From contig RCMX01000007.1 in assembly GCA_004348925.1 (NCBI GenBank), positions 1 to 64,000 of the forward strand: a stretch of 64,000 nt of DNA. The letters are read 5' to 3'. The notes under the pieces were generated by a model. That model did no database searches, had not been told where the DNA came from, and was given only the letters and a program-made list of their open reading frames with translations. This DNA is from Actinomycetota bacterium. GTDB taxonomy: Bacteria; Actinomycetota; Coriobacteriia; Anaerosomatales; Anaerosomataceae. Position numbers and translations under genes: made by a program. Numbering within the stretch: the first letter of the stretch is position 1; each line of letters starts with the position of its first letter. Positions 1 to 64,000 of the stretch are shown here, in pieces.

Positions 1-21
1 CGTGGTGGCGGCAGCAGTGTA

Positions 22-109
22 GGATTGACATAGGAGCAACAGCTGACGCGCAGGAGGTAGACTGACACGGAAGGCATCGGCGCGCAGCTGATGCGCAAAT
101 GCGTTAGCC
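22..109 (+). repeat. attC-like integron site 1
   Basis: This is an imperfect palindrome of about 88 bp. The right arm (79-108) is identical over 30 bp to the right arm of the site at 573-661 and ends in the core GTTAGCC (103-109). The left arm has the matching inner box CAGCTGACGCGC at 40-51. The left outer core is degenerate (around 22-30, GGATTGACA). Size, core sequence and the gene starting about 30 bp downstream fit an integron attC site. The upstream cassette is cut off by the window edge. Confidence 0.68.
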
Positions 110-140
110 AGAACGCGGGGGTTCTGGAGGAGGAGGGGGC

Positions 141-578
141 ATGGGTTCGATGCGGGGACGTCTTTCTGCGATGCTTCGACTCTTTGGCGCGCTGGGGCTT
201 GTCGTTGCACTCGCCTTGTTGCCCTACGGTCTTGCGGCGGTCGGCCTCACCTTCAGATCACCGCTCTTCTACGGGATTGTCGCGCACGGGTACGCGCCGG
301 CGATCGTGGCGATCTTGGGCGCGCTGCTCTTCGTTTCGGGGCGACGCGGCGGTGTCGTAGGCGCTGGTCTCTGCGCGGCAATAGTGATTGGCTACCTAGT
401 GGCGAGCTGGCGGGCCCAACTCGCGGTAGCTCAGAGCGGTGATCCCCAGGTGCTTTTCACGCTCGTCCTTGCGATGGCGGTCTGCACGGCGGCCGTCTCG
501 GTGTACGCGTTGGTATTTGCTCCCAAAGTCCGGGTGTCCATCGAAGGGGAGCCTGAGACCGTCCGGGCATCTGGCTAA
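141..578 (+). CDS. small hydrophobic membrane protein, integron cassette ORF
   Basis: This 145-residue protein of unknown function has about four predicted membrane segments (roughly residues 13-35, 45-65, 72-90 and 106-126). The ATG at 141 follows a purine-rich ribosome-binding site (GGAGGAGGAGG). The gene lies between two attC-like repeats. It begins about 30 bp after the first core, and its TAA stop (576-578) is embedded in the GGCTAAC left core of the next repeat. This is the classical layout of a promoterless integron gene cassette. I do not recognise a family. Expression would depend on upstream transcription because I see no convincing promoter between the repeat and the start. Confidence 0.72.
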   Translation: MGSMRGRLSAMLRLFGALGLVVALALLPYGLAAVGLTFRSPLFYGIVAHGYAPAIVAILGALLFVSGRRGGVVGAGLCAAIVIGYLVASWRAQLAVAQSGDPQVLFTLVLAMAVCTAAVSVYALVFAPKVRVSIEGEPETVRASG

Positions 579-661
579 CAAGTGCTTTCAGCTCACGCGC
601 CAGAGTCGTAGGCTTTGCAGAGAAGGTATAGGCGCGCAGCTGATGCGCAAATGCGTTAGCG
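573..661 (+). repeat. attC-like integron site 2 (best preserved)
   Basis: The left core GGCTAAC (573-579) and right core GTTAGC (655-660) are perfect complements over six bases. Inside them, CAGCTCACGCGCC (589-601) pairs with the GGCGCGCAGCTG box of the right arm (631-642), with a small bulge. A central spacer of about 30 bp separates the arms. The length of about 88 bp is within the attC range. The exact 30-bp match of its right arm (631-660) to 79-108 shows these are copies of one site family. Recombination would be expected between G655 and T656. Confidence 0.8.
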
Positions 662-1066
662 GGACTCTCCGCTCCGCTTTGCGGCGTGCAGCCTGATCCA
701 GTCGGCGAGCGTCTCCTCGTCGAGTTCTCCGGCAGCGAGTGCCACGAAGGTCGTGACCACGTCGGTCTCGGCCGTCTTGAGGTCGAGTCCGTTCAGGCCA
801 AGGAATACCGCCATCACCACGAACGCGACTCTCTTGTTGCCGTCGTTGTAGGGGTGACTTCGGGCAAGGCCGTACGCGTGGGCGGCGGCCAGTGCGGCGA
901 GGTCCGCATCGGGTTTGCAGGAATGCAGCTGTCGTGGGCGGGCGAGCGCGGATTCGAGCAAGTTCTCGTCGCGCAGTCCTGGCATCCCGCCGTGCGTTAG
1001 CAGCATGTCGGTCTGGATCGCGTCGACGACCACGCGTGTCACCCAGCGCGGTTCACGCTGCGGCAT
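656..1066 (-). CDS. doc: Doc/Fic-fold toxin of a toxin-antitoxin pair
   Basis: This 136-residue protein matches the Doc family, whose Fic fold modifies translation targets such as EF-Tu. The Fic signature reads HPYNDGNKR (about residues 71-79), with the catalytic His and the anion-binding GNKR. The ATG at 1066 follows the antitoxin stop by five bases, so the two are co-translated. I reject a longer upstream extension in the same frame because it overlaps the antitoxin. The stop codon (656-658) lies inside the right core of attC site 2, so the operon runs backwards against the cassette direction. Toxin-antitoxin modules with their own promoter are common in sedentary integrons, where they stabilise the array. 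The exact target is not visible from sequence. Confidence 0.88.
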   Translation of the reverse strand: MPQREPRWVTRVVVDAIQTDMLLTHGGMPGLRDENLLESALARPRQLHSCKPDADLAALAAAHAYGLARSHPYNDGNKRVAFVVMAVFLGLNGLDLKTAETDVVTTFVALAAGELDEETLADWIRLHAAKRSGESR

Positions 1067-1071
1067 GCTCG

Positions 1072-1299
1072 TTACTTCGCAAGCTCTCGAAGGGCGCTGC
1101 GGTAGGTGCGCCCAACCTCGGCGGCGATCGAGAGCGCCTCTTCGGTGTCTTTGTCGTACGGGGTGAGCAGGATACCGCGCTCGGTCTCGATGGCGATCAC
1201 CGTATCGCCGGCGGCAAGCTTCAGCCTGTCGGCCATGTCTTTGGGCAGCGTGGCGGCGATGGATCCGCCGGCCTTGCGCAGCTTCACTCCCCGGGTCAT
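1072..1299 (-). CDS. AbrB/MazE-type antitoxin
   Basis: This 75-residue protein has the SpoVT/AbrB swapped-hairpin DNA-binding pattern: a basic start (TRGVKLRKAGGS), then the L-P-K-D and L-x-x-G-D-T-V elements of a beta-barrel domain, then an acidic helical tail likely to bind the toxin. The ATG at 1299 has GGAGG seven bases upstream. It is the first gene of a two-gene operon with the Doc-like toxin, as expected for an antitoxin. A palindrome overlapping the promoter (1334-1351) is a likely autoregulatory operator. Pairing an AbrB-type antitoxin with Doc, instead of Phd, is a known variant. Confidence 0.85.
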   Translation of the reverse strand: MTRGVKLRKAGGSIAATLPKDMADRLKLAAGDTVIAIETERGILLTPYDKDTEEALSIAAEVGRTYRSALRELAK

Positions 1300-1333
1300 C
1301 TCGATGCCTCCATTGTGAGGGGTCGTGGTCAGT

Positions 1334-1351
1334 GTAGCATAGATGTGCTAC
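1334..1351 (-). promoter_or_regulatory. palindromic operator/promoter of the antitoxin-toxin operon
   Basis: GTAGCA (1334-1339) and TGCTAC (1346-1351) form perfect 6-bp arms around a 6-bp centre, about 35 bases upstream of the antitoxin start. On the minus strand a TATGCT/TACACT -10-like stretch overlaps the palindrome. Binding here would block transcription, as in conditional cooperativity of toxin-antitoxin operons. The position and symmetry are seen; the regulation is inferred. Confidence 0.5.
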
Positions 1352-1592
1352 TTGGAGCCCCCTCATATCACGTTTCCATCGCAGCGATCCCGCTGACTTT
1401 GACGTTCACGCCGAGATGACGCCTGCGGAGGATCGGCTTGCCCAAAGGGTGCTTCCGTGCACACGGCGCGCCTCGTACACTAGATTCGGGTTCAAGGTGC
1501 TCGGTGGTGCGCAGGGGGTGACGCGCCGAGACGTCGGCAGACGCGAGGCATGCGTTCGCAAGCCCGTCGCTCGCTCGGGAGGGGAGTCGGCA

Positions 1593-1934
1593 GTGGGTTC
1601 GGCAGCCAATCTCAATCTGGCGCTGGCGTTTGCTCTTGAGTTGGCCATGTTGGCAGCGCTTGCCATCTTCGGGTTCCGATCCGTCGACCATCCGCTGCTT
1701 CGCTGGGCGCTCGCGATCGTGCTGCCGCTAGCTGCAGCAGTGTTGTGGGGCTACCTGCTAGCGCCGAAGGCGGCCAACAGGCTAGGGATGGTGCCCGGGA
1801 TACTCCTCTCTCTTCTGCTCTTCATGCTCGCTGCGCTTGCGCTGCACCGCGTGGGGCAGCCGACCCTGGCCTGGGTGATGGCGGGCGCGGCGATACTCCA
1901 TGCTGTGCTTGCGTTCGTCTGGCGCCAGTGGTGA
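1593..1934 (+). CDS. YrdB-like (DUF2568) small membrane protein
   Basis: This 113-residue integral membrane protein has four hydrophobic segments. It resembles the YrdB/DUF2568 family, whose function is unknown: N-terminal NLALAFALELAMLAALAIFG, then a WGYLLAPKA motif. The start is taken as the GTG at 1593 because GGGAGGGGAG lies just upstream. Extending to the ATG at 1416 would add about 59 low-quality residues. It lies between attC-like sites 2 and 3, so it could belong to the same cassette as the toxin-antitoxin pair, or to a cassette whose own attC has decayed beyond recognition. The 1352-1592 stretch before it shows nothing I can firmly assign. Confidence 0.72.
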   Translation: MGSAANLNLALAFALELAMLAALAIFGFRSVDHPLLRWALAIVLPLAAAVLWGYLLAPKAANRLGMVPGILLSLLLFMLAALALHRVGQPTLAWVMAGAAILHAVLAFVWRQW

Positions 1935-1963
1935 AACTGCCGGGTGAACCGGGTTCGACTCGC

Positions 1964-2050
1964 GATCCGGCAAGCGCCTTCAGCTGACGTGCAGGAAATC
2001 GCGGCTCAGCCGAGAAGATATCGGCTCGCAGTTGATGCGCACATGCGCAA
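1964..2050 (+). repeat. decayed attC-like integron site 3
   Basis: The left arm CAGCTGACGTGCAGGA (1983-1998) and the right arm (2021-2049) are clearly homologous to sites 1 and 2. The right arm differs at a few positions: C to T in CGCAGTTGATGCGC and A to C in CACATGCG. The terminal core reads GCGCAAG instead of GCGTTAG, so the recombination core is lost. It is interpreted as a degenerate attC marking an old, immobilised cassette boundary. Confidence 0.55.
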
Positions 2051-2100
2051 GAAGGACCCGTGCCCGCCGGACAGGGCACCGTCTCGGAAGGCAGTGACCG

Positions 2101-2706
2101 TTGGCCCGCCGACTCGCCGGACTACCCGGGGTAGCCCGCCTGGGGCTCAGCGCCCTGGCGGGCTTCCTGTACGGGTTGATCGTATCCAGGATCCCTGCGC
2201 CCGCAGATCCTCTGGGCCTGTCGGCTGCCTACTTCGTTGCCCCCTGGATTGCGTTGCCGTTCCTGGCAGGCTGGCTTCATCGCTCCGTATCGTGGGCTGC
2301 GGCGGCCGGCGTGCTCACGGCTGTGCTGTGCATGTTCGGGTTCTACTTGAACGCATTTCCGGAGTACCATCCGGCCTACATCGCCCTGAAGGAATCGGCA
2401 TCCGGGATCGCACTCGTGTTGGGTAGCGCTGTCCTCTGGGTCACCGTCAACGCGATCTGGTACGTCGTCGCCGTCATGGCGGGAATCGTCTTCGGCCTGC
2501 TCGGTCGTTGGCGGAGGGTAACCGGGTCACCGGTACCGCTGGTCGTCATCGCCACTCTCTTCGTCCTGGAGCCGCTGGCGAGCGCGCTCCTTGGTGGCTA
2601 TCTGCCGCGTCCGTACGTTGTGTGGGTGCTTGAGATTCTGGCGGGGCTTGCGCTGCTCGTGTGGGCCGTGATCGGGCACAGGCGCAGCCAGGTCAGTCCC
2701 GCGTAG
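2101..2706 (+). CDS. multi-pass membrane protein, unknown function
   Basis: This 201-residue hydrophobic protein has about five predicted membrane helices (roughly residues 10-30, 45-62, 68-88, 105-140 and 150-195). The TTG at 2101 is used as start, with GGAAGG about nine bases upstream; there is no better ATG or GTG in frame. I recognise no family. It directly follows the decayed third attC-like site, so it may be a former cassette gene. No partner gene is evident: the next gene has its own promoter at 2766. Confidence 0.6.
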   Translation: MARRLAGLPGVARLGLSALAGFLYGLIVSRIPAPADPLGLSAAYFVAPWIALPFLAGWLHRSVSWAAAAGVLTAVLCMFGFYLNAFPEYHPAYIALKESASGIALVLGSAVLWVTVNAIWYVVAVMAGIVFGLLGRWRRVTGSPVPLVVIATLFVLEPLASALLGGYLPRPYVVWVLEILAGLALLVWAVIGHRRSQVSPA

Positions 2707-2765
2707 CGCGCGGGTCTGGCGAGTTGGAGAATCCCCGTCGGCCGGAATCCGGAAGTAAATAATTC

Positions 2766-2820
2766 TTGACACGATGTCAACATCGTTTTACTCTGACGAT
2801 GTCAAACATTCCTGACATCG
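2766..2820 (+). promoter_or_regulatory. promoter with CGATGT operator cluster
   Basis: TTGACA (2766-2771), a 17-bp spacer and TACTCT (2789-2794) make a good sigma-70-type promoter. The spacer holds the palindrome CGATGT-CA-ACATCG (2772-2785). Downstream, CGATGTCA (2797-2804) and TGACATCG (2813-2820) form a second inverted repeat with perfect 8-bp arms. Two related operators over one promoter suggest strong repression, most simply by the XRE regulator encoded second in this operon. Confidence 0.72.
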
Positions 2821-2834
2821 AGGAGGCTGCGGCC

Positions 2835-3299
2835 ATGCCGTTCGAGGAGAAGGTCACCTGGGTCAATCTACTGGTCTCGTTCGCGGTCCCGATCGCGTAC
2901 GCGTCCATCGTCTACGGACAGCTGGGCGCCACACCGGTCGCCGAGATCGCCTATCAGCGCACGCTTGTCATCGCCATCGTGGTGTCGATCGTGCTCACTA
3001 TCGTCGGGTCGATCCTGGCCGGCGTGGGTAGCGGCATCGCCATCGGCATCCGCAAAGAACTCACGGGCGAAGGATCGATGGACGAGGTCGGCCGCAGCGA
3101 CGAGCGCGACAAGGACATCAGCCGCCGCGGCGAGCTCATCGGGTACTGGGTCTCCTCGGTGGGGGTGATCGTCGCCCTGGGGCTCGCGATGACGCGCCAG
3201 GACCAGTTCTGGATCGCGAACTCGCTCTACGCCGGCTTCGTGGCCGCCTCGATCGCGTCGGGCATCGCCAAGCTGGTGCTCTATCGAAGGGGCTTCTAG
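2835..3299 (+). CDS. four-helix membrane protein paired with an XRE regulator
   Basis: This 154-residue protein has two N-terminal membrane segments (about residues 10-30 and 40-65), a charged loop with DERDKDI (about residues 91-97) and two C-terminal segments ending in a basic YRRGF tail. The ATG at 2835 is preferred because AGGAGG lies eight bases upstream; an in-frame ATG at 2799 would fall inside the operator repeats. The gene is followed after two bases by a small helix-turn-helix protein. Similar pairs, a DERD-loop membrane protein with a YozG-like regulator, are widespread in bacteria and archaea, but their function is not established. Confidence 0.75.
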   Translation: MPFEEKVTWVNLLVSFAVPIAYASIVYGQLGATPVAEIAYQRTLVIAIVVSIVLTIVGSILAGVGSGIAIGIRKELTGEGSMDEVGRSDERDKDISRRGELIGYWVSSVGVIVALGLAMTRQDQFWIANSLYAGFVAASIASGIAKLVLYRRGF

Positions 3300-3301
3300 C
3301 G

Positions 3302-3529
3302 ATGACCAAGCCCACGAGAGTCACGAACAGCATCCGCGAGCTGCGGTTCGCGGCCGGCGAGATGACGCAGGCCGGGCTTGCCGACAAGGTGGGCGTCACC
3401 CGGCAGACGATCATCGCCATCGAGCAGGAGCGCTACTCCCCGTCGCTCGAGGTCGCGTTCAAGATCGCCGAGGTGCTCGGCAAGCCGCTCGACCAGGTCT
3501 TTCACTACCCGGGAACGGAGCCGTGCTGA
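3302..3529 (+). CDS. XRE/YozG-like helix-turn-helix transcriptional regulator
   Basis: This 75-residue protein is a single HTH_3 domain. It shows the pattern IRELR-x-TQAGLADKVGVTRQTI-IEQERYSPSLEVAFKIAEVLG followed by the DQVF tail typical of small YozG-like regulators. The recognition helix covers about residues 33-43. It starts two bases after the membrane-protein gene and shares its promoter. It is the obvious candidate to bind the inverted repeats at 2772-2820 and control its own operon. Confidence 0.9.
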   Translation: MTKPTRVTNSIRELRFAAGEMTQAGLADKVGVTRQTIIAIEQERYSPSLEVAFKIAEVLGKPLDQVFHYPGTEPC

Positions 3530-3560
3530 TTCCCGGGGGATTCAACCCATTCGCGCCCAC

Positions 3561-3588
3561 CGGGGTCAACGCCCCGTCCTATCTTTCT
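3561..3588 (+). terminator. possible terminator after the XRE gene
   Basis: The short hairpin CGGGG-TCAACG-CCCCG (3561-3576) is followed by a pyrimidine-rich tail, TCCTATCTTTCT. The stem is only five pairs, so this is a weak candidate. It separates the regulator operon from the next gene. Confidence 0.4.
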
Positions 3589-3602
3589 AAGAAGGTGGCA
3601 AC

Positions 3603-4343
3603 ATGCTATCCGAAACGCCCATCGTCCTCGTGCTCGGCGGCACCGGCCGTACCGGCGGCCGCGTTGTCGGCCAGCTGCTCGCCCGCGGGGCACGCGTGCG
3701 CGCGATCGTGCGCTCGGCCGAACGACTGCCCGTTGGCGTCACCCATGACCCGAGCCTCACCGTTGTTGAGGCGGAGGTCCTGTCGATGGCCGACGACGCC
3801 CTGCGCCGCCAGGTCGAGGGATGCGACGCCGTTGTGTCGTGTCTCGGCCACAACCTCAGTGTCCGGGGAATGTTCGGTCGGCCCCGCGATCTGGTGACCG
3901 CCGCCGTGCGGCGCGTGTGCCGAATCGCCGAGGAGATCAGACCCGCCCGCCCGATCCGCCTCGTGCTCATGAGCAGCGTCTCGGTCAACCGCCCGGACAG
4001 GCTCGACACACGGCGGGGCGGCGGTGAGCGCGCCGTGGTCGCGCTCCTGCGGGCTCTCATCCCGCCCGCGAAGGACAACCAGAACGCCGCCGACTTCCTC
4101 CTGCGCGAGGTGGGCACCTCGAACCCGTACGTGGAGTGGGTCGCGGTGCGGCCGGACACCCTTGTCGAGGGCGACGTATCGGACTACACGCTCCATGAGG
4201 GTCTCGTCGCCAGTCTCGCCAAGCCCGACAAAACCGCCATGGCCAATGTTGCGCACTTCATGTGCGAATTGACGTGCGACTCGCATCTGTGGACGAAGTG
4301 GAAGGGCGAACTCCCGGTCATAGTCGACGTCGCGTCATCGTGA
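3603..4343 (+). CDS. NAD(P)-binding SDR-like protein (NmrA/epimerase type)
   Basis: This 246-residue protein starts with a Rossmann nucleotide-binding motif, VLGGTGRTGGRVV (about residues 10-22), followed by R-A-I-V-R typical of NmrA-like atypical short-chain dehydrogenases that bind NAD(P). A VSCLGHN segment near residue 80 and a VLMSSVSVNRP segment near residue 121 fit the family core. No clear YxxxK catalytic pair is visible, so it may act as a redox sensor or isomerase instead of a classical dehydrogenase. An AAGGTGG ribosome-binding site precedes the ATG. The stop codon directly abuts the remnant of a protease gene. Confidence 0.78.
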   Translation: MLSETPIVLVLGGTGRTGGRVVGQLLARGARVRAIVRSAERLPVGVTHDPSLTVVEAEVLSMADDALRRQVEGCDAVVSCLGHNLSVRGMFGRPRDLVTAAVRRVCRIAEEIRPARPIRLVLMSSVSVNRPDRLDTRRGGGERAVVALLRALIPPAKDNQNAADFLLREVGTSNPYVEWVAVRPDTLVEGDVSDYTLHEGLVASLAKPDKTAMANVAHFMCELTCDSHLWTKWKGELPVIVDVASS

Positions 4344-4626
4344 GCGTCGGCTCTACGCTCGGGCATTCTCGCCACGGCTGACCCTCGCCGTCCTGTATCC
4401 GGCGATCTGGTTCGGTCTGTGGCACATCGCTCCGCAGCTCATCTTCCCGTCGCCGGGCGGGATCGCAGGCCTTGTGACTGCCGCAGCGGTGCTCGGGCTT
4501 GCGTACGGCTGGATGACCGTGCGAAGTGGCAGCGCGCGTTGGGCTGCGGTTGCGCACGGGTTGACCGGTGTGATCGCGACCGGAGGCGCGATTGCGCCAG
4601 CGCTCCTCCGGGTACTGCAGTCGTAG
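4324..4626 (+). pseudogene. 5'-truncated CPBP (CAAX/Abi-type) membrane protease remnant
   Basis: An open frame without a start codon encodes about 100 residues. It reads RERRLYARAFSPRL, like a worn first CPBP motif (EExxYRG), then FGLWHIAPQLIF, like the second motif (FxxxH), then VAHGLTG, like the third. The frame is closed upstream by TAG at 4321-4323, and its first codons overlap the end of the SDR gene. The N-terminal membrane region and the start are missing, so this is a remnant left by a rearrangement. The rest of the gap, 4627-4791, holds nothing I can assign. Confidence 0.65.
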
Positions 4627-4791
4627 TCGGTACGGTGACGTTACCTGTCGAAGCGCTCTGGGAGGACTGCTCATGCAAGGAACGACGCATCCGACGTCCT
4701 TCCGAGCGGCCACGACCGTTGTTTTCGGTTCCGGGCCTTACAGGAACGTCGCGCCACACTGCAGACTGCCGTTCTAGCGTTTGGGGTGGCC

Positions 4792-5148
4792 ATGGGCCAG
4801 AGTCGCCTGAATTCCATGCAGTTCGCCAAGGTCTTTCCGCTCTATGTCAAGAAGGCGGAACGGAAGGGCCGGTCGAAGGAGGAGGTCGAACAGATCATCT
4901 TCTGGCTGACCGGATACGATCGAGCAGGGCTACAGTCCCAGGTCGACCAGGGACACGATTTCGAGACCTTCTTCGCGCAGGCGCCGGCTTTCAACCCGAA
5001 CAGTTCGCTCATCACGGGCACGGTATGCGGAGTACGAGTCGAGGAGATCGACGACCCGCTGACGCAACAGGTCAGATACCTGGACAAGCTGATCGATGAA
5101 CTCGCGCGCGGGAAGGCGATGGAGAAGATCCTGCGCGAGCCGAAGTAG
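4792..5148 (+). CDS. DUF2200 family protein
   Basis: This protein of about 118 residues closely follows the DUF2200 family pattern: [19 protein letters not shown], then [14 protein letters not shown], then [10 protein letters not shown], and an ending with [20 protein letters not shown]. The family is small, cytoplasmic and uncharacterised. The ATG at 4792 is favoured, with GGGGTGG immediately upstream; an in-frame GTG at 4786 is possible. It is a single-gene unit in an accessory region with no informative neighbour. Confidence 0.9.
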
Positions 5149-5186
5149 CCCCGGGCGCGTTCGGCTTCCGATCGGCCGACACATCC

Positions 5187-6116
5187 CTAGATGAACGCAG
5201 CGAGCGCATCTGCCGAAGGTGTCTGCACGCCGACGGCAGTGGCGATAGCCGAGACCTGCCGCGCCAGCTCGCCCATCTCGTCGCGTGCGTTGTTCGCGTG
5301 ACGGGCCACCACGAGGTCAGCGTAGTCGGTGTCCAGCAGCATTCCGGCCACCCGTGCCATCAAGGCGGTGGGTACCAGCCTCAGGAGTCCGAATCGGCCC
5401 GGCGTCAGCGACACGCCGCTCGCCTCGACGGCGCGCAGGTTCTCCTTGAGGGCGAGGGCGCACGTCCGCATCAGCGCACGGTCATTCGCCGCCGCGCGGA
5501 GGTCTCCATCTTTCGCGTAGACCGCGTTCGCGATGGGGCTGACAACCGCGACGTGCGTCTTAAGCCAGGCGTCCATGTCGCGACACGGCGCCGAGGGGAA
5601 GCCCGCCTGACGGAAGACCTCCACAAGCGCGCGGACGCGCTCCGTGACCTGGTCGCCCTGCGACTCGCCGACGGTAGTCATCTGAATGACCGGGTGAACG
5701 ATCGTGTACCGCACGATGCCATCCACACACGTGCCGCCCGCGCCGGGGAACCCCAGGAGCAATCGGCTCGCGCCGATCGCGTTCGCGAGCTTCTCCGGGC
5801 CTTCTGCGCTGTTCACCATGAACAGCACCGCAGGCGAGGTGCATCTCTCCAGAAGCGGTAGGACCGAGGCGACCTGGTTGTTGCGAACGGAGACCAGTGT
5901 GAGGTCGTAGCGGTCATCTCCGTCCAGCTCGCTAATGGCCGAGACGCTGGCGGTTTCGCGGCGACCGTGACGAGCCTCCTCGATGATGAGTCCTCCCGTC
6001 GCGATATCCTGGTACCGGCGGCCTCGAGCCAGGATGGTGACTTCGTGGCCTGCCAGAGCCAGTCGTGCCCCGTACAATGAGCCGATGACGCCGGCCCCTA
6101 TCACCAACACTCGCAT
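5187..6116 (-). CDS. ketopantoate reductase (PanE/ApbA) family protein
   Basis: This 309-residue protein begins with the dinucleotide-binding motif MRVLVIGAGVIGSLYGARL. It has the two-domain layout of 2-dehydropantoate 2-reductases: an NADPH Rossmann domain up to about residue 160, then a helical C-terminal domain beginning around a WLKTHVAVVSPIANAVY stretch. The family reduces ketopantoate to pantoate for coenzyme A synthesis. Many divergent homologues act on other 2-oxoacids, so the substrate is uncertain. AGGAGG precedes the ATG at 6116, which supports this start over a longer frame starting at 6263. It has no pantothenate-pathway neighbours. Confidence 0.82.
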   Translation of the reverse strand: MRVLVIGAGVIGSLYGARLALAGHEVTILARGRRYQDIATGGLIIEEARHGRRETASVSAISELDGDDRYDLTLVSVRNNQVASVLPLLERCTSPAVLFMVNSAEGPEKLANAIGASRLLLGFPGAGGTCVDGIVRYTIVHPVIQMTTVGESQGDQVTERVRALVEVFRQAGFPSAPCRDMDAWLKTHVAVVSPIANAVYAKDGDLRAAANDRALMRTCALALKENLRAVEASGVSLTPGRFGLLRLVPTALMARVAGMLLDTDYADLVVARHANNARDEMGELARQVSAIATAVGVQTPSADALAAFI

Positions 6117-6372
6117 ATGACTGAACCTCCTGGAACGTGGTGGGTCGGTCGGACGCGTCGTGCTGCCGGATATCGCGATCGCCGCCCCAGCCCCCCGTGC
6201 GCCGGAACATCTCCTCACAGACCGCTGCGTCAAGACTACTTGACAGCGACAGGTGCCGTCCACGTCTTCTCGGCAGGTACACCCTTCTCCACGTCAAGCG
6301 CTAGACTCGACTGAGGGTGTCCGTCGGGTCAGGCGCGTGCGTTCGGCAGAGACGTGAAGAAGGTGGTATGGA

Positions 6373-6888
6373 TTGATCCTCCCCAAGCACCGTGATCCCC
6401 GTCTTGTGACGCTGCGTCGCGGTGGCTCTCTCACCGATTCCAACCACCGGCTCCTCGGACTCTGGGCGGCATCGTGCGCGGAGCACGTTCTCCATCTGTT
6501 CGAGACAGCTCAACCAGGAGATCCACGACCGCGTCATGCGATCGAACAGGCCCACGCCTGGGTGCGGGGCGAGGTACGCATGTCCGATGCGCGCACCTCG
6601 GCGGGGAAGGCGAATGCAGCAGCGCGAGACCTGAGCGGTGCGCCCCGATTCGCTGCATACGCTGCCGCCCAGGCTGCGAACGTCGCCCATGTTGCGGCGC
6701 ATGAGCTCGGCGCGGCCGCCTACGCGATCAAAGCGGTGCGCGCGGCGGCTCCGAGCGGTGAGGGTGATAGCGCGGGACAGCTTGAGTGCCTGTGGCAGCG
6801 CGACCAGCTCCCGGATGCCATCCGTGAGCTGGTGCTGGATGACCAACGGATTCGAAACGAGATCTGCTGGTCGGTGTTCGACGTCTGA
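6373..6888 (+). CDS. putative immunity protein (Imm-5-like helical protein)
   Basis: This 171-residue, alanine- and histidine-rich helical protein carries the pattern DSNHRLLGLWAASCAEHVL near residues 22-40. An arrangement of AAAQAANVAHVAAHELGAAAYA and a closing LPDAIRELVLDDQRIRNEI is also present. This resembles proteins annotated as putative immunity proteins of polymorphic toxin systems. The TTG at 6373 is used because AAGAAGGTGG lies eight bases upstream. No matching toxin is found in the window, so the protein is an orphan immunity gene or has another role. The preceding 256-base gap carries only promoter-like sequence, for example TAGACT at 6302. Confidence 0.65.
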   Translation: MILPKHRDPRLVTLRRGGSLTDSNHRLLGLWAASCAEHVLHLFETAQPGDPRPRHAIEQAHAWVRGEVRMSDARTSAGKANAAARDLSGAPRFAAYAAAQAANVAHVAAHELGAAAYAIKAVRAAAPSGEGDSAGQLECLWQRDQLPDAIRELVLDDQRIRNEICWSVFDV

Positions 6889-6937
6889 GAAGGGCGCGAC
6901 CGTATACCCGTTGAGCCTGTCGAACCGCCCTCCGAGG

Positions 6938-7324
6938 TCAGTCGGCGTAGTCGTCCTGTGCTTGGCCCGCCGGAACGAACAGCGGCCTGACCTCGACCCC
7001 GCCATCGACTGCAGCAGGATGGAGGCTCGCAACGCGGGTCGCGACGTCGATGTCCGGTGCCGCCAGTACGAAGAATGCCGAGGCGACCAGGTCCGACTCC
7101 AGCACCGTCCCGGCTCGCACCGTATCGCCCTGCACGGTCATCGCGGTCGTGCTCGGGTCGAAGGCAAATCCCCGTTGCTTAGGGAAGTAGCTGCCGCCAA
7201 GGACTTTGCCGCCGAGCGCCTTGGCCCGAGCGGGGAAGTCATCGAGCAGTGCCAGGTGCTCTGCAGTCATAGCCTTCGGGTCTGCGGGTGCCGGTGAGTA
7301 GACGATCATCCCGAACTGCGGCAT
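6938..7324 (-). CDS. YciI/YCII-related domain protein
   Basis: This 128-residue protein of the DGPF/YCII-like ferredoxin-fold family starts with MPQFGMIVYSPAP, has LDDFPARAKALGG in the first helix and a GGVEVRPLF ending strand. Members are small cytoplasmic proteins of unclear enzymatic role, often encoded near ECF sigma factors; none is present here. A ribosome-binding site (AAAGGAG on the minus strand) lies just upstream of the ATG at 7324. It may be co-transcribed with the gene at 7370-7834, about 45 bases upstream. Confidence 0.8.
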   Translation of the reverse strand: MPQFGMIVYSPAPADPKAMTAEHLALLDDFPARAKALGGKVLGGSYFPKQRGFAFDPSTTAMTVQGDTVRAGTVLESDLVASAFFVLAAPDIDVATRVASLHPAAVDGGVEVRPLFVPAGQAQDDYAD

Positions 7325-7369
7325 GGGGTCTCCTTTCCTGTCCGAGGCGAACTCGACTTCGTTCGCACG

Positions 7370-7834
7370 CTAGTACTCGCCCTTGATCACGAAGAAAGAT
7401 CCTCGAATCGTCCCCGCCAGTTTGGACTTCATCCTGGCGAACTTGAACTTGCCCTCAAGTTCCGCGGGGACGTCCATCCCATCTGAGAGCTTGATGCCGA
7501 CGGCTCGCTTCTTAGGGTCGTCGATCGTGTACATGACGTTGATCGATAGACCGCTCTCGTAGAAGACGTACGCGATGTCGATGTTCTCGACCCGAAAGCG
7601 CGATGTCTCTAGCGACCTGGATTCGATTTCGATGCCGCGCTCTTCCCGAAGGATTCGGTTGACGTACTCCATCGTCTCCTGACTCTCGGTCGCGGGAGTG
7701 ACGGCGAACTCATGCTTGTACTTGTTCATGAAGTACCGCGCTTCGTTCGCGCGAAGGCCGGCGAGCGCATCGGCAACCGGCGACGTCTCAAGGCCGACGG
7801 TGGACACGTTCACGAAATCGACGATTGCGGGCAT
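7370..7834 (-). CDS. hypothetical protein, alpha/beta
   Basis: This 154-residue soluble protein has no family I recognise. It has a central charged helix with NEARYFMNKYKHEFAV, a basic segment (residues about 110-140, KKRAVGIKLSDG and KFARMKSKLAG) and no signal peptide or membrane segment. The start at 7834 is supported by AAGGAGGG upstream. It has the same orientation as the YciI-like gene and could share a transcript with it. Upstream on the same strand is a fragment of a VOC-type gene, so the area has been rearranged. Confidence 0.6.
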   Translation of the reverse strand: MPAIVDFVNVSTVGLETSPVADALAGLRANEARYFMNKYKHEFAVTPATESQETMEYVNRILREERGIEIESRSLETSRFRVENIDIAYVFYESGLSINVMYTIDDPKKRAVGIKLSDGMDVPAELEGKFKFARMKSKLAGTIRGSFFVIKGEY

Positions 7835-7964
7835 GTCAGACCCTCCTTGTGTCGCTCTCTTCTTTGCCGAGAAACCCGCAAACGTATCGCCTGCTCGGTA
7901 TCTCGCGACCAGGTCGGTCGGCCGCTGTGACGACCCGGTGCGGGTGATGTGACTTGTCGTCGGC

Positions 7965-8042
7965 GGGTTGCTGCAGCCCGATGCGGTTGCCCTCGGTGTC
8001 TTCGATGGTGCCCAAGTGCGGCGTCCGGTAAGCGCGCAACCG
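7965..8042 (-). pseudogene. C-terminal remnant of a VOC/glyoxalase-like gene
   Basis: The minus strand encodes GRLRAYRTPHLGTIEDTEGNR followed by IGLQQP. The ending matches that of glyoxalase/bleomycin-resistance (VOC) proteins, where a metal-ligand Glu lies in the D-x-E-G-N-x-I motif. The open frame around it (7836-8102) gives no other recognisable VOC sequence and lacks the N-terminal half. It is interpreted as a gene fragment in the 294-base gap between the unknown gene and the DUF3052-like gene. Confidence 0.5.
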
Positions 8043-8128
8043 CCCGACCGGGTCACTCGCGCGGCGCGTGGCGGCTGCGTGAGCGCACGTCATATCGGGC
8101 AAATATCGTCATGAAGCGAGGAGGATCA

Positions 8129-8506
8129 GTGGCGGACAAGACCGTTGCCGAGAAGACACACGTAAGGCCCGGGACCGCCATCGCGGTCGTGAACGAGGTG
8201 CCCGGCGTGGTCGGCGCACTCGGCCTTCCGGCTGGCGTGACGTTCGTAGAAGCGGCCGAGGCGCAACTCGTCTTCCTGTTCGTGCACACACGTGCGGAAC
8301 TCGATGACATGATGCCCGCTGCCGTCGCCGATCTTCCGTCCGGCGCGGCCCTCTGGGTCTTCTACCGGAAGGGGTCCAGGGCAGCTGGTCTTGATATGAG
8401 CCGCGACGACATATGGGCCGCTGCAGAGGCTCTCGGCATGCGTCCTCTCGGACTCGTCAGCATCGACAGCACATGGTCGGCGTTCAGGCTGCGCTGCGCG
8501 CACTGA
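8129..8506 (+). CDS. DUF3052-like protein
   Basis: This 125-residue protein has the DUF3052-like layout: VRPGTAIAVVNEVP near the start, a central AEAQLVFLFVHTRAELDD, then a GAALWVFYRKGS strand and a tail VSIDSTWSAFRLR. The family is small, cytoplasmic and uncharacterised; the ending with W-S-A-F/L-R is diagnostic. The GTG at 8129 is favoured over the in-frame ATG at 8111 because GAGGAGG lies between them, five bases before the GTG. It is a single gene with no visible partner. Confidence 0.8.
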   Translation: MADKTVAEKTHVRPGTAIAVVNEVPGVVGALGLPAGVTFVEAAEAQLVFLFVHTRAELDDMMPAAVADLPSGAALWVFYRKGSRAAGLDMSRDDIWAAAEALGMRPLGLVSIDSTWSAFRLRCAH

Positions 8507-8543
8507 GGCCCGTGCCGGACTCGTGAGAGGCGGGGAACGAAGC

Positions 8544-9272
8544 ATGGCGAGGTTCACCACAGATGAGGCGCTGGCGTTCATCAACGCGATGAGTCTCACG
8601 CTCAAAGGCAAGGTCGGCTTCAGGTGGATGCTCGAGAAGCTGAGCGCCCTCAGCGAATTCATCGAATCGCTCGCCGCCGAGAACGACAGTCTGCGCGATG
8701 CCGCAGCTGAGGAGGCCGAGGCGACCTCCGGGATCGTCATCGGACCGGCCTCGGAGATGGACCTGGTTGACGTGCTGCAGGTCGAGGCGTTGGCGTTCGC
8801 CGACGACCCCGCTGTCGAGTCGCTCGTGCGCGACTTGCTGCGCGATCCGAGTGCCGCCCCGGTGGTGTCATTGCTTGCACGCGAAGCAGGACGTCCCATC
8901 GGCCACGTCATGTTCACCGCCGCGCACATCGACGGATCCGAACGTGATGTATGCGCATCGATTCTGGCGCCTCTCGCAGTCGTGCCCGACCGGCAGCGAC
9001 GCGGGGTTGGCGGGAGGCTGGTCGAGCGAGGGCTTGGCGTGCTGGAAGCGTCGGGTGTGGAGCTGGTGTTCGTGCTCGGCCATCCTGCGTACTATCCGCA
9101 GTTCGGATTCGAGCCCGCCGGTGCGCGGGGACTTGCGGCGCCGTTCCCGATTCCCGCAGACCACGCGGACGCCTGGATGGTGCGAGCGCTGCGACCGGGC
9201 GTTCTCGGCGCCGTCCGCGGCACCGTCGTGTGCGCCGAAGCGATGAACAGGGCCGAGTACTGGCGTGAGTGA
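8544..9272 (+). CDS. GNAT N-acetyltransferase with N-terminal helical extension (YhbS-like)
   Basis: This 242-residue protein has two parts. Residues 1-55 are helical and charged. Residues about 65-200 form a GNAT domain like E. coli YhbS, with the acetyl-CoA loop QRRGVGGRLVERGL and the hallmark HPAYYPQFGFEPA. It would transfer an acetyl group from acetyl-CoA to an unknown amine. The C-terminal 40 residues resemble the GVLGAVRGTVVCAEAM tail of this subfamily. The ATG at 8544 is used; the 7-residue extension to a GTG at 8523 is less likely. Confidence 0.85.
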   Translation: MARFTTDEALAFINAMSLTLKGKVGFRWMLEKLSALSEFIESLAAENDSLRDAAAEEAEATSGIVIGPASEMDLVDVLQVEALAFADDPAVESLVRDLLRDPSAAPVVSLLAREAGRPIGHVMFTAAHIDGSERDVCASILAPLAVVPDRQRRGVGGRLVERGLGVLEASGVELVFVLGHPAYYPQFGFEPAGARGLAAPFPIPADHADAWMVRALRPGVLGAVRGTVVCAEAMNRAEYWRE

Positions 9273-9372
9273 TCTCATCCTTTTCGGTCCGACGATGGAT
9301 GCCGGGAAGTGGGAATACTCTCATGCCCGGCCGGTGGCCGTGCCCGGTGTGAATCGGAGAGGGGTGCGCGAG

Positions 9373-9741
9373 ATGACCACGACAGCTGCGATCGAACGAC
9401 CCGACGCTGTTCCGAAGACCGGCACGTTCTCATCGCTTCCGACGACTATGGCAGGTCGCGTCTCCATGTGGATCGCGGTCGTGTTCGTCGTGCTGTTCAC
9501 GATCAACTCGTTCGTGTTCATGCCGATGTCGGGCACGACGAACAACGCGCTCGACGTCTTCAGAGAGCGGATCTTGCCCTACTACGGAGTCGGAATGCTG
9601 CTCTGCGGCGCTGTGGCCGGCTCGGTGGCTCTATTCGCGATCACCAGGAATCGTGAGAGATCCTTCGTGCTGTGGCTGGCACTGCTCCCGCTCGCATTCA
9701 CGATCTTCCTGCTCCTCGGCGAATTCCTTGTTCCTCACTAG
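9373..9741 (+). CDS. three-helix membrane protein, unknown function
   Basis: This 122-residue protein has a 25-residue polar N terminus and three predicted membrane helices (about residues 30-50, 70-92 and 98-118). No family is recognised. The ATG at 9373 is chosen because GGAGAGGGG lies about nine bases upstream; a frame start at 9265 would overlap the preceding gene and add a non-conserved-looking segment. It is close behind the GNAT gene but separated by 100 bases. Confidence 0.6.
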   Translation: MTTTAAIERPDAVPKTGTFSSLPTTMAGRVSMWIAVVFVVLFTINSFVFMPMSGTTNNALDVFRERILPYYGVGMLLCGAVAGSVALFAITRNRERSFVLWLALLPLAFTIFLLLGEFLVPH

Positions 9742-9760
9742 CAGACGGGTCGGTGCGTGC

Positions 9761-10132
9761 ATGGCGAACAGACCGACGGCAACGTCCATTGACGGGTACA
9801 TAGCGGCGTTCCCTGCGGATACCCGAAGAGCACTGCTTGAGGTCAAGTCGCTCATCAGAGACGTCGCGCCCGATGCGACCGAGACGATCAGCTACGCGAT
9901 CCCCACGTTCGACATGAACGGTCGGCACCTGGTGCATTTCGCCGGGTACGAGCGGCACATCGGCCTGTATCCGACACCCACCGGCATGGAGGAGTTCAGG
10001 GCCGATCTTGAGCCGTACAAGCAGGGCAAGGGATCGGTGCAGTTCCCGCTCGGGAAGCCTCTGCCGCTGGATCTGATCCGCCGCATCGTCGAGTTCCGCG
10101 TACAGGAGGTCGCGCGCAAAGGCGCCCGGTAG
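9761..10132 (+). CDS. DUF1801 (YdhG-like) protein
   Basis: This 123-residue protein has the DUF1801 signature: SIDGYIAAFPADTRRALLEV at the start, DATETISYAIPTF with the conserved Y-x-I-P-x-F, and a closing F-P-L-G-K-P-L-P segment. Homologues include YdhG, a putative iron chaperone of the frataxin-like fold. The molecular role here is unproved. The ATG at 9761 lies 19 bases after the preceding stop; the ribosome-binding site is weak. Confidence 0.88.
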   Translation: MANRPTATSIDGYIAAFPADTRRALLEVKSLIRDVAPDATETISYAIPTFDMNGRHLVHFAGYERHIGLYPTPTGMEEFRADLEPYKQGKGSVQFPLGKPLPLDLIRRIVEFRVQEVARKGAR

Positions 10133-10281
10133 CCTAGCGGCTTCCAGTTAGAGCCTCAGCGCACTCGCACGGCGTGGTCATAGCCGCCGTGACCGTTCAT
10201 CGCGGACTCCTCTTGCGTGAGTGCACATGCAGAGCGCGCCGTGGTATGTTCGCAGTGGGGGCGGGAGGAGAGCTAGCCGTT

Positions 10282-12399
10282 ATGCGAGAGCGAAGCGCGC
10301 GTTGGTGGCGTTCTGCACCGCTGTGGGTCAAAGCCGTTCTGGTCGCGGTCACGTACTTTGCCGCGGCGGAGCTTGGCAATGCGCTCTCGGTGCAACAGGA
10401 GTTCTCGACGTTCTGGCCCCCGGCGGGCGTGCTGTTCGTGCTGCTCGTCTTCTCTGACGTTCGCGAATGGCCGGTGCTGTTGCTTGCTGCGGCGGTCGCG
10501 AACGTCGCGTCTGATTCCCTGCACGGGCGTGCGATCGTCCTGAGTGCAGGCTTCGCGGTCGCCAACTGCGCGGAAGCATCGCTCGGGGCGTTCCTGATCC
10601 GTCGGTTCATGCGGGATGCGCTCGCACTCGACTCGCGGCGCAAGGTTGCAGGGTTCACGGCGTTGGCCGCTTTGATCGCGCCTGCGATCGGCGCCACGCT
10701 CGGTATGGCATCTCTGGCGCTCGCCGCCGGGGACGCGCCGACGTGGCGACCATGGGTGACGTGGTGGTCCGGCGACGCGCTCGGCGTCCTTGCGGTCGGC
10801 GCATTCGGCCTGGCGATCGCCGAGGCCGAGGGTCAGAATTGGGCCCCGCTCCCTCACACGCCGTTTCGCGCCGTTCGCATACTCGTGCTGCTTGTCGCCG
10901 CCGGTTCGGTCGGCTGGTGGCTGGTCTCATCGTTCGGCCCGCTCGCGGGATGGAAGGCCGTCATATTCCTGCCGGTGCTCCTGGTCGCGTCTGGCTTCGG
11001 GCAGATCGGTGCCGCCTCGGCCGGGATCACGATCACCTTGTGCATGACAGCAGGTCTGGTCGATCGCTGGAGCAAAGTCGCGACGATCGGCAGCGGCATC
11101 TCGCTGGAGGTGATCGGGCTGCAGGCGTTCCTCGCCGTGCTGATCTTCGCTGCCCTCTACGTGACGGCATCTATCGACGAAGCGAAGCACGCCGAAGAGT
11201 CCGCGCACGTGGCTGCCGAGAAGTTCCGCACCCTTCTGGAGACGCTGCCGATCGGCGTTTCCATCTCGGACGACACGGGGGCGATCATCGAGACGAGCGC
11301 ACAGGCGGCTCGCATCCTTGGAGTGCCGGCAGCCGTGCATCGCCAACGCGAGATCCGTGGGACCGAGTGGAAGATCCTGCGGCCGGACGGTTCCGAGAAG
11401 CCGCCAGAGGAGTGGGCGTCGGTTCGCGCTCTTGCCGCGCAGGCGCGCACGCGTGCGCAGGAGGGCATCGTCCGTCCCGATGAAACCGTCGTGTGGCTCG
11501 ATGTGACCGCGGAACCCATTCCGCTCCCGGGTTACGGAGTTGCCATCACCTACCAGGATGTCACCGAGGAGGTACTGGCGCGAGAGCAGTTACTGGTGAG
11601 CGAAGAGCGCCTCAAGGCTGCACACGATCATCTGGAGCAGGAGGTGGCCAATCGCACGGCGGAGTTGCGGTCGACGAACGAGGAGCTACTCGAGGCGTCG
11701 AGGGCGAAGAGCCGGTTCCTGGCGAACATGAGCCATGAGTTGCGCACGCCGCTCAATTCCATCATCGGCTTCTCCGATCTCATGTCGAAGGGGCTGGCCG
11801 GGCCGCTCACAGACGAGCAGCACAAGCAGCTCGGGATGATCAACGCCTCCGGCAAGCACCTGCTCGGACTCGTGAACGATGTGCTCGATCTCGAGCGCAT
11901 CGAGACGGGTCACGAGGTCGTGTCGGCGACATGGTTCGACATCTGCGAACTTGCCGAGGAGATCAGTGAGACCCTTGAGCCGCAAGCGCTGGAGAAGGGC
12001 ATCGCCCTGAGCACTGCGATGCAGACATCGCCGATGCTTGTCTGCTCCGACCGGGGAAAAGTGAAGCAGATAGTGATGAACCTGGCGTCGAACGCTCTGA
12101 AGTTCACCGACGAAGGCGCGATCACGCTTGCATGCGTAGCGCACGAAGAAGGAGTGCTGCTCACCGTCACAGATACGGGCATCGGGATCGCTGCCGAGGA
12201 GATCGCTCTGATCATGGACGACTTCCATCAGGTCGATCGTACCGACGGTCTCAAGCCGAGCGGGACGGGACTCGGTCTGTCGATCTCACGGCGCCTTGTT
12301 GAGATGCTTGGGGGTCGGATGGAGGTAGAAAGCCGATTTGGCACCGGTTCGACGTTTCGGGTGTGGCTGCCCAACCTTCCCGAGACCCCGACGGCGTAG
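10282..12399 (+). CDS. MASE1-PAS sensor histidine kinase
   Basis: This membrane sensor kinase has about 705 residues. Residues about 12-300 form a MASE1-type sensory region with eight or more membrane helices (for example AELGNALSVQQEFSTFWPPA). Residues about 310-430 are a PAS domain, followed by a coiled coil. The HisKA dimerisation domain carries phospho-acceptor His485 (NMSHELRTPLN). The ATPase domain has an N box near Asn600-604, DTGIGIA and GTGLGLSIS. The ATG at 10282 is preferred, with GGAGGAG 12 bases upstream; GTG or ATG codons further upstream lack such a signal. No response regulator is adjacent. Its kinase core closely resembles that of the kinase at 19151-20410. Confidence 0.9.
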   Translation: MRERSARWWRSAPLWVKAVLVAVTYFAAAELGNALSVQQEFSTFWPPAGVLFVLLVFSDVREWPVLLLAAAVANVASDSLHGRAIVLSAGFAVANCAEASLGAFLIRRFMRDALALDSRRKVAGFTALAALIAPAIGATLGMASLALAAGDAPTWRPWVTWWSGDALGVLAVGAFGLAIAEAEGQNWAPLPHTPFRAVRILVLLVAAGSVGWWLVSSFGPLAGWKAVIFLPVLLVASGFGQIGAASAGITITLCMTAGLVDRWSKVATIGSGISLEVIGLQAFLAVLIFAALYVTASIDEAKHAEESAHVAAEKFRTLLETLPIGVSISDDTGAIIETSAQAARILGVPAAVHRQREIRGTEWKILRPDGSEKPPEEWASVRALAAQARTRAQEGIVRPDETVVWLDVTAEPIPLPGYGVAITYQDVTEEVLAREQLLVSEERLKAAHDHLEQEVANRTAELRSTNEELLEASRAKSRFLANMSHELRTPLNSIIGFSDLMSKGLAGPLTDEQHKQLGMINASGKHLLGLVNDVLDLERIETGHEVVSATWFDICELAEEISETLEPQALEKGIALSTAMQTSPMLVCSDRGKVKQIVMNLASNALKFTDEGAITLACVAHEEGVLLTVTDTGIGIAAEEIALIMDDFHQVDRTDGLKPSGTGLGLSISRRLVEMLGGRMEVESRFGTGSTFRVWLPNLPETPTA

Positions 12400-12427
12400 C
12401 TGAGCGGACGAGAGGAGCGTGGCGCAG

Positions 12428-12907
12428 ATGTCGGACCTGGCGTCGATCGAAGCGATGTGGGCGGCGTTCGAGGCTGCGCATCCTGAGCTTGCCGAGGGAG
12501 CCGAGTACTCCGCATGGCATTTCTGCGACAACAAGTCCGATGCTGACGAGCTTGCCGAGCTTGTGGTGGCGGGCGTGAAGCGCGCCACCGCCGGCGCACT
12601 CTGGTCGTACGAGGACGAAGACGAGGCGCTTCCGCAGGTCGGCGACTGCAGTGTGATCACCGACTGGGACGGCAACGCCCGCTGCATCATCCGCACGACG
12701 GCGGTCGAGATCGTGCCCTTCGAGGCCGTATCGGAGGAGTTCGCCGCAATCGAGGGTGAGGGCGACGGCTCGCTCGAGTACTGGCGCCGCGCGCACTGGG
12801 CGGCCTTCACGCGCGAGTTCGCAGGGACCGATCATGCAGTGTCGTCCAGCATGCCCGTCGTGTGCGAGTGGTTCGATCTGGTGTTCGCGCCGGAAGAGTG
12901 TGCGTGA
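12428..12907 (+). CDS. ASCH domain protein
   Basis: This 159-residue protein fits the ASCH/PUA-like superfamily: a helical WAAFEAAHPEL start, FCDNKSDADELAELVVAGVKRATAGAL with the G-x-K-x-A/T-T motif, then a beta-rich core with CSVITDWDGNARCIIRTT. ASCH proteins are predicted RNA-binding or RNA-processing factors; some hydrolyse N4-acetylcytidine. The ATG at 12428 has GAGGAG ten bases upstream, which favours it over the GTG at 12419. The gene follows the kinase gene by 28 bases. Confidence 0.87.
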   Translation: MSDLASIEAMWAAFEAAHPELAEGAEYSAWHFCDNKSDADELAELVVAGVKRATAGALWSYEDEDEALPQVGDCSVITDWDGNARCIIRTTAVEIVPFEAVSEEFAAIEGEGDGSLEYWRRAHWAAFTREFAGTDHAVSSSMPVVCEWFDLVFAPEECA

Positions 12908-13036
12908 TGCGATCGTCATGGCTGCAGGGTGTGGTCGACTCGCGTTGAACGCCAGGGCGAGACAGCCCGGCTCCGGTCGGCTGAAACTGGCATACCGGTG
13001 CTTGTACCAGGAGGTCAATGCCCAAAAAGCTGCGGT

Positions 13037-13058
13037 TTGGCGTACAACGTGCTATACT
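13037..13058 (+). promoter_or_regulatory. cold-shock gene promoter with extended -10
   Basis: TTGGCG (13037-13042), seven bases, then TGC-TATACT (13050-13058) form an extended -10 promoter. The same module, TTGGCG-N7-TGC-TATAAT, occurs upstream of the DEAD-box helicase at 17749-17770, followed in both by a CCAGCA-containing initiation region. Transcription would start near 13065 and give a leader of roughly 105 bases. Confidence 0.65.
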
Positions 13059-13131
13059 CCCCAGCAGGCGGACCACAGAGGTCCGTAGGATTGCGACGTG
13101 ACACACCGCATTTCTAGCGGAAGTCGCGTCG

Positions 13132-13156
13132 TTTTGTTTTGCCCCGTGAGTGGGGC
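13132..13156 (+). promoter_or_regulatory. conserved 5'UTR element of the first csp gene
   Basis: TTTTGTTTTGCCCC (13132-13145) runs into the hairpin GCCCC-GTGAGT-GGGGC (13141-13156), just upstream of the ribosome-binding site. The same 14-base sequence and an equivalent hairpin precede the second csp at 37694-37716. A smaller hairpin, GGACC-ACAGA-GGTCC (about 13070-13084), lies nearer the 5' end. This suggests post-transcriptional cold-shock control of the leader. Confidence 0.6.
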
Positions 13157-13172
13157 GAGAGGATGGATTTGC

Positions 13173-13376
13173 ATGGCAGAAGGTAAAGTCAAGTGGTTCA
13201 ACGCTGACAAGGGTTATGGCTTCATCGAGCGCGAGGGTGGCGACGACCTGTTCGTTCACTTCTCCGAGATCCAGAGCGATGGCTTCAAGAGCCTCGACGA
13301 GGGTCAGGCCGTTTCCTTCACGGAAGCCACTGGCCAGAACGGCAAGAAGCAGGCGACCCAGGTGCGTGCTCTCTAA
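13173..13376 (+). CDS. cold-shock protein, CspA family
   Basis: This 67-residue single cold-shock domain has the RNP1 motif KGYGFI and the RNP2 motif DLFVHFSEI. It binds single-stranded RNA or DNA and melts secondary structure. The start at 13173 gives the canonical M-x-x-G-x-VKWFN N terminus; frames extending to 13098 are non-coding leader. It is about 80% similar to the second copy at 37733-37936. A long structured leader precedes it and a strong terminator follows. Confidence 0.97.
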
Positions 13377-13400
13377 GCGCACTCTGTATAGAGCGCTTAC

Positions 13401-13432
13401 GAGCCGGGCGACCCTTCGGGGTTGCCCGGCTC
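13401..13432 (+). terminator. rho-independent terminator of the csp gene
   Basis: A 14-bp GC-rich stem (13401-13414 with 13419-13432, one G-U pair) is closed by a stable TTCG tetraloop and followed by TGTCGTTT. It lies 24 bases after the csp stop codon. Confidence 0.88.
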
Positions 13433-13479
13433 TGTCGTTTCCGGGACGGCCCGGAGAATCTTCGTGCAATACTGCTCAC

Positions 13480-14421
13480 ATGCTGAATGCGGCGTACATC
13501 ATCGGCGGTCTCGGCCTGCTCGCGCTTGGCGCTGAGGGGCTCGTCCGTGGCAGCACCGCGCTGGCGCTGCGGCTTGGTGTATCGGCGTTGGTGATCGGGC
13601 TTACGGTGGTGGCATTCGGAACCGGCAGTCCCGAACTCGCGCTCAGCGTCCGAGCCGCCGCCGACGGCAACAGCGGAATCGCGCTCGGAAACGTCGTCGG
13701 TTCCAACATCAGCAACATCGCACTGGTTCTCGGGCTCGCAGCGCTTGCGAAGCCGATGAGGGTCCGCTCGGAGATCGTCCGCCGAGAAGTTCCGCTGATG
13801 ATCGGCGTCACGCTGATGCTCGCCGTCATGCTCGTCGATGGACGCATGAGTCGGATCGAGGGTGTCATGCTGGTAGTAGGCGCGGTCGCGTACACGGTCT
13901 CCTCGTATGTGGCTGCGCGGAGAGGTGAACTTCGACCGGTCGAGTTGGAGTTCGATGCAGCGCTTGCGCCGGCGAAGCGGTCCATGTGGATCGACGTCGC
14001 GTTTGTCGCAGTTGGACTTGTCGCGCTGCTCGTCGGAGCGAACCTGCTGCTCAAGGGGGCCGTGGCGGTAGCCGCGAGTCTGGGAATCAGCCAGGTGGTC
14101 GTGGGATTGACCGTCATTGCGATCGGTACGAGCCTGCCCGAGATGGCGACCGCCGTCACCTCCGCGGTGCGCGGTGAAGCCGATGTCGCATTCGGCAACG
14201 TGATCGGTTCGAACGTGTTCAACATCCTGGCCGTGCTTGGTGTCGCTGCGGTGATTCGTCCCTTCGATGTGCAGGGCCTCCGCTTGCTGGACCTCGGCAT
14301 GTTGGTCGGAACCGCGGTTCTGCTCCTTCCGCTGCTGTGGCGCGGCTGGATTCTCAACCGCTGGGAAGGCGCGGGACTGCTCATGTGCTACGCGCTCTAC
14401 ATGCGCTCGCTCATACCCTGA
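13480..14421 (+). CDS. Na+/Ca2+ exchanger family protein (YrbG-like)
   Basis: This 313-residue membrane antiporter has about ten helices and the two inverted alpha-repeats of the CaCA family: GTGSPELA with GNVVGSNISN (residues about 44-80) and GTSLPEMA with GNVIGSNVFN (about 211-250). The acidic residues in the G-[ST]-x-P-E motifs form the cation site. It would exchange calcium for sodium or protons at the cytoplasmic membrane. The start at 13480 matches the family N terminus. No ribosome-binding site is visible and an AATACT -10-like hexamer ends six bases before the ATG, so the mRNA could be leaderless. Confidence 0.92.
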   Translation: MLNAAYIIGGLGLLALGAEGLVRGSTALALRLGVSALVIGLTVVAFGTGSPELALSVRAAADGNSGIALGNVVGSNISNIALVLGLAALAKPMRVRSEIVRREVPLMIGVTLMLAVMLVDGRMSRIEGVMLVVGAVAYTVSSYVAARRGELRPVELEFDAALAPAKRSMWIDVAFVAVGLVALLVGANLLLKGAVAVAASLGISQVVVGLTVIAIGTSLPEMATAVTSAVRGEADVAFGNVIGSNVFNILAVLGVAAVIRPFDVQGLRLLDLGMLVGTAVLLLPLLWRGWILNRWEGAGLLMCYALYMRSLIP

Positions 14422-14472
14422 GCAAGCTGACGCGGTGCTAGAGTGAGCCAACGACCGTTCAAAGGAGCGGCA

Positions 14473-15393
14473 GTGTCGGAAGCCGAACAGCATCGCAGGT
14501 CGAGTACGGACGAGAGTGCGCTTCGGGCGGCCACCTTCTTGAAGGCACTACCGCGCTGGGTCAAGCTCGCCAGTGCCGTAGCCCTGGTGGCACTTGTCGC
14601 CGGTCTCGACCGGATCACCGGCTCAGAGCTGAGCTTCTCCATCTTCTATCTCATCCCGGTGACCTTAGCTGCCGCATTCATCTCGCGAGGCGCGGGATGG
14701 GTCTTCGCCTACCTGAGTGCCTCAATCTGGGGATACCTGGAGTTCACGACCGGCGCGGGCTACTCGGTCTTATGGATCCCGATTTGGAACACCGGTATGC
14801 GCCTGGGATTCTTCCTCCTTGTCGTCGAGCTGGTGTATCGGCTTGCCCGAGCTGCTGCGCATGAGCGCTCTCTCTCGAGAATCGACTCGCTCACGGGAAT
14901 CGCAAACGGGAGGGTCTTCGAGGAGTACACGATGCGAGCAATCGCCGAGTCGCGCCGCACGAAGCGACCGTTCACGATCACCTACGTCGACCTCGACCGC
15001 TTCAAACGAGTGAACGACGAGTTCGGGCACTCAGAAGGCGACCGGCTGCTGCGCGTGGCAGCGGAACTTATCGTCGAGGAGCTTCGCGCTACCGATGTCG
15101 TGGCACGTCTCGGCGGAGACGAGTTCGGGATTCTCATGACCGACACCGGGTGCGAGGAGGCTCGCGTGACGCTCGAGCGCATCGCCGAGACGCTCGGCTC
15201 GGTGATGCAGGAGCGCTGGCGGGTCGGCGCGACGTTCGGTGCAGTGACGTTCACTGAGCCGCCGGCCGACGTCGACGAGGCCGTGCGGCTTGCCGACGGC
15301 CTGATGTATGACGGCAAGCGGGCCGGACGAGGGTGCGTGCTCCAAGCGTCGTGGCCTGCTGTTTGCGTGGAGCGTGATACGGCGCTGGTCTGA
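14473..15393 (+). CDS. membrane-anchored diguanylate cyclase (GGDEF)
   Basis: This 306-residue protein has a membrane region of about three to five helices (residues about 25-125) followed by a GGDEF domain (about 135-290) that would make cyclic di-GMP from two GTP. The active site reads GGDEF at 214-218. An inhibitory RxxD site (Arg205-Asp208) sits exactly five residues before it, so product inhibition is likely. The GTG at 14473 has AAAGGAG six bases upstream. The HD-GYP phosphodiesterase at 61427-63976 is a candidate for the opposing activity. Confidence 0.93.
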   Translation: MSEAEQHRRSSTDESALRAATFLKALPRWVKLASAVALVALVAGLDRITGSELSFSIFYLIPVTLAAAFISRGAGWVFAYLSASIWGYLEFTTGAGYSVLWIPIWNTGMRLGFFLLVVELVYRLARAAAHERSLSRIDSLTGIANGRVFEEYTMRAIAESRRTKRPFTITYVDLDRFKRVNDEFGHSEGDRLLRVAAELIVEELRATDVVARLGGDEFGILMTDTGCEEARVTLERIAETLGSVMQERWRVGATFGAVTFTEPPADVDEAVRLADGLMYDGKRAGRGCVLQASWPAVCVERDTALV

Positions 15394-15498
15394 TCGTGTT
15401 CTTCTCAGGGTGCGCTTTCCTGCTCACGTGGCTTCGCAGGAGTCGTCCGAGGTGCGGCGAAACTGTGATGCATCGGTGTCTGGCGGCGGGGGGGCGTC

Positions 15499-15741
15499 AT
15501 GGCAGGGATCATCGAGCACTTCAAGCGCGGCTATGAAGGCGATGCGCGGTACAGTGTCGCGGGCAAAGGGGTCGTCTGTTCGCATTGCGGGGGCAACGAG
15601 TTCGATGCTGGCGCAGCATTGCTGAACACCAGGGGGATGACGTTCCTCAACCTTGACTGGGCGAATCGCAACGCGACGCTGCTCATCTGCACGAACTGCA
15701 GCCACATCGAGTGGTTCCTGGAGGACCCGGATCTGGCCTAG
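15499..15741 (+). CDS. small zinc-ribbon protein
   Basis: This 80-residue protein has two C-x-x-C pairs, CSHC (about residues 28-31) and CTNC (about 65-68), about 37 residues apart, forming a likely zinc ribbon. The intervening LNTRGMTFLNLDWANRNATLL is typical of small DNA-binding or hypothetical zinc-ribbon proteins. The ATG follows a G-rich stretch that can act as ribosome-binding site. No function can be assigned. It is convergent with the NlpC/P60 gene, whose stop is eight bases away. Confidence 0.75.
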   Translation: MAGIIEHFKRGYEGDARYSVAGKGVVCSHCGGNEFDAGAALLNTRGMTFLNLDWANRNATLLICTNCSHIEWFLEDPDLA

Positions 15742-15749
15742 GCGATTCG

Positions 15750-16358
15750 CTACTCGTCAGCGAGCACGATGTGCCGGTAGGTGATGATGCGCCCGTCGTC
15801 GACGAGGTCGTCCGAGAGTGGGTAGAGTACGACCTCCTTGGGCTGACCCGGGCTGCCGGTACCGATCACCCATCCGTCTCCCGCGTAGAGCGTGACGTGC
15901 GAGACACCCGCGTCCTCGCTCCAGCGATAGAAGAGCAGGTCGCCGGCGGTGAGGGCGGCCGGGTCTTCGAGGGGCCGTTCGCCCTTCGCCTGGTTGAACG
16001 AGCCGTCGGGAAGCTGCACGCCGATGGCATGGTAGGCGGCCCTTGTGAACCCGCTGCAATCGTAGGCCTCGGGTCCTTTGGCCCCCCAGACATACGGAAT
16101 CCCTTGCAGCTTGAATGCCTCAGCGCTGAGGCGCTCACGCTGTGTTGAGGGGTTCGCGGGCGCCTGCGGCGGGGGAGTTGACGGAAGCTCACGACCCGCA
16201 AGTACTCGCATCGCGTTGCGCATGAGTTCGCCTGCGGGGGCCTTGTCTCCGGGTAGCCAGCGCGTGACCACGAGTCCCGCCAGAATCGCCAACGCCAGAA
16301 GGACGAGCCAGCTCGTCAGGCGCTTCGGGAGTGGAGTGTGGGCGGCTCGGCTTCTCAT
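15750..16358 (-). CDS. NlpC/P60 cell-wall peptidase (C40 family)
   Basis: This protein has about 202 residues with one N-terminal membrane anchor or uncleaved signal (about residues 14-36), a short proline-rich linker and an NlpC/P60 domain from about residue 85. The catalytic Cys lies in YDCSGF and the catalytic His in VSHVTLYAGDG. It would cut gamma-D-glutamyl-diaminoacyl bonds in peptidoglycan outside the membrane. The ATG at 16358 is chosen; an in-frame GTG at 16364 is possible. It is transcribed alone on the minus strand. Confidence 0.9.
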   Translation of the reverse strand: MRSRAAHTPLPKRLTSWLVLLALAILAGLVVTRWLPGDKAPAGELMRNAMRVLAGRELPSTPPPQAPANPSTQRERLSAEAFKLQGIPYVWGAKGPEAYDCSGFTRAAYHAIGVQLPDGSFNQAKGERPLEDPAALTAGDLLFYRWSEDAGVSHVTLYAGDGWVIGTGSPGQPKEVVLYPLSDDLVDDGRIITYRHIVLADE

Positions 16359-16503
16359 ACTCACATACTGCCGCGCCGGTATCTCGGCGCGTCTCGGCCG
16401 ACACCGGAACGTTGCCGCACAGGTTCCTGCGCGTCGCTTCGTTCATCCACGGGTACACTCGCCAGAGGGAATTCCCTCGACCCCAGGAAGGTACGGATGA
16501 GCG

Positions 16504-17121
16504 ATGCTGCAGTACCTTCTCGATCTGGTTGTGCGCGTCGGCCAGTGGAGCTACGTGCTCATTTTCCTCATCGCCGCGCTGGAGTGCGCTGCGTTCCTCG
16601 GTCTGCTGATTCCCGGGGAGAGCGTGCTGCTAGCATGTGGATTTCTCGCGCACCAGGGTACGCTCACGCTTGATGCCGTGATCGCGGCTGCGATCGTGGG
16701 TGCAGTAGTGGGCGACAACGTCGGGTACGCCATGGGACGTCGTCTTGGCCGCGCATGGCTGCTCTCGGCGGGCGCGCACGTGGGCCTCACGGAGAGGCGA
16801 CTACTGCGCGCCGAGGGGTTCTTCGAGCGACACGGCGGTAAGGCGGTCTTTCTCGGCAGGTTCATCGGGTATGCGCGGGCGCTGGTGCCGTTTGTTGCAG
16901 GCACCGCCGAGATGCCGCGGAGAACGTTTTTCGGCTACAACGCCGCAGGGGCGATCCTGTGGTCGAGCGCAGTGGCAGCGCTCGGGTTCTCGCTTGGCGC
17001 GAGCTGGCGCCTCGCCGAGAAGTGGCTTGGTCGAGCGAGCCTGGTCGTCGGTCTCGGCGTGATAGCGGTAGCGACTGCGTTGTGGTTGCTCGGCCGAAGG
17101 GCGCGGCGCATCGCAGAGTAG
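16504..17121 (+). CDS. DedA family membrane protein
   Basis: This 205-residue integral membrane protein has the DedA/VTT signature: E-x-x-x-x-x-G-L-L-I-P-G-E-S near residues 27-40, a G-D-x-x-G-Y-x-x-G-R-R-L-G stretch, and GRFIGYARALVPFVAG (about 118-133). DedA proteins are half-transporter-like flippases linked to undecaprenyl-phosphate or phospholipid recycling and to membrane potential. Five to six membrane segments are predicted. It stands alone. Confidence 0.93.
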   Translation: MLQYLLDLVVRVGQWSYVLIFLIAALECAAFLGLLIPGESVLLACGFLAHQGTLTLDAVIAAAIVGAVVGDNVGYAMGRRLGRAWLLSAGAHVGLTERRLLRAEGFFERHGGKAVFLGRFIGYARALVPFVAGTAEMPRRTFFGYNAAGAILWSSAVAALGFSLGASWRLAEKWLGRASLVVGLGVIAVATALWLLGRRARRIAE

Positions 17122-17176
17122 TACACCGCCAGGGGTACGTTTCTGACAGGCAGGAACCGTAAGGTCGGAGGAACCC

Positions 17177-17740
17177 ATGCGGATCGTCGCACTCTGCGGC
17201 TCGCTTAGGGCCGGGTCGTTCAACCAGGCGCTTCTTGACGTCGCTATCGAGCGGGGACCAGCTCACGGTCTCGAGATCGTGCAAGCGGACATTCGCGAGT
17301 TCCCACCGTTCAACCAGGACCTCGAGGGCACGCCACCGCCAGCCGTGCTTGAGGCTAAGCGGATCATCCAGACGGGCGAGACGCTCCTGCTGGTCTCACC
17401 CGAGACGAACTACGGCGTTCCGGGCGTGCTCAAGAACGCCATCGACTGGCTCTCACGTCCGGCGCATGACCCCACGCTCTATCGGCGCCCGATGGCGGTT
17501 GCCGGTGTGAGCACCGGGTACATGGGGACGATGCGCGCGCAGCTTGCATGGCGCCAGATGTGGCACTACTTCAACGCGCCGGTGTTCAGCGGCGTCGAAC
17601 TCACCGTGCCCCTAGCTCGAACGGTCTTCGACGGCGACGGCCGCATCGCGGACACCGCTACCGTCGAGCGCCTCGATGCATATCTGAGCGCCTTGTCGGA
17701 ATGGGTCATGCAATGTCAGCGGGCTGCAGAGCCCACGTGA
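17177..17740 (+). CDS. NADPH-dependent FMN reductase family protein
   Basis: This 187-residue flavodoxin-like protein has the flavin-binding motif GSLRAGSFN (residues about 8-16) and SPETNYGVPGVLKNAIDW (about 75-92), typical of NADPH-dependent FMN or azo/chromate reductases. It would transfer electrons from NAD(P)H to flavin or to quinone-like acceptors in the cytoplasm. The usual Tyr in SPEYN is Thr here. A GGAGG ribosome-binding site precedes the ATG. Confidence 0.93.
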   Translation: MRIVALCGSLRAGSFNQALLDVAIERGPAHGLEIVQADIREFPPFNQDLEGTPPPAVLEAKRIIQTGETLLLVSPETNYGVPGVLKNAIDWLSRPAHDPTLYRRPMAVAGVSTGYMGTMRAQLAWRQMWHYFNAPVFSGVELTVPLARTVFDGDGRIADTATVERLDAYLSALSEWVMQCQRAAEPT

Positions 17741-17748
17741 TTCGGCAA

Positions 17749-17770
17749 TTGGCGCGTTACCTGCTATAAT
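17749..17770 (+). promoter_or_regulatory. DEAD-box helicase promoter, same module as csp
   Basis: TTGGCG (17749-17754), seven bases, then TGC-TATAAT (17762-17770) reproduce the promoter of the first csp gene, including the following CCAGCA. The leader to the start codon is about 110 bases and contains a hairpin, GCAGACG with CGTCTGC (about 17821-17847). Shared control of two cold-adaptation genes is inferred. Confidence 0.7.
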
Positions 17771-17885
17771 CCGCCAGCAATCCAAATCCAAGACTCGGTT
17801 GTCCTGTGCTGTGTAGGTTCGCAGACGTTCGGATCAGCTGCGTCTGCAACAGCGGCGCATGGAAGCGCCCGGTACAGGAGAACAA

Positions 17886-19112
17886 TTGAGCTTTGAGACG
17901 CTTGGCCTTGAGCCGCGCCTTCTTCAGGGCGTGGCAGCAATGGGCTACACAATCCCCACCCCGATTCAGACCGAATCGATCCCGCACGTTCTGCAGGGCC
18001 GTGACGTCGTCGGCTGCGCCCAGACCGGCACCGGCAAGACAGCAGCCTTCGTGCTGCCGCTGCTTCAGCGCATCGAGCCCCGCAAGGGCATCCAGGCGCT
18101 CGTCGTCACCCCCACCCGCGAGCTCGCGCAGCAGATCAGCGAGGTCGCTACCCAGGCATCGAAGTTCACCGGTCACCGCAGCGTGGTCATCTACGGCGGT
18201 GTTGGTTACGAGCCGCAACTCCAGAAGCTGCGCAAGGGCGTCGACCTCGTCATCGCGACGCCGGGCCGCCTGCTCGACATTCACAACCGCGGTTCGATCA
18301 AGCTCAACAACGTGAAGATCCTCGTCCTCGACGAAGCCGACCGTATGCTCGACATGGGCTTCTGGCCGGATGTGCGCCGCATCATCGCGCTGCTCCCGAC
18401 CGAGCGCCAGAACCTGCTCTTCTCGGCAACGATGTCTTCGGACGTGGTTCGCATCGCGGGGGCCACGCTCAAGGAGCCGGTGCATATCGAGACCTCGCCG
18501 ACGACCAAGCCAGCCGAGAAGATCCGTCAGGCGATCTACCCTGTGAACCAGATGCAGAAGGCCGATCTGCTGGTCGAGCTGCTCAAAGGTGGCGACCTCA
18601 ACCGGGTGCTCGTGTTCACGCGCACCAAGCATCGCGCTGACCGCGTGCACCGCATCCTCGAGAAGGCGGGTGTCTCGGCGGCGGCGATCCACGGCGATCG
18701 CAGCCAGTCGCAGCGCCAGAAGGCGCTCGACGGCTTCAAGCGCGGCGGAACGCGCGTGCTGGTGGCGACCGACGTCGTCGCCCGCGGCATCGACGTCGAT
18801 GAGATCTCCCACGTCATCAACTACGACATGCCGAACACCGCCGAGGACTACGTCCACCGCATCGGCCGAACCGCCCGTGCTGGTGCCGAGGGAAGCGCGA
18901 TAAGCTTCCTCGCTGCCGAGGAGACAGCCGTGCTTCACGACATCGAGCGCGCGCTTGGCGAGGTGCTCGCGTGTGAGGACCACCATGGCTTCGAGTACAA
19001 GGACCGCGTGGTTCCGATGGCGGACCGCACCGTGAATACCAAGTCACGCGCGGTCTTCTCGAGCGGCGTGATGGGTCGTCGCGGCGGGAATCGCCGCATC
19101 GGTCGTCGCTAG
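17886..19112 (+). CDS. DEAD-box ATP-dependent RNA helicase
   Basis: This RNA helicase of about 408 residues has all family motifs: the Q motif (PTPIQ), Walker A AQTGTGKT (45-52), PTRELAQQ, DEAD (Asp149), SAT, and HRIGRTAR (from about 324). A short basic tail ends in RRGGNRRIGRR, which would bind RNA. It unwinds RNA duplexes in ribosome assembly or mRNA decay. The TTG at 17886 is preferred because AGGAG lies five bases upstream, while the ATG at 17859 has no ribosome-binding site. A cold-shock role fits the promoter shared with csp. Confidence 0.95.
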   Translation: MSFETLGLEPRLLQGVAAMGYTIPTPIQTESIPHVLQGRDVVGCAQTGTGKTAAFVLPLLQRIEPRKGIQALVVTPTRELAQQISEVATQASKFTGHRSVVIYGGVGYEPQLQKLRKGVDLVIATPGRLLDIHNRGSIKLNNVKILVLDEADRMLDMGFWPDVRRIIALLPTERQNLLFSATMSSDVVRIAGATLKEPVHIETSPTTKPAEKIRQAIYPVNQMQKADLLVELLKGGDLNRVLVFTRTKHRADRVHRILEKAGVSAAAIHGDRSQSQRQKALDGFKRGGTRVLVATDVVARGIDVDEISHVINYDMPNTAEDYVHRIGRTARAGAEGSAISFLAAEETAVLHDIERALGEVLACEDHHGFEYKDRVVPMADRTVNTKSRAVFSSGVMGRRGGNRRIGRR

Positions 19113-19137
19113 ACCGCGAAGAATCTGCATCGAGTGG

Positions 19138-19165
19138 CGCGGGGCCGGCTTCAGCTGGCTCCGCG
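19138..19165 (+). terminator. terminator of the helicase gene, overlapping the next gene's 3' end
   Basis: The sequence from 19138 to 19165 can fold into a stem of about 12 pairs with two G-U pairs that form only on the plus strand. It is followed by the T-rich TTCGTCTTCTT. It overlaps the last codons of the convergent histidine kinase gene. Confidence 0.55.
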
Positions 19166-20410
19166 TTCGTCTTCTTCGCGGCGTTGTGAAGCCACCAGCG
19201 GCAGCCGAAGCGCGAACGTGCTGCCCGCGGGAGACGACTCTTCAAGCGTCAGCGATCCGCCGAGCAGCGTTGCCAGATGGCGACTGATCGGCAGGCCCAA
19301 CCCGGTGCCCGGGGGCTTTATCGTTCCATCGAGCGTTCCCTGCCGGAACGGTTGCCAGATGTCGATGTGCTCGTGCGGCTGGATTCCCGGCCCTGTGTCG
19401 ATCACGCGAAAGACGAGCTCAGCGCCCTCATGGTCGAGTCGAAGCCCTATCGAGCCACTCGTGGTGAACTTCACTGCGTTGCCAGCAAGGTTGAGCATGA
19501 TCTGCAGCAGGCGCTGCCGGTCGCTCTCGATCTCGAGTGCGGCTTCGTCGCACGCCACGTGCAGTTCGAGGTCGCGTTCCTGCGCCTGCGGCCGCATGAG
19601 TTCGCACACGTTGCTGAGGACGTCGCATGCGTTGAAGGTCTCCATGGTGAGCTCGGCCTGGCCGGACTCGACCTTCGCCAGATCGAGGACCTGGTTGATC
19701 AGCGCAAGCAGATGCTTGCCGGCGTTGTTGATCATCACAAGCTGTCGATGCTGCTCCTCGTTCACATCGCCCGCGAGGCCGCGAAGCAAGACGTCGCTGA
19801 AACCGATGACCGAGTTGAGCGGCGTTCGTAACTCATGGCTCATGCTCGCGAGGAACTGGTCCTTCGCGCGTGTTGCCTGCACCAGCTCCTCGTTCGCGCG
19901 CCGCAGCTCCTCGGTGCGGCTGGCGACCTCTGCTTCGAGTCGACGCCGGTGGGCGCGTTGCGATTGCTCGGCACGGCGCCTGTCGGTGATGTCGCGCGCC
20001 ACAACGACCGCGAAGTCGCCGTCCCGCATAGCGAGCGTGTGCGCGTCGACCTCGTAGGGCGCACCCGGGCTGCCGAGCTCCACCTCCAGCCGGATCCCGC
20101 CATCTGCCGAGAGTCCCGCAAGCAGGTCGTGCGCGAAGGCGGGGGCGGACGCCTCGGTGAGGGGCCTCCCGACCAGGTCGCGTCCGAGCAGGTCGTGTGC
20201 GGTGCGGTTCGCGTCGAGGACGGTGCCCTCGGGCATCTTCAACAGCATGATCGCGTCGTTGCTGCCGTCGAGAAGCACCCGGAAGCGTTCCAGCTCACCG
20301 AGGCGCTGCTGCAGCTCCGGGTAGTAGCTCTTTCGGGCCGAATGCGCACCGAGCCCGATCACCCCGGCGCGAAGCGCATCCCAGTCCCGGTCCTCAGTCG
20401 AGTGCGTCAT
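19151..20410 (-). CDS. soluble PAS sensor histidine kinase (ErcS-like)
   Basis: This 419-residue kinase has no membrane segments. A PAS domain covers about residues 45-150, a coiled coil follows to about 180, and the HisKA domain has phospho-acceptor His192 (SMSHELRTPLN). A complete ATPase domain follows with DTGPGI and GTGLGLPIS. The ATG at 20410 lies inside the 3' end of the upstream dehydrogenase gene (17-base overlap), so the two are translationally coupled. In pseudomonads, ErcA-like Fe-dehydrogenases work with the kinase ErcS' in controlling alcohol oxidation genes. The same partnership is inferred here. The longer open frame to 20644 is a shadow of the dehydrogenase gene. Confidence 0.9.
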   Translation of the reverse strand: MTHSTEDRDWDALRAGVIGLGAHSARKSYYPELQQRLGELERFRVLLDGSNDAIMLLKMPEGTVLDANRTAHDLLGRDLVGRPLTEASAPAFAHDLLAGLSADGGIRLEVELGSPGAPYEVDAHTLAMRDGDFAVVVARDITDRRRAEQSQRAHRRRLEAEVASRTEELRRANEELVQATRAKDQFLASMSHELRTPLNSVIGFSDVLLRGLAGDVNEEQHRQLVMINNAGKHLLALINQVLDLAKVESGQAELTMETFNACDVLSNVCELMRPQAQERDLELHVACDEAALEIESDRQRLLQIMLNLAGNAVKFTTSGSIGLRLDHEGAELVFRVIDTGPGIQPHEHIDIWQPFRQGTLDGTIKPPGTGLGLPISRHLATLLGGSLTLEESSPAGSTFALRLPLVASQRREEDERGAS

Positions 20411-21548
20411 GCAGGATCTCCACAAGCTGGGGTACGCTGGGCCTGTACGGGTTGGTCGCCATGCACGCATCGACGCTTGCGGTCCGCGCGATGCTCTCGA
20501 AGTCACTCTCGGAAAGCACGGTTCCCTGATCCTCGGAGTAGATGCCGAGCGACGCCCGGAACTCGTCGAACCACGCGGGGATGTTCTCGGCATAGCTGCC
20601 GCCGGAGACGCCAAGCGCCTCGGCAAGCAGCTCGAGACGTTCATGCGATACGTACCTGAAGTTGTGTCGCATCACAGGGCCGAGCAGCAGAGCGTTGCAC
20701 TCACCGTGGGAGGCGTCGAGGCGGCCGCCGAGAGCATGTGCGAGTGCATGCACGGCTCCGAGACTCGCATTGGAGAATGCAAGTCCAGCATCCAGGCTTG
20801 CAAGCGCCATCGCCCTTCGCGACGGACCGTCATCGGGATCGGTGCAGCACACAGGCAGCGCCTGCGGGATTCGCCGGACGGCGGCAAGCGCAAGGTTGTC
20901 GGTCATCTCCCACGAGGCATTGGAGACGAATGCCTCGACCGCATGCACCATGGCATCCATGCCGGTCGCGGCCGTCAGCTCGGCGGACATCGTCCTGAGA
21001 ACCGTCGGATCGACGAGCGCCAGGTCGGGCACGAGCGACTTGCTGATGAGCCCCACTTTCGTGCGGTTCACTTCGTCAGTGATGATCGCGAACTGGGAGA
21101 CGTCAGCACCGGTGCCGGCGGTCGTGGGGATGCAGATCAGCGGTGGCATCGGTACCACGACACGGTCGACTCCGGCGTAGTCGAGCACGTGACCGCCGTT
21201 CGATGCCACCACGCCGATTCCCTTGGCGCAGTCCATCGGGCTGCCGCCCCCGACCGCCACGATCGCGTCGCAGGCGCCTTCCTGATACGCCGAGGCACCC
21301 CGCATCACCTGAGCCGAGCGGGGGTTCGGCGATACGTCGGAGAACACGAGCGTCTCGATCCCGTGCTCAGCGAGGTCGTCGAGTACCGGTTCGACCCAGC
21401 CGCACGCGGTGACTCCCGGGTCGGTGACCACCAGGACCCTGCGCATGCCGATACGCTCGGCGTATGCGCCGCACAGCGCCCTCGCATCGTCTCCGAAGAG
21501 GATCTCCGGAGCGACGAACTTTCGCAGTTCTTCGAAGTCGTGAGTCAC
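20394..21548 (-). CDS. ercA: iron-containing alcohol dehydrogenase-like regulatory protein ErcA
   Basis: This 384-residue group III metal-dependent dehydrogenase has the NAD-binding GGGSPMDCAKGIG. It has metal-site segments with Asp in PDLALVDP, TGMDAMVHAVEAF, and H-x-x-A-H-x-L-G-G-x-x-D-x-x-H-G. The N terminus LRKFVAPEILFG and the segment VPMPPLICIPTTAGTGADVSQFAI follow the ErcA subgroup closely. ErcA is tied to regulation of ethanol oxidation in pseudomonads, where its own enzymatic role is unclear. The GTG at 21548 is chosen because GGAG lies ten bases upstream. It overlaps the downstream sensor kinase gene, which supports a regulatory function. Confidence 0.85.
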   Translation of the reverse strand: MTHDFEELRKFVAPEILFGDDARALCGAYAERIGMRRVLVVTDPGVTACGWVEPVLDDLAEHGIETLVFSDVSPNPRSAQVMRGASAYQEGACDAIVAVGGGSPMDCAKGIGVVASNGGHVLDYAGVDRVVVPMPPLICIPTTAGTGADVSQFAIITDEVNRTKVGLISKSLVPDLALVDPTVLRTMSAELTAATGMDAMVHAVEAFVSNASWEMTDNLALAAVRRIPQALPVCCTDPDDGPSRRAMALASLDAGLAFSNASLGAVHALAHALGGRLDASHGECNALLLGPVMRHNFRYVSHERLELLAEALGVSGGSYAENIPAWFDEFRASLGIYSEDQGTVLSESDFESIARTASVDACMATNPYRPSVPQLVEILHDALD

Positions 21549-21786
21549 AGCGGTCACACTCCGCGGTCGCTTGCATCTACCGTACCGCAGACGGTGGTGA
21601 TAGCAAACGGCATCTCCGCTCGCGCACCGAGTTTCTGACGTGCGGTACCCTCGCGGACATCGGGAGGTTCGGCGATACACTGTCGCCGACGTCATGAGGC
21701 TCCATCGTTCTCGGCCGGGTCGCGCGTGCCACCTGGCGCGAATCGTGCTACCCTATACCGCCCCCTTCCCACGACCCTGGAGCATC

Positions 21787-23595
<1,809 letters not shown>

Positions 23596-23666
23596 CGAAG
23601 CGCAACAGCAGGTGTAGACTCGGCGGTGTCAGCTCGCACGAAATATCGCCGAGGAAGGACCGAACC

Positions 23667-24809
23667 ATGTCTGCGAAAGTCGCCGTCGTTCGCTGCGACA
23701 CCTACGAGGAATCCGCCGTATTCGGTGCGGTCGGTCGTGGATTGGAACTGCTCGGCGGCGCCGGTCGTTTCGTTCACGACGCCGAGAACATCCTGCTCAA
23801 GCCGAACCTGCTCGTTGGTGCGACCCCCGACAAGGTCGTGAACACACACCCGGCGGTCTTCTCGGCGGTCGCGCGACATCTGGCCGAGACGGGCGCGAAG
23901 CTCTCATGGGGCGACTCACCCGGCTTCGGCAACGCCCTTGCCGCCGCCCGCAAGGTCGGTATCGCGCAGGTCGCCGAGGCGCTCGGCGTCACGTACGTCG
24001 ACTTCACCGAGGGCAGACAGGTGTCCTTTCCGGAAGGCGAACTCATCAAGCAGTTCGTGCTTGCCTCGGCGGTGCTCGACGCGGACGGGCTCGTGACGCT
24101 GCCCAAGCTCAAGACGCACGCGCTGACACGCATGACCGGCGCGGTGAAGAACCAGTTCGGCTGTGTCCCCGGCATGCTCAAAGGCGAGTTCCACATGCGG
24201 ATGCCCGACGTCGAGCGCTTCGCGCAGATGCTCGTGGACCTCAATCGGCTGATCCGTCCGAGACTTGCGGTGATGGACGGCATCATCGGGATGGAAGGCA
24301 ACGGCCCCCGCGGCGGCGACCCGCGGCAGGTCGGGGTCATTCTGCTCTCCGATGACCTGGTCGCGCTCGATGCTGCGGCCTGCAAGATCATGAATCTTGA
24401 CCCGGTGCTCGTGGGCACGATCACGTACGGCGAGCGATGGGGGCTTGGCACAGCGAGCGATGTCGAGTTCGTGGGAGACGACATCGAAGCGCTCGTCGTG
24501 CGCGACTACAACGTCAACCGGAGCCGCCAAGCGACCACCGATTCGGGCAAGCGGAGAGGAACGCTCGCGAAGCGCCTCATCGTGCCTCGGCCGGTGATCG
24601 ATCCGATGAAATGCACCGCATGCGGCACGTGCGTGAGCGTCTGTCCGGTCACGCCGAAGGCCGTCGACTGGAAGAACGGCAAGGGGGTGCCGCCGGTGCA
24701 CGATTATGCATCGTGCATTCGGTGCTACTGCTGTCAGGAGCTCTGTCCGGAGCGCGCCATCGAGGTTGAAGTGCCGCCGCTTGGCAGATTGTTGCACCGT
24801 CGGTCATAG
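23667..24809 (+). CDS. DUF362 protein with C-terminal 2x[4Fe-4S] ferredoxin domain
   Basis: This 380-residue protein has a DUF362 domain (about residues 1-270: LLKPNLLVG, then LPKLKTHALTRMTGAVKNQFG and GMEGNGPRGGDPR) fused to a ferredoxin domain with CTACGTCVSVCP (about 313-324) and CIRCYCCQELCP (about 346-357). It would bind two [4Fe-4S] clusters. DUF362 proteins are cytoplasmic, of unknown reaction, and frequent in strict anaerobes. It lies 70 bases upstream of an octaheme cytochrome gene on the same strand, but a promoter-like TATAAA sits between them, so a shared function is only a suggestion. Confidence 0.92.
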   Translation: MSAKVAVVRCDTYEESAVFGAVGRGLELLGGAGRFVHDAENILLKPNLLVGATPDKVVNTHPAVFSAVARHLAETGAKLSWGDSPGFGNALAAARKVGIAQVAEALGVTYVDFTEGRQVSFPEGELIKQFVLASAVLDADGLVTLPKLKTHALTRMTGAVKNQFGCVPGMLKGEFHMRMPDVERFAQMLVDLNRLIRPRLAVMDGIIGMEGNGPRGGDPRQVGVILLSDDLVALDAAACKIMNLDPVLVGTITYGERWGLGTASDVEFVGDDIEALVVRDYNVNRSRQATTDSGKRRGTLAKRLIVPRPVIDPMKCTACGTCVSVCPVTPKAVDWKNGKGVPPVHDYASCIRCYCCQELCPERAIEVEVPPLGRLLHRRS

Positions 24810-24815
24810 CGCGGG

Positions 24816-24845
24816 TTGCGGCCGAGAGTCATTAAGCCGTATAAA
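24816..24845 (+). promoter_or_regulatory. putative promoter of the octaheme cytochrome gene
   Basis: TTGCGG, an 18-bp spacer and TATAAA (about 24840-24845) lie about 35 bases upstream of the GTG start, giving a short leader with AGGGGGA as ribosome-binding site. Confidence 0.45.
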
Positions 24846-24879
24846 GACGCACAAGGCATATCGACCAGGGGGAAAGTCT

Positions 24880-26037
24880 GTGCGATCTCGCTCGCAGTTC
24901 GCGATCATCACGCTCACGCTAGCTCTGAGCGCACTGTGCGTCTTCGTGTCCACGGCGGCCGCTTACGATGAGCCGAACCACATGCCAGAGAGCCACGTCG
25001 GCAGCGTCATCACCGACTGCGCGCCGTGCCACGTCCCGGATTCGAGCGGCCAGTACTGCTCGGTGTGCCATTCGCCTCACATGAGCCCGAATCTCGGTCC
25101 CGCTGCTGCAAAGGGCCCGCATGGCCTGTACACGACCACGACCCGGCGGTGTCCGGCGTGCCATGAGATTCACGACGCCGCCGGCTCGAAGCTTCTCCCG
25201 GGCACCACGGTCACCGCTTCGTGTGGCACGTGTCATGACGGCACCGGGGGAATGGGCGTCTATGGCGCCATCGAAGCGCGTACGGGCGTCGACCCTCAAG
25301 CGACGGGCGGCGGGCACTCGATCGACACCACCTCGGTGGTTCCCGGTGGTGATGCAGCATCGGGCGGCAGCGCAACGATGGCATTCGGAGGGTTGAACGG
25401 CAACCTGGGGTGCGACGACTGCCACAGCCCGCACGATTCGCAGACGGTCGCCGCGTATGCGTCCGAGCGTTGGAGAACCAGCTATCCACTTGCGCTCGCG
25501 AAGAACACCAAGACCACCAAGCTGCTTCGCGAGCATCCCGGTGACACGACCGGTACGGCGGTGGCAGAGTACGGCTCGGACTGGTGCCTTGCTTGCCACA
25601 AGGGCCGAGGATCCGCGGGGCCGGTGCACAATCACCCGGTCGACAGCCTGGCGACCACCGCTGCGCCGTTCACGTACTCGAACATCGCACGTCTGGCTAG
25701 CGATGACCCCACCTCGGTGACGACCACCGGTACGCTTGCGGGGACCAACCGCGGCTACCTCATTCCGTATCCGAGGACGGCGCAGCAGGGGGCACACGCC
25801 CCGATCTGCCAGCAGTGTCATGAGGACGCGCGCAGTGTCGGGACGCTCACCGGGAACATCGGTGACGCGTTGCCGTACTCGATCACTGCGACCGACGGCA
25901 ACGTCCCCACCGATAATCCGCGATTCCAGAACTTCCCGCATGAGACGCAGAACTACCGGCTGCTCGTCGAGGCGAATGCGACGTCGTACTACGACGACCT
26001 GTGCCTCAACTGCCATCCGCTGAGTCAGCTGCCGTAG
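24880..26037 (+). CDS. secreted octaheme c-type cytochrome
   Basis: This 385-residue protein has a Sec signal peptide (about residues 1-28, ending AAA) and eight C-x-x-C-H heme sites: CAPCH, CSVCH, CPACH, CGTCH, CDDCH, CLACH, CQQCH and CLNCH. Extra His residues (for example HNHPVDSL) can supply distal ligands. Such cytochromes pass electrons across the cell wall or to extracellular acceptors in anaerobic actinobacteria. The GTG at 24880 is used, with AGGGGGAAAG upstream. The second half is clearly homologous to the heptaheme cytochrome at 52671-53789 (shared GMGVYGAIEAR, SDWCL-CHKGRG and PHETQNYR stretches). No cytochrome maturation genes are in the window. Confidence 0.93.
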   Translation: MRSRSQFAIITLTLALSALCVFVSTAAAYDEPNHMPESHVGSVITDCAPCHVPDSSGQYCSVCHSPHMSPNLGPAAAKGPHGLYTTTTRRCPACHEIHDAAGSKLLPGTTVTASCGTCHDGTGGMGVYGAIEARTGVDPQATGGGHSIDTTSVVPGGDAASGGSATMAFGGLNGNLGCDDCHSPHDSQTVAAYASERWRTSYPLALAKNTKTTKLLREHPGDTTGTAVAEYGSDWCLACHKGRGSAGPVHNHPVDSLATTAAPFTYSNIARLASDDPTSVTTTGTLAGTNRGYLIPYPRTAQQGAHAPICQQCHEDARSVGTLTGNIGDALPYSITATDGNVPTDNPRFQNFPHETQNYRLLVEANATSYYDDLCLNCHPLSQLP

Positions 26038-26041
26038 GCGA

Positions 26042-26470
26042 CTACGCCGCGGGGGTCTCTCGGAAAGCCCAGAGTGTCGCCAGGGTGTAATTCACTGCGA
26101 GCGACGCCACTATGGCGACCGCCTCGATGATGTTGAGCAGCAGCGGCGCCGAGAGGTCCATGCCGAGGCCCGTCGACCGCGTGACGGTCTGCAGTGCGGC
26201 GATCACGGCGCTGCTTGTCGCGAGCGCGACCACGTTCGCGACAGCAAAGCGCCACAGTGACCGCCCCGCCGGGGCGCCGGTCCTGTCCGCGAACGTCCAC
26301 CGTCGATTCCAGAAGTATGAGTTCGCAAAGCCGACGACCCAGCCCAGCGCGTTGGCGGCGAGCGCGGGCGCATGGAGCAGCACAGCGGCGAGGTTGAAGA
26401 CAGCCATGGTGATGAGCGTGTTGATGATCCCGACCACGCCGAATCGCACGAACCGCACTCGATCGACCAC
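26042..26470 (-). CDS. gtrA: GtrA-like flippase membrane protein
   Basis: This 142-residue protein has four membrane helices and the GtrA/DPMS motifs RFGVVGIINTLI near the start, GFANSYFWNRRWTF (about residues 47-60) and a closing NYTLATLWAF. GtrA-type proteins are thought to flip polyprenyl-phosphate-linked sugars across the membrane. The start is a GTG at 26470. A GT2 glycosyltransferase and a GT-C-like protein, the usual partners in sugar modification, lie within 3.5 kb. Confidence 0.92.
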   Translation of the reverse strand: MVDRVRFVRFGVVGIINTLITMAVFNLAAVLLHAPALAANALGWVVGFANSYFWNRRWTFADRTGAPAGRSLWRFAVANVVALATSSAVIAALQTVTRSTGLGMDLSAPLLLNIIEAVAIVASLAVNYTLATLWAFRETPAA

Positions 26471-26551
26471 CCTCGCGCTACTCGGAACGACGGTAGGTAC
26501 TATACACTGAGGCGACCGACCGGCATTCGATGAGCAGGGACGACACAGCGC

Positions 26552-27298
26552 ATGGATCGAGCACTGCTACTGAAGTTCGACGCGCTCGAGAACTCCCACT
26601 GGTGGTTCGTCATTCGCCGACGTCTCGTACTGGCACTGGCGGGGCATTGGGCGCCCGAGTGCACGAACGGCGTCGTCGAGATCGGCTGCGGCACCGGCGG
26701 CACGCTCCGGTCGCTGCAATCGGCGTTTCCGACTGCGACCGTTCGCGGCATCGAGCCGGTCGAAGTGGCGGTTGAGCTGTGCAGGTCCCGCGGCTCCGAC
26801 GTTCTCGTAGCGAGCATGGAGAACCTTCCCGAGGCCGATGAGAGCGTCGATCTCGCACTGGCGCTCGATGTCATCGAGCATCTTGAAGATGACGTCGCAG
26901 GACTCGCCGAGGTGAGACGCGTGCTCAGCCCCGGGGGGCGTCTGATCCTGACGGTTCCTGCGCTGCCATCGCTGTGGGGGCCGCATGATGTTGCGAACGC
27001 GCACTTCCGCCGCTACACGCGGCAGACGCTCGTGCAGGCCGTGCTCGACGCGGGCCTGTCTGTGGAACGAGTGAGCTTCTTCAACGCTATACTTCTGCCG
27101 GTGGGGTGGTTGGAGCGCCAGATAACAAGACTCCTTCGGCTGCGATGGTCGCTCGGAGTGGGCCAGCCGCCACGCTTTGTGAATGCGGTGATGAGAAGCC
27201 TGTTCGGACTCGAGCTTCCACTCCTTGAACGGTTCGATCTGCCCATCGGCATGTCGCTCGTGCTCGTTGCGAGCAGACCGCAGCATAAGAAAGGGTAG
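26552..27298 (+). CDS. class I SAM-dependent methyltransferase
   Basis: This 248-residue protein has the SAM-binding motif I VVEIGCGTGG (about residues 41-50), an acidic residue at motif II and a DLALALDVIEHLEDD region (about 107-121), as in Methyltransf_11 enzymes. C-terminal hydrophobic helices (about 180-225) suggest membrane association. Its substrate is probably a lipid-linked or surface glycan precursor, judging from the glycosyltransferase gene that follows after two bases. The ATG at 26552 fits the family N terminus with the HWWF motif. Confidence 0.9.
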   Translation: MDRALLLKFDALENSHWWFVIRRRLVLALAGHWAPECTNGVVEIGCGTGGTLRSLQSAFPTATVRGIEPVEVAVELCRSRGSDVLVASMENLPEADESVDLALALDVIEHLEDDVAGLAEVRRVLSPGGRLILTVPALPSLWGPHDVANAHFRRYTRQTLVQAVLDAGLSVERVSFFNAILLPVGWLERQITRLLRLRWSLGVGQPPRFVNAVMRSLFGLELPLLERFDLPIGMSLVLVASRPQHKKG

Positions 27299-27300
27299 TC

Positions 27301-28251
27301 GTGGGGACTTCTGTCATGCACACGGTGGTCGTTCCGGTCTACAACGAAGTCGAGGGCATCGATGCGTTCCATGCCCGGTGCTCGGACGCGATGGCGGCGA
27401 TCGGCGACCCCTTCGAGATCGTCTACGTCGACGATGGCAGCAAGGACGGCTCGTGGCTCAAGCTTCAGCGAATAGCCGAGGCCGACGACCGCGTTCGCCT
27501 CGTTCGCTTCTCCCGCAATTTTGGTCATCAGCTCGCGATCACGGCAGGAATCGAGCACGCCGCCGGGGATACCGTCACGGTCATCGACGCCGATCTCCAG
27601 GACCCGCCCGAGGTTATCGCGGAGTTCGTCGCGCGCTGGCGAGAGGGCGCCGACGTCGTCTACGGGGTCCGCAGCGTTCGACACGGCGAGAGCTGGTTCA
27701 AGCTTGCCTCGGCAAAGGTCTTCTATCGCGTGATGCGTTCATTGTCCGACGTGGAGATGCCGGTTGACGCAGGTGACTTCAGGCTACTCAGCCGTCGCGC
27801 GGCAGAGGCGCTCACATCGATGCCCGAGCATCACCGGTACGTTCGCGGCATGGTCGCGTGGCTCGGTTTCGATGCCGTGGAGGTCGAGTACGTGCGTGAC
27901 GCGCGCGTCGCCGGAGTGACCAAGTATCCGCTGGCGAAGATGATGCGCTTTGCGACCGACGGGATCATGGCGTTCTCGGTGCGGCCGCTGCGCCTCGCCA
28001 CGTGGCTGGGGCTGGTCGTCTCGGCGGCGGCGTTCGTGACGGCGATCGTCCTCGTGATCATGAGGCTCACCGGTGCCGCTGTCGTGCAGGGGTGGACGTC
28101 GCTCTCGGTGTTGGTACTGCTGCTCTCGGGTGTGCAGTTGATGACGATCGGCGCGCTCGGCGAGTACATCGGTCGCATATACACCGAGGTCAGGCACCGT
28201 CCGCTCTACCTCGTCAGAGAACTCAAAGGATTCCCGCGCCGCGAGGCCTAG
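27301..28251 (+). CDS. gtrB: GT2 family glycosyltransferase (GtrB/DPM1-like)
   Basis: This 316-residue protein has a GT-A catalytic domain with VVVPVYNE, VYVDDGSKDGS and the metal-binding IDADLQDPPE, then two C-terminal membrane helices (about residues 228-290). It would load a sugar from a nucleotide donor onto polyprenyl phosphate at the cytoplasmic face, as GtrB and DPM1-type enzymes do. The start may be the GTG at 27301 or the ATG at 27316. It is co-transcribed with the methyltransferase gene. Its 3' end overlaps that of the convergent GT-C-like gene by four bases. Confidence 0.93.
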   Translation: MGTSVMHTVVVPVYNEVEGIDAFHARCSDAMAAIGDPFEIVYVDDGSKDGSWLKLQRIAEADDRVRLVRFSRNFGHQLAITAGIEHAAGDTVTVIDADLQDPPEVIAEFVARWREGADVVYGVRSVRHGESWFKLASAKVFYRVMRSLSDVEMPVDAGDFRLLSRRAAEALTSMPEHHRYVRGMVAWLGFDAVEVEYVRDARVAGVTKYPLAKMMRFATDGIMAFSVRPLRLATWLGLVVSAAAFVTAIVLVIMRLTGAAVVQGWTSLSVLVLLLSGVQLMTIGALGEYIGRIYTEVRHRPLYLVRELKGFPRREA

Positions 28252-29948
28252 CGCCTGACGAAGACAGCGAAGGGGTCGAAGGTCTCCACGAGATCGTAGT
28301 CGCGCGCCAGATACGCCACGAGCGGGTCGGCCGCCGCTGCTGCTTCAAGACCCCCGGCCGAGGAGATCACGCTGCGGCTGATGTAGGCGACGTCAGGCGC
28401 TCCTGCGGCCTCGAAGTACTCGACGGTGTAGCGGTCCGAAGGCCCTTTCGCAAGCCACACGGCGTTGGTGTGCGCGCTTCCCGGAATCAGCAGGTAGCCG
28501 AGCGGACGGCCCAGGACGAGCACCCGATCCTGCGGCGAGGACCACCGCTGGCCGGCAGCCGCGATCCGCTCGATGTCGGCCGCGCGGGTCGGTGTGGTCG
28601 CGATGCCTGCGAGCGCACCCGATGTGAACCGGTGCCGCAGCCTCAGCGGCGGAGAGTCGTTGAACGATGTGGAGTAGAGCAGCGCCATCAGGCCTCCGAT
28701 GAGTGCGAGCGTGGCGACCGCCTGCCCGATCCTGCCCCTGGCGACGAGCCTGCACCATGCCGGCAAGACGATCACCGCGAGCGGTGCGACTGCTATCACC
28801 GGCACGGCACTCAGCCACCCCGAGCTCGTCGCGTATGCGACCACGAAGTAGCCGACCAGTGCAGAAGGAAGCGAGACAGCCAGACCGCGCAGCGTGTCGC
28901 TGTCCCTCTCGGCCAGGGCGGTCGCGAGGGCAGGGAGGGTGAGCGTGGCGCTGAGGAGCACAAGGTATGCCGCGCCGTTGGTGCCGAACTGCAGGAGCGC
29001 CCCACCCGATGCGAGGACGCGCGCGGCCGGGATGAGACACACAAGCGGCACCAGCAGCGCGGCAGTCGAACGCACACGCCGCGGCAGCAGCGGCAGCGCC
29101 GCGACTGCGCCGAGCAGCCACGCGGGGAGCGTCCAGCGTGTGATGAGCGCGCGGCGAGCAAAGCGAAGCAGCACTGTGAGCTTCTCGGCGGGGGAGCGAT
29201 ACCCCGCCCATACCGCGTTCGCGTAGTCGAGAGCGTGACGAATGTCAGCGATGCGCGCGATCGCAAGCAGCCAGATGCAGAAGACGACGACCACGACCGC
29301 TGCACCGCCGAGCGCCGCCAACGAGAGGCGGCGTGAGCGGGCGACGATCACGTACGCGAGCCCGAGGACTGCCGCGACAACGACCAGCGGGGGATAGGAG
29401 ATCGCCGCGAACGCGGCGCTCGCGCCGGCGGCTGCCGCGAGTCGACGGCTGCCTTCGCGGAGAGAGGCGACACAGAGGGCGATCGCAAGCATGAATCCGA
29501 GCATCGCTGCGGTGTTGTAGCTCAGGCCGAAGATGTTGTAGGGCGGAGCGAGGCACGGGGCGGCCGCTCCAAGCGCCGCCGGCAGAGCGCCGAACGATGG
29601 CTTCAGGAGGCGGTACACGGCGAAAGCCACCGCTGCTGCCACGGCGACGTAGAACAGTCGTAGCGCCAGCACGAAACCGGAGAGCCCGAAGACCGCCGTC
29701 CAAGCTTTCGCGAACGGCACGGCGAGCAGGAACCCGAGCGCCTGGGTGGTCATCTCGTCGACGAAAGGCCGTGCGCCCTCGGCGAGCCGAAGCGTGAGCG
29801 CGGGGTAGTGCGCGTCGTCAACGAAGGAGATGCCGAGCGTTGCCCGATACGCGCACGTCACCACGAGAAGCACGGCGAACACGACCAACGCGATTCGTGT
29901 GCGCGCAGACTCCGGCGCGATCGTTGACGTGCTTCTGTTGTGTTCCAT
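28248..29948 (-). CDS. large GT-C-like membrane glycosyltransferase
   Basis: This 566-residue membrane protein has about twelve helices. An acidic pair, Asp44-Asp45 (SFVDDAHYP), sits in the first extracytoplasmic loop, as in GT-C enzymes that use polyprenyl-phosphate sugars. The C-terminal third (about residues 430-566) is soluble and would face outside. It completes a three-part set with GtrA and the GT2 protein, as in Gtr-type glycan decoration: sugar loading, flipping and transfer. The acceptor is unknown. The call rests on topology and the acidic loop, not on a diagnostic family motif. Confidence 0.7.
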   Translation of the reverse strand: MEHNRSTSTIAPESARTRIALVVFAVLLVVTCAYRATLGISFVDDAHYPALTLRLAEGARPFVDEMTTQALGFLLAVPFAKAWTAVFGLSGFVLALRLFYVAVAAAVAFAVYRLLKPSFGALPAALGAAAPCLAPPYNIFGLSYNTAAMLGFMLAIALCVASLREGSRRLAAAAGASAAFAAISYPPLVVVAAVLGLAYVIVARSRRLSLAALGGAAVVVVVFCIWLLAIARIADIRHALDYANAVWAGYRSPAEKLTVLLRFARRALITRWTLPAWLLGAVAALPLLPRRVRSTAALLVPLVCLIPAARVLASGGALLQFGTNGAAYLVLLSATLTLPALATALAERDSDTLRGLAVSLPSALVGYFVVAYATSSGWLSAVPVIAVAPLAVIVLPAWCRLVARGRIGQAVATLALIGGLMALLYSTSFNDSPPLRLRHRFTSGALAGIATTPTRAADIERIAAAGQRWSSPQDRVLVLGRPLGYLLIPGSAHTNAVWLAKGPSDRYTVEYFEAAGAPDVAYISRSVISSAGGLEAAAAADPLVAYLARDYDLVETFDPFAVFVRR

Positions 29949-30022
29949 CGCGTCCCCTCGGCTCGTCTGTCGATTGTACTGTACGCGTCCGGCGGTTGGG
30001 CGTTCACGAGCGGTCGGTGGGG

Positions 30023-30035
30023 TACACTACTCGGC
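30023..30035 (+). promoter_or_regulatory. -10 element, probable leaderless start
   Basis: TACACT (30023-30028) lies seven bases before the ATG at 30036, and no Shine-Dalgarno sequence is present. Transcription is therefore expected to start at or next to the ATG, giving a leaderless mRNA, which is common in actinobacteria. Confidence 0.45.
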
Positions 30036-30821
30036 ATGCTGACCGACTTCCACACTCATATCTGGCCCGACGCGCTGGCACCGGCCGCCATCGCGACGCT
30101 CTCCCGCGGGGGCGGCGTTGCGGCCCGCTATGACGGCACCATCGCCGGGCTCCGTGGCGCGATGCGGGCGGCAGGTGTCGGTCGTTCCGTCGTGCAACCG
30201 GTCGCGACGAAGCCGAGTCAAGTCCGCGCGATCAACGATTGGGTCGCCACGCTCGCGAGCGAGGACGTCGTGCCGTTCGGTGCGATGCATCCCGATCTCG
30301 ATGATGCGGTCGCCGAGCTTCATCGAATGCATGGCCTGGGCCTGCGTGGCTTCAAGATGCACCCAGAGTATCAATCGTTCTCGCCCGAGGACCCGAAGTT
30401 GACGCCGCTGTTCGATGCAGCCGCGTCGCTCGGCATGATTCTCTTCTCGCACGCCGGAGCCGATATCGGTCCGCAGACGCTCAGCGGCACGCCGGATGCC
30501 TTCGCCCGTGTGATCGACCGTCACCCGGACCTCACCATCGTTCTTGCGCACCTCGGCGGGTTCCGGCAATGGCATGACGTTCCCGAGCACCTGGTCGGGC
30601 GCGACGTCTACCTGGACACCGCGTTCACGCTCGGGCATCTGCCGGACGAGGAGTTCGTGGCCATCGTGCGCGCACACGGCGCCGACCGCGTGCTCTTCGG
30701 CAGCGACGGGCCCTGGACCGACGCCGCCGAAGAGATCGCCCACCTTCGCGCGATGGGCTTCTCGGATGCAGAACTCGAGGCCATCCTCGGCGGGACGGCG
30801 AGCACGCTGCTCGATCGCTAG
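30036..30821 (+). CDS. amidohydrolase-family metal-dependent hydrolase (ACMSD-like)
   Basis: This 261-residue TIM-barrel protein of the amidohydrolase_2 group has metal and active-site residues at expected places: His6 and His8 (DFHTH), His109 (FKMHPEY), His139 (FSHAG), His172 (LAHLGG) and Asp224 (FGSDGPW). Members hydrolyse or decarboxylate carboxylated substrates; the actual substrate cannot be read from the sequence. The ATG at 30036 gives the canonical N terminus. The gene appears to be a single unit between the glycosyltransferase and the oxidase operon. Confidence 0.9.
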   Translation: MLTDFHTHIWPDALAPAAIATLSRGGGVAARYDGTIAGLRGAMRAAGVGRSVVQPVATKPSQVRAINDWVATLASEDVVPFGAMHPDLDDAVAELHRMHGLGLRGFKMHPEYQSFSPEDPKLTPLFDAAASLGMILFSHAGADIGPQTLSGTPDAFARVIDRHPDLTIVLAHLGGFRQWHDVPEHLVGRDVYLDTAFTLGHLPDEEFVAIVRAHGADRVLFGSDGPWTDAAEEIAHLRAMGFSDAELEAILGGTASTLLDR

Positions 30822-30949
30822 CCGGGTGAGGCATCACCACACCGACATCGTCGTCTGAACAGCGAGACGCTCGGGTATCTGTCGATTCGTCAGCGCCCGT
30901 GCTGGAGTCTGTCCACTGATCCACACTCGCGCGTCTATCAAGGTGGGGG

Positions 30950-32362
30950 GTGGCGATCTTGTTCGACTGGAAGCGCGAGAACAGTGCGAGCGCCAACTTC
31001 ATGTTGTCGGCTGCAGCCTGGCTCGTGATCGGCGTGACGTTCGGGCTGATCCTCGCACTCGAGTTCGTGTTCCCGGACATCTTCAAGGGAGTCCCTTGGC
31101 TCGTGTTCGGACGCCTGCGTCAGGCTCACGTGAACACCGTGCTGTTCGCCTGGCTTTCTGGCGCGATGATGGGTCTGTGGCTCTACATCGTGCCGAGGCT
31201 CACCGGTCGCAGGATTTGGAGCGAGCTGATCGGGAACATCTCGGCAGCGGCGTGGAACATCTCGCTGGCGGTAGGGATCGTCGGGCTTCTTGCGGCACAA
31301 TCCCAGAGCCGGGAGTACGCGGAGATGATCTACGCCGTCGACATCGCCGTTATGGTGGTCCTGCTGCTCAATCTCGTGAACATCTGGATGACGGTCGCAC
31401 ACCGGGTGGAGCCGAAGCTCTACGTGAGCATGTGGTACATCATCGGCACCGTGATGTGGTTCCCGCTGTTGTACTTCATCGGGAACGTCATGTGGGCCCC
31501 TCCGACCGGCGCGCTCACAGGCGTCAACGATACGATCTTCAACTGGTTCTACGGCCACAACGTGCTTGGGCTGTGGTTCACAACGGGTCTGCTTGCGGTC
31601 GTCTACTACATCGTCCCGCGAGAGACACAGACGCCGCTTTATAGTCACTTTCTCTCGCTCATCGCATTCTGGGGCATCGCGTTCTTCTACACCGGCGTGG
31701 GTGCGCACCACCTACTCTGGGCGCCCATCCCGTACTGGCTCAAGACGGTCGCCGTGGCCGAGAGCTTCGGCATGGTGATCCCGGTCATGGCGTTCATGTT
31801 CAACATCCTCCTGACTATGCGGGGGAACTGGGCGAAGATCCGCGTGAGTGTGCCACTGCTGTACGTGATCACCGGCTGGGCGGCGTACATCCTGGTGTCG
31901 TATCAGGGTTCGCATCAGGCCATTCGCGGCATCAACGAACTCACACACTTCACGCAGTACGTCCCGGGTCATGCGCATCTCGCGCTGCTGTTCTTCTCGG
32001 CGTCGGTGATCATGGGTGGCATCTACTACGTGATCCCGCGGATCTACGACTGCGAGATCTGGAGCAAACGTATGGCGCGTGCGCAGTACGCGTTCTACCT
32101 GATCGGATTCTTCGCCTTCTTCATGGGCTTCTTCCTCACCGGCATCACGCAGGGTTCGGCATGGGTGCACCAGGGCCTGCCGGTCTGGACGGTCTTGCCG
32201 GGACTTCGCCCATACATGGCGCTCCGTGTCATCGGCGGCGTGCTGGTCGTGACAAGCTTCGTGATGTTCGCCATTAACGTCTTCGCGACGGTCCGCGTTC
32301 GACGTCATGTGGAGCTTCCCGGTGAGCGGATCCCGCTTGCCGAGGAGGTGAGCGCGTCATGA
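30950..32362 (+). CDS. ccoN: cbb3-type cytochrome c oxidase subunit I (CcoN)
   Basis: This 470-residue protein has about twelve membrane helices, the catalytic subunit of a C-type heme-copper oxidase. Candidate ligands are His60 (RQAHVNT, low-spin heme b), His203 (YGHN) with His253-His254 (GAHH) for CuB, and His341/His343 (PGHAHLALLFF) for the hemes. It reduces oxygen to water with high affinity. The GTG at 30950 is preceded by AAGGTGGGG. The next gene overlaps its end by four bases. The sequence is divergent from proteobacterial CcoN, but all His ligands are kept. Confidence 0.94.
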   Translation: MAILFDWKRENSASANFMLSAAAWLVIGVTFGLILALEFVFPDIFKGVPWLVFGRLRQAHVNTVLFAWLSGAMMGLWLYIVPRLTGRRIWSELIGNISAAAWNISLAVGIVGLLAAQSQSREYAEMIYAVDIAVMVVLLLNLVNIWMTVAHRVEPKLYVSMWYIIGTVMWFPLLYFIGNVMWAPPTGALTGVNDTIFNWFYGHNVLGLWFTTGLLAVVYYIVPRETQTPLYSHFLSLIAFWGIAFFYTGVGAHHLLWAPIPYWLKTVAVAESFGMVIPVMAFMFNILLTMRGNWAKIRVSVPLLYVITGWAAYILVSYQGSHQAIRGINELTHFTQYVPGHAHLALLFFSASVIMGGIYYVIPRIYDCEIWSKRMARAQYAFYLIGFFAFFMGFFLTGITQGSAWVHQGLPVWTVLPGLRPYMALRVIGGVLVVTSFVMFAINVFATVRVRRHVELPGERIPLAEEVSAS

Positions 32363-34296
32363 AGATGACGTTCAGGGTGATTGTTTTCGGCGGGCTCGCC
32401 GTGTTCTTCGCGGTCGTCGCCGTAGCCGTCTTCACGCCGGTCGCGCTCTGGAAGCCGCCGCAGACGGTCATCGCGCACGAGTACACCGCCGAGCAGATGC
32501 GCGGCCGCGAGCTCTACTACTCCAACGGCTGCAACTACTGCCACACCCAGTACGTGCGTGACGTCGACAACGGCATGGGTCCTGTCTCGGAGGGCGGCGA
32601 CTACACCTTCGACAACCCGATGATCCTGGGTTCGGAACGAACCGGCCCCGACCTCTCCTATATCGGACGGAAGCGTTCGATGAGCTGGGAGATCGATCAC
32701 CTCAAAGAGCCCCGCGAGTTCTCGCCGATGTCGATCATGCCGAGCTTCGCATTCCTCCCGGACGCGGATCTGCGCGCGATCGGCCAATACCTGTACGCGC
32801 TCGGCGATCGCAATGCTGCCGAGTGGATGGTGCCGGCGCCTGCGTCATACGCGGGCACGTCGTCGCCATCGCTGGGCGAGTCGATGCTTCCCGAGGGTGA
32901 CAATCCCCCGGCGCAAGGATGGGACACATTCAAGTCCTCCGGTCTGTACGAAGGCAAGCTCATCTACACAGCGAAGTGCCTCACCTGCCACGGGTGCGCT
33001 GGCAACGGTCTTGGCCACTACGCGGGCACGCTCATCGTCACGCCGGCCAACTTCAAGGTCGACCCGTTCCGGACCATGCCCGATGACCAGTGGTTCTGGC
33101 ACGTATCGGAAGGCGTTCAGGGCACGGTCATGCCGCCGTGGAAGGAGAGCCTCACCGAGAGCCAGCGCTGGAACGTCATCCACTACGTCCAGCAGATGTA
33201 TGCGAGCACGTGGGAGCGCGACCCCGACGAGGGCGACGTTCCCGCCGACTACCAGAAGGCCAGCCCGCTTCCCGTCACGCTCGAGAACATCGATGCCGGC
33301 AAGCGGCTGTGGACGCGTGAGTGCCTCGTCTGCCACGGCGACGCAGCCACCGGCGAGGGTCCGTATCGTGCCGGCATCGAGCCGGTGCCACCGGACTTCT
33401 CGTCGCTTGCCGACTACGCGGATTGGGAAGACGACGCGTACTTCTGGCGCATCAGCGAGGGCGTGCCGTGGTCGGCTATGCCTGCGTGGAAGGTCTCCTA
33501 CACCGAAGAGGAGCGCTTCCAGCTGGTGATGTACATCAGGACGATGTTCACACAGACGCAGATACCGCCCGCTCAACCGGCCGAGGCCGCCAGCTTCGAT
33601 TTCCCGAAGATCATGCACTCGATGCGCATTCCGGCATCGGCGAGCTATGACGCAGGACGCCAGATGTTTCTGGAGCGCTGCGCCCACTGCCATGGCGTTG
33701 CGGGCGACGGCAGCGGCTGGGCCGGGCAGTATCTGAACCCCCGACCCGCCGATCTGCGCAAGATCGCGGCACGCACGTCGGGCGACCTCTCCACGATAGA
33801 AGGCGAGTATCAGTCGAAGCTCTCATTCGGCATCAAGGACAGCGCCATGCCGACCTGGGGCGAGTTCCTGTCTCAGCGCGAGCGCTGGAACGACGTGCGA
33901 TTCGTGCTCGACTCCTTCCTCACCGGAAGGAGGGTCACGACGAGCCAGCACACACCGGGAGCGCTGCCCACCGAGTACGTCCGGACGGACATAGGCATCT
34001 TCCAGAGCGAGATCGCCACGATCGAACCCGCGGCAGGCAAGCCGATCTACGAGCAGTACTGTCAGCCCTGCCACGCCTCTGACGGCAAGGGGAGTGGTCC
34101 AGGCACCGTCGGTCTGGCAAGCGGCTCTCCCGCGGCGTTCCCCCCGGACATGGAGGACCAGTACGTGTTCTACCGCGTTAGAGCGGGCGTTCCGGGAAGC
34201 ATGATGTACGGATTCGAATGGACGCTCTCCGAGACCGACATCTGGAATGTGAGCGCGTACACCATCGAACTCACTGGCCGGAAGTTCGGGGGGTGA
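32359..34296 (+). CDS. ccoO: pentaheme fusion: CcoO-like domain plus four cytochrome c domains
   Basis: This 645-residue protein has one N-terminal membrane anchor (about residues 5-30) and five C-x-x-C-H sites. The first, Cys58-His62 (CNYCHTQYVRDVD), belongs to a CcoO-like mono-heme domain (up to about 160). Four further domains carry CLTCH (207-211), CLVCH (322-326), CAHCH (441-445) and CQPCH (568-572). Methionines such as VMPPW, SAMPAW, SAMPTW and SMMYGF are likely axial ligands. Canonical cbb3 oxidases have separate CcoO (one heme) and CcoP (two hemes). Here one polypeptide seems to replace both and add two more hemes. It would feed electrons to CcoN on the outer face. Confidence 0.92.
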   Translation: MKMTFRVIVFGGLAVFFAVVAVAVFTPVALWKPPQTVIAHEYTAEQMRGRELYYSNGCNYCHTQYVRDVDNGMGPVSEGGDYTFDNPMILGSERTGPDLSYIGRKRSMSWEIDHLKEPREFSPMSIMPSFAFLPDADLRAIGQYLYALGDRNAAEWMVPAPASYAGTSSPSLGESMLPEGDNPPAQGWDTFKSSGLYEGKLIYTAKCLTCHGCAGNGLGHYAGTLIVTPANFKVDPFRTMPDDQWFWHVSEGVQGTVMPPWKESLTESQRWNVIHYVQQMYASTWERDPDEGDVPADYQKASPLPVTLENIDAGKRLWTRECLVCHGDAATGEGPYRAGIEPVPPDFSSLADYADWEDDAYFWRISEGVPWSAMPAWKVSYTEEERFQLVMYIRTMFTQTQIPPAQPAEAASFDFPKIMHSMRIPASASYDAGRQMFLERCAHCHGVAGDGSGWAGQYLNPRPADLRKIAARTSGDLSTIEGEYQSKLSFGIKDSAMPTWGEFLSQRERWNDVRFVLDSFLTGRRVTTSQHTPGALPTEYVRTDIGIFQSEIATIEPAAGKPIYEQYCQPCHASDGKGSGPGTVGLASGSPAAFPPDMEDQYVFYRVRAGVPGSMMYGFEWTLSETDIWNVSAYTIELTGRKFGG

Positions 34297-34493
34297 TGAT
34301 CATGCCGCTCGGATTGTGGGTCGTGGTCGGGTGGATGGCGTTTGTCGCGCTTTCTGCCGTCGCGATGATCGTGTGGGGTTTCAGATCGGGACAGTTCAAG
34401 GACATCGAGGGACCGAAGTACCGCATGCTCGAGGATCGCGAGCCGCAGTCGTGGCCCCGGCGTGAGTCGAAGGGGGGCGGTGCGGATGCCTAA
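34296..34493 (+). CDS. ccoS: CcoS-like cbb3 oxidase maturation protein
   Basis: This protein of about 65 residues has one N-terminal membrane helix and the CcoS-like pattern VWGFRSGQFKDIEGPKYRML. CcoS is needed to insert heme and CuB into CcoN. The ATG at 34296 overlaps the stop of the pentaheme gene; an ATG at 34302 with better spacing from GGGGGG is equally possible. The typical acidic/His tail of CcoS is replaced by a basic, glycine-rich end. Confidence 0.78.
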   Translation: MIMPLGLWVVVGWMAFVALSAVAMIVWGFRSGQFKDIEGPKYRMLEDREPQSWPRRESKGGGADA

Positions 34494-34794
34494 GAACGTC
34501 CTCGACGTCTGGGGCGAACTGATGGCCATCAGCATCGGTACCGTCGTTCTCGTGCTGGCCGCATTGGCATTCTCGTTCAAGCATCATGCCCGCACGCAGC
34601 CGGGGAGCAGCGGACATCGCCCTCCCGAACAGCAGGAAGATGCCGAGCGCATCAGCCCGGACGGCTACATAGACAGCTTCTCGGGGCTCATCGAAGAGGC
34701 CGGAGGCAGTCTGCCGCCGATCGGTTGGGTCATCGTCGGTCTCATCCTGGTCTCGTATGTGGCGTACCTCATCCTCTTCTGGACACCGGCGTAG
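34486..34794 (+). CDS. two-helix membrane protein, CcoP-anchor-like, without heme
   Basis: This 102-residue protein has two predicted membrane helices (about residues 12-32 and 78-100) separated by a charged loop containing DGYIDSFSGLIEEAGGSLPP. The second half, PPIGWVIVGLILVSYVAYLI, resembles the membrane anchor of CcoP, but no C-x-x-C-H follows. It overlaps the CcoS-like gene by eight bases, so it is part of the operon. It could supply the membrane contact for the pentaheme subunit. This is an inference from position and topology. Confidence 0.62.
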   Translation: MPKNVLDVWGELMAISIGTVVLVLAALAFSFKHHARTQPGSSGHRPPEQQEDAERISPDGYIDSFSGLIEEAGGSLPPIGWVIVGLILVSYVAYLILFWTPA

Positions 34795-34804
34795 GGAGCG
34801 CGTC

Positions 34805-35137
34805 ATGGCGTACTTCTACGAGGTTTCATTCGACCTCGACAAGAACGAAGTCGACGAGCTGGAGATGGGCCACTCGCTCCAGCGTGTCCTCGGCTTTCTT
34901 AAAGTGAACCTTCCGGGGCAGACGGGGCATGTGACTTCCTCGGCCATGTATTCGGTCGACGATGCCGAGAAGACCCGCGTCGTGTTCGTGAGCGAGTGGA
35001 ACACCTGGGAGGACGTGGTGAACCACTGCGAGTCAGCGCTCCTCGAGGACAAGGTGATCACCGAGTTCGGACCGCATATCACTCCCGATCGGCTCGTTCA
35101 CCGCTTCTATGCCGAGGTCGGGACGGAGTCGTACTGA
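34805..35137 (+). CDS. small soluble protein in the oxidase operon, ABM-like fold possible
   Basis: This 110-residue soluble protein has two beta-alpha-beta-like halves (FYEVSFDLDKNEV and RVVFVSEWNTWEDVVNH). That arrangement recalls dimeric alpha/beta-barrel proteins of the antibiotic-biosynthesis-monooxygenase type, some of which bind or degrade heme. I cannot confirm the family. It sits between the oxidase subunits and the copper ATPase, ten bases after the previous stop and with GGGAG before the ATG. A role in oxidase assembly or heme handling is conceivable. Confidence 0.55.
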   Translation: MAYFYEVSFDLDKNEVDELEMGHSLQRVLGFLKVNLPGQTGHVTSSAMYSVDDAEKTRVVFVSEWNTWEDVVNHCESALLEDKVITEFGPHITPDRLVHRFYAEVGTESY

Positions 35138-35139
35138 CC

Positions 35140-37581
35140 GTGGCGATGGACCACTCCGGTTACGCCGGACATACGCAGCGTGCAGGCGGTGGGGATGGCG
35201 GTTCCCGATGCGCGCTGTGCGGCATGGACATCGTTGGCGCGCCGGTCACGCGCCGGATAGCCGGCGCGGACGTACTCTTCGATACTGACGGCTGCGCCCG
35301 CATCTACGAGGTCGCAGCGACTCAGGGGATTCTCGACCAGGTGCTGTCCGCCGCGGAACCGAAGCGCGTAGGCGCGCTCGAGCGCATGCGCATGCCGCGA
35401 GCGACCGTTTTCATCGACCTCGGCGGGATGTGGTGCGCGTCGTGCGCCACATCAGCCGGACGCGTGCTGGAACATGCTGACGGCGTCGAGTCCGCAACGT
35501 TCAACTTCGCGATGGGCAAGGGCCGCGTCGACTACGATCCGACGAAGATCGAGGTCGACGAGATCCTGCACCGGCTCGAGGGCATGGGATACACGCCCCG
35601 AGTAACAGGGGAGAGCGGCCGCAAAGACGCGGGCAAGGCCGAGGAGCGCATCCTCATCCAGGCGATCGTCGCGCTCGCGTTCGAGATGCAGGTGATGCTC
35701 CTGTACTTCGAGCGCCTGTACCCGCTCTACAACCGCGGGCAGTTCGCGTCGGCGGACGCGCACACGGCCGGGCTCATCGTGTGGGCGCTCGCGACCCCCG
35801 CGCTCTTTATCGGCGGTCAGTCGTTCCTGCGTGGCGCGTGGCACTCGCTGCTCGCGCGCTCGGCGAACATGGACACGCTCGTCGCGCTCGGCACGCTCGC
35901 TGCGTACTCGTACAGCGTGTGGGCAGTGCTCGCCGGCGGCAGGGCGCTCTACTTCGACTCCGTCGTGATGATCACGACGTTCGTGGTCGTGGGTCGCTAT
36001 CTGGAGACGGTTGGCGGCGCCCGTGCCCGCAAGGACGTACGCGCGCTGCTCGAGCTGCAGCCCGAGCGCGCCTGGAGGGTCGACGGCGACGAGCTCACGC
36101 AGGTCCGTGCGTCGGCGCTCATCACCGGCGAGACGATCGTCGTCAGACAGGGCGAGCGCGTACCGGTAGATGCCGAGGTGATCGACGGCTCCGGCGCGGC
36201 GAACGAGTCGCTTCTCACCGGCGAGGCGGTCACTGTTCGCAAGTCGGCAGGTGACGAAGTCCTGGCGGGCACGATCTTGGTCGAAGGCACCGTCACCGCT
36301 CGCGTGGTCCGCGTTGCCGAGGCGACCCGCCTCGCGGCCGTGCGTCACCTCGTCGAGGCGACGCTCGCAACCAAGGCACCGGTCGAGCGGCTCGCGGACA
36401 CCGCATCCAAGTGGCTGACGGCCGCGATCATGGCCATCTCTGCGCTCACCTTCCTCGGCTGGTGGCTTGTCGCGAAGTCTCCCGCCGAGGCGCTTATCGC
36501 CGCCGTTGCGGTGCTGGTGGTGGCATGCCCCTGCGCGCTCGGCCTGGCCACACCGCTTGCGGTGAGCGTCACGCTCGGGCAGGCCGCGACGGTAGGGGTG
36601 CTCGTGCGGAGCCCTGCAGCGCTTGAGACCGCCGGCTTCGTCACACGTGCCGCGTTCGACAAGACCGGGACGCTGACGCGCGGCGAGCTCGAAGTGGTGG
36701 CTGCCATTTCGGGAGACGGCAGCGTCTCAGGCGAGCAGCTGACGTGTCTTGCGGCGTCCGCCGAGGCGCGCTCCGAGCATCCGCTCGGCAGAGCGATCGC
36801 GCATTCGTGCGATAGCGTGCTGCCGACGAGCGGCTTCACGCCCGCAAAGGGTGAGGGAGTCGAGGCGACGGTCGATGGCGCGCTCGTGCGCGTCGGGCGC
36901 GATAACTATGTGCATGGCGAGATACCCGCAGCGCTCCGGCAGGTCGAACTGGATCATGCTTCGGAGGGGCGGACGGTGGTGTGGGTCTCCAGGGGAGACG
37001 GCGTTCTCGGGCTCATCGCGCTCCGAGACGACGTGTTGCCCGGAGCAGCCGAGGTGATCCGGGAGATGCGGGAGACGGGCATCGCCACGGCGCTCCTCTC
37101 GGGCGACAGCGGTGCCGCGACCGCGGCCATCGCAGAGCAGCTCGGTATCGACGCGCATGAGGCGCGCCTGACCCCCGAACGCAAGGCCGAGGTCATCGCC
37201 GCGTGGCAGGCGCAAGGAGAGCGAGTCCTCATGGTCGGCGACGGGGTCAACGACGCTCCGGCGCTCGCCCGTGCGGATGTGAGCGTGACGGTCGCGGGCG
37301 GCACCGATGTGGCCGGCGAGACGTCGGACGTCGTGCTGGCCAGGGCCGATCTGCGCCTGGTTCCCTGGTTCATCCGGCTGTCGGTGCTGTCGCGTCGTGT
37401 AATCAGGGAGAACCTCGGCTGGGCACTGCTCTACAACGCCATCGCCGTGCCGCTTGCGGCGTTCGGCATCATCTCGCCGGCGATTGCGGCGGCCACTATG
37501 GCGGGTAGCAGCCTGCTGGTCGTGGGCAACTCACTCAGGCTTGGAAGGATGATCGTCCGGAGCAAGAACCGCCTGCTGTAG
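35140..37581 (+). CDS. ccoI: CcoI/FixI-type copper-transporting P1B ATPase
   Basis: This 813-residue P1B-type ATPase has an N-terminal Cys pair, CALC (24-27), and a heavy-metal-associated domain with GGMWCASC (Cys99, Cys102). About eight membrane helices follow, with CPC in ACPCALGLATP (463-465), phospho-Asp507 (DKTGT), an HP element (SEHPLG) and GDGVNDAP. It pumps Cu+ out of the cytoplasm. Its place at the end of the oxidase operon points to CcoI/FixI, which supplies copper to cbb3 oxidase. The start is the GTG at 35140 or the ATG at 35146. The second Cys of the usual FixI N-terminal FCC motif is absent (FDTDGC). Confidence 0.93.
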   Translation: MAMDHSGYAGHTQRAGGGDGGSRCALCGMDIVGAPVTRRIAGADVLFDTDGCARIYEVAATQGILDQVLSAAEPKRVGALERMRMPRATVFIDLGGMWCASCATSAGRVLEHADGVESATFNFAMGKGRVDYDPTKIEVDEILHRLEGMGYTPRVTGESGRKDAGKAEERILIQAIVALAFEMQVMLLYFERLYPLYNRGQFASADAHTAGLIVWALATPALFIGGQSFLRGAWHSLLARSANMDTLVALGTLAAYSYSVWAVLAGGRALYFDSVVMITTFVVVGRYLETVGGARARKDVRALLELQPERAWRVDGDELTQVRASALITGETIVVRQGERVPVDAEVIDGSGAANESLLTGEAVTVRKSAGDEVLAGTILVEGTVTARVVRVAEATRLAAVRHLVEATLATKAPVERLADTASKWLTAAIMAISALTFLGWWLVAKSPAEALIAAVAVLVVACPCALGLATPLAVSVTLGQAATVGVLVRSPAALETAGFVTRAAFDKTGTLTRGELEVVAAISGDGSVSGEQLTCLAASAEARSEHPLGRAIAHSCDSVLPTSGFTPAKGEGVEATVDGALVRVGRDNYVHGEIPAALRQVELDHASEGRTVVWVSRGDGVLGLIALRDDVLPGAAEVIREMRETGIATALLSGDSGAATAAIAEQLGIDAHEARLTPERKAEVIAAWQAQGERVLMVGDGVNDAPALARADVSVTVAGGTDVAGETSDVVLARADLRLVPWFIRLSVLSRRVIRENLGWALLYNAIAVPLAAFGIISPAIAAATMAGSSLLVVGNSLRLGRMIVRSKNRLL

Positions 37582-37593
37582 GGAGTCTTTTCT

Positions 37594-37622
37594 TTGACAG
37601 TCGTGTTCGATTATCATTATCC
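37594..37622 (+). promoter_or_regulatory. promoter of the second csp gene
   Basis: TTGACA (37594-37599), a 17-bp spacer and TTATCC (37617-37622) lie about 110 bases upstream of the csp start, so this gene also has a long leader. The promoter is unlike that of the first csp (no TTGGCG/TGC-TATA module). Confidence 0.5.
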
Positions 37623-37693
37623 GGGGTCCAAACGTGGGCCACGGGTTTGCGGCGCGACAGTCCGGCTGTCTCGCGGATACGTTGTCTCGCCGC

Positions 37694-37716
37694 TTTTGTT
37701 TTGCCCCCGAGGGGGC
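37694..37716 (+). promoter_or_regulatory. conserved 5'UTR element of the second csp gene
   Basis: TTTTGTTTTGCCCC (37694-37707) is identical to 13132-13145. The hairpin GCCCCC-GA-GGGGGC (37703-37716) keeps the stem while changing its sequence and loop. GGAGAG follows as ribosome-binding site. The compensated difference in the stem supports a functional RNA structure. Confidence 0.62.
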
Positions 37717-37732
37717 GGAGAGTGAGTTTGGT

Positions 37733-37936
37733 ATGGCTAACGGTACCGTTAAGTGGTTCAACCCGGACAAGGGCTACGGCTTCATCTCGCGTGAGGATGG
37801 CGACGATCTGTTCGTCCACTTCTCCGAGATCCAGGGCGAGGGCTTCAAGACCCTCGACGAGGGCCAGGCTGTGGAGTTCGACGTGACCACGGGCCAGAAC
37901 GGCAAGATGCAGGCGAGCAACGTCCGCAAGCTCTAG
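37733..37936 (+). CDS. cold-shock protein, CspA family (second copy)
   Basis: This 67-residue cold-shock domain has KGYGFI and DLFVHFSEI, the two RNA-binding motifs. It differs from the first copy mainly in surface positions ([13 protein letters not shown] against [13 protein letters not shown]) and at the C terminus (SNVRKL against TQVRAL). It acts as an RNA chaperone. It has its own promoter, a long leader sharing an element with copy one, and a strong hairpin behind it. Confidence 0.97.
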
Positions 37937-37962
37937 GCTTCGCGGAACTCATAGCATGCAAC

Positions 37963-37993
37963 GGAAGGGCGGCTCCGACGGAGCCGCCCTTCC
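37963..37993. terminator. strong hairpin between csp and the MerR gene
   Basis: A perfect 14-bp GC-rich stem (37963-37976 with 37980-37993) with a three-base loop lies between two convergent genes. Neither side has a long T tract, so it may act as a bidirectional terminator or RNA-stabilising hairpin. Confidence 0.72.
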
Positions 37994-38013
37994 GGCGTTG
38001 TCGTACCGCGCGG

Positions 38014-38775
38014 CTAGCCGCGCGCCCGTGCGAGGTTCGCGATGATCGCGTCGTGCCAGTACTGCGCCATACCTTCGTGGATCTTCTCGTACGTCGCGGT
38101 GAATCGCGGGTCGGCGAGGTACATCTCTGCGAGGTTCGCGTGCATCTCATGCGAGCACGGGTAGAACCAGCGGTCGATCTGCAGCCGCGCCTGCTCGGCA
38201 AGGTCCATCGCGCGTGGATCGGTCGCGGGGACACCGGCGTCCATGAGCGCAGCGGTGTCGGTGCCGATCTGCTCGCTTTCGGCCTTGAAGCGCGCCCAGT
38301 CCTCCTTCTTGTAGCCTTTGGTGCGCCGTGCCGATTCCCGGTACGCGTCGGTGTCGCCCCAGCGCTCCCGGACTTCGGTCTCATACCGCTTCGGGTCGAA
38401 GTCGCTGAATACCTCGAACATGTCGTCGGTTGCCATCGGTGTGCCTTCCTCGATGCCGCTGAGCGTCTGCTCCACGGCGTCCATCATCTTCATGAGCTGC
38501 GCCGTCTTGTCCGCGAGCATGCGGTGCTGCAGGCGAAGCGCCTCTCGGCGGTCGAAGGTGGGATCATGCATCAACCGCTTGATGTCCTCCAGCCCGAATC
38601 CGAGCTCCTTGAAGAACATCACTTGCTGAAGCGTCACGAGGTCGTCGTCGGTGTAGAGCCGGTACCCCGCCCCGGAGCGCTCCGAGGGGCCGAGCAGGCC
38701 GATCTCGTCGTAGTGATGCAGCGTGCGCACGCTGATCCCTGCGATTCCGGCGACCGCTCCCACTGTGTGTTCCAT
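38014..38775 (-). CDS. MerR-family regulator with TipAS domain (TipAL-like)
   Basis: This 253-residue protein has a MerR winged helix (VGAVAGIAGISVRTLHHYDEIGLLGP), a dimerisation coiled coil (about residues 75-115) and a C-terminal TipAS ligand-binding domain with WFYPCSHEMHANLAEMYLADPRF and a YEKIHEGMAQYWHDAI tail. TipAL-type activators respond to small molecules such as thiopeptides and remodel promoters with 19-bp spacers. Its own promoter has exactly this structure (38796-38826), so autoactivation is likely. AGGTGAG precedes the ATG. Confidence 0.93.
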   Translation of the reverse strand: MEHTVGAVAGIAGISVRTLHHYDEIGLLGPSERSGAGYRLYTDDDLVTLQQVMFFKELGFGLEDIKRLMHDPTFDRREALRLQHRMLADKTAQLMKMMDAVEQTLSGIEEGTPMATDDMFEVFSDFDPKRYETEVRERWGDTDAYRESARRTKGYKKEDWARFKAESEQIGTDTAALMDAGVPATDPRAMDLAEQARLQIDRWFYPCSHEMHANLAEMYLADPRFTATYEKIHEGMAQYWHDAIIANLARARG

Positions 38776-38795
38776 GCGTTCTCACCTCCGTTGAC

Positions 38796-38826
38796 AGCGT
38801 AAACCCTAACGTTACGTGAGGGTCAA
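38796..38826 (-). promoter_or_regulatory. MerR-type promoter with 19-bp spacer and palindrome
   Basis: On the minus strand TTGACC (38821-38826) and TACGCT (38796-38801) are separated by 19 bp, two more than optimal. An ACCCT/AGGGT inverted repeat spans the spacer (about 38803-38824). This is the geometry activated by MerR-family DNA distortion, next to a MerR gene. Confidence 0.75.
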
Positions 38827-38897
38827 CACCAGGTTTCCCGATTCCCCGAGTCGCCGCTCCTGGTACCATCAAGGTGCAGTCCTGCCGAGGAGGTCTC

Positions 38898-39629
38898 ATG
38901 AACGAGTTCAACCCGAACGACCTTGATGCGTATCCGCCATCGCTTCTGGAGCAAGTGGTGGGCGCCGAGGCCGAGTTCCTGGCCGGAGGGCACGGTCACG
39001 CCGAGAACGTGGAAAGCGCCGTGCGCATCTTCCTTGAGCTCCTTCGCGGCTTCGAGTTCCTGAACATCGACACGCCGATGGTCACGGTGTTCGGCTCGGC
39101 GCGATTCCCTGAGGGGCATCCCCACTACGAGCTGGCCCGTCAGATGGGGCAGACGCTCGCAAAGGCTGGCTACGGCGTCATGACCGGCGGCGGGCCCGGC
39201 ATCATGGAGGCGGCCAACCGTGGCGCCCGCGAGGTCGGTGGCCTCTCGCTGGGCGCGAACATCCATCTGCCGCACGAACAGCGTCCCAACCCGTACCTCG
39301 ATCGCGTTATGACCTTCGAGCACTTCTTCGTACGCAAGGTGATGATGGTCAAGTACTCGCGGGCGTTCGTGATCATGCCGGGCGGCTTCGGAACGCTCGA
39401 CGAGCTCTTCGAGGCTATGACGCTCATCCAGACCGGCAAGATGGAGTCGTTCCCGGTCGTGCTCATGGGGACCGAGTTCTGGAATCCGATGATGGAGTTC
39501 TTCCTCGAACGACTTGTAGCCGAGGGAACCATTGCAGCGGCCGACCTGGATCTCATGCAGACGACCGACTCGTGTGATGAGGCGGTGCGCTTCATCCAGG
39601 CCAACCCGAAGGCGAACAATCACGCCTGA
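38898..39629 (+). CDS. LOG-family (TIGR00730-like) Rossmann-fold protein
   Basis: This 243-residue protein has the LOG-family motifs VFGSARFPEGHP, GGGPGIMEAANRGA and PGGFGTLDELFE, the last two forming the nucleotide-binding and catalytic site. LOG enzymes release the base from cytokinin-type nucleoside monophosphates; bacterial members may act as AMP/GMP nucleosidases or in purine turnover. A roughly 55-residue N-terminal helical extension precedes the domain. The ATG at 38898 has GAGGAGG seven bases upstream. Confidence 0.93.
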   Translation: MNEFNPNDLDAYPPSLLEQVVGAEAEFLAGGHGHAENVESAVRIFLELLRGFEFLNIDTPMVTVFGSARFPEGHPHYELARQMGQTLAKAGYGVMTGGGPGIMEAANRGAREVGGLSLGANIHLPHEQRPNPYLDRVMTFEHFFVRKVMMVKYSRAFVIMPGGFGTLDELFEAMTLIQTGKMESFPVVLMGTEFWNPMMEFFLERLVAEGTIAAADLDLMQTTDSCDEAVRFIQANPKANNHA

Positions 39630-39707
39630 TCGGCACCCGGCATCGCTCTTGCAGGCGTGGTTGGTGGTATAGGCAAAGGGCACGGCGGCACCTCCAGGGA
39701 GCCGAAG

Positions 39708-40745
39708 ATGACTGTGGGATCGACACGACGCAGACGCAGGGCGAACGTCGCCCGCATCGCGCTTGCCGTCAGCGTTCTTCTGTGCGCCGGGATAGGGGCC
39801 TGGTTCGCACGGGAGCACGCAGGGCTTCAGGCATTCGACCGCCGCGTCGCCGCGCTTGAGCAACAGGCCGTTCCCGGTCGTACGCTCGAAGCGCCTTTGG
39901 TCTTCGATTTCGCCGGGCAAACGTATCTCATCCGGATCCCCGTCGATCTCGATCGAGTCGAACGCGAGCGCGAACTCGACACCAGCGCGGTCTTCGAGTC
40001 GTCCGGAGCGAATCGAGAGCGCTACCTCAGGACGGTCGTCGACGAACTGAGCCACAGCCGCCTGATCGGTCGGCTGACCGACGAATTCCGGCTGATCAGG
40101 CTGGAGCAGCGGCTCGACAGCGACCAGTATCTCGAGTTGCTCGCGCGCGCCATCCAGCAGATACCCTATGGCGACGTGCGCCGGGACTTCCGGCTACCCT
40201 CCGAGGTTCTCGTTGCCCGCACCGCCGTCTGTTCCGAGAAGACGGTCCTGCTCGCGGCGCTTCTCCAGCACGAAGGGTACGACACGGCGGTCTGGGTGCT
40301 CGACTCAGGCGGCCATGCCGCGGTCGGGGTCGCATGCTCCGGCCGGGGCTACCGCGAAAGCGGCTACGCGTTCGTCGAAACGACGATCGTCTCCTTCGTG
40401 GGCCAGGTGGATGCTCGCTATAGCGCGCGCAGTCACGTCGCCTCGCCACCGCAGCTCGTGCGCATCGCCGACGGCAAGGCGTACCGCGCTGACGGCGAGG
40501 TGGATGTCATCCTCGGCGTGCTTGATGCCGCCTCGCGGCAGCGCCGAACGCTGGCGCCGTACGTGCGATACGCCAGCACCGGTGGTTCGATGCACGCGAT
40601 GCGGTATGCCGAGCGCGCGCAGCAGTACGAGAGCGCGGGTTCGCTCTCGGCGTACATACTGCGGAACATGGGCGATCGCGCCCGCGTCTATCGTGAGCTC
40701 ACCCGATCCGCGCGCGATCTCATTCATGAGGGGGCCCCGGGGTAG
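39708..40745 (+). CDS. membrane-anchored transglutaminase-like protein
   Basis: This 345-residue protein has one N-terminal membrane segment (about residues 15-35) and an extracytoplasmic domain with a transglutaminase-like triad: Cys175 (TAVCSEKTVLLAALL), His203 (SGGHAAVGV) and an acidic residue near Glu224 (YAFVETT). Such domains are cysteine peptidases or transglutaminases, often acting on peptidoglycan or surface proteins. The ATG at 39708 has AGGGAG upstream. The substrate is unknown. Confidence 0.75.
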   Translation: MTVGSTRRRRRANVARIALAVSVLLCAGIGAWFAREHAGLQAFDRRVAALEQQAVPGRTLEAPLVFDFAGQTYLIRIPVDLDRVERERELDTSAVFESSGANRERYLRTVVDELSHSRLIGRLTDEFRLIRLEQRLDSDQYLELLARAIQQIPYGDVRRDFRLPSEVLVARTAVCSEKTVLLAALLQHEGYDTAVWVLDSGGHAAVGVACSGRGYRESGYAFVETTIVSFVGQVDARYSARSHVASPPQLVRIADGKAYRADGEVDVILGVLDAASRQRRTLAPYVRYASTGGSMHAMRYAERAQQYESAGSLSAYILRNMGDRARVYRELTRSARDLIHEGAPG

Positions 40746-40867
40746 GCGCGCTATGATGGGCATACGTCGGCGGCATCGGCTCCGGCGTATCGGCGGGGGA
40801 GGTCGGCTATGCGCGTTCATGATGATGCGGCTGCGATCGTTGTGCCTCATCGGGGATCAGGTGCCCG

Positions 40868-41368
40868 ATGAAGCGTCGGGTCATCGCGATCGTCTTCTTC
40901 TTCCTCGGCAGGGGATTCGCTGCGTGCGCCCGCCTGGACTCGCGCGTGAAGCGTGAGATCGGCAGGTGGGCCGAGGGAACCGTCGTCACGCTCAGGGTGG
41001 CACCTTCTGGCCCGCAGACATCCTGGAGCGTCCGCGACGGCGTGTTCCGACACCTGGGCGCGCGCGAGGTCGAGCCGACGCTGCTCGTCACCTTCAAGAA
41101 TCCTGAAGGCGCGCTGCCGGTGTTCCTCGGGATGAAGGGCGTTCTGCAGGCGTTCGCCGAGCATCGTTCCACGCTTGCCGGGGACATCTCGCTCGGGATG
41201 TCCGTCGTGCGGTGCCTTCATATCGTGGAGGGCTACCTGTTCCCGGCGATCATGACACGACGCATCCTGCCGTCGCCGGCGCATCGGGAGAAGTCGGTGG
41301 TGGCCGCCTACGCGCTGACGCTCGCCGTGTCCAGCGCACCCGTGTTCGTTGAAGGAGGAGCGGCATGA
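40868..41368 (+). CDS. SCP2-like sterol-carrier domain protein
   Basis: This 166-residue protein begins with a hydrophobic stretch and contains an SCP2-like domain (about residues 35-115), with TLLVTFKNPEGALPVFLGMKG and DISLGMSVVRCLHIVE. These domains bind hydrophobic ligands or lipids. Its TGA overlaps the ATG of the next gene, an iron-dependent alcohol dehydrogenase, and the aldehyde oxidoreductase gene follows. This arrangement suggests a carrier for, or accessory to, an alcohol/aldehyde pathway. The same trio could handle hydrophobic aldehydes. This function is inferred. Confidence 0.7.
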   Translation: MKRRVIAIVFFFLGRGFAACARLDSRVKREIGRWAEGTVVTLRVAPSGPQTSWSVRDGVFRHLGAREVEPTLLVTFKNPEGALPVFLGMKGVLQAFAEHRSTLAGDISLGMSVVRCLHIVEGYLFPAIMTRRILPSPAHREKSVVAAYALTLAVSSAPVFVEGGAA

Positions 41369-42549
41369 TTCCCGACTACTACGAGTTTCGGAATTCGACG
41401 AAGATCCTCTCGGGCACGGGGGCGATCGAGAACATCACCTTCGAGCTTGCGAACATGAAGGTATCGCGCCCGCTCGTGCTCACGAACAAGCAGCTCAGGT
41501 CCCTCGGCGTGGCGGACATCGTGATCGGCGCGCTCGAGAAGGGTCTCATCCCCGCCGCTGCGGTGTACGACGACGTGCCGGTGGACTCCTCGGTCAGCAC
41601 CGTCAACGAGGTCGCGAAGGCGTACGCGAAGGCCGACTGCGACGCGATCGTCGCGGTCGGCGGTGGCTCGGTGCTCGATACCGCGAAGGGCGCGAGCATC
41701 GTGATCACCCACGGCGCGACCGACCTCATGCAGTACATGGGTTCGGAGGTGCTTGTCGGGGACCGCATGGTGCCGTTCGTGGCTGTCCCGACGACGGCCG
41801 GGACCGGCTCGGAGGTGACGAGTGCGGCGGTCATCAAAGACACCGAGCGGCATGTGAAGATGGGGTTCGTGTCATACAACCTGCTGCCCGATGTCGCTGT
41901 CCTCGATCCTCGGATGACGGTCGGTCTTCCGCCGCGTATCACCGCTGCCACCGGCATGGACGCGCTCTGCCACGCGGTGGAGGCGTTCTCGTGTCGCCAG
42001 GCGAACCCGTTGTCGGACTGCTATGCGCGTGCCGCCATCGATCTCATCCGAGAGTATCTGCCGGCAGCGCTTGCGAAGCCCAAGGTGCAGGAGAACCGCC
42101 TGGCGATGGCGAACGCCGCATTGCTCGCGGGTGTCTCATTCAGCAATTCGATGGTTGGCATCGTGCATGCGATCGGACACGCGTGCGGTGGTGTCGCCGG
42201 CGTGCCGCACGGAGAGGCGATGGCGATCCTTCTGCCGCACGGCATGACGTACAACCTCGGCGTCGTCGGCGATCGCTACGGCGAGTTGCTGCTGCACCTT
42301 GCTGGACCGCAGGCGTACTGCACCGAGCATCCCGCCGATCGCGGGGGAGCGGCGATCCAGGCGGTTCGCGCCCTCAACACGATGCTGCACGACAAGACCG
42401 GCATGCCGCTTACGCTGTCGGAGGCGGGCGTGACAGAAGAGCACCTGCCGATCATCGCGCGCACGGCGATCGATGACGGCGCGATGGCGTTCAATCCGAG
42501 GGATGCCGGATACGACGACGTCCTGACGCTGCTGCGTCAGGCATTCTAG
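41365..42549 (+). CDS. iron-containing alcohol dehydrogenase
   Basis: This 394-residue group III dehydrogenase has GGGSVLDTAKGAS for NAD(P), and metal-site segments PDVAVLDP, TGMDALCHAVEAF and H-A-I-G-H-A-C-G-G-x-x-G-x-P-H-G-E-A. It would interconvert an aldehyde and its alcohol in the cytoplasm. Translational coupling to the SCP2-like gene upstream and an 8-base gap to the aldehyde:ferredoxin oxidoreductase downstream point to joint action on one substrate class. It is distinct in sequence from the ErcA-like protein at 20394-21548. Confidence 0.93.
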   Translation: MIPDYYEFRNSTKILSGTGAIENITFELANMKVSRPLVLTNKQLRSLGVADIVIGALEKGLIPAAAVYDDVPVDSSVSTVNEVAKAYAKADCDAIVAVGGGSVLDTAKGASIVITHGATDLMQYMGSEVLVGDRMVPFVAVPTTAGTGSEVTSAAVIKDTERHVKMGFVSYNLLPDVAVLDPRMTVGLPPRITAATGMDALCHAVEAFSCRQANPLSDCYARAAIDLIREYLPAALAKPKVQENRLAMANAALLAGVSFSNSMVGIVHAIGHACGGVAGVPHGEAMAILLPHGMTYNLGVVGDRYGELLLHLAGPQAYCTEHPADRGGAAIQAVRALNTMLHDKTGMPLTLSEAGVTEEHLPIIARTAIDDGAMAFNPRDAGYDDVLTLLRQAF

Positions 42550-42557
42550 GAGCGTTC

Positions 42558-44483
42558 ATGACGACGAGCCTCGGTGGCTACGCGGGTGTGGTGCTGCACG
42601 TCGATCTCTCCATGCGGGCGGTGTCGGAGTATCCGTGGACCGACGCCGACAGGCGGCGCTTCCTCGGCGGGAAGGTCATGGCCGCACGCATCCTGTACGA
42701 CCTGCTTGCACCGAAGACCGATCCGCTCGGGCCCGAGAACACCATGGTGATCGCTACCGGGCCGCTCAACGGCACCGGAGCTCCGTCCACGGCACGATTC
42801 GATGTGTCCGCCCTGTCGCCGCTGACGGGGACGCTCGGGACATCCAACTCAGGCGGCTCCTTCGGCGTCTACCTCAAGAAGGCGGGCGTCGACGCGCTTG
42901 TGATCACCGGTTGCGCCGATGCGCCCGTATGGTTGGAGGTCGCCGAGGACGGCGTGCACTTCCGCGACGCGGCAGCCCTGTGGGGCCTGCGGACGTCGGC
43001 CGCGCAGGCCGCGTTGCGAGACGCGGTGGGCCGGAAGTGCGGCACGATCGTGGCCGGGCCGGCGGGGGAGAATCTGGTGCCGTATGCCGCGCTCGTAAGC
43101 GACGAGCGTGTCGCCGGTCGCACAGGGATGGGGGCCGTGTTCGGCTCGAAGAACCTGAAGGGGATCGCAGCGCACGGTGAGCGACGCGCGACACCGGCGC
43201 ACCCCGAGGCGTTCCACGCACACGTGAAGAAGTGGACGGCTTCGCTCAAGGCCCACCCCATCGCAGGCGATCGTCTCCCCACGTACGGCACCGCGGGGTT
43301 TCTCGGCACGATGAACGAGCTGGGGATCCTGGGGACGCGCAACTTCCAGGCCGGGAGCTTCGAGGGCGCCGACGCCATCAGCGGCGAGACGCTTGCCGAG
43401 ACGCGCCTGGTGTCACGAACAGGTTGCCTGTCGTGCCCCATCAGGTGCGGACGCGTTGTGGAGCTCGACGGCGAGCGGGTGAAGGGGCCGGAGCTCGAGA
43501 CGCTGGTGCTGTTGGGGAGCAACCTCGGCGTGTCAGACCTCGGGCGCATCATCGAGTGGAATCGCGAGCTCGACGAGCTCGGACTCGACACGATGACGAC
43601 GGGGGTGACGCTTTCTCTTGCGATGGAACTCACCGAACGCGGAGCGTGGGACGCCGGCGTTCGATTCGGCAAAGCCGAGGGGCTCTTCGAGCTCTTCGGC
43701 GACATAGCATACAAGCGAGGCGTGGGCGCCACGCTGGCGACAGGATCTCGGGCGATCGCGCGCCGGTACGGTGCACTGGACATCGCCATGCAGTCGAAGG
43801 GTCTCGAACTCGCGGCGTACGAGCCGCGCAACGCCATCGGCCATGGCCTGGGGTACGCGGTCTCCAACCGCGGGGCATGCCACCTGAACGGCGGCTACGG
43901 CGTGGCGCTCGAGGGGCTGGCGCTCAAGATGAACGGGCGCTCGCAGCGTGGCAAGCACGCGCTTGTCGCGATGTTCCAGGACCTGATGGAGGCTGTCTCG
44001 GCGGCAGGCGGGTGCCTGTTCACGACGCTGGGCGTTTTGCCGGCGCCGCTTGTGACGGGCGCGAACGGGCCGCTCGGCAAGGTCGCGAACGCAGTGCTCG
44101 GCTCGGCCGGGGGCGTTTTGCGTGCGCTGCGCGTCGTGCCGCCCGTCGCGCTCGGCATCCCGATGCCGCTCGTACCGCACATCCGGGCCGCCGAACTGGC
44201 GACCGGCATGAAGCTTGGATTCGGCGGTTTCTGGGCGATCGGGGAGCGCGGGTACACGCTCGAGCGGCTCATCGGGATGCGATTCGGCATCACGGCCGAG
44301 GATGACGTGTTGCCCACGAGGCTTACCACCGAGCCCATCGATCCGCGCGATCCCGCGAGTGTCGTCCCGATCGAACCGATGAAGCGCCGCTACTACGCGC
44401 ATCGTGGCTGGGATGCGTTCGGATGCCCCCGACCGGGACTGCTGCGGCGGCTCGGACTGGCGAACCTCGACGGCGAGGCGTAG
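42558..44483 (+). CDS. aor: aldehyde:ferredoxin oxidoreductase (tungsten/molybdopterin)
   Basis: This 641-residue AOR-family enzyme has an N-terminal pterin-binding domain (FLGGKVMAARILYD, STARFDVSALSPLTGTLGTSNSGG). A [4Fe-4S] cluster motif reads CLSCPIRC (about residues 295-302), with a further Cys in GGCLFTTLG. It oxidises aldehydes to acids with ferredoxin, or runs in reverse. In an operon with an alcohol dehydrogenase it can convert acids to alcohols when reduced ferredoxin is plentiful, for example from PorGDAB. The GAGTGYAVSNRGACH-like region (GHGLGYAVSNRGACHLNGGY) fits the family. The ATG is eight bases after the dehydrogenase stop. Confidence 0.93.
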   Translation: MTTSLGGYAGVVLHVDLSMRAVSEYPWTDADRRRFLGGKVMAARILYDLLAPKTDPLGPENTMVIATGPLNGTGAPSTARFDVSALSPLTGTLGTSNSGGSFGVYLKKAGVDALVITGCADAPVWLEVAEDGVHFRDAAALWGLRTSAAQAALRDAVGRKCGTIVAGPAGENLVPYAALVSDERVAGRTGMGAVFGSKNLKGIAAHGERRATPAHPEAFHAHVKKWTASLKAHPIAGDRLPTYGTAGFLGTMNELGILGTRNFQAGSFEGADAISGETLAETRLVSRTGCLSCPIRCGRVVELDGERVKGPELETLVLLGSNLGVSDLGRIIEWNRELDELGLDTMTTGVTLSLAMELTERGAWDAGVRFGKAEGLFELFGDIAYKRGVGATLATGSRAIARRYGALDIAMQSKGLELAAYEPRNAIGHGLGYAVSNRGACHLNGGYGVALEGLALKMNGRSQRGKHALVAMFQDLMEAVSAAGGCLFTTLGVLPAPLVTGANGPLGKVANAVLGSAGGVLRALRVVPPVALGIPMPLVPHIRAAELATGMKLGFGGFWAIGERGYTLERLIGMRFGITAEDDVLPTRLTTEPIDPRDPASVVPIEPMKRRYYAHRGWDAFGCPRPGLLRRLGLANLDGEA

Positions 44484-44537
44484 AAGCGCGCCGGCTGCGG
44501 TACCATCTGAGAAGACATCGCAGCGAGGAGGACGTGC

Positions 44538-45452
44538 ATGCGCGGACCCGTCACGGTCATCGGTGGGGCGAATACGGACATCCTCGGCTTCGTCGAGCGT
44601 CCGCTCGTGCCGCGCGATTCCAACCCCGGTCACATCCGCACCAGTCCCGGAGGCGTGGGACGCAACATCGCCGAGAACCTTGCGCGTCTCGGCATAGCCA
44701 CGCGACTTGTGACGTCGCTCGGGGACGGCTCGCCCGGCGACGAGATCGAGAAGAGCTGCACCGAGGTGGGCATCGAGCTGCTGCCTGTCTCCACCCCGGG
44801 ATGCACCGCGCCGCGGTATATGGCGATCATGGACGAGGCGGGCGACCTCGCCCTCGGCATCAACGACATGCGTGCACTCGAGGCCATCACTCCCGACGCG
44901 ATCGCGATGCACGCCACAACCATCGATGAGTCGGCAATCATCGTGCTCGACACCAACCTTCCCGCCGAGACGCTCGAGTACGTGGCGGAGCGTTGGGGCG
45001 ATCGCCCGATCCTGCTCGACACCGTCTCGGTCGCCAAGGCACCGCGAGCCCGCGGGTTGCTCGGAAGGCTGCACACGCTCAAGACGAACGAGCTGGAGGC
45101 CGCCGCTCTTGCTGGGACGGCGGCCGGCGCGGTGGATGCTGCGGTCGACGCGCTGCTCATCGCGGGTGCCGAGAGGATCGTCATCACCGGTGGTGTCGCG
45201 GGAGCCCTGTTCGCTTCGGGCGTGAGTCGCGTGCGGTTCGTGCCGCCGCCTGCCGAGGTCGTGAACGCGACGGGTGCCGGCGATGCGTACATGGCCGGCC
45301 TGGTCTATGCGGTGTTGGAGGGGTTCGACACGACGCACACCGCTGCATTCGCCTCGGCGGTCGCGTCGGTCGCGCTTGGCAGCGAGCGAACCGTGAGTGA
45401 GACCCTCACCGAACAGTCCGTGCTGGAACGTATGGAGGAGATGCTCTCGTGA
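44538..45452 (+). CDS. psuK: PfkB-family sugar kinase, probable pseudouridine kinase
   Basis: This 304-residue ribokinase-like protein has GGANTDILG at the start, GGVGRNIAENLARLG (about residues 38-52), and the catalytic signature NATGAGDAYMAGL near the C terminus with the active-site Asp. It phosphorylates a nucleoside or sugar with ATP. Its 3' end overlaps psuG by four bases, so the likely substrate is pseudouridine, giving the 5'-phosphate that PsuG cleaves. GAGGAGG precedes the ATG. Confidence 0.88.
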   Translation: MRGPVTVIGGANTDILGFVERPLVPRDSNPGHIRTSPGGVGRNIAENLARLGIATRLVTSLGDGSPGDEIEKSCTEVGIELLPVSTPGCTAPRYMAIMDEAGDLALGINDMRALEAITPDAIAMHATTIDESAIIVLDTNLPAETLEYVAERWGDRPILLDTVSVAKAPRARGLLGRLHTLKTNELEAAALAGTAAGAVDAAVDALLIAGAERIVITGGVAGALFASGVSRVRFVPPPAEVVNATGAGDAYMAGLVYAVLEGFDTTHTAAFASAVASVALGSERTVSETLTEQSVLERMEEMLS

Positions 45453-46366
45453 CGCACCACCTGCAGATCGCCCCCGAGGTCCGCGCCGCGCTCGACGCCG
45501 GCGCGCCCGTTGTCGCGCTCGAGTCCACCATCATCAGCCACGGGTTCCCGTACCCTGCGAACCTTGAGTGCGCCCTCGCCGCCGAGGAGACCGCTCGCTC
45601 CGAAGGCGCCGTCCCGGCCACGATCGCGCTCATCGGCGGCGAGATCCGCGTGGGCCTCGACAGCATCGGTCTCGAGCACCTCGCTACCGCTCCCGGCATC
45701 GCGAAGGTGAGTCGCCGGGATCTCGCCACGCTCGTCGCACGCGGGAGTGACGGCGCGACGACCGTCGCCGCCACGATGATGATCGCCGGGATGGCGGGCA
45801 TCCAAGTCTTCGCTACCGGTGGCATCGGCGGCGTACACCGCGGCGCCGAGACGAGCTTCGACATCTCGGCGGACCTTGAGGAACTGGCACGTACGGATGT
45901 GGCGGTCGTGTGTGCCGGAGCGAAGTCCGTGCTCGACCTCGGCCTCACGCTCGAGTACCTCGAGACGCACGGCGTCCCCGTTCTCGGCCATCGCACCGAT
46001 GAGTTCCCGGCGTTCTACACGCGCACAAGCGGTTTCGGCGTGGACGCGCGGCTCGATTCCGCCGAGGAAATCGCCGCGATCCTGCGCACGCGGCAGGAGC
46101 TTGGCGTCGCGGGCGGCGTGGTGGTCGCGAATCCGATCCCGCCCGAGTTCGAGCTGCCGCACGCGCAGATCGATGGCGTGATCGAGGCCGCTCTCGCGGA
46201 GGCTTCGGAACACGGTGTCCGCGGCAAGGCGGTCACGCCGTTCCTGCTCGGCAGGATCCACTCGCTCACAGGAGGCGCGAGCGAGGTGGCGAACAAGGAG
46301 TTGGTGTACAACAACGTCCGGTTGGCGGCGAGGATCGCAGGAGCGCTCTCAGAAGGAGCCCGATGA
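45449..46366 (+). CDS. psuG: pseudouridine-5'-phosphate glycosidase
   Basis: This 305-residue protein matches PsuG throughout: ALESTIISHGFPYPANLE near the start, a GATTVAATMMIAGMAGI stretch, FATGGIGGVHRGAE and FGVDARLDSAEEIA. It splits the C-C glycosidic bond of pseudouridine 5'-phosphate to uracil and ribose 5-phosphate. The GTG start overlaps the kinase stop. A methyltransferase gene overlaps its end by four bases, so three genes are translationally coupled. Confidence 0.96.
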   Translation: MTHHLQIAPEVRAALDAGAPVVALESTIISHGFPYPANLECALAAEETARSEGAVPATIALIGGEIRVGLDSIGLEHLATAPGIAKVSRRDLATLVARGSDGATTVAATMMIAGMAGIQVFATGGIGGVHRGAETSFDISADLEELARTDVAVVCAGAKSVLDLGLTLEYLETHGVPVLGHRTDEFPAFYTRTSGFGVDARLDSAEEIAAILRTRQELGVAGGVVVANPIPPEFELPHAQIDGVIEAALAEASEHGVRGKAVTPFLLGRIHSLTGGASEVANKELVYNNVRLAARIAGALSEGAR

Positions 46367-47133
46367 GAGACCCGAAGTCCCTCTCGCGCGAGCGGTTCGC
46401 CGAGCACGCGGACGACTACGTTCGGAGCCAGTCGCACGCGGGTGGCGCGGATCTCGAGAAGGTCGTCGAGCTTTCAAGAGCGCAGCCGGAGTGGGTCGCC
46501 CTCGACGTCGCTACCGGCGGCGGTCATACCGCCATCGCGATCGCACCGCGCGTGGCCGGCATGATCGCGCTCGACCTCACCGCCGAGATGCTCACGGCCG
46601 CCGCGGCCCTTGCCGCCGAGCGGGGCGTCTCGGGCATAGAGTTCGTGCTCGGCGACGCCGAGAAGCTCCCGTTTCCTGATGAGTCGTTCGACCTGGTCAC
46701 CTGCCGGATCGCTGCACACCACTTCCCCGACGTGCAGCGGTTCGTCGATGAGGTAGCGCGTGTGCTCAGACCGGGCGGTCGTTTCGTGCTGCAAGATCAG
46801 TGCGTGCCGGAGGTCGCGGCCTCCGCGGCCTTCCTGAACCTCTTCGAGCGCCTGCGAGACCCGAGCCACAACCGTGCGCTCTCGCAGCGCGCGTGGACCG
46901 AGGTCGTCGGGCGGGCCGGTCTGCAGGTCGAAGAGGTCGCGTCATTCGAGAAGCGGCACGTGCTCGTCGAATGGGCGCGCATGCAATCGTGCACCGCACA
47001 AACGCTGGAGCGGCTGCAGGAGATGATCCGGGACGCGCCAGAGGGCGTGCGTGCATGGATGGAGCCGACGGGCGAGGGAAGCGAGACGTCGTTCACGATC
47101 TGGCAGTTCGTGCTCTCGGCCGAGAAACGCTAG
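46363..47133 (+). CDS. class I SAM-dependent methyltransferase (UbiE-like)
   Basis: This 256-residue protein has ALDVATGGGHTAIAIAP (motif I, about residues 45-61), an acidic residue in MIALDLTAEML, the GDAEKLPFPDESFD motif (about 98-111) and a post-motif LRPGGRFVLQD. It resembles UbiE/ArsM-type small-molecule methyltransferases. It is coupled to the pseudouridine genes by a four-base overlap, but I know no methylation step in that pathway, so the link may be regulatory convenience. Confidence 0.9.
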   Translation: MRDPKSLSRERFAEHADDYVRSQSHAGGADLEKVVELSRAQPEWVALDVATGGGHTAIAIAPRVAGMIALDLTAEMLTAAAALAAERGVSGIEFVLGDAEKLPFPDESFDLVTCRIAAHHFPDVQRFVDEVARVLRPGGRFVLQDQCVPEVAASAAFLNLFERLRDPSHNRALSQRAWTEVVGRAGLQVEEVASFEKRHVLVEWARMQSCTAQTLERLQEMIRDAPEGVRAWMEPTGEGSETSFTIWQFVLSAEKR

Positions 47134-47243
47134 CGCCGTTCACGCGCCTATTGTGACCGTTCGCACCCCGGCGTTCAGGAGCGCAGGGTATCGTGCCGAT
47201 AATTGATGGTGACTTAGTCGGCACTGAACCGGGAATCGCGCGT

Positions 47244-50195
47244 ATGCACTGCAACACGAGACTCAGCCACCTCCTGACGATGGCGACAGCCGTCATGCTG
47301 CTCACCCTCGTCCTCATGCTCTCGCTCACCAGCCCTGCGCTCGCGGCAAGCGTCCCGCTTTCCGTCGAACAGATGTCCCGGGAGGCTCGTTCAGTAGCGG
47401 TCGTCGACTGCGTCTCGGCGGTGCCCCGGTTGGTCGACCCCGTCGCCGGTCCGCGGGGCGGCATCGTCACTGACTTCACCTTCCGTGTCACCGAGACGGT
47501 CCTGGGCGCTCCGGAGAGCCTCTTCACGGTCACGCAACAGGGCGGCGAGGTCGGCGGGATCGGCCTCGCGATAAGCGAGCTGCCGCGCTTCTCGCGGAAT
47601 CGGCGCTACGTCGTGTTCGTTGGCGGCGACGGCCAGATCGTTGGCGGGCTGCAGGGCGCGCTGTCGGTCTCCGGCGAGCGTGTGGGCTCCTCGCGCGAGC
47701 CGCTGACCTCGCTGAAACGTCGTGTGCGCGCGGCCGCGGGCATGCCCGTGACCCTCACCGAGACGCTGTCACAGACCCTTGTGGCGCGTGCCGCCGATGC
47801 GGCCGCGGCGGTGGTCACGCCGCTGGCGGCACCGGTCATCAGCGCGATGACGCCATCGAATGTCAGTGCGGGAACCGGCGACGTCGTGACCATCTCGGGA
47901 AGCGGTTTCGGAGTAACCGCCGGTAGCGTCGACTTCTACAACCGCGCAGGGTATGCCGATATCACCGCAGTCATCACTTCGTGGTCGGATACGACGATCA
48001 CATGCGAGGTGCCCAAGGGCGCGGGCAGCGGGGCCGTGACGGTCACCACCAGCTCGGCGCAGACCAGCTCCGACTACGCGTACGACGTCGGCTTCTCGTT
48101 CGGCGGCGCAGCGTGGAGCGCAGGTGTTCTCTCCGAGACGTACCGCGTCAACCCGAACTGTCTCGATGCGGGCGCAGGCGAGGTCGCCGCCGTCGGCGCG
48201 GCGGCCGCCACATGGAGCGCGGCTTCGAACTTCTCCTTCACGTACGGAGGAGCATGCAGCAGTACGCTCAACCCCTCCGAGTACAACAGCAGCAACGACA
48301 TCTACTGGGCGGTCGACGGCTTCAGCGGCAGCACGCTTGCGTGGAACCGCTACTGGTACTTCGCGGGCTCGCCGTACAACCGGATCATCGAGAGCGACAT
48401 TGTCTTCAACGACAACTACGCGTGGGGGGACGGCACCGGTGGAACGTTCGATATCCAGGCGGTCGCGCTCCATGAACTGGGGCATTCGCTGAACCTGAGC
48501 GATCAGTACGGGACGAACGAAGTCTCGCCCATCTACACCGGCGCCAGCCAGACCAAGGTCATGTGCGGCACCATCGGCATCAACAGCCAGCGGCGGACGC
48601 TGACCGAGGATGACATCGCCGGCGCACGCTGGATCTACGGCGCGACAGGAGATGTCACGCCACCTGTCATGGGCGCTGTCTCCTCGACGACGCATCCCTC
48701 GGACACCAGCTGGTACACGGAGGACAACGACGTCACGTTCACCTGGAGCGCCACCGACGCCGGTCCCGTCACGTACTCGTACGTGCTGGATCACACGTCG
48801 GGAACGAATCCGGACACCACGCCCGAGGGTGCTGCGACGACGGTGTCGTTCCCGGCTCTGGCAGACGGCGAATGGTACCTGCACGTGCGCGCTCGCGACA
48901 GCAGCGGCAACTGGAGCACCACCCAGCAACGGCGCGTTCGTGTCGACGTGACCGCGCCGACAGGATCATTCATGGTGAACGGCGGCGACGCGACCACGAA
49001 CCAGACGAGCGTGACCATCGATTCAGCGGTCACCGGGGCCACAGAGATGCGTATCGCCGCTGACGGTGCCACGTACGGTCCGTGGGTCGCGTATGCCGCG
49101 CAAGCGGACATCACCATTCCCGCAGTCGAGGGCACGCGGACGGTTCTCGTGCAGTACCGCGACGCCGCGCTCAACACGCTCGCGTGCTCGGACAGCATCG
49201 TCTACGACGCCGCTGCCCGTGCCTTCTCGTGGACCGAGATAGCGGGCCCTGACAGGTATGCGACGGCGCTCGCGGTGTCCGAGGCATCGTTCGCTGACGG
49301 CTCCTGCGACACCGTCATCATCTCGACCGGCATCAAGTACCCGGACGCACTAGGTGCCGGCGGGCTTGCCGGCGCTGTCAACTGTCCGATCCTGCTCGTT
49401 CGCGCGACCGGCGGTCTCGACTCGTCCGTCCGCTCCGAGATCCTTCGGCTCACGCGGGGACAACCCAAGCGCACGGTCTACATCACGGGTAGCTCGACGG
49501 TCGTCTCCACGCAGACCGAGAAAGACCTGAAAGCGCTCGTGGGCAGTGCGAACGTGAAGCGCCTCGGCGGTACCGACCGGTTCGCGACAGCGAATCTCGT
49601 GGCCCGCGAGCTGCGTAGCGTGCTCGACTCGAAGGGGATCCCGTTCTCGGGCAAGGCGTTCGTGACGACGGGCATGGACTTCCCGGATGCGTTGCTGGCG
49701 TCGCCTGTCGCTTTCAGCGCGCAGCGTCCGATCCTGCTTCTGGGGCGCTCGGGACTTGATGCGAACCTGCGTGCGACCATCACGGCTCTCGGCGTGACCG
49801 AGCTGCAAATCGTCGGTTCGACTTCGAGCGTGCCGACAGCCGTCGAGACCGCCATGGCCGGGATGTCCGGCGTGACCGTCCGGCGTGTCGCCTCGGCGAG
49901 CGACAAGTACGCGATGACCGTGGCGTTCGCCGAGTGGGCGTATGCCGAGGAAGGCTTCACGTGTCTGGACGCGGGCATCGCTACCGGCGACAAGTTCCCG
50001 GACGCGCTTGCGGCCGGGCCGCTGCAGGGCGCGACGAAGTCACTCGTGATCCTCACGCCACCGAACTACCTCGACGCACGAATCCGGGCCCTGCTCGAGG
50101 AGAACTACGCGGATGCCGAGCATGTCCGGTTCCTCGGCTCGACCGCGGCGGTCAGCCAGACCGCGCGTGACGCCGTCATCGCCGTGCTGGAGTAG
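47244..50195 (+). CDS. secreted matrixin-like metalloprotease with cell-wall-binding repeats
   Basis: This exported protein has about 983 residues. A signal peptide covers about residues 1-36 (ending ALAAS), followed by an N-terminal domain. An IPT/TIG-like domain is near 195-280 and a matrixin-type metalloprotease lies at about 285-475, with zinc motif HELGHSLNLSD (from His410) and a VMCG Met-turn. One or two Ig-like/FN3-like segments follow (about 476-660), then three cell-wall-binding type 2 repeats (about 663-983, each starting near a G-x-D-R-Y/F-A-T motif). It would be held on the wall and cut proteins outside. The ATG at 47244 is preferred over a GTG at 47193, because a GATAAT -10 element (47198-47203) overlaps that region. 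Confidence 0.85.
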   Translation: MHCNTRLSHLLTMATAVMLLTLVLMLSLTSPALAASVPLSVEQMSREARSVAVVDCVSAVPRLVDPVAGPRGGIVTDFTFRVTETVLGAPESLFTVTQQGGEVGGIGLAISELPRFSRNRRYVVFVGGDGQIVGGLQGALSVSGERVGSSREPLTSLKRRVRAAAGMPVTLTETLSQTLVARAADAAAAVVTPLAAPVISAMTPSNVSAGTGDVVTISGSGFGVTAGSVDFYNRAGYADITAVITSWSDTTITCEVPKGAGSGAVTVTTSSAQTSSDYAYDVGFSFGGAAWSAGVLSETYRVNPNCLDAGAGEVAAVGAAAATWSAASNFSFTYGGACSSTLNPSEYNSSNDIYWAVDGFSGSTLAWNRYWYFAGSPYNRIIESDIVFNDNYAWGDGTGGTFDIQAVALHELGHSLNLSDQYGTNEVSPIYTGASQTKVMCGTIGINSQRRTLTEDDIAGARWIYGATGDVTPPVMGAVSSTTHPSDTSWYTEDNDVTFTWSATDAGPVTYSYVLDHTSGTNPDTTPEGAATTVSFPALADGEWYLHVRARDSSGNWSTTQQRRVRVDVTAPTGSFMVNGGDATTNQTSVTIDSAVTGATEMRIAADGATYGPWVAYAAQADITIPAVEGTRTVLVQYRDAALNTLACSDSIVYDAAARAFSWTEIAGPDRYATALAVSEASFADGSCDTVIISTGIKYPDALGAGGLAGAVNCPILLVRATGGLDSSVRSEILRLTRGQPKRTVYITGSSTVVSTQTEKDLKALVGSANVKRLGGTDRFATANLVARELRSVLDSKGIPFSGKAFVTTGMDFPDALLASPVAFSAQRPILLLGRSGLDANLRATITALGVTELQIVGSTSSVPTAVETAMAGMSGVTVRRVASASDKYAMTVAFAEWAYAEEGFTCLDAGIATGDKFPDALAAGPLQGATKSLVILTPPNYLDARIRALLEENYADAEHVRFLGSTAAVSQTARDAVIAVLE

Positions 50196-50978
50196 CTACC
50201 ACAGCCGGTACGCGCCGTCGCGCTCCTCGAGCGTGGCGGGGAAGTCGAAGAGCGCCGAGAGCTGCTCGGAGGTCATGACTTCTTCCTTGGGACCGTCTGC
50301 CACGATGCGGCCGTCCTTCAGCATGATCACGCGCTCGATCTCCGGCACGATGTCGTCGACGTGATGCGTGACGAGCACGAGGGAGCGTTCTGGGGTCGCG
50401 AGGGCCCGCAACGTCTTGAGGAAGCTCCACGTCGCGTGCGGGTCGAGGCCATCGCACGGCTCGTCGAGCACCAGCGCGGCGGGCTCGTGCACGAGTGCCC
50501 GTGCGATGAGCGTGCGACGTGCCTCACCGGTCGAGAGCGTATCCATCATCCGCTGACCGTGCGCCGAGACACCCAGCAGCAGCAACGACTCCTCGGCATG
50601 GCTGCGCATCGCGGGGGTGAGCTCATGCTCGCGGTAGAGACCGATCGATCCGAAGTAGCCCGAGAGCACCGCGTCGCGGACGGTCACGCGGCGGTCGTAG
50701 TCCTCCTGAAGCCCGTCGGAGACCACCCCGAGCAGTCGGCGCGCCTCGGCGAGGTCCCACAGCGCTCTGCCGCGGAGAAGCACGCAGGGCCCCTCCGGGC
50801 GGAATATCGGCCGGACATCGCGCGTCATCAGTCCGACGAGCGTCGACTTGCCTGAGCCGTTCGGGCCGAGAATCGCGACGTGTTCACCCTCGTGCAAGAC
50901 GAGATGGTCGACATCGAGGATGGTTCGGCCGTCGCGAACGACGGTGGCATGATGGAGTTCGAGCAGCGGAGTGTTCAT
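50196..50978 (-). CDS. stand-alone ABC transporter ATPase
   Basis: This 260-residue ABC ATPase has Walker A GPNGSGKST, a signature LSTGEARRTLIARAL, Walker B ALVLDEPCDGLD and a switch His in THHVDD. The LSTGE signature and the THHVDDI(V)PEI ending recall ModF/PhrA-like soluble ABC proteins. No permease or binding-protein gene is adjacent, so it may pair with a distant permease or have a non-transport role. The stop codons of this gene and the upstream convergent surface protease lie back to back with no gap. The ATG at 50978 is used. Confidence 0.88.
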   Translation of the reverse strand: MNTPLLELHHATVVRDGRTILDVDHLVLHEGEHVAILGPNGSGKSTLVGLMTRDVRPIFRPEGPCVLLRGRALWDLAEARRLLGVVSDGLQEDYDRRVTVRDAVLSGYFGSIGLYREHELTPAMRSHAEESLLLLGVSAHGQRMMDTLSTGEARRTLIARALVHEPAALVLDEPCDGLDPHATWSFLKTLRALATPERSLVLVTHHVDDIVPEIERVIMLKDGRIVADGPKEEVMTSEQLSALFDFPATLEERDGAYRLW

Positions 50979-51075
50979 GCGTACATGGTAGGCGAATGCG
51001 CGCTCGGGCGCTTGACCGGGCGTGCGTTCGGCTCCTACGCTCGGCGTGGTTCCGCGATGCGACCGGAGGACTGCG

Positions 51076-51774
51076 ATGTCGGTGACAGGTGCACAACGCG
51101 CCGAGGAGCTGCTCGGCCAGCTGCGGTCGCTCGCCGACCCGGTGAACGTCGCCGGAATGGCGCACTTCGGTATCAGCGCCGAGGGAACGCTTGGCGTGAG
51201 CGTTGCGCAGGTACGCGTGATGGCGCGTGCGCTCAAGCGTGAAGCCGGGCGTGGCGGCGGCGCGTGGCGCCACGAGGTCGCGCTCGCGCTCTGGGAGTCG
51301 GGCGTGCACGAAGCGCGGATGCTCGCCGGCATCATCGATGACCCGACGCTCGTCACGCCACAACAGATGGAACAGCAGGTCGCCGATCTCGACAGCTGGG
51401 ATCTTTGCGACGGCCTCATGATCAACCTCTACCGTTGCACACCCTATGCCTACGAGACCGCCATCACCTGGACCGGCCGTGCGGAGGAGTTCGTCAAGCG
51501 CGCGGGCTTCGTGCTGATGGCCACACTCGCAGTCCACGAGAAGGCGTGGACGGACGAGCGCTTTCTCGCGCTGCTTCCCATAATCGAGCGCGAGGCGACC
51601 GACCCGCGCACCATGGTGAAGAAGGCGGTCAACTGGGCGCTCCGGCAGATCGGCAAGCGGAGTGTGACGCTGCTTCCGTCGGCGCTTGCGCTCGCCGAGC
51701 GGCTCTCGGCATCAGGCGACGCGACCGCCCGGTGGATCGGGAAAGACGCTGCGCGTGAGCTACGGCTCCGCTAG
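51076..51774 (+). CDS. DNA alkylation repair protein (AlkD-like HEAT repeats)
   Basis: This 232-residue helical-repeat protein of the AlkD family has LALWESGVHEARMLAGII, a DLDSWDLCDGLMINL motif with the key Trp-Asp, and VKKAVNWALRQIGKRS. AlkD-type enzymes remove bulky or positively charged alkylated bases from DNA without base flipping. GGAGGA lies before the ATG at 51076. It is divergent from the ABC ATPase gene and convergent with the alpha/beta hydrolase gene, overlapping its stop by four bases. Confidence 0.93.
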   Translation: MSVTGAQRAEELLGQLRSLADPVNVAGMAHFGISAEGTLGVSVAQVRVMARALKREAGRGGGAWRHEVALALWESGVHEARMLAGIIDDPTLVTPQQMEQQVADLDSWDLCDGLMINLYRCTPYAYETAITWTGRAEEFVKRAGFVLMATLAVHEKAWTDERFLALLPIIEREATDPRTMVKKAVNWALRQIGKRSVTLLPSALALAERLSASGDATARWIGKDAARELRLR

Positions 51775-52544
51775 CGGGCTGGACCGAGCGTGCTTTCGAT
51801 CGCCGTGATCGCGTACTTGAGCTGTTCGGCGGGGTCGATGGTGGCCGGGAGATCGCCAGGCTGGGGACCGTACGACCCCCACTGCGCATGGTTCGCGCCG
51901 GGTATCTCGGTGAACGTGGAGTCGGCCGGCAGCAAGACCTTGGTGGACTCGACCTTCTCCAGCTTGAGCCCGCCATCCCGGTCGCCGTACACCGATGCGA
52001 CGACCGGCACCGCCCGAGTCAGATCGGTCCCGTCGGGCGGGTACGCCGCCAGGAAGACCAGCGCCTCGTACTCGCCGGGTCTAGCGGCAACGTGCGTGGC
52101 GGCCATCGCGCCGCCGAGCGAATGCCCGATGATGCCCCAACGCTCGATCTCGGGGTGGGTGTCTCGTGCTTTGTCACCGACGTTCGGGCTCATAACGGCG
52201 AGGTTGAGGGTCACCGGCGTGATCACGACAAGATAGCCTCGCTCGGCGAGCAGACGTGCGAGCGGCGCGTACGAGCGCGCGTCGACGCGTCCTCCGGGGT
52301 AGAACACGACGCCGGTGGTCGTGTCGCCGGTCGGCGCGAATTCCCACCCTGCCGGTGTTCGTGTGACCGTGACGCCGCCGCCGCTCTCGAGCGCCGCGAC
52401 CGCATCGGGAGCCGGGCCGAGGGGCGTCTCGGCCCAGATGATGAACGCGACGACGGCGGCGAGTGCGATAGCGCCGAAGCCGAGCAGTATCCGTGCATAC
52501 AACGGGAGTCGTTTGGACGCGACTGTGGTCGATCGCAGGCCCAT
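51771..52544 (-). CDS. membrane-anchored alpha/beta hydrolase
   Basis: This 257-residue protein has an N-terminal membrane anchor (about residues 15-40) and an extracytoplasmic alpha/beta hydrolase domain with the nucleophile elbow GHSLGG (Ser), an acidic residue near YGDRDG and a His in GANHAQWG. It is likely a carboxylesterase, or a dienelactone-hydrolase-like enzyme acting outside the membrane. The ATG at 52544 is preferred; a frame extending much further upstream is the shadow of the divergent cytochrome gene. Confidence 0.88.
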   Translation of the reverse strand: MGLRSTTVASKRLPLYARILLGFGAIALAAVVAFIIWAETPLGPAPDAVAALESGGGVTVTRTPAGWEFAPTGDTTTGVVFYPGGRVDARSYAPLARLLAERGYLVVITPVTLNLAVMSPNVGDKARDTHPEIERWGIIGHSLGGAMAATHVAARPGEYEALVFLAAYPPDGTDLTRAVPVVASVYGDRDGGLKLEKVESTKVLLPADSTFTEIPGANHAQWGSYGPQPGDLPATIDPAEQLKYAITAIESTLGPAR

Positions 52545-52670
52545 GCGGTTTGCCTCGGTTCCTTCTCGTCTGGCATTAAGCATTCGTAAGTCTTGCCGAA
52601 TGCGCGGCGCGGTGCTAGCTTCAAGTATCGGACTAAACACGGATTCGTGCATCGCCAGCGAGGGGGCGTG

Positions 52671-53789
52671 ATGCAGTTCCGGAGCGCGATAGTTCTCACT
52701 CTGTGCGCCCTGCTGGTGCTTCTCGGCGCTGCGTCCGCCTATGGCTGGGCCGAGGGCGACGTGACATTCCCCGGCGACCCCATGGATTGCGCATCGTGCC
52801 ATGCCGAGGAGTTCTTCTTCGAAACCCGGGTGGGACCGCATGGCGGCTACACGACGACGAGCACCAAGTGCGTGGAGTGCCATACCGTCCATCAGGCATC
52901 TGCATCCGGCGTGCTCCTGCTTCCGTACGCGACCGTCAGCGATAACTGCATGGTGTGCCATGACGGGACGGCTGGCATGGGCGTGTACGGCGCCATCGAG
53001 GCGCGTGGTCTCACCGTTGGGGCCAGCCACTCGATCGACGCGACGAACGTGGTGCCCGGCGGCGACGTCGCGACGGGCGGCTCGGCCATCGGGTCGTTCG
53101 GCGGAGTCGACGGGTACTTGAGCTGCGGGGACTGTCATTCCCCGCACGCGGCGAGCGTTGTGGCGACATTCAGTGGCGAGCGCGTCAGATTCCACGCGAC
53201 CGACCTGAACTGGCTGCCGTCATGGAGCACGGACAAGCTGCTGAAGCAACGTCCCACGGGTGCGGATTCGAGTGCTCCCGTGTACGGTTCCGACTGGTGC
53301 CTCGGCTGCCATAAGGGACGCGGTAACGGCGGCACGACGCACAACCATCCCGTCGACTCGCTGGCGACAACGACGGGCGCCTTCTACTACGACAATGTGG
53401 CGATCGTGAAGAGCGATACGTCGCTCGAGACGACCTTCGGAACGATGGGGCTGCTCGGCGCGACGCCAGGGAACCTGCCGAGCGCCATCTGGCACAACCG
53501 CGGCTATGTGATGCCATACCCGAGGACCGTCGAGCAGACCGGCCATGCACCGATCTGCCAGCAGTGTCACGAAGACAGCAGGTTCGTCGGTTCGGCAGGC
53601 GCTGTAGTGCCGGCGCAGGTGTACCGGTACGGTGACGGGCAGACGGACGGAGACGCGGGATTGGACAACCCGCTCTTCCAGACGTTCCCGCACGAGACGC
53701 AGAACTACCGGATGCTCGTCGAGGCGACCGCGACCGCATACTTCGATGATCTGTGCCTCAACTGTCACCCCGTCGCACAGCTTCCCTGA
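52671..53789 (+). CDS. secreted heptaheme c-type cytochrome
   Basis: This 372-residue protein has a signal peptide (about residues 1-23) and seven heme sites: CASCH, CVECH, CMVCH, CGDCH, CLGCH, CQQCH and CLNCH. It is a paralogue of the octaheme protein at 24880-26037, sharing GMGVYGAIEAR, SIDATNVVPGGD, NHPVDSLATT, APICQQCHED and FPHETQNYRMLVEA. The octaheme protein has one more heme near its N terminus. It is probably an extracytoplasmic electron carrier. A TGC-TAGCTT extended -10-like element lies near 52612. The ATG at 52671 follows AGGGGG. Confidence 0.93.
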   Translation: MQFRSAIVLTLCALLVLLGAASAYGWAEGDVTFPGDPMDCASCHAEEFFFETRVGPHGGYTTTSTKCVECHTVHQASASGVLLLPYATVSDNCMVCHDGTAGMGVYGAIEARGLTVGASHSIDATNVVPGGDVATGGSAIGSFGGVDGYLSCGDCHSPHAASVVATFSGERVRFHATDLNWLPSWSTDKLLKQRPTGADSSAPVYGSDWCLGCHKGRGNGGTTHNHPVDSLATTTGAFYYDNVAIVKSDTSLETTFGTMGLLGATPGNLPSAIWHNRGYVMPYPRTVEQTGHAPICQQCHEDSRFVGSAGAVVPAQVYRYGDGQTDGDAGLDNPLFQTFPHETQNYRMLVEATATAYFDDLCLNCHPVAQLP

Positions 53790-53920
53790 AACGTGCTCAA
53801 AACATCCGGCTCGGGGAATCAAGCAAGTGAGAACGCTTGACGTTATCGGATTCACGTTGCATTGTGTCGGCGATGCCTGTCGCGGGGGGCGGTAGGCCGA
53901 CTTGAAATGAGGCGCTCGAT

Positions 53921-54295
53921 ATGGCTCGGAAGATCCTGCTCGTCGAAGATAACCCGCAGAACCGCTATCTCGTGACGTTCCTGCTCGAGAAGAATGGTTA
54001 TGACGTGGTTGTGGCCGAGGACGGGGAAGAGGCCATCAGCGCCGTCGCCGAGCACGTTCCTGACCTCATCCTCATGGATGTCCAGTTGCCGAAGCTCGAT
54101 GGTTACGAGGCAACCCGCAGGATCAAGGCGGATCAGCGCTTCGCGAGCATCCCATTGGTGGCGCTCACGGCCCACTCCATGAAGGGCGACCGCGGCAAGG
54201 CGATGGCTGCCGGCTGCGACGACTATGTGACCAAGCCGGTCGACGCCGACCAGCTCATCGGCCGGATCAAGGATCTGCTCGGCGATACCGCCTGA
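53921..54295 (+). CDS. CheY-like single-domain response regulator
   Basis: This 124-residue receiver domain has an acidic pair at Glu9-Asp10, phospho-acceptor Asp53 (LILMDVQLPKLDG), Thr in ALTAHSMKGD and Lys in YVTKPVD. There is no output domain, as in DivK or CheY. Two histidine kinases (10282 and 19151) in the window lack partners, but neither is adjacent. The ATG at 53921 has a weak GGCGCTC upstream context. The 131 bases before it contain CAAGC/GCTTG inverted repeats near 53820-53840 overlapping a TTGACG. Confidence 0.93.
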   Translation: MARKILLVEDNPQNRYLVTFLLEKNGYDVVVAEDGEEAISAVAEHVPDLILMDVQLPKLDGYEATRRIKADQRFASIPLVALTAHSMKGDRGKAMAAGCDDYVTKPVDADQLIGRIKDLLGDTA

Positions 54296-54320
54296 GCGTG
54301 CGCGAGCGAGCGACCCGCGC

Positions 54321-54326
54321 TATACT
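54321..54326 (+). promoter_or_regulatory. -10 element of the SRP RNA gene
   Basis: TATACT (54321-54326) lies about nine bases before the 5' end of the predicted SRP RNA stem. Confidence 0.6.
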
Positions 54327-54334
54327 CTCGTCCC

Positions 54335-54451
54335 ACGATGCTTCGGGACCGGGCTCCGGGCGACGGTATGTCGTGAACCTGGTCAGGTCCGGAAGGAAGC
54401 AGCCATAAGCGGCCGCTACCGGGTGTCCGGGGCTCGGTCCGGAAGCATCGG
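54335..54451 (+). ncRNA. ffs: signal recognition particle RNA, small bacterial type
   Basis: The segment contains the near-invariant SRP domain IV, including GTCAGGTCCGGAAGGAAGCA (54383-54402), where Ffh binds. The ends pair: CGATGCTTC near 54336 with GAAGCATCG near 54442, followed inward by further stem. The length of about 115 bases fits the 4.5S type without an Alu domain. It guides membrane and secreted proteins to the translocon. Its place just before dnaX-ebfC-recR matches the scr-dnaX-yaaK-recR order of Bacillus. Confidence 0.95.
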
Positions 54452-54461
54452 AATAGTACGA

Positions 54462-54490
54462 CAGGGTCGGGCTTTGTCAGCCCGACCCTG
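54462..54490 (+). terminator. terminator of the SRP RNA gene
   Basis: A perfect 12-bp stem, CAGGGTCGGGCT with its complement (54479-54490), and a 5-base loop end just before TATACT (54491-54496), which may be the -10 element of dnaX. Confidence 0.82.
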
Positions 54491-54543
54491 TATACTTCGA
54501 GGGGTCATCAACCGGATCGCGCGCTCGGCGGGAGGTAGCATCT

Positions 54544-56346
54544 GTGGCGCATCAATCGTGGTACCGGACGTACCGGCCACAGAGCTTCGACGACGTCGTC
54601 GGACAGACTCATATCGAGCGAACGCTCCGCAACGCAGTAGAGGAAGATAGCGTCGCGCACGCGTACCTCTTCACCGGCCCCCGGGGAACCGGCAAGACCT
54701 CCACCGCGCGGATTCTCGCCAAGGCGCTCAACTGCGAGCAGGGCCCGACCGGTACGCCGGACGATAGCTGTGAGGATTGCGCCGCGATAGCCGCGGGCAC
54801 GCATCCGGACGTCCACGAACTCGATGCGGCATCGCGAACGGGCGTCGATGCTGTCCGTGAGGAGATCATCGGTCGGGTGAACTACGCGCCCACGCGTGGG
54901 CACTGGAAGGTCTACATCATCGACGAGGTCCACATGCTGTCGAATGCGGCGTTCAACGCGCTGCTCAAGACGCTTGAGGAGCCGCCGTCTCACACCGTGT
55001 TCATCCTGTGCACTACGCACCCGCACAAGGTTCCCGAGACGATCCACTCGCGATGCCAGCGCTTCGACTTCCACCGCCTGAGCGTCGAGGAGATCGTCTC
55101 ACGCCTTCGCTTCATCGCCGACGCCGAGAAGGTGGAGGTCGCCGATGCGGCGCTTTCGCTCATCGGCAAGCACGCGCTCGGCGGCATGCGCGACGCGATC
55201 ACCAACCTGGAGCAGCTGGCGTCGTTCTCGGGCGGTAAGATCTCGCTTGAGGACGTCGAGGGGCTGCTCGGCGAGGTGGACGCCGAGGTGCTCTTCGAAG
55301 CAGCCGACCTCGTCTGCGACCGTGATGTCGCGGGTGCATTCCGCTTCGTGGCCGAGCTGTCCGAGCGCGGCGTGGACATGACCGAATTCGTGAAGAGCTT
55401 CGTGCGCCATGCGCGCGACCTGTTCGTTGTGGCCGCGGTGCCCGAGGCGGGCGAGGTGGTCGACGTCACGGCCGGCGACCGGACGCGCCTGGAGCGTCAG
55501 GCTCGCGGCTTCGGAATGGAGCGGCTCGTACGACTGCTGGACGTGCTCGACCGGCTGTCGAGCGAACTGCGCTACGCATCCGATCAGCGTCTCGCGCTCG
55601 AAGTCGCGCTCACCAGGATGGCGCGCCCCGAGTCAGACCTCACGCTCGAGTCCCTTGCCGAGCGCATCGCCGCGCTGGAGTCCGGCGCCGCCGTGGCACC
55701 GCCTTCCCGGCCGAGCGCGCCGGCCGCCTCTTCGCCGGAGCTCGCCTCGAAGCCGACGAGTCCTGCACCCGCACCTGCGCCGGTCGCGCAAGCGCCCGCA
55801 GCGGCTTCGCCCGTGGCCGAACCCGAATCCGTGCAGGCACCGATTGTCGACGGAGGTGCACTCGAGGTCGCCGCCGTGAAGCGCGCCTGGCCGGCCATTC
55901 AGACCGCCTTCAAGAAGCTTCGTCCGTCGCGCTCGCACCTGTTCGACTCAAGCGAGATCGAGGTCGTCGGCGACTCGCTCGTCGTTGAATTCGCGAAGGA
56001 CCAGCGATTCGCGCTCGAGCTTGCAAGCGATCCCGAGACGGTTCAGCTGCTTCGCCGCAGCATCGCGTCGGTTCTCGGCGTGACGCCGCCGGTCGAATTC
56101 CGTCTCGGCAGGTCTGGCGGTTCGGATGCTTCTGTCGCCGGACCGAGACCCGCACCTGCACCTGCACCCGCACCTGCACCTGCACCCGCCGGCGTTCCTG
56201 TCGCGACCGAGGCGCACGCCGTCGACGTGCAGAGCGCAGACGACCCGGCAGCTCTCGAGCGCATGCTTATCGACGAACTCGGCGCACAAGTCGTGTCCGA
56301 GATACCCAATGAAGCCACCGAGCAGAACCCGGAGGACCCCTCATGA
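54544..56346 (+). CDS. dnaX: DNA polymerase III subunit gamma/tau
   Basis: This 600-residue clamp-loader ATPase has Walker A GPRGTGKTST (from about residue 45), DEVHML, the SRC sensor (SRCQRFDF) and domain III to about residue 370, then a Pro/Ala-rich linker and a C-terminal tau-like domain. It loads the sliding clamp and organises the replisome. The zinc module has only three of four usual cysteines (Cys64, Cys76, Cys79); an Asp sits where Cys73 is normally found. An alanine-proline repeat lies near residues 536-552. The GTG at 54544 is used. It overlaps ebfC by four bases. Confidence 0.97.
   Translation: MAHQSWYRTYRPQSFDDVVGQTHIERTLRNAVEEDSVAHAYLFTGPRGTGKTSTARILAKALNCEQGPTGTPDDSCEDCAAIAAGTHPDVHELDAASRTGVDAVREEIIGRVNYAPTRGHWKVYIIDEVHMLSNAAFNALLKTLEEPPSHTVFILCTTHPHKVPETIHSRCQRFDFHRLSVEEIVSRLRFIADAEKVEVADAALSLIGKHALGGMRDAITNLEQLASFSGGKISLEDVEGLLGEVDAEVLFEAADLVCDRDVAGAFRFVAELSERGVDMTEFVKSFVRHARDLFVVAAVPEAGEVVDVTAGDRTRLERQARGFGMERLVRLLDVLDRLSSELRYASDQRLALEVALTRMARPESDLTLESLAERIAALESGAAVAPPSRPSAPAASSPELASKPTSPAPAPAPVAQAPAAASPVAEPESVQAPIVDGGALEVAAVKRAWPAIQTAFKKLRPSRSHLFDSSEIEVVGDSLVVEFAKDQRFALELASDPETVQLLRRSIASVLGVTPPVEFRLGRSGGSDASVAGPRPAPAPAPAPAPAPAGVPVATEAHAVDVQSADDPAALERMLIDELGAQVVSEIPNEATEQNPEDPS
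56149..56190 (+). repeat. alanine-proline-encoding tandem repeat within dnaX
   Basis: Six-base units of the type GCACCTGC/GCACCCGC are repeated about seven times and encode alternating Ala-Pro. This is a flexible linker in the protein and a possible slippage site in the DNA. The unit is a multiple of three bases, so length changes would keep the frame. Confidence 0.75.
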
Positions 56347-56660
56347 AGCCCGGAAACATGCAGAACCTCATGAAGCAGGCGCAGCGGATGCAGGCCGACA
56401 TGGCCCGCGTTCAGGACGAACTCAAGTTCGAGAGGGTCGACGTCTCGGTCGGCGGCGGCGCCGTTAAGGTCGTCGTCACCGGTGAGCTCGAGCTTGCATC
56501 GGTCAGCATCGATCCGGCCGCTGTGGATCCCGACGATGTCGGCATGCTCGAGGACCTCATCACCGCCGCCGTGAACGAAGGCATCCGTCAGGCGCAGGAC
56601 GTCGCTGCGAAGAAGATGGCCGCGATCACCGGCGGGCTCAACATGCCCGGACTTATGTAG
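56343..56660 (+). CDS. ebfC: YbaB/EbfC nucleoid-associated protein
   Basis: This 105-residue protein has the family layout: [22 protein letters not shown] helix, then the [14 protein letters not shown] strands and a closing helix with [16 protein letters not shown]. It forms dimers that bind DNA as tweezers and is often linked to replication or repair restart. The ATG overlaps the dnaX stop; recR starts two bases after its stop. Confidence 0.97.
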
Positions 56661-56662
56661 CG

Positions 56663-57262
56663 ATGTCGTTCTACGCCGCACCCATCGCACGTCTACTCGA
56701 GGAGCTTGAGCGCCTTCCCGGTGTCGGCCCCAAGTCCGCGCAGCGCCTTGCCTTCCACATCCTGCGTTCGGATGAGGCTTCGGCGACGCGTCTGGCCGAC
56801 GCTATCATCGAGGTGAAGCGTACGATCCACTTCTGCTCACGCTGCTTCAATCTTGCCGAGGCGGACCTCTGCGAGGTCTGCTCGGACGCTCGCAGAGACA
56901 CGCACACCATCTGCGTCGTCGAGGAGCCGCGGGATGTCGTGGCGATCGAGCGGACCGGCGAGTTCCGCGGGGTGTATCACGTGCTTCAGGGCGCGATCTC
57001 GCCCATCGACGGTATCGGCCCTGAACAGCTGCGGGTGCGTGAGCTGATCGATCGCATCGGAACGGGCGGCATCGAGGAGATCATCATCGCCACCAACCCC
57101 AACGTCGAGGGGGAGACCACCGCTCTCTACATCTCGCGGCTTGCCAAGCCGCTCGGTGTGCGCGTCACGCGCATCGCTTCGGGCCTGCCGGTCGGCGGAG
57201 ACCTGGAATACGCGGACGAAGTCACCCTCGGACGAGCGCTTGAGGCCCGTCGGGAGATGTAG
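56663..57262 (+). CDS. recR: recombination protein RecR
   Basis: This 199-residue protein has an N-terminal helix-hairpin-helix ([17 protein letters not shown]), a C4 zinc finger (CSRC and CEVC, about residues 54-72), a Toprim domain ([20 protein letters not shown]) and the Walker-B-like [17 protein letters not shown] tail. With RecO and RecF it loads RecA at gaps. It is the third gene of the conserved dnaX operon. Confidence 0.98.
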
Positions 57263-57389
57263 AGTTGCCAGGTTCTTACTACCGTTCACCGATGAATCAC
57301 TCCACTCGGGGCGGCATATCGTCCGCACACCGTCCGCACCCTCGTATTCTGGTGAGACTCCCGGTCCCCCGCCGAACGCGACCTGCACG

Positions 57390-57412
57390 TTTGGACCGGA
57401 GTCCGCTCCAAA
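57390..57412. promoter_or_regulatory. inverted repeat upstream of the por operon
   Basis: TTTGGA (57390-57395) and TCCAAA (57407-57412) are perfect arms around 11 bases that contain a further GGAC/GTCC pair. The repeat lies about 20 bases before the porG start and about 40 after a TATTCT -10-like sequence (57345-57350), so it is within the leader. It could be a repressor site or an mRNA hairpin near the ribosome-binding site. Confidence 0.4.
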
Positions 57413-57431
57413 TACCAAGGAAGGGGAGACC

Positions 57432-58010
57432 ATGCAGCAGCTAACGGAGATCCGTTGGCATGCGCGAGCCGGTCAGGGCGCAGTCACGGCAGCCAAGTTG
57501 GTAGCCGAGACCGCACTCGAGCTCGACCAGTACATGCAGGCGATGCCTGAGTACGGTCCCGAGCGTATGGGTGCGCCCATCAAGGCGTTCACGCGCATCA
57601 GCAGCGTTCCGATCGAGATCCACTGCAACATCGAGAATCCGGACGCCGTCGTCGTCCTTGACGAAACGCTCCTGGCGATCGTCGATGTTGCCGAGGGCAT
57701 CAGGTCCGACGGTGTCATCCTCGTGAACACGTGCAAGACGCCAGAGGCGCTCCGCGCCGAACTCGGGCTGCAGGGCAGCAGCGTTCGTGTCGCCTCGATC
57801 GACGCGTCGGGCATCTCGCTCGAGACGCTCAAGCGCGACATGCCGAACACGCCGATGATCGGCGCGCTCGCGAAGGCGACGGAGCTCTTCGACGTCGCAC
57901 CGATCGTCTCGCATCTCACCAAGACCTTCGGCAAGAAGTTCAGCCAGGAGGTCATCGACGCGAACATCGCTTCGGTGACCCGTGCCTACGAGGAGGTGTC
58001 CGTAGGATGA
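57432..58010 (+). CDS. porG: pyruvate:ferredoxin oxidoreductase, gamma subunit
   Basis: This 192-residue protein matches the gamma subunit of four-subunit 2-oxoacid:ferredoxin oxidoreductases: EIRWHARAGQGAVTAAKLVAE at the start, MPEYGPERMGAPIKAFTRIS and a DETLLAIVDVAEG segment. It helps form the substrate and CoA-binding core. AAGGAAGGGGAG precedes the ATG at 57432. It is the first gene of a tight four-gene operon in the order gamma-delta-alpha-beta. Confidence 0.95.
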   Translation: MQQLTEIRWHARAGQGAVTAAKLVAETALELDQYMQAMPEYGPERMGAPIKAFTRISSVPIEIHCNIENPDAVVVLDETLLAIVDVAEGIRSDGVILVNTCKTPEALRAELGLQGSSVRVASIDASGISLETLKRDMPNTPMIGALAKATELFDVAPIVSHLTKTFGKKFSQEVIDANIASVTRAYEEVSVG

Positions 58011-58330
58011 GCAAGTGGGACATCTCAGGCCTGAACGAGTGGAAGTCGGACGAGTTCCCGCTCGGCGCCGTGATCCCGGAGTCCGGCAACAGCCGCGACT
58101 ACGTGACCGGCGGGTGGCGTAGCCAGCGCCCCGAGCGCAACGACGCTACCTGCACTCAGTGCCTCATCTGCTGGATCATGTGCCCGGACTCGGCGGTCAA
58201 CACCGAGAACGAGCAGGTCACCACGTTCAACCTGAAGCACTGCAAGGGCTGCGGCGTATGTGCGAACCAGTGCCCGGTCGACGCCATCACCATGGTGCCC
58301 GAGGGCTGCGACCTTCCGGAGGTGAAGTAG
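58007..58330 (+). CDS. porD: pyruvate:ferredoxin oxidoreductase, delta subunit
   Basis: This 107-residue 2x[4Fe-4S] ferredoxin-like subunit has CTQCLICWIMCP and CKGCGVCANQCP. It passes electrons from the catalytic subunits to ferredoxin. Its ATG overlaps the porG stop by four bases, and porA starts directly after its stop. Confidence 0.96.
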   Translation: MSKWDISGLNEWKSDEFPLGAVIPESGNSRDYVTGGWRSQRPERNDATCTQCLICWIMCPDSAVNTENEQVTTFNLKHCKGCGVCANQCPVDAITMVPEGCDLPEVK

Positions 58331-59518
58331 ATGCCGACGCAGAAGACCATCGCTGCCACCGGGAACACCGTAGTCGCCGAGGCTATGCGTCAGTGTGCTC
58401 CCGACATGATGGCCGCGTACCCGATCACCCCGCAGACGACGATCGTCGAGGAGTTCGCGGGATTCGTCGCCAAGGGTCGCGTCCACACCGAGTACATCAC
58501 GGTCGAATCCGAGCACTCCGCGATGAGCGCGTGCGTGGGTGCATCGGCGGCCGGTGCGCGTGTCATGACCGCGACGTCCTCGCAGGGCCTGGCGCTCATG
58601 TGGGAGGAGCTGCACATCGCAAGCGGGATGCGGCTCCCGATCGTTATGGCGAACGCGAACCGCGCCCTGTCTGCCCCCATCAACATCCACTGCGACCACA
58701 GCGACATCATGGGCGCACGTGACACCGGCTGGATCACGCTCTTCGCCGAGACGGCCCAGGAGGCGTACGACAACACCATCATGGCCATTCGCATCGCCGA
58801 GCACCCCGACGTGCTTCTCCCGACGATGAGCTGCCTCGACGGTTTCATCACGACGCATTCGATCGATCGCGTGTGCATCATGGACGACGAGACGGTCACC
58901 GGCTTCGTCGGCCAGTACACCCCCAAGAACGCTTTGCTGGACATCGAGAACCCGGTGACCCATGGGGCCTTCGCCGGACTCGGCGGGCCGTTCTTCGAGT
59001 TCAAGAAGTCGCAGCGTGAGGCCATCGAGCGCTCACGTGCGGTCATCAAAGACGTCGGAGCGGAGTTCTCCGAGCTCTCTGGCCGTCCCTTCGGCATGGT
59101 GGAGACGTGGGGGATGGAAGACGCCGATGTTGCCATCGTCGTGATCGGCTCGACCGCCGGCAACGTGCGCCATGTCGCTCGCCAGATGCGCGAGTCCGGC
59201 ATCAAGGCAGGCGTGGTGAAGATCCGCTGCTTCCGCCCGTTCCCGTACGCCGAGCTTGCGGCAGCGCTCTCGGGCGTCAAGGCGGTCGCCGTCATGGATC
59301 GCGCCGAGTCGTTCGGCGCCGAAGGAGGCCCGCTCTTCCTGGAGGTGCGCAGCGCGCTCTATGACGCGACGGAGCGTATCCCCGTGATCGACTACATCTA
59401 CGGTCTTGGCGGCAGCGATGTCCGTCTGGAGCTTATCGAGACCGTGCTCAATGACCTGTCGGAGATTGCGGCCGGGGCACAAGCGCCCACCGGCCTCGTC
59501 TATCTCGGCTCCCGTTAG
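58331..59518 (+). CDS. porA: pyruvate:ferredoxin oxidoreductase, alpha subunit
   Basis: This 395-residue protein has the alpha-subunit pyrimidine-binding pattern: AYPITPQTTIVEEFA near residue 37, VESEHSAMSACVGASAAGARVMTATSSQGLALMWEEL, and a C-terminal AVMDRAESFGAEGGPLFLEV. It binds the thiamine diphosphate pyrimidine end together with the beta subunit. The substrate is called pyruvate from overall similarity to PorA; a branched-chain 2-oxoacid is the alternative. Confidence 0.95.
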   Translation: MPTQKTIAATGNTVVAEAMRQCAPDMMAAYPITPQTTIVEEFAGFVAKGRVHTEYITVESEHSAMSACVGASAAGARVMTATSSQGLALMWEELHIASGMRLPIVMANANRALSAPINIHCDHSDIMGARDTGWITLFAETAQEAYDNTIMAIRIAEHPDVLLPTMSCLDGFITTHSIDRVCIMDDETVTGFVGQYTPKNALLDIENPVTHGAFAGLGGPFFEFKKSQREAIERSRAVIKDVGAEFSELSGRPFGMVETWGMEDADVAIVVIGSTAGNVRHVARQMRESGIKAGVVKIRCFRPFPYAELAAALSGVKAVAVMDRAESFGAEGGPLFLEVRSALYDATERIPVIDYIYGLGGSDVRLELIETVLNDLSEIAAGAQAPTGLVYLGSR

Positions 59519-59530
59519 GAGGTGACGCAC

Positions 59531-60463
59531 ATGGCAAACCTGAAGGAACTCACTCATCGCGAAGACCGCCTCGAAGGCGGCCATCGTCTCTGCGCCGGTT
59601 GTGGCGCTTCGGTCGCCGTGCGTCAGGTGCTGCTCGGTGCCGGAGTGGAGCCGGTGGTCGTTGGCTGCGCGACCGGCTGTCTCGAGGTTTCGACCACCAT
59701 CTATCCTTACTCGTCGTGGAAGACCCCGTTCATCCACAACGCGTTCGAGAACTCCGCCGCTACGATCTCCGGCGTCGAGGCCGCATTCAAGGGTCTCAAG
59801 GCCGCAGGCAAGATCCCGGCCGACAAGAAGATCAAGTTCGTCGCATTCGGTGGCGACGGCGGCACGTACGACATCGGCCTGCAGTCGCTCTCCGGGGCGA
59901 TGGAGCGCGGCCACGACATGGTGTACGTCTGCTACGACAACGGCGCATATATGAACACGGGCATCCAGCGCTCCTCGGCCACGCCGAAGGGCGCCTGGGC
60001 CACTACCTCGCAGGTCGGCGCAGCCCAGCAGGGCAAGCAGCAGCGCCGCAAGGATCTCACGCAGATCATGGCCGCGCACAACATCCCGTACGTGGCACAG
60101 GCGTCGATCAGCCACTGGAAGGATCTCACCACCAAAGCCGAGAAGGCGTTCGCTGTGGAAGGTCCTGCGTTCCTCAACGTCTTCGCGCCGTGCCCGCGCG
60201 GCTGGCGCATTCCCTTCGACACGACGGTCGAGATCGCCAAGTCGGCGGTGCAGACCGGCTACTGGCCGCTCTACGAAGTCGAGGACGGCGTGTGGCGCCA
60301 GACCGTCAAGGTCATGAACAGGAAGCCCGTCGTGGAGTTCCTCAAGCCGCAGGGCCGGTTCAAGCATCTGTTCGCATCCGGCAACGAGGCGCTTCTGGAG
60401 GAGATCCAGGCGGATGTCGATCTCCAATGGGATCGGTTGCAGGCGCGCTTCAGCTGCTCGTAG
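59531..60463 (+). CDS. porB: pyruvate:ferredoxin oxidoreductase, beta subunit
   Basis: This protein of about 310 residues has CAGCGAS and further cysteines for a [4Fe-4S] cluster, and the thiamine diphosphate motif GDGGTYDIGLQSLSGAMERG with YDNGAYMNTGIQRSSATP. It decarboxylates pyruvate and, with CoA, yields acetyl-CoA, CO2 and reduced ferredoxin. In most relatives the motif reads CYDNEAYMNTG; here Glu is Gly. AGGAGGTGA lies five bases before the ATG at 59531, so a GTG at 59522 is not used. A strong terminator follows. Confidence 0.95.
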   Translation: MANLKELTHREDRLEGGHRLCAGCGASVAVRQVLLGAGVEPVVVGCATGCLEVSTTIYPYSSWKTPFIHNAFENSAATISGVEAAFKGLKAAGKIPADKKIKFVAFGGDGGTYDIGLQSLSGAMERGHDMVYVCYDNGAYMNTGIQRSSATPKGAWATTSQVGAAQQGKQQRRKDLTQIMAAHNIPYVAQASISHWKDLTTKAEKAFAVEGPAFLNVFAPCPRGWRIPFDTTVEIAKSAVQTGYWPLYEVEDGVWRQTVKVMNRKPVVEFLKPQGRFKHLFASGNEALLEEIQADVDLQWDRLQARFSCS

Positions 60464-60489
60464 CCGCAACTGCTGCGACTCGTCATCTC

Positions 60490-60524
60490 TGCAGGGGTTC
60501 CGGGGTCAACCCGGAGCCCCTGCA
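60490..60524 (+). terminator. terminator of the porGDAB operon
   Basis: A 15-bp stem (60490-60504 with 60510-60524, one G-U pair) with a five-base loop starts 26 bases after the porB stop. The T tract is missing; instead the next promoter (TGC-TAGAAT, 60526-60534) follows at once. Confidence 0.8.
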
Positions 60525-60525
60525 G

Positions 60526-60534
60526 TGCTAGAAT
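60526..60534 (+). promoter_or_regulatory. extended -10 promoter of the lipoprotein gene
   Basis: TGC-TAGAAT (60526-60534) immediately follows the por terminator. Transcription would start near 60541, giving a leader of about 30 bases with AAAGGA before the ATG at 60571. Confidence 0.6.
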
Positions 60535-60570
60535 GGCGCCGTGAACGCATGCGCCCAGAAAGGACGGTCG

Positions 60571-61413
60571 ATGACATCACGCAGGGTGCGTCTGTGGATG
60601 GCCTTGATGCTCGTCGTCTCGTTGTCCCTCGTGGGCTGCACGTCGCCCACAAGGAGCACAGTCGTGCGGAAGCCGGGTGAGCCGGTTCGCGTTTCGGGTT
60701 CCGGCACATGCCTGCCCCTGCTGCGCATCCTCACAGCCGGGTACTCCGACACGACGGCCGATTTCGTGTATCTGCCCGGACTCCATTCCGGAGGCGGCAT
60801 CAAGGGCGTCGCAAACGGCGATCTGGAGATCGGCGCCGTGTCGCGCCAGCTGACCGCCGAGGAGGCGAAGCTCGGTCTGCGGTACACGCTACTGTCCCGC
60901 GACGGGCTTGTGATCGCGACGCACCCCTCGGTCCCGATCGAGGGCCTCACGTCGCAGCAGGTCCGCGACATCTACCAGGGTAAGTACGCCAACTGGCGCG
61001 AACTCGGCGGGCCCGATCTGCCGATCACCATACTCGACCGCAACGAGGATGAGTCGGCGAAGATCATCCTTCGGGAGTACGTCCTCGGCAAAGACCTCAA
61101 GATCACGCCGAAGGCCGTCAACCTCTACTACGAGCCGGACATGATCGAGGGCCTGCAGTCCACGGTCGGTGCCATCGGGTACTTCTCTCTCGGATACGGG
61201 ATCTCGCAGGAGATTCCGGTCAATATGCTCAAGCTCGACGGCGTGGCTCCTTCAGTCGCCGCGATCGAGGACGGCACGTACAAGGTCATCAGGCCCCTCG
61301 GTGTCGTCACTGCCGAGGATGCCGGTGAGCAGATCGACGAGTTCCTGGCCTGGGCGACGAGCGCGAAGGCGGTGGAGCTGATCAAGAGCAGAGGCTTCGC
61401 CCCGGCGAAGTAG
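60571..61413 (+). CDS. phosphate-binding-protein-like lipoprotein (PstS superfamily)
   Basis: This 280-residue protein has a lipoprotein signal with lipobox LVGC (Cys23). Its periplasmic-binding-like domain contains VSGSGTCLPLLRIL, an H-S-G-G-G-I-K-G-V-A-N-G-D-L-E-I-G segment resembling the phosphate-binding loop, and AIGYFSLGYG. The ATG at 60571 is preceded by AAAGGA. No phosphate permease (PstC/A/B) is nearby. Instead, an HD-GYP sensor gene starts 13 bases after its stop, so it may bind an anion and inform that sensor. Confidence 0.88.
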   Translation: MTSRRVRLWMALMLVVSLSLVGCTSPTRSTVVRKPGEPVRVSGSGTCLPLLRILTAGYSDTTADFVYLPGLHSGGGIKGVANGDLEIGAVSRQLTAEEAKLGLRYTLLSRDGLVIATHPSVPIEGLTSQQVRDIYQGKYANWRELGGPDLPITILDRNEDESAKIILREYVLGKDLKITPKAVNLYYEPDMIEGLQSTVGAIGYFSLGYGISQEIPVNMLKLDGVAPSVAAIEDGTYKVIRPLGVVTAEDAGEQIDEFLAWATSAKAVELIKSRGFAPAK

Positions 61414-61426
61414 AGCACCAGAGCAG

Positions 61427-63976
61427 ATGCGCCCCTTCGGTCGACACCTCCACAACCAGATCATCGTGCCGCTCGTCGTGGCGTCGGTCGTCGTGGCGAT
61501 CGTGGCGATGGCGATTGCCGTTGCGCTCGTCGGTCGCATCATCCAGTCGTGGATCGACCAGAGCGTCGAAGCGGTCATCGCCAACACGCACTCACGCCTT
61601 GAAGAGGCGAGCACGGACCTCCTGCGCAGTATCAAGATGGCTGCCGAGGACTCGCGCCTTGTCGAGGCAGCCCAATCTCGGGATGTTCAGACCCTGTCGG
61701 GCATTCTGGTGCTGCTCAACCAATCGATCGAAGCCGACAACCTGATGCTGCTTGATGAAGACGGTGCGGTGATCGCGGCAACCGGACGGCTCCAGCTCAT
61801 GCCCGGCGTGCTGCCGTTGGGCGGCACCGATCGCGACTGGGTCGTGCTGTCGATGAGCCATCCCATTCTGATCAGAATGGGGCAGTCCTATACGCTCACG
61901 GCGCTTGAGCCGGTGAAAGGGCCCGACGGGAGGACTTACACGCTCGCGCTGTCGGCGATTGTGGATGACGAATTCGTGAGGCGCATCTCGGAGGGCTCCG
62001 GCGCGATCGTAGGCGTCTACGACAACGCGGGGCATTCGGTCGCAGTTCGCACCACGAACACCCCCGAGGGCTCTGTCGCCGCCGCTGCGTTGCGGCGACC
62101 GGATCCCGCGGTCACCGAGGCTTTTGCCGGCATCGACGAGGGCACCACGGTCCCGCTTGCTACCGCGGATGGAACGTTCAGACTCAAGGCGGACAGGATA
62201 TCGTTCAAAGACGATCCGACCGGGAGCATGGCGTACCTGGTTGCAGCGCTGCCGACCACCGTTGCCGAGCAGACGAGGCGGACCACGACGAACCTAATCT
62301 TCATGTGGTCGGCTCTTGCGGTCCTCATCCTCCTCGGACTCAACTGGTGGGTCGCCCGGCGTGTCTCGGAGCCGCTCGTACAGCTCTCGGACAGTGTCGG
62401 ACGAGTTGCCGAGGGCGACTTCACCGCGAAAGTGTCGTTCCATGGCACCAACGAGATCACGCGCCTGGCTGACAACTTCAACACCATGACCGACTCGCTT
62501 CGCGAGCGCAGCGAAAGCCTCACCAAGAAGGTCCTGGAGCTTGCGACTCTCTATGAGATGAGTCGCGCGCTCGGTTCGACGCTCGACCTGGAGACGCTCC
62601 TGGACTCGGTGCTTGACTCGGCGATGCGCATATTCAACGTCGAACTCGGGTACGTCACGCTGCGCGATCGCGAGAGCGGGCAGCTCGCGGTACGTTCGCT
62701 GCGGGGATCGTTGGCCGCGCGACCGGATGAGGCCGCGGTTCGGGCTTCGATGTCCGAGTGGGTCGTTCGCGAAGGCCGCCCGCTGATCTTCAATCCGCCA
62801 CGTGCCGGGGAAGAGCCGAACGGCCGGGTCGACAGCGTCAGCGGCGCTCTCGCTGCGCTCTGTGTGCCGCTGGTCTCCAACGACGGAACCATCGGGGCGA
62901 TCACGGTCGGCAGCCGCGACGCGCAGCACCGGTTCACAAGCGACGACGTGCGGCTTCTGGCCACCATTGCGAACCATGTCACCATCGCCATCGGCAACAT
63001 CGAGCTCTTCTCGACTCTGCAAGACGCGTATCTTGCGACCGTCAGAGCGCTCGCCGCCGCCGTTGACGCGAAGGATCCGTACACGCGAGGTCACTCGGAT
63101 CGTGTTGCGCGGTACGCCGTCTCCATCGGGGAGAGCATGGCGCTCGCGCCCGAGCAGCGCACCGCGCTCGAGATGGCGGCGTACCTGCACGACATCGGGA
63201 AGATCGGCATCAGCGAGGAGATCCTCCTCAAGCCCGGGAAGCTCTCCGACGAGGAGATGGGCCAGATGCGGCACCACCCGCTCATCGGTGCCAACATCCT
63301 CAAACCGATCGCGTTCCCGTGGCCGATAGCGCCGGTTGTGCGTCATCACCACGAGCATTTCGATGGACGCGGATATCCGGCGGGACTGAAGGGCGAGGAG
63401 ATCCCGCTGTTGGCGCGCGTTCTCACCGTTGCCGATGCGTACGAGGCGATGGTCTCTGACCGTCCGTACCGTCGTGGGCGCTCGGAAGAGGACGCGATCC
63501 TTGAGCTGCGTCGTTGCTCGGGAACGCACTTCGACCCCCGCGTCGTCGACGCGTTCATCCACGTCATCGCCGAGAGTGCCGAGACTGCGAGCCTGACGGT
63601 GACCCCGCACACGGATGCGCCCGGCCCCGAAGAGGCCAGCGCGGTCTTCGTTGCCGTCTGTGATGGCATGTTCTCAAGCTTCAGACGCCTCGGCGGGCCT
63701 CGCCTCGCCGCCAATCTAGAGCAGGACATCAATGCGACCTTCGCCGAGCAGGGTCTCCCGTATGCGCTGACGGCCGGCCATCTCGTGCACGACGGTGACG
63801 CCGACGTCTCCGACATTGAGCAGCTTGAGCAGATGCGCCGCGCGATGGCCGCCATCGCGGAGTTCATCGAGCGAACCTCCGGGGCCAGCCTCGTAAGCCA
63901 CTTCTATGTCGAGGCCGTCGAGGCGCTCCCGGAGCGGATGCGACGTCAGGCGGATCACCTCGGCCTGCTGCACTAG
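61427..63976 (+). CDS. membrane HD-GYP sensor phosphodiesterase with HAMP and GAF domains
   Basis: This 849-residue protein has a membrane helix (about residues 12-35), an extracytoplasmic sensory domain (about 40-285), a second helix (about 290-308), a HAMP domain, a GAF domain (about 380-530) and an HD-GYP domain (about 540-720). Conserved elements are GHSDRVARYA, His588-Asp589 (YLHDIGKIG), MRHHPLIGA and HHEHFDGRGYPAGLKG. It would degrade cyclic di-GMP. A further C-terminal domain of about 130 residues follows. The neighbouring binding-protein-like lipoprotein could present a ligand to the outer domain. The gene is complete, ending 24 bases before the window edge. Confidence 0.94.
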   Translation: MRPFGRHLHNQIIVPLVVASVVVAIVAMAIAVALVGRIIQSWIDQSVEAVIANTHSRLEEASTDLLRSIKMAAEDSRLVEAAQSRDVQTLSGILVLLNQSIEADNLMLLDEDGAVIAATGRLQLMPGVLPLGGTDRDWVVLSMSHPILIRMGQSYTLTALEPVKGPDGRTYTLALSAIVDDEFVRRISEGSGAIVGVYDNAGHSVAVRTTNTPEGSVAAAALRRPDPAVTEAFAGIDEGTTVPLATADGTFRLKADRISFKDDPTGSMAYLVAALPTTVAEQTRRTTTNLIFMWSALAVLILLGLNWWVARRVSEPLVQLSDSVGRVAEGDFTAKVSFHGTNEITRLADNFNTMTDSLRERSESLTKKVLELATLYEMSRALGSTLDLETLLDSVLDSAMRIFNVELGYVTLRDRESGQLAVRSLRGSLAARPDEAAVRASMSEWVVREGRPLIFNPPRAGEEPNGRVDSVSGALAALCVPLVSNDGTIGAITVGSRDAQHRFTSDDVRLLATIANHVTIAIGNIELFSTLQDAYLATVRALAAAVDAKDPYTRGHSDRVARYAVSIGESMALAPEQRTALEMAAYLHDIGKIGISEEILLKPGKLSDEEMGQMRHHPLIGANILKPIAFPWPIAPVVRHHHEHFDGRGYPAGLKGEEIPLLARVLTVADAYEAMVSDRPYRRGRSEEDAILELRRCSGTHFDPRVVDAFIHVIAESAETASLTVTPHTDAPGPEEASAVFVAVCDGMFSSFRRLGGPRLAANLEQDINATFAEQGLPYALTAGHLVHDGDADVSDIEQLEQMRRAMAAIAEFIERTSGASLVSHFYVEAVEALPERMRRQADHLGLLH

Positions 63977-64000
63977 CGACCGATTCCCGGCTTCCGGGCG

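Follow-up and report, generated by a model that had tools for sequence, protein, structure and literature searches.

The left end of the window (the whole 64,000-nucleotide stretch that was analysed) contains three attC sites, one complete gene cassette and a terminal cassette. These features are listed in Table 1. Window position 1 is also base 1 of contig C6 in a genome of 2.25 Mb and seven contigs, among which a 16S rRNA gene is missing. The complete cassette carries a single gene. The terminal cassette carries a toxin-antitoxin (TA) gene pair and a membrane protein gene.

Table 1. Features at the left end of the window, with positions, strand and the evidence for each.
Feature	Positions	Strand	Evidence
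attC of the cassette truncated by the contig start	23..109	+	model R1, 43.0 bits, E 1.2e-9; R' intact (GTTAGCC)
Complete gene cassette, G^TT to G^TT	104..655	+	own R'' / left R' match
Cassette gene, hydrophobic 145-aa protein	141..578	+	ORF; Pfam match sub-threshold only
attC, intact R and L boxes	573..661	+	model R1, 65.5 bits, E 4.2e-16
Terminal cassette ending in decayed attC	656..2047	+	bounded by R' 655-661 and attC 1965-2053
Fic/Doc-family toxin-like gene, antisense to the array	656..1066	-	Pfam PF02661, 52.7 bits
MazE/AbrB-type antitoxin-like gene	1072..1299	-	Pfam PF04014, 39.8 bits
DUF2568 membrane protein gene	1593..1934	+	Pfam PF10823, 73 bits
Decayed distal attC, last recognisable	1965..2053	+	model R1, 42.7 bits, E 1.5e-9

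attC sites and gene cassettes

The initial annotation had described two attC-like sites with identical 30-bp right arms (79-108 and 631-660), and these arms match letter for letter. The layout of gene and cores described there was also found: the ORF begins 32 bp past the core, and its TAA lies within the R'' core GGCTAAC (573-579). A decayed third copy (72% identity) was located at repeat-search coordinates 1971-2057. The pattern GCAGNTGATGCGCANATGCG has three matches in the window against 0.15 expected, and three matches were reached in 0 of 100 shuffles.

A loose regex-plus-fold scan for attC sites produced numerous false positives in GC-rich DNA and was given up in favour of a scan restricted to CTAAC/GTTAG, and then of a covariance model (R1). 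The model was built from 24 attC candidates, all from relatives, with the genome under study excluded, and its structure was written by hand. In the R1 alignment, 97% of the cells pair, a percentage that is biased upward since the candidates were partly selected by folding; two-sided changes, which are less affected, occur in 10 of the 16 stem pairs. Shifting one arm by 1-3 columns abolishes the pairing signal. On the R'' side, two columns remain without pairing, in the manner of the extrahelical bases of known attC sites.

The covariance model search, which had been recommended at the outset, matched all three window sites, and these are attC sites. R and L boxes, bases unpaired on one strand and a GTTRRRY core were found; one of the three sites is intact and two are degenerate. 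At 23-109, the R'' core is degenerate (ATTGACA), so that the R boxes there no longer fully pair. At 1965-2053, both cores carry mutations (ATCCGGC and GCAAGAA). Judged by their cores, the two degenerate sites may be inactive. Folding had been recommended as well, with a mixed outcome: the bottom strand of 573-661 folds with the R and L boxes paired, but both sites of the initial annotation have weak DNA-fold z-scores (-1.4 and -0.7). Better-preserved attC sites elsewhere in the genome have z-scores of -4.5 and -6.3. Folding of the window sites is therefore insufficient as proof, which is supplied by the covariance model. The Rfam search gave no relevant match, and with R1 (filters off) no further attC site was found from 1965-2053 up to window position 20000. 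Genome-wide, R1 detected attC sites only in clusters, namely at the C1 end, on C7, at the C6 start, at the C2 and C3 ends, and at C1:537158-541487.

After insertion as a circle, the R'' of a cassette is the complement of the left R' of the same cassette and not of the R' of the right-hand neighbour. In the cassette at 104-655, the R' GTTAGCC (103-109) and the R'' GGCTAAC (573-579) are exact complements, and the next R', GTTAGCG, does not fit this R''. The same rule was examined in 61 cassettes with canonical cores from 12 arrays. In 59 of them, the R'' agrees with the left R' of the same cassette, and in 14 with that of the right-hand neighbour. Agreement of the first kind marks the insertion of cassettes as circles, which is characteristic of integrons. 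Ordinary intergenic palindromes (REP-like elements or terminators) might also produce repeats, with the cassette layout a coincidence, and the two window sites indeed fold only weakly better than shuffled sequences. Such an origin is nevertheless hardly conceivable, given the two-sided covariation of the stems, the R boxes that match cassette by cassette, the IntI in the same genome and the attC clusters beside intI across the order.

The cassette genes of the window, C7 and C2/C3 were named by database matches. On C7, a DNA methylase gene is accompanied by one for a type IIG restriction-methylase (PADLOC, E 4e-234). This contig also carries genes for a helicase that has DpdF-like and DUF559 regions and for an ankyrin protein, and a duplicated Phd/YefM-ParE-type TA cassette. 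The latter is present at L020:1-1540 in two identical tandem copies spaced 744 bp apart, after which comes a run of N; additional copies were probably collapsed there in the assembly. The C2/C3 array encodes DndB-like, ThsB-like TIR and PDC-M50-type proteins, a type IV Mrr-type restriction enzyme, and a PIN/RHH pair. None of the cassette genes examined matched a resistance family; they are TA genes, restriction or defence genes, or genes with no assigned function. The Fic-MazE pair is also found as a cassette in another genus (G007, L137:3504-5330), where, like its counterpart in the window, it is antisense to the array. The decay of cores at the distal end was likewise observed in another genome (L137).

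The integrase and the array of the window

The annotation had advised a search for intI and for more copies of the repeat. An intact IntI and many copies were found elsewhere in the same genome. The single true IntI is encoded at C1:814082-815056, 1.2 kb short of the C1 end. It scores 475.8 bits against TIGR02249 (cut-off 265); the other tyrosine recombinases of the genome score below 72. The closest solved structure is the V. cholerae integron integrase 2A3V, which aligns end to end, including the integron-specific extra segment. The catalytic residues R-K-H-R-H-Y are present here and in three close relatives, and the dN/dS is about 0.14, with values of 0.09-0.15 among them. In the three loci checked, the region upstream of intI showed no LexA box.

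The attI site was located by a search between intI and the first attC for a 7-mer complementary to the R'' of that attC. The predicted insertion point here is L019:9793 (C1:815792), on the intI side of the array and with a conserved motif upstream. Insertion points were located in 24 loci, and most of them are preceded by a motif like CAGaCTG.AgAATCATTGTTAG. A second, related motif occurs further upstream in many loci, and seems similar to the direct repeats known from attI of class 1.

There are no exact overlaps between contig ends, and C1, C7 and C6 are not physically joined. The order of the array is therefore unreadable from the assembly, and relatives were used instead. These breaks within the array count against the interpretation given below, as do the two degenerate attC sites of the window and the missing LexA box. 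Six genomes of the family have the C3 flank directly after the C2 flank, with no array. An array stands between these flanks in the genome under study, G028 and G043. Since the flanks are adjacent in relatives, C2-C3 represents a second array without intI. With C2 paired with C3, C6 remains as the exit of the C1 array. C7 could be placed in neither array. In G028, which belongs to the same genus, intI (C5:1510-2451) is followed by attC sites. Homologues of window 6940-7891 and 8095-10458 are located further along this contig on the same strand. Given this synteny of intI with the window flank, the distal end of the intI array most likely lies in the window. DNA comparison detected none of the window's own cassettes in the G028 arrays, which indicates cassette turnover between species. 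The comparison with relatives, another step proposed in the annotation, thus gave conserved flanks, different cassettes and an empty site at the second array. None of the three results that would have refuted the annotation was obtained.

The window sites might instead be a CALIN, an attC cluster without its own integrase and a relic stranded from any platform. Such clusters are present in the genome (C2-C3 and C1:537158-541487), and the array in the window is short and shows partial decay. However, C6 is left as the exit of the C1 array by the C2-C3 pairing, and G028 holds intI and both window homologues on one contig and one strand. A CALIN is thus quite improbable.

We are highly confident that window 1-2053 belongs to a sedentary chromosomal integron and forms its distal end. 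The host is an uncultured member of the Coriobacteriia (phylum Actinomycetota) that does not live in the gut. IntI is found in most genomes of the order, and the flanks are syntenic with same-genus genomes. A mobile class 1 integron does not agree with the chromosomal flanks, nor with the examined cassettes, which are of the TA, restriction/defence or unassigned kinds. The annotation had spoken of mobile integron cassettes. The integron was borne out; only its cassettes are of the mobile kind, and the element itself is sedentary and chromosomal. By the established integron mechanism, IntI would bind the folded bottom strand of attC and exchange strands at G^TTRRRY. Cassettes would be excised as circles and inserted at attI on C1. 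Older cassettes would be pushed toward the window end, where the attC sites would decay.

Further observations were made on the other attC groups. The second array, without intI, covers L182:16215-19398 and L183:11764-18073 (C2 and C3 ends), and this site is empty in six relatives. A TetR/zinc-oxidoreductase block is shared at 86% identity by the G028 intI array (L134:6635-8870) and the intI-less array here (L183:11889-14123). By sequence comparison, it appears to be a large segment moved between arrays. The block had suggested that C1 joins C3; this idea was dropped because C2 and C3 are adjacent in relatives. The third group, L184:7159-11488 (C1:537158-541487), is decayed. The gene flanking it (L184:15974-18001) adjoins intI in four other genomes (L142, L155, L156, L159), so this group may mark an ancestral integron site that has lost intI.

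Toxin-antitoxin genes between intI and attI

The attI site is located 127-236 bp past intI in 14 of the 24 loci, leaving no room for a gene. In the other 10 loci it is located 707-1665 bp past intI, and TA genes occupy the gap in all 10. BrnTA was found in six loci (the genome under study, G028, G069, G085, G109 and G129), with an apparently frameshifted BrnT in G085. MazE-Fic was found in G016 and G049, YefM-YoeB in G043, and Phd with addiction-module antidote genes in G083. TA genes were also seen in loci whose attI is out of view: YefM-YoeB and then MazE-Fic in G071; BrnA, with BrnT below threshold, in G057; and an RHH-PIN pair and BrnTA in L083. G071, G016 and G049 thus carry, between intI and the array, the MazE-Fic pair that is also found in the window's terminal cassette. 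TA genes in this position were recorded at L019:9057-9793 (C1:815056-815792), L134, L135, L140, L142, L143, L145, L160, L161, L166 and L171.

As attI lies beyond them, these TA genes did not enter as cassettes at attI. Within each of the genera g1 and g5, different species have different TA families, which suggests that the slot was refilled repeatedly. We tentatively propose, with somewhat less than even confidence, that the platform of the host order has a replaceable TA slot between intI and attI, refilled repeatedly, which would addict the cell to the platform and not to the cassettes. The addiction role is proposed from gene content and position. The TA genes in the last window cassette and the BrnTA genes on C1 would together make the loss of either end costly. 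The platform TA genes may also be a source of transcription into the first cassettes. The TA genes of chromosomal integrons have been described as cassettes (PMC11023631); no report of TA genes within the integron platform was found in the literature search.

Distribution and relation to known integrons

IntI scores above the cut-off in 46 of the 69 genomes of the host order, probably the Anaerosomatales (OPB41). Among the high-quality genomes it is matched in 41 of 51, and among the genera in 31 of 40. In a class-wide sample of 398 genomes, all 47 IntI hits fall within the host order, and the rest of the class in this sample has none. A phylum-wide sample added 13 IntI genomes outside the class. 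The annotation had called integrons rarely described in Actinobacteria, and published surveys agree; in this lineage, however, they are not rare. Surveys of complete genomes reported no complete integron in Actinobacteria (PMC2426708, PMC9024848), and the 2008 survey left open whether biology or sampling was the cause (PMC2426708). A 2021 review named Actinobacteriota among the integron phyla without detail (PMC8618304), and integrons go unmentioned in the description of the Anaerosomatales (PMC9686372). The literature searched gave no report of integrons spread through an order of the Coriobacteriia, although this search was not exhaustive. The frequency in the high-quality genomes, together with the further Actinomycetota classes with IntI, suggests that the actinobacterial gap is largely due to sampling.

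The smallest clade with all 41 IntIs of the order (support 0.92) comprises 60 sequences, some of them from records titled Planctomycetes, Chlorobi, Omnitrophota and spirochaetes. IntIs with 65-73% identity are found in records titled Omnitrophota, Chlorobaculum, Desulfuromonas, Planctomycetes and others (L052-L057, L061, L062, L064). These titles reflect either transfers between phyla or mis-binned contigs. Contamination might likewise be considered for the present genome, with the array or the IntI contig mis-binned from another phylum: the genome is a draft bin, and some records titled as other phyla carry an IntI of about 70% identity. This is barely credible, as the contigs are 816 kb (C1) and 243 kb (C6), the contamination estimate is 0.17%, the flank next to intI matches a same-genus genome at 93% identity, and IntI is present in 41 of the 51 high-quality genomes of the order, including one that is a single contig (G003).

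The attC sites are located downstream of the intI 3' end, on the same strand, in 26 of the 27 order loci with attC hits. The exception, L158, has a single weak attC hit elsewhere; L160 additionally has one attC site on the other strand. This reversed layout, with intI reading toward the array, is known from Treponema (PMC3607928). The Treponema-type integrons share the reversed intI, and spirochaete IntIs fall inside the smallest clade with the host-order IntIs. In contrast, the integrons reported here occur in a different phylum and in most genera of an order; their attI has a conserved motif, defined here, and TA genes stand between intI and attI in part of the loci.

The Vibrio superintegrons (IntIA, VCR attC) are related through 2A3V. 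They also resemble the present integrons in the attC bases unpaired on one strand, and in the many cassettes with TA genes or of unknown function. In Vibrio, intI diverges from the array, and the attC sites within an array are near-uniform. Here, intI is reversed, the attC sites are more variable within the array, and TA genes, which are cassettes in Vibrio, are also found in the platform. The mobile class 1 integrons, including those of Corynebacterium and other Gram-positives, have the logic of IntI, attI and attC in common. They are borne on plasmids or transposons, arrived recently and carry resistance cassettes, whereas the integrons here are chromosomal and order-wide, with no examined cassette matching a resistance family.

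In summary, the type of element is known, and the host lineage and the platform layout with its putative TA slot are new. The cassettes with restriction, other defence and TA genes point to an unexplored reservoir. The platform TA slot would provide a testable answer to how an integron is retained over the long term in a small genome.
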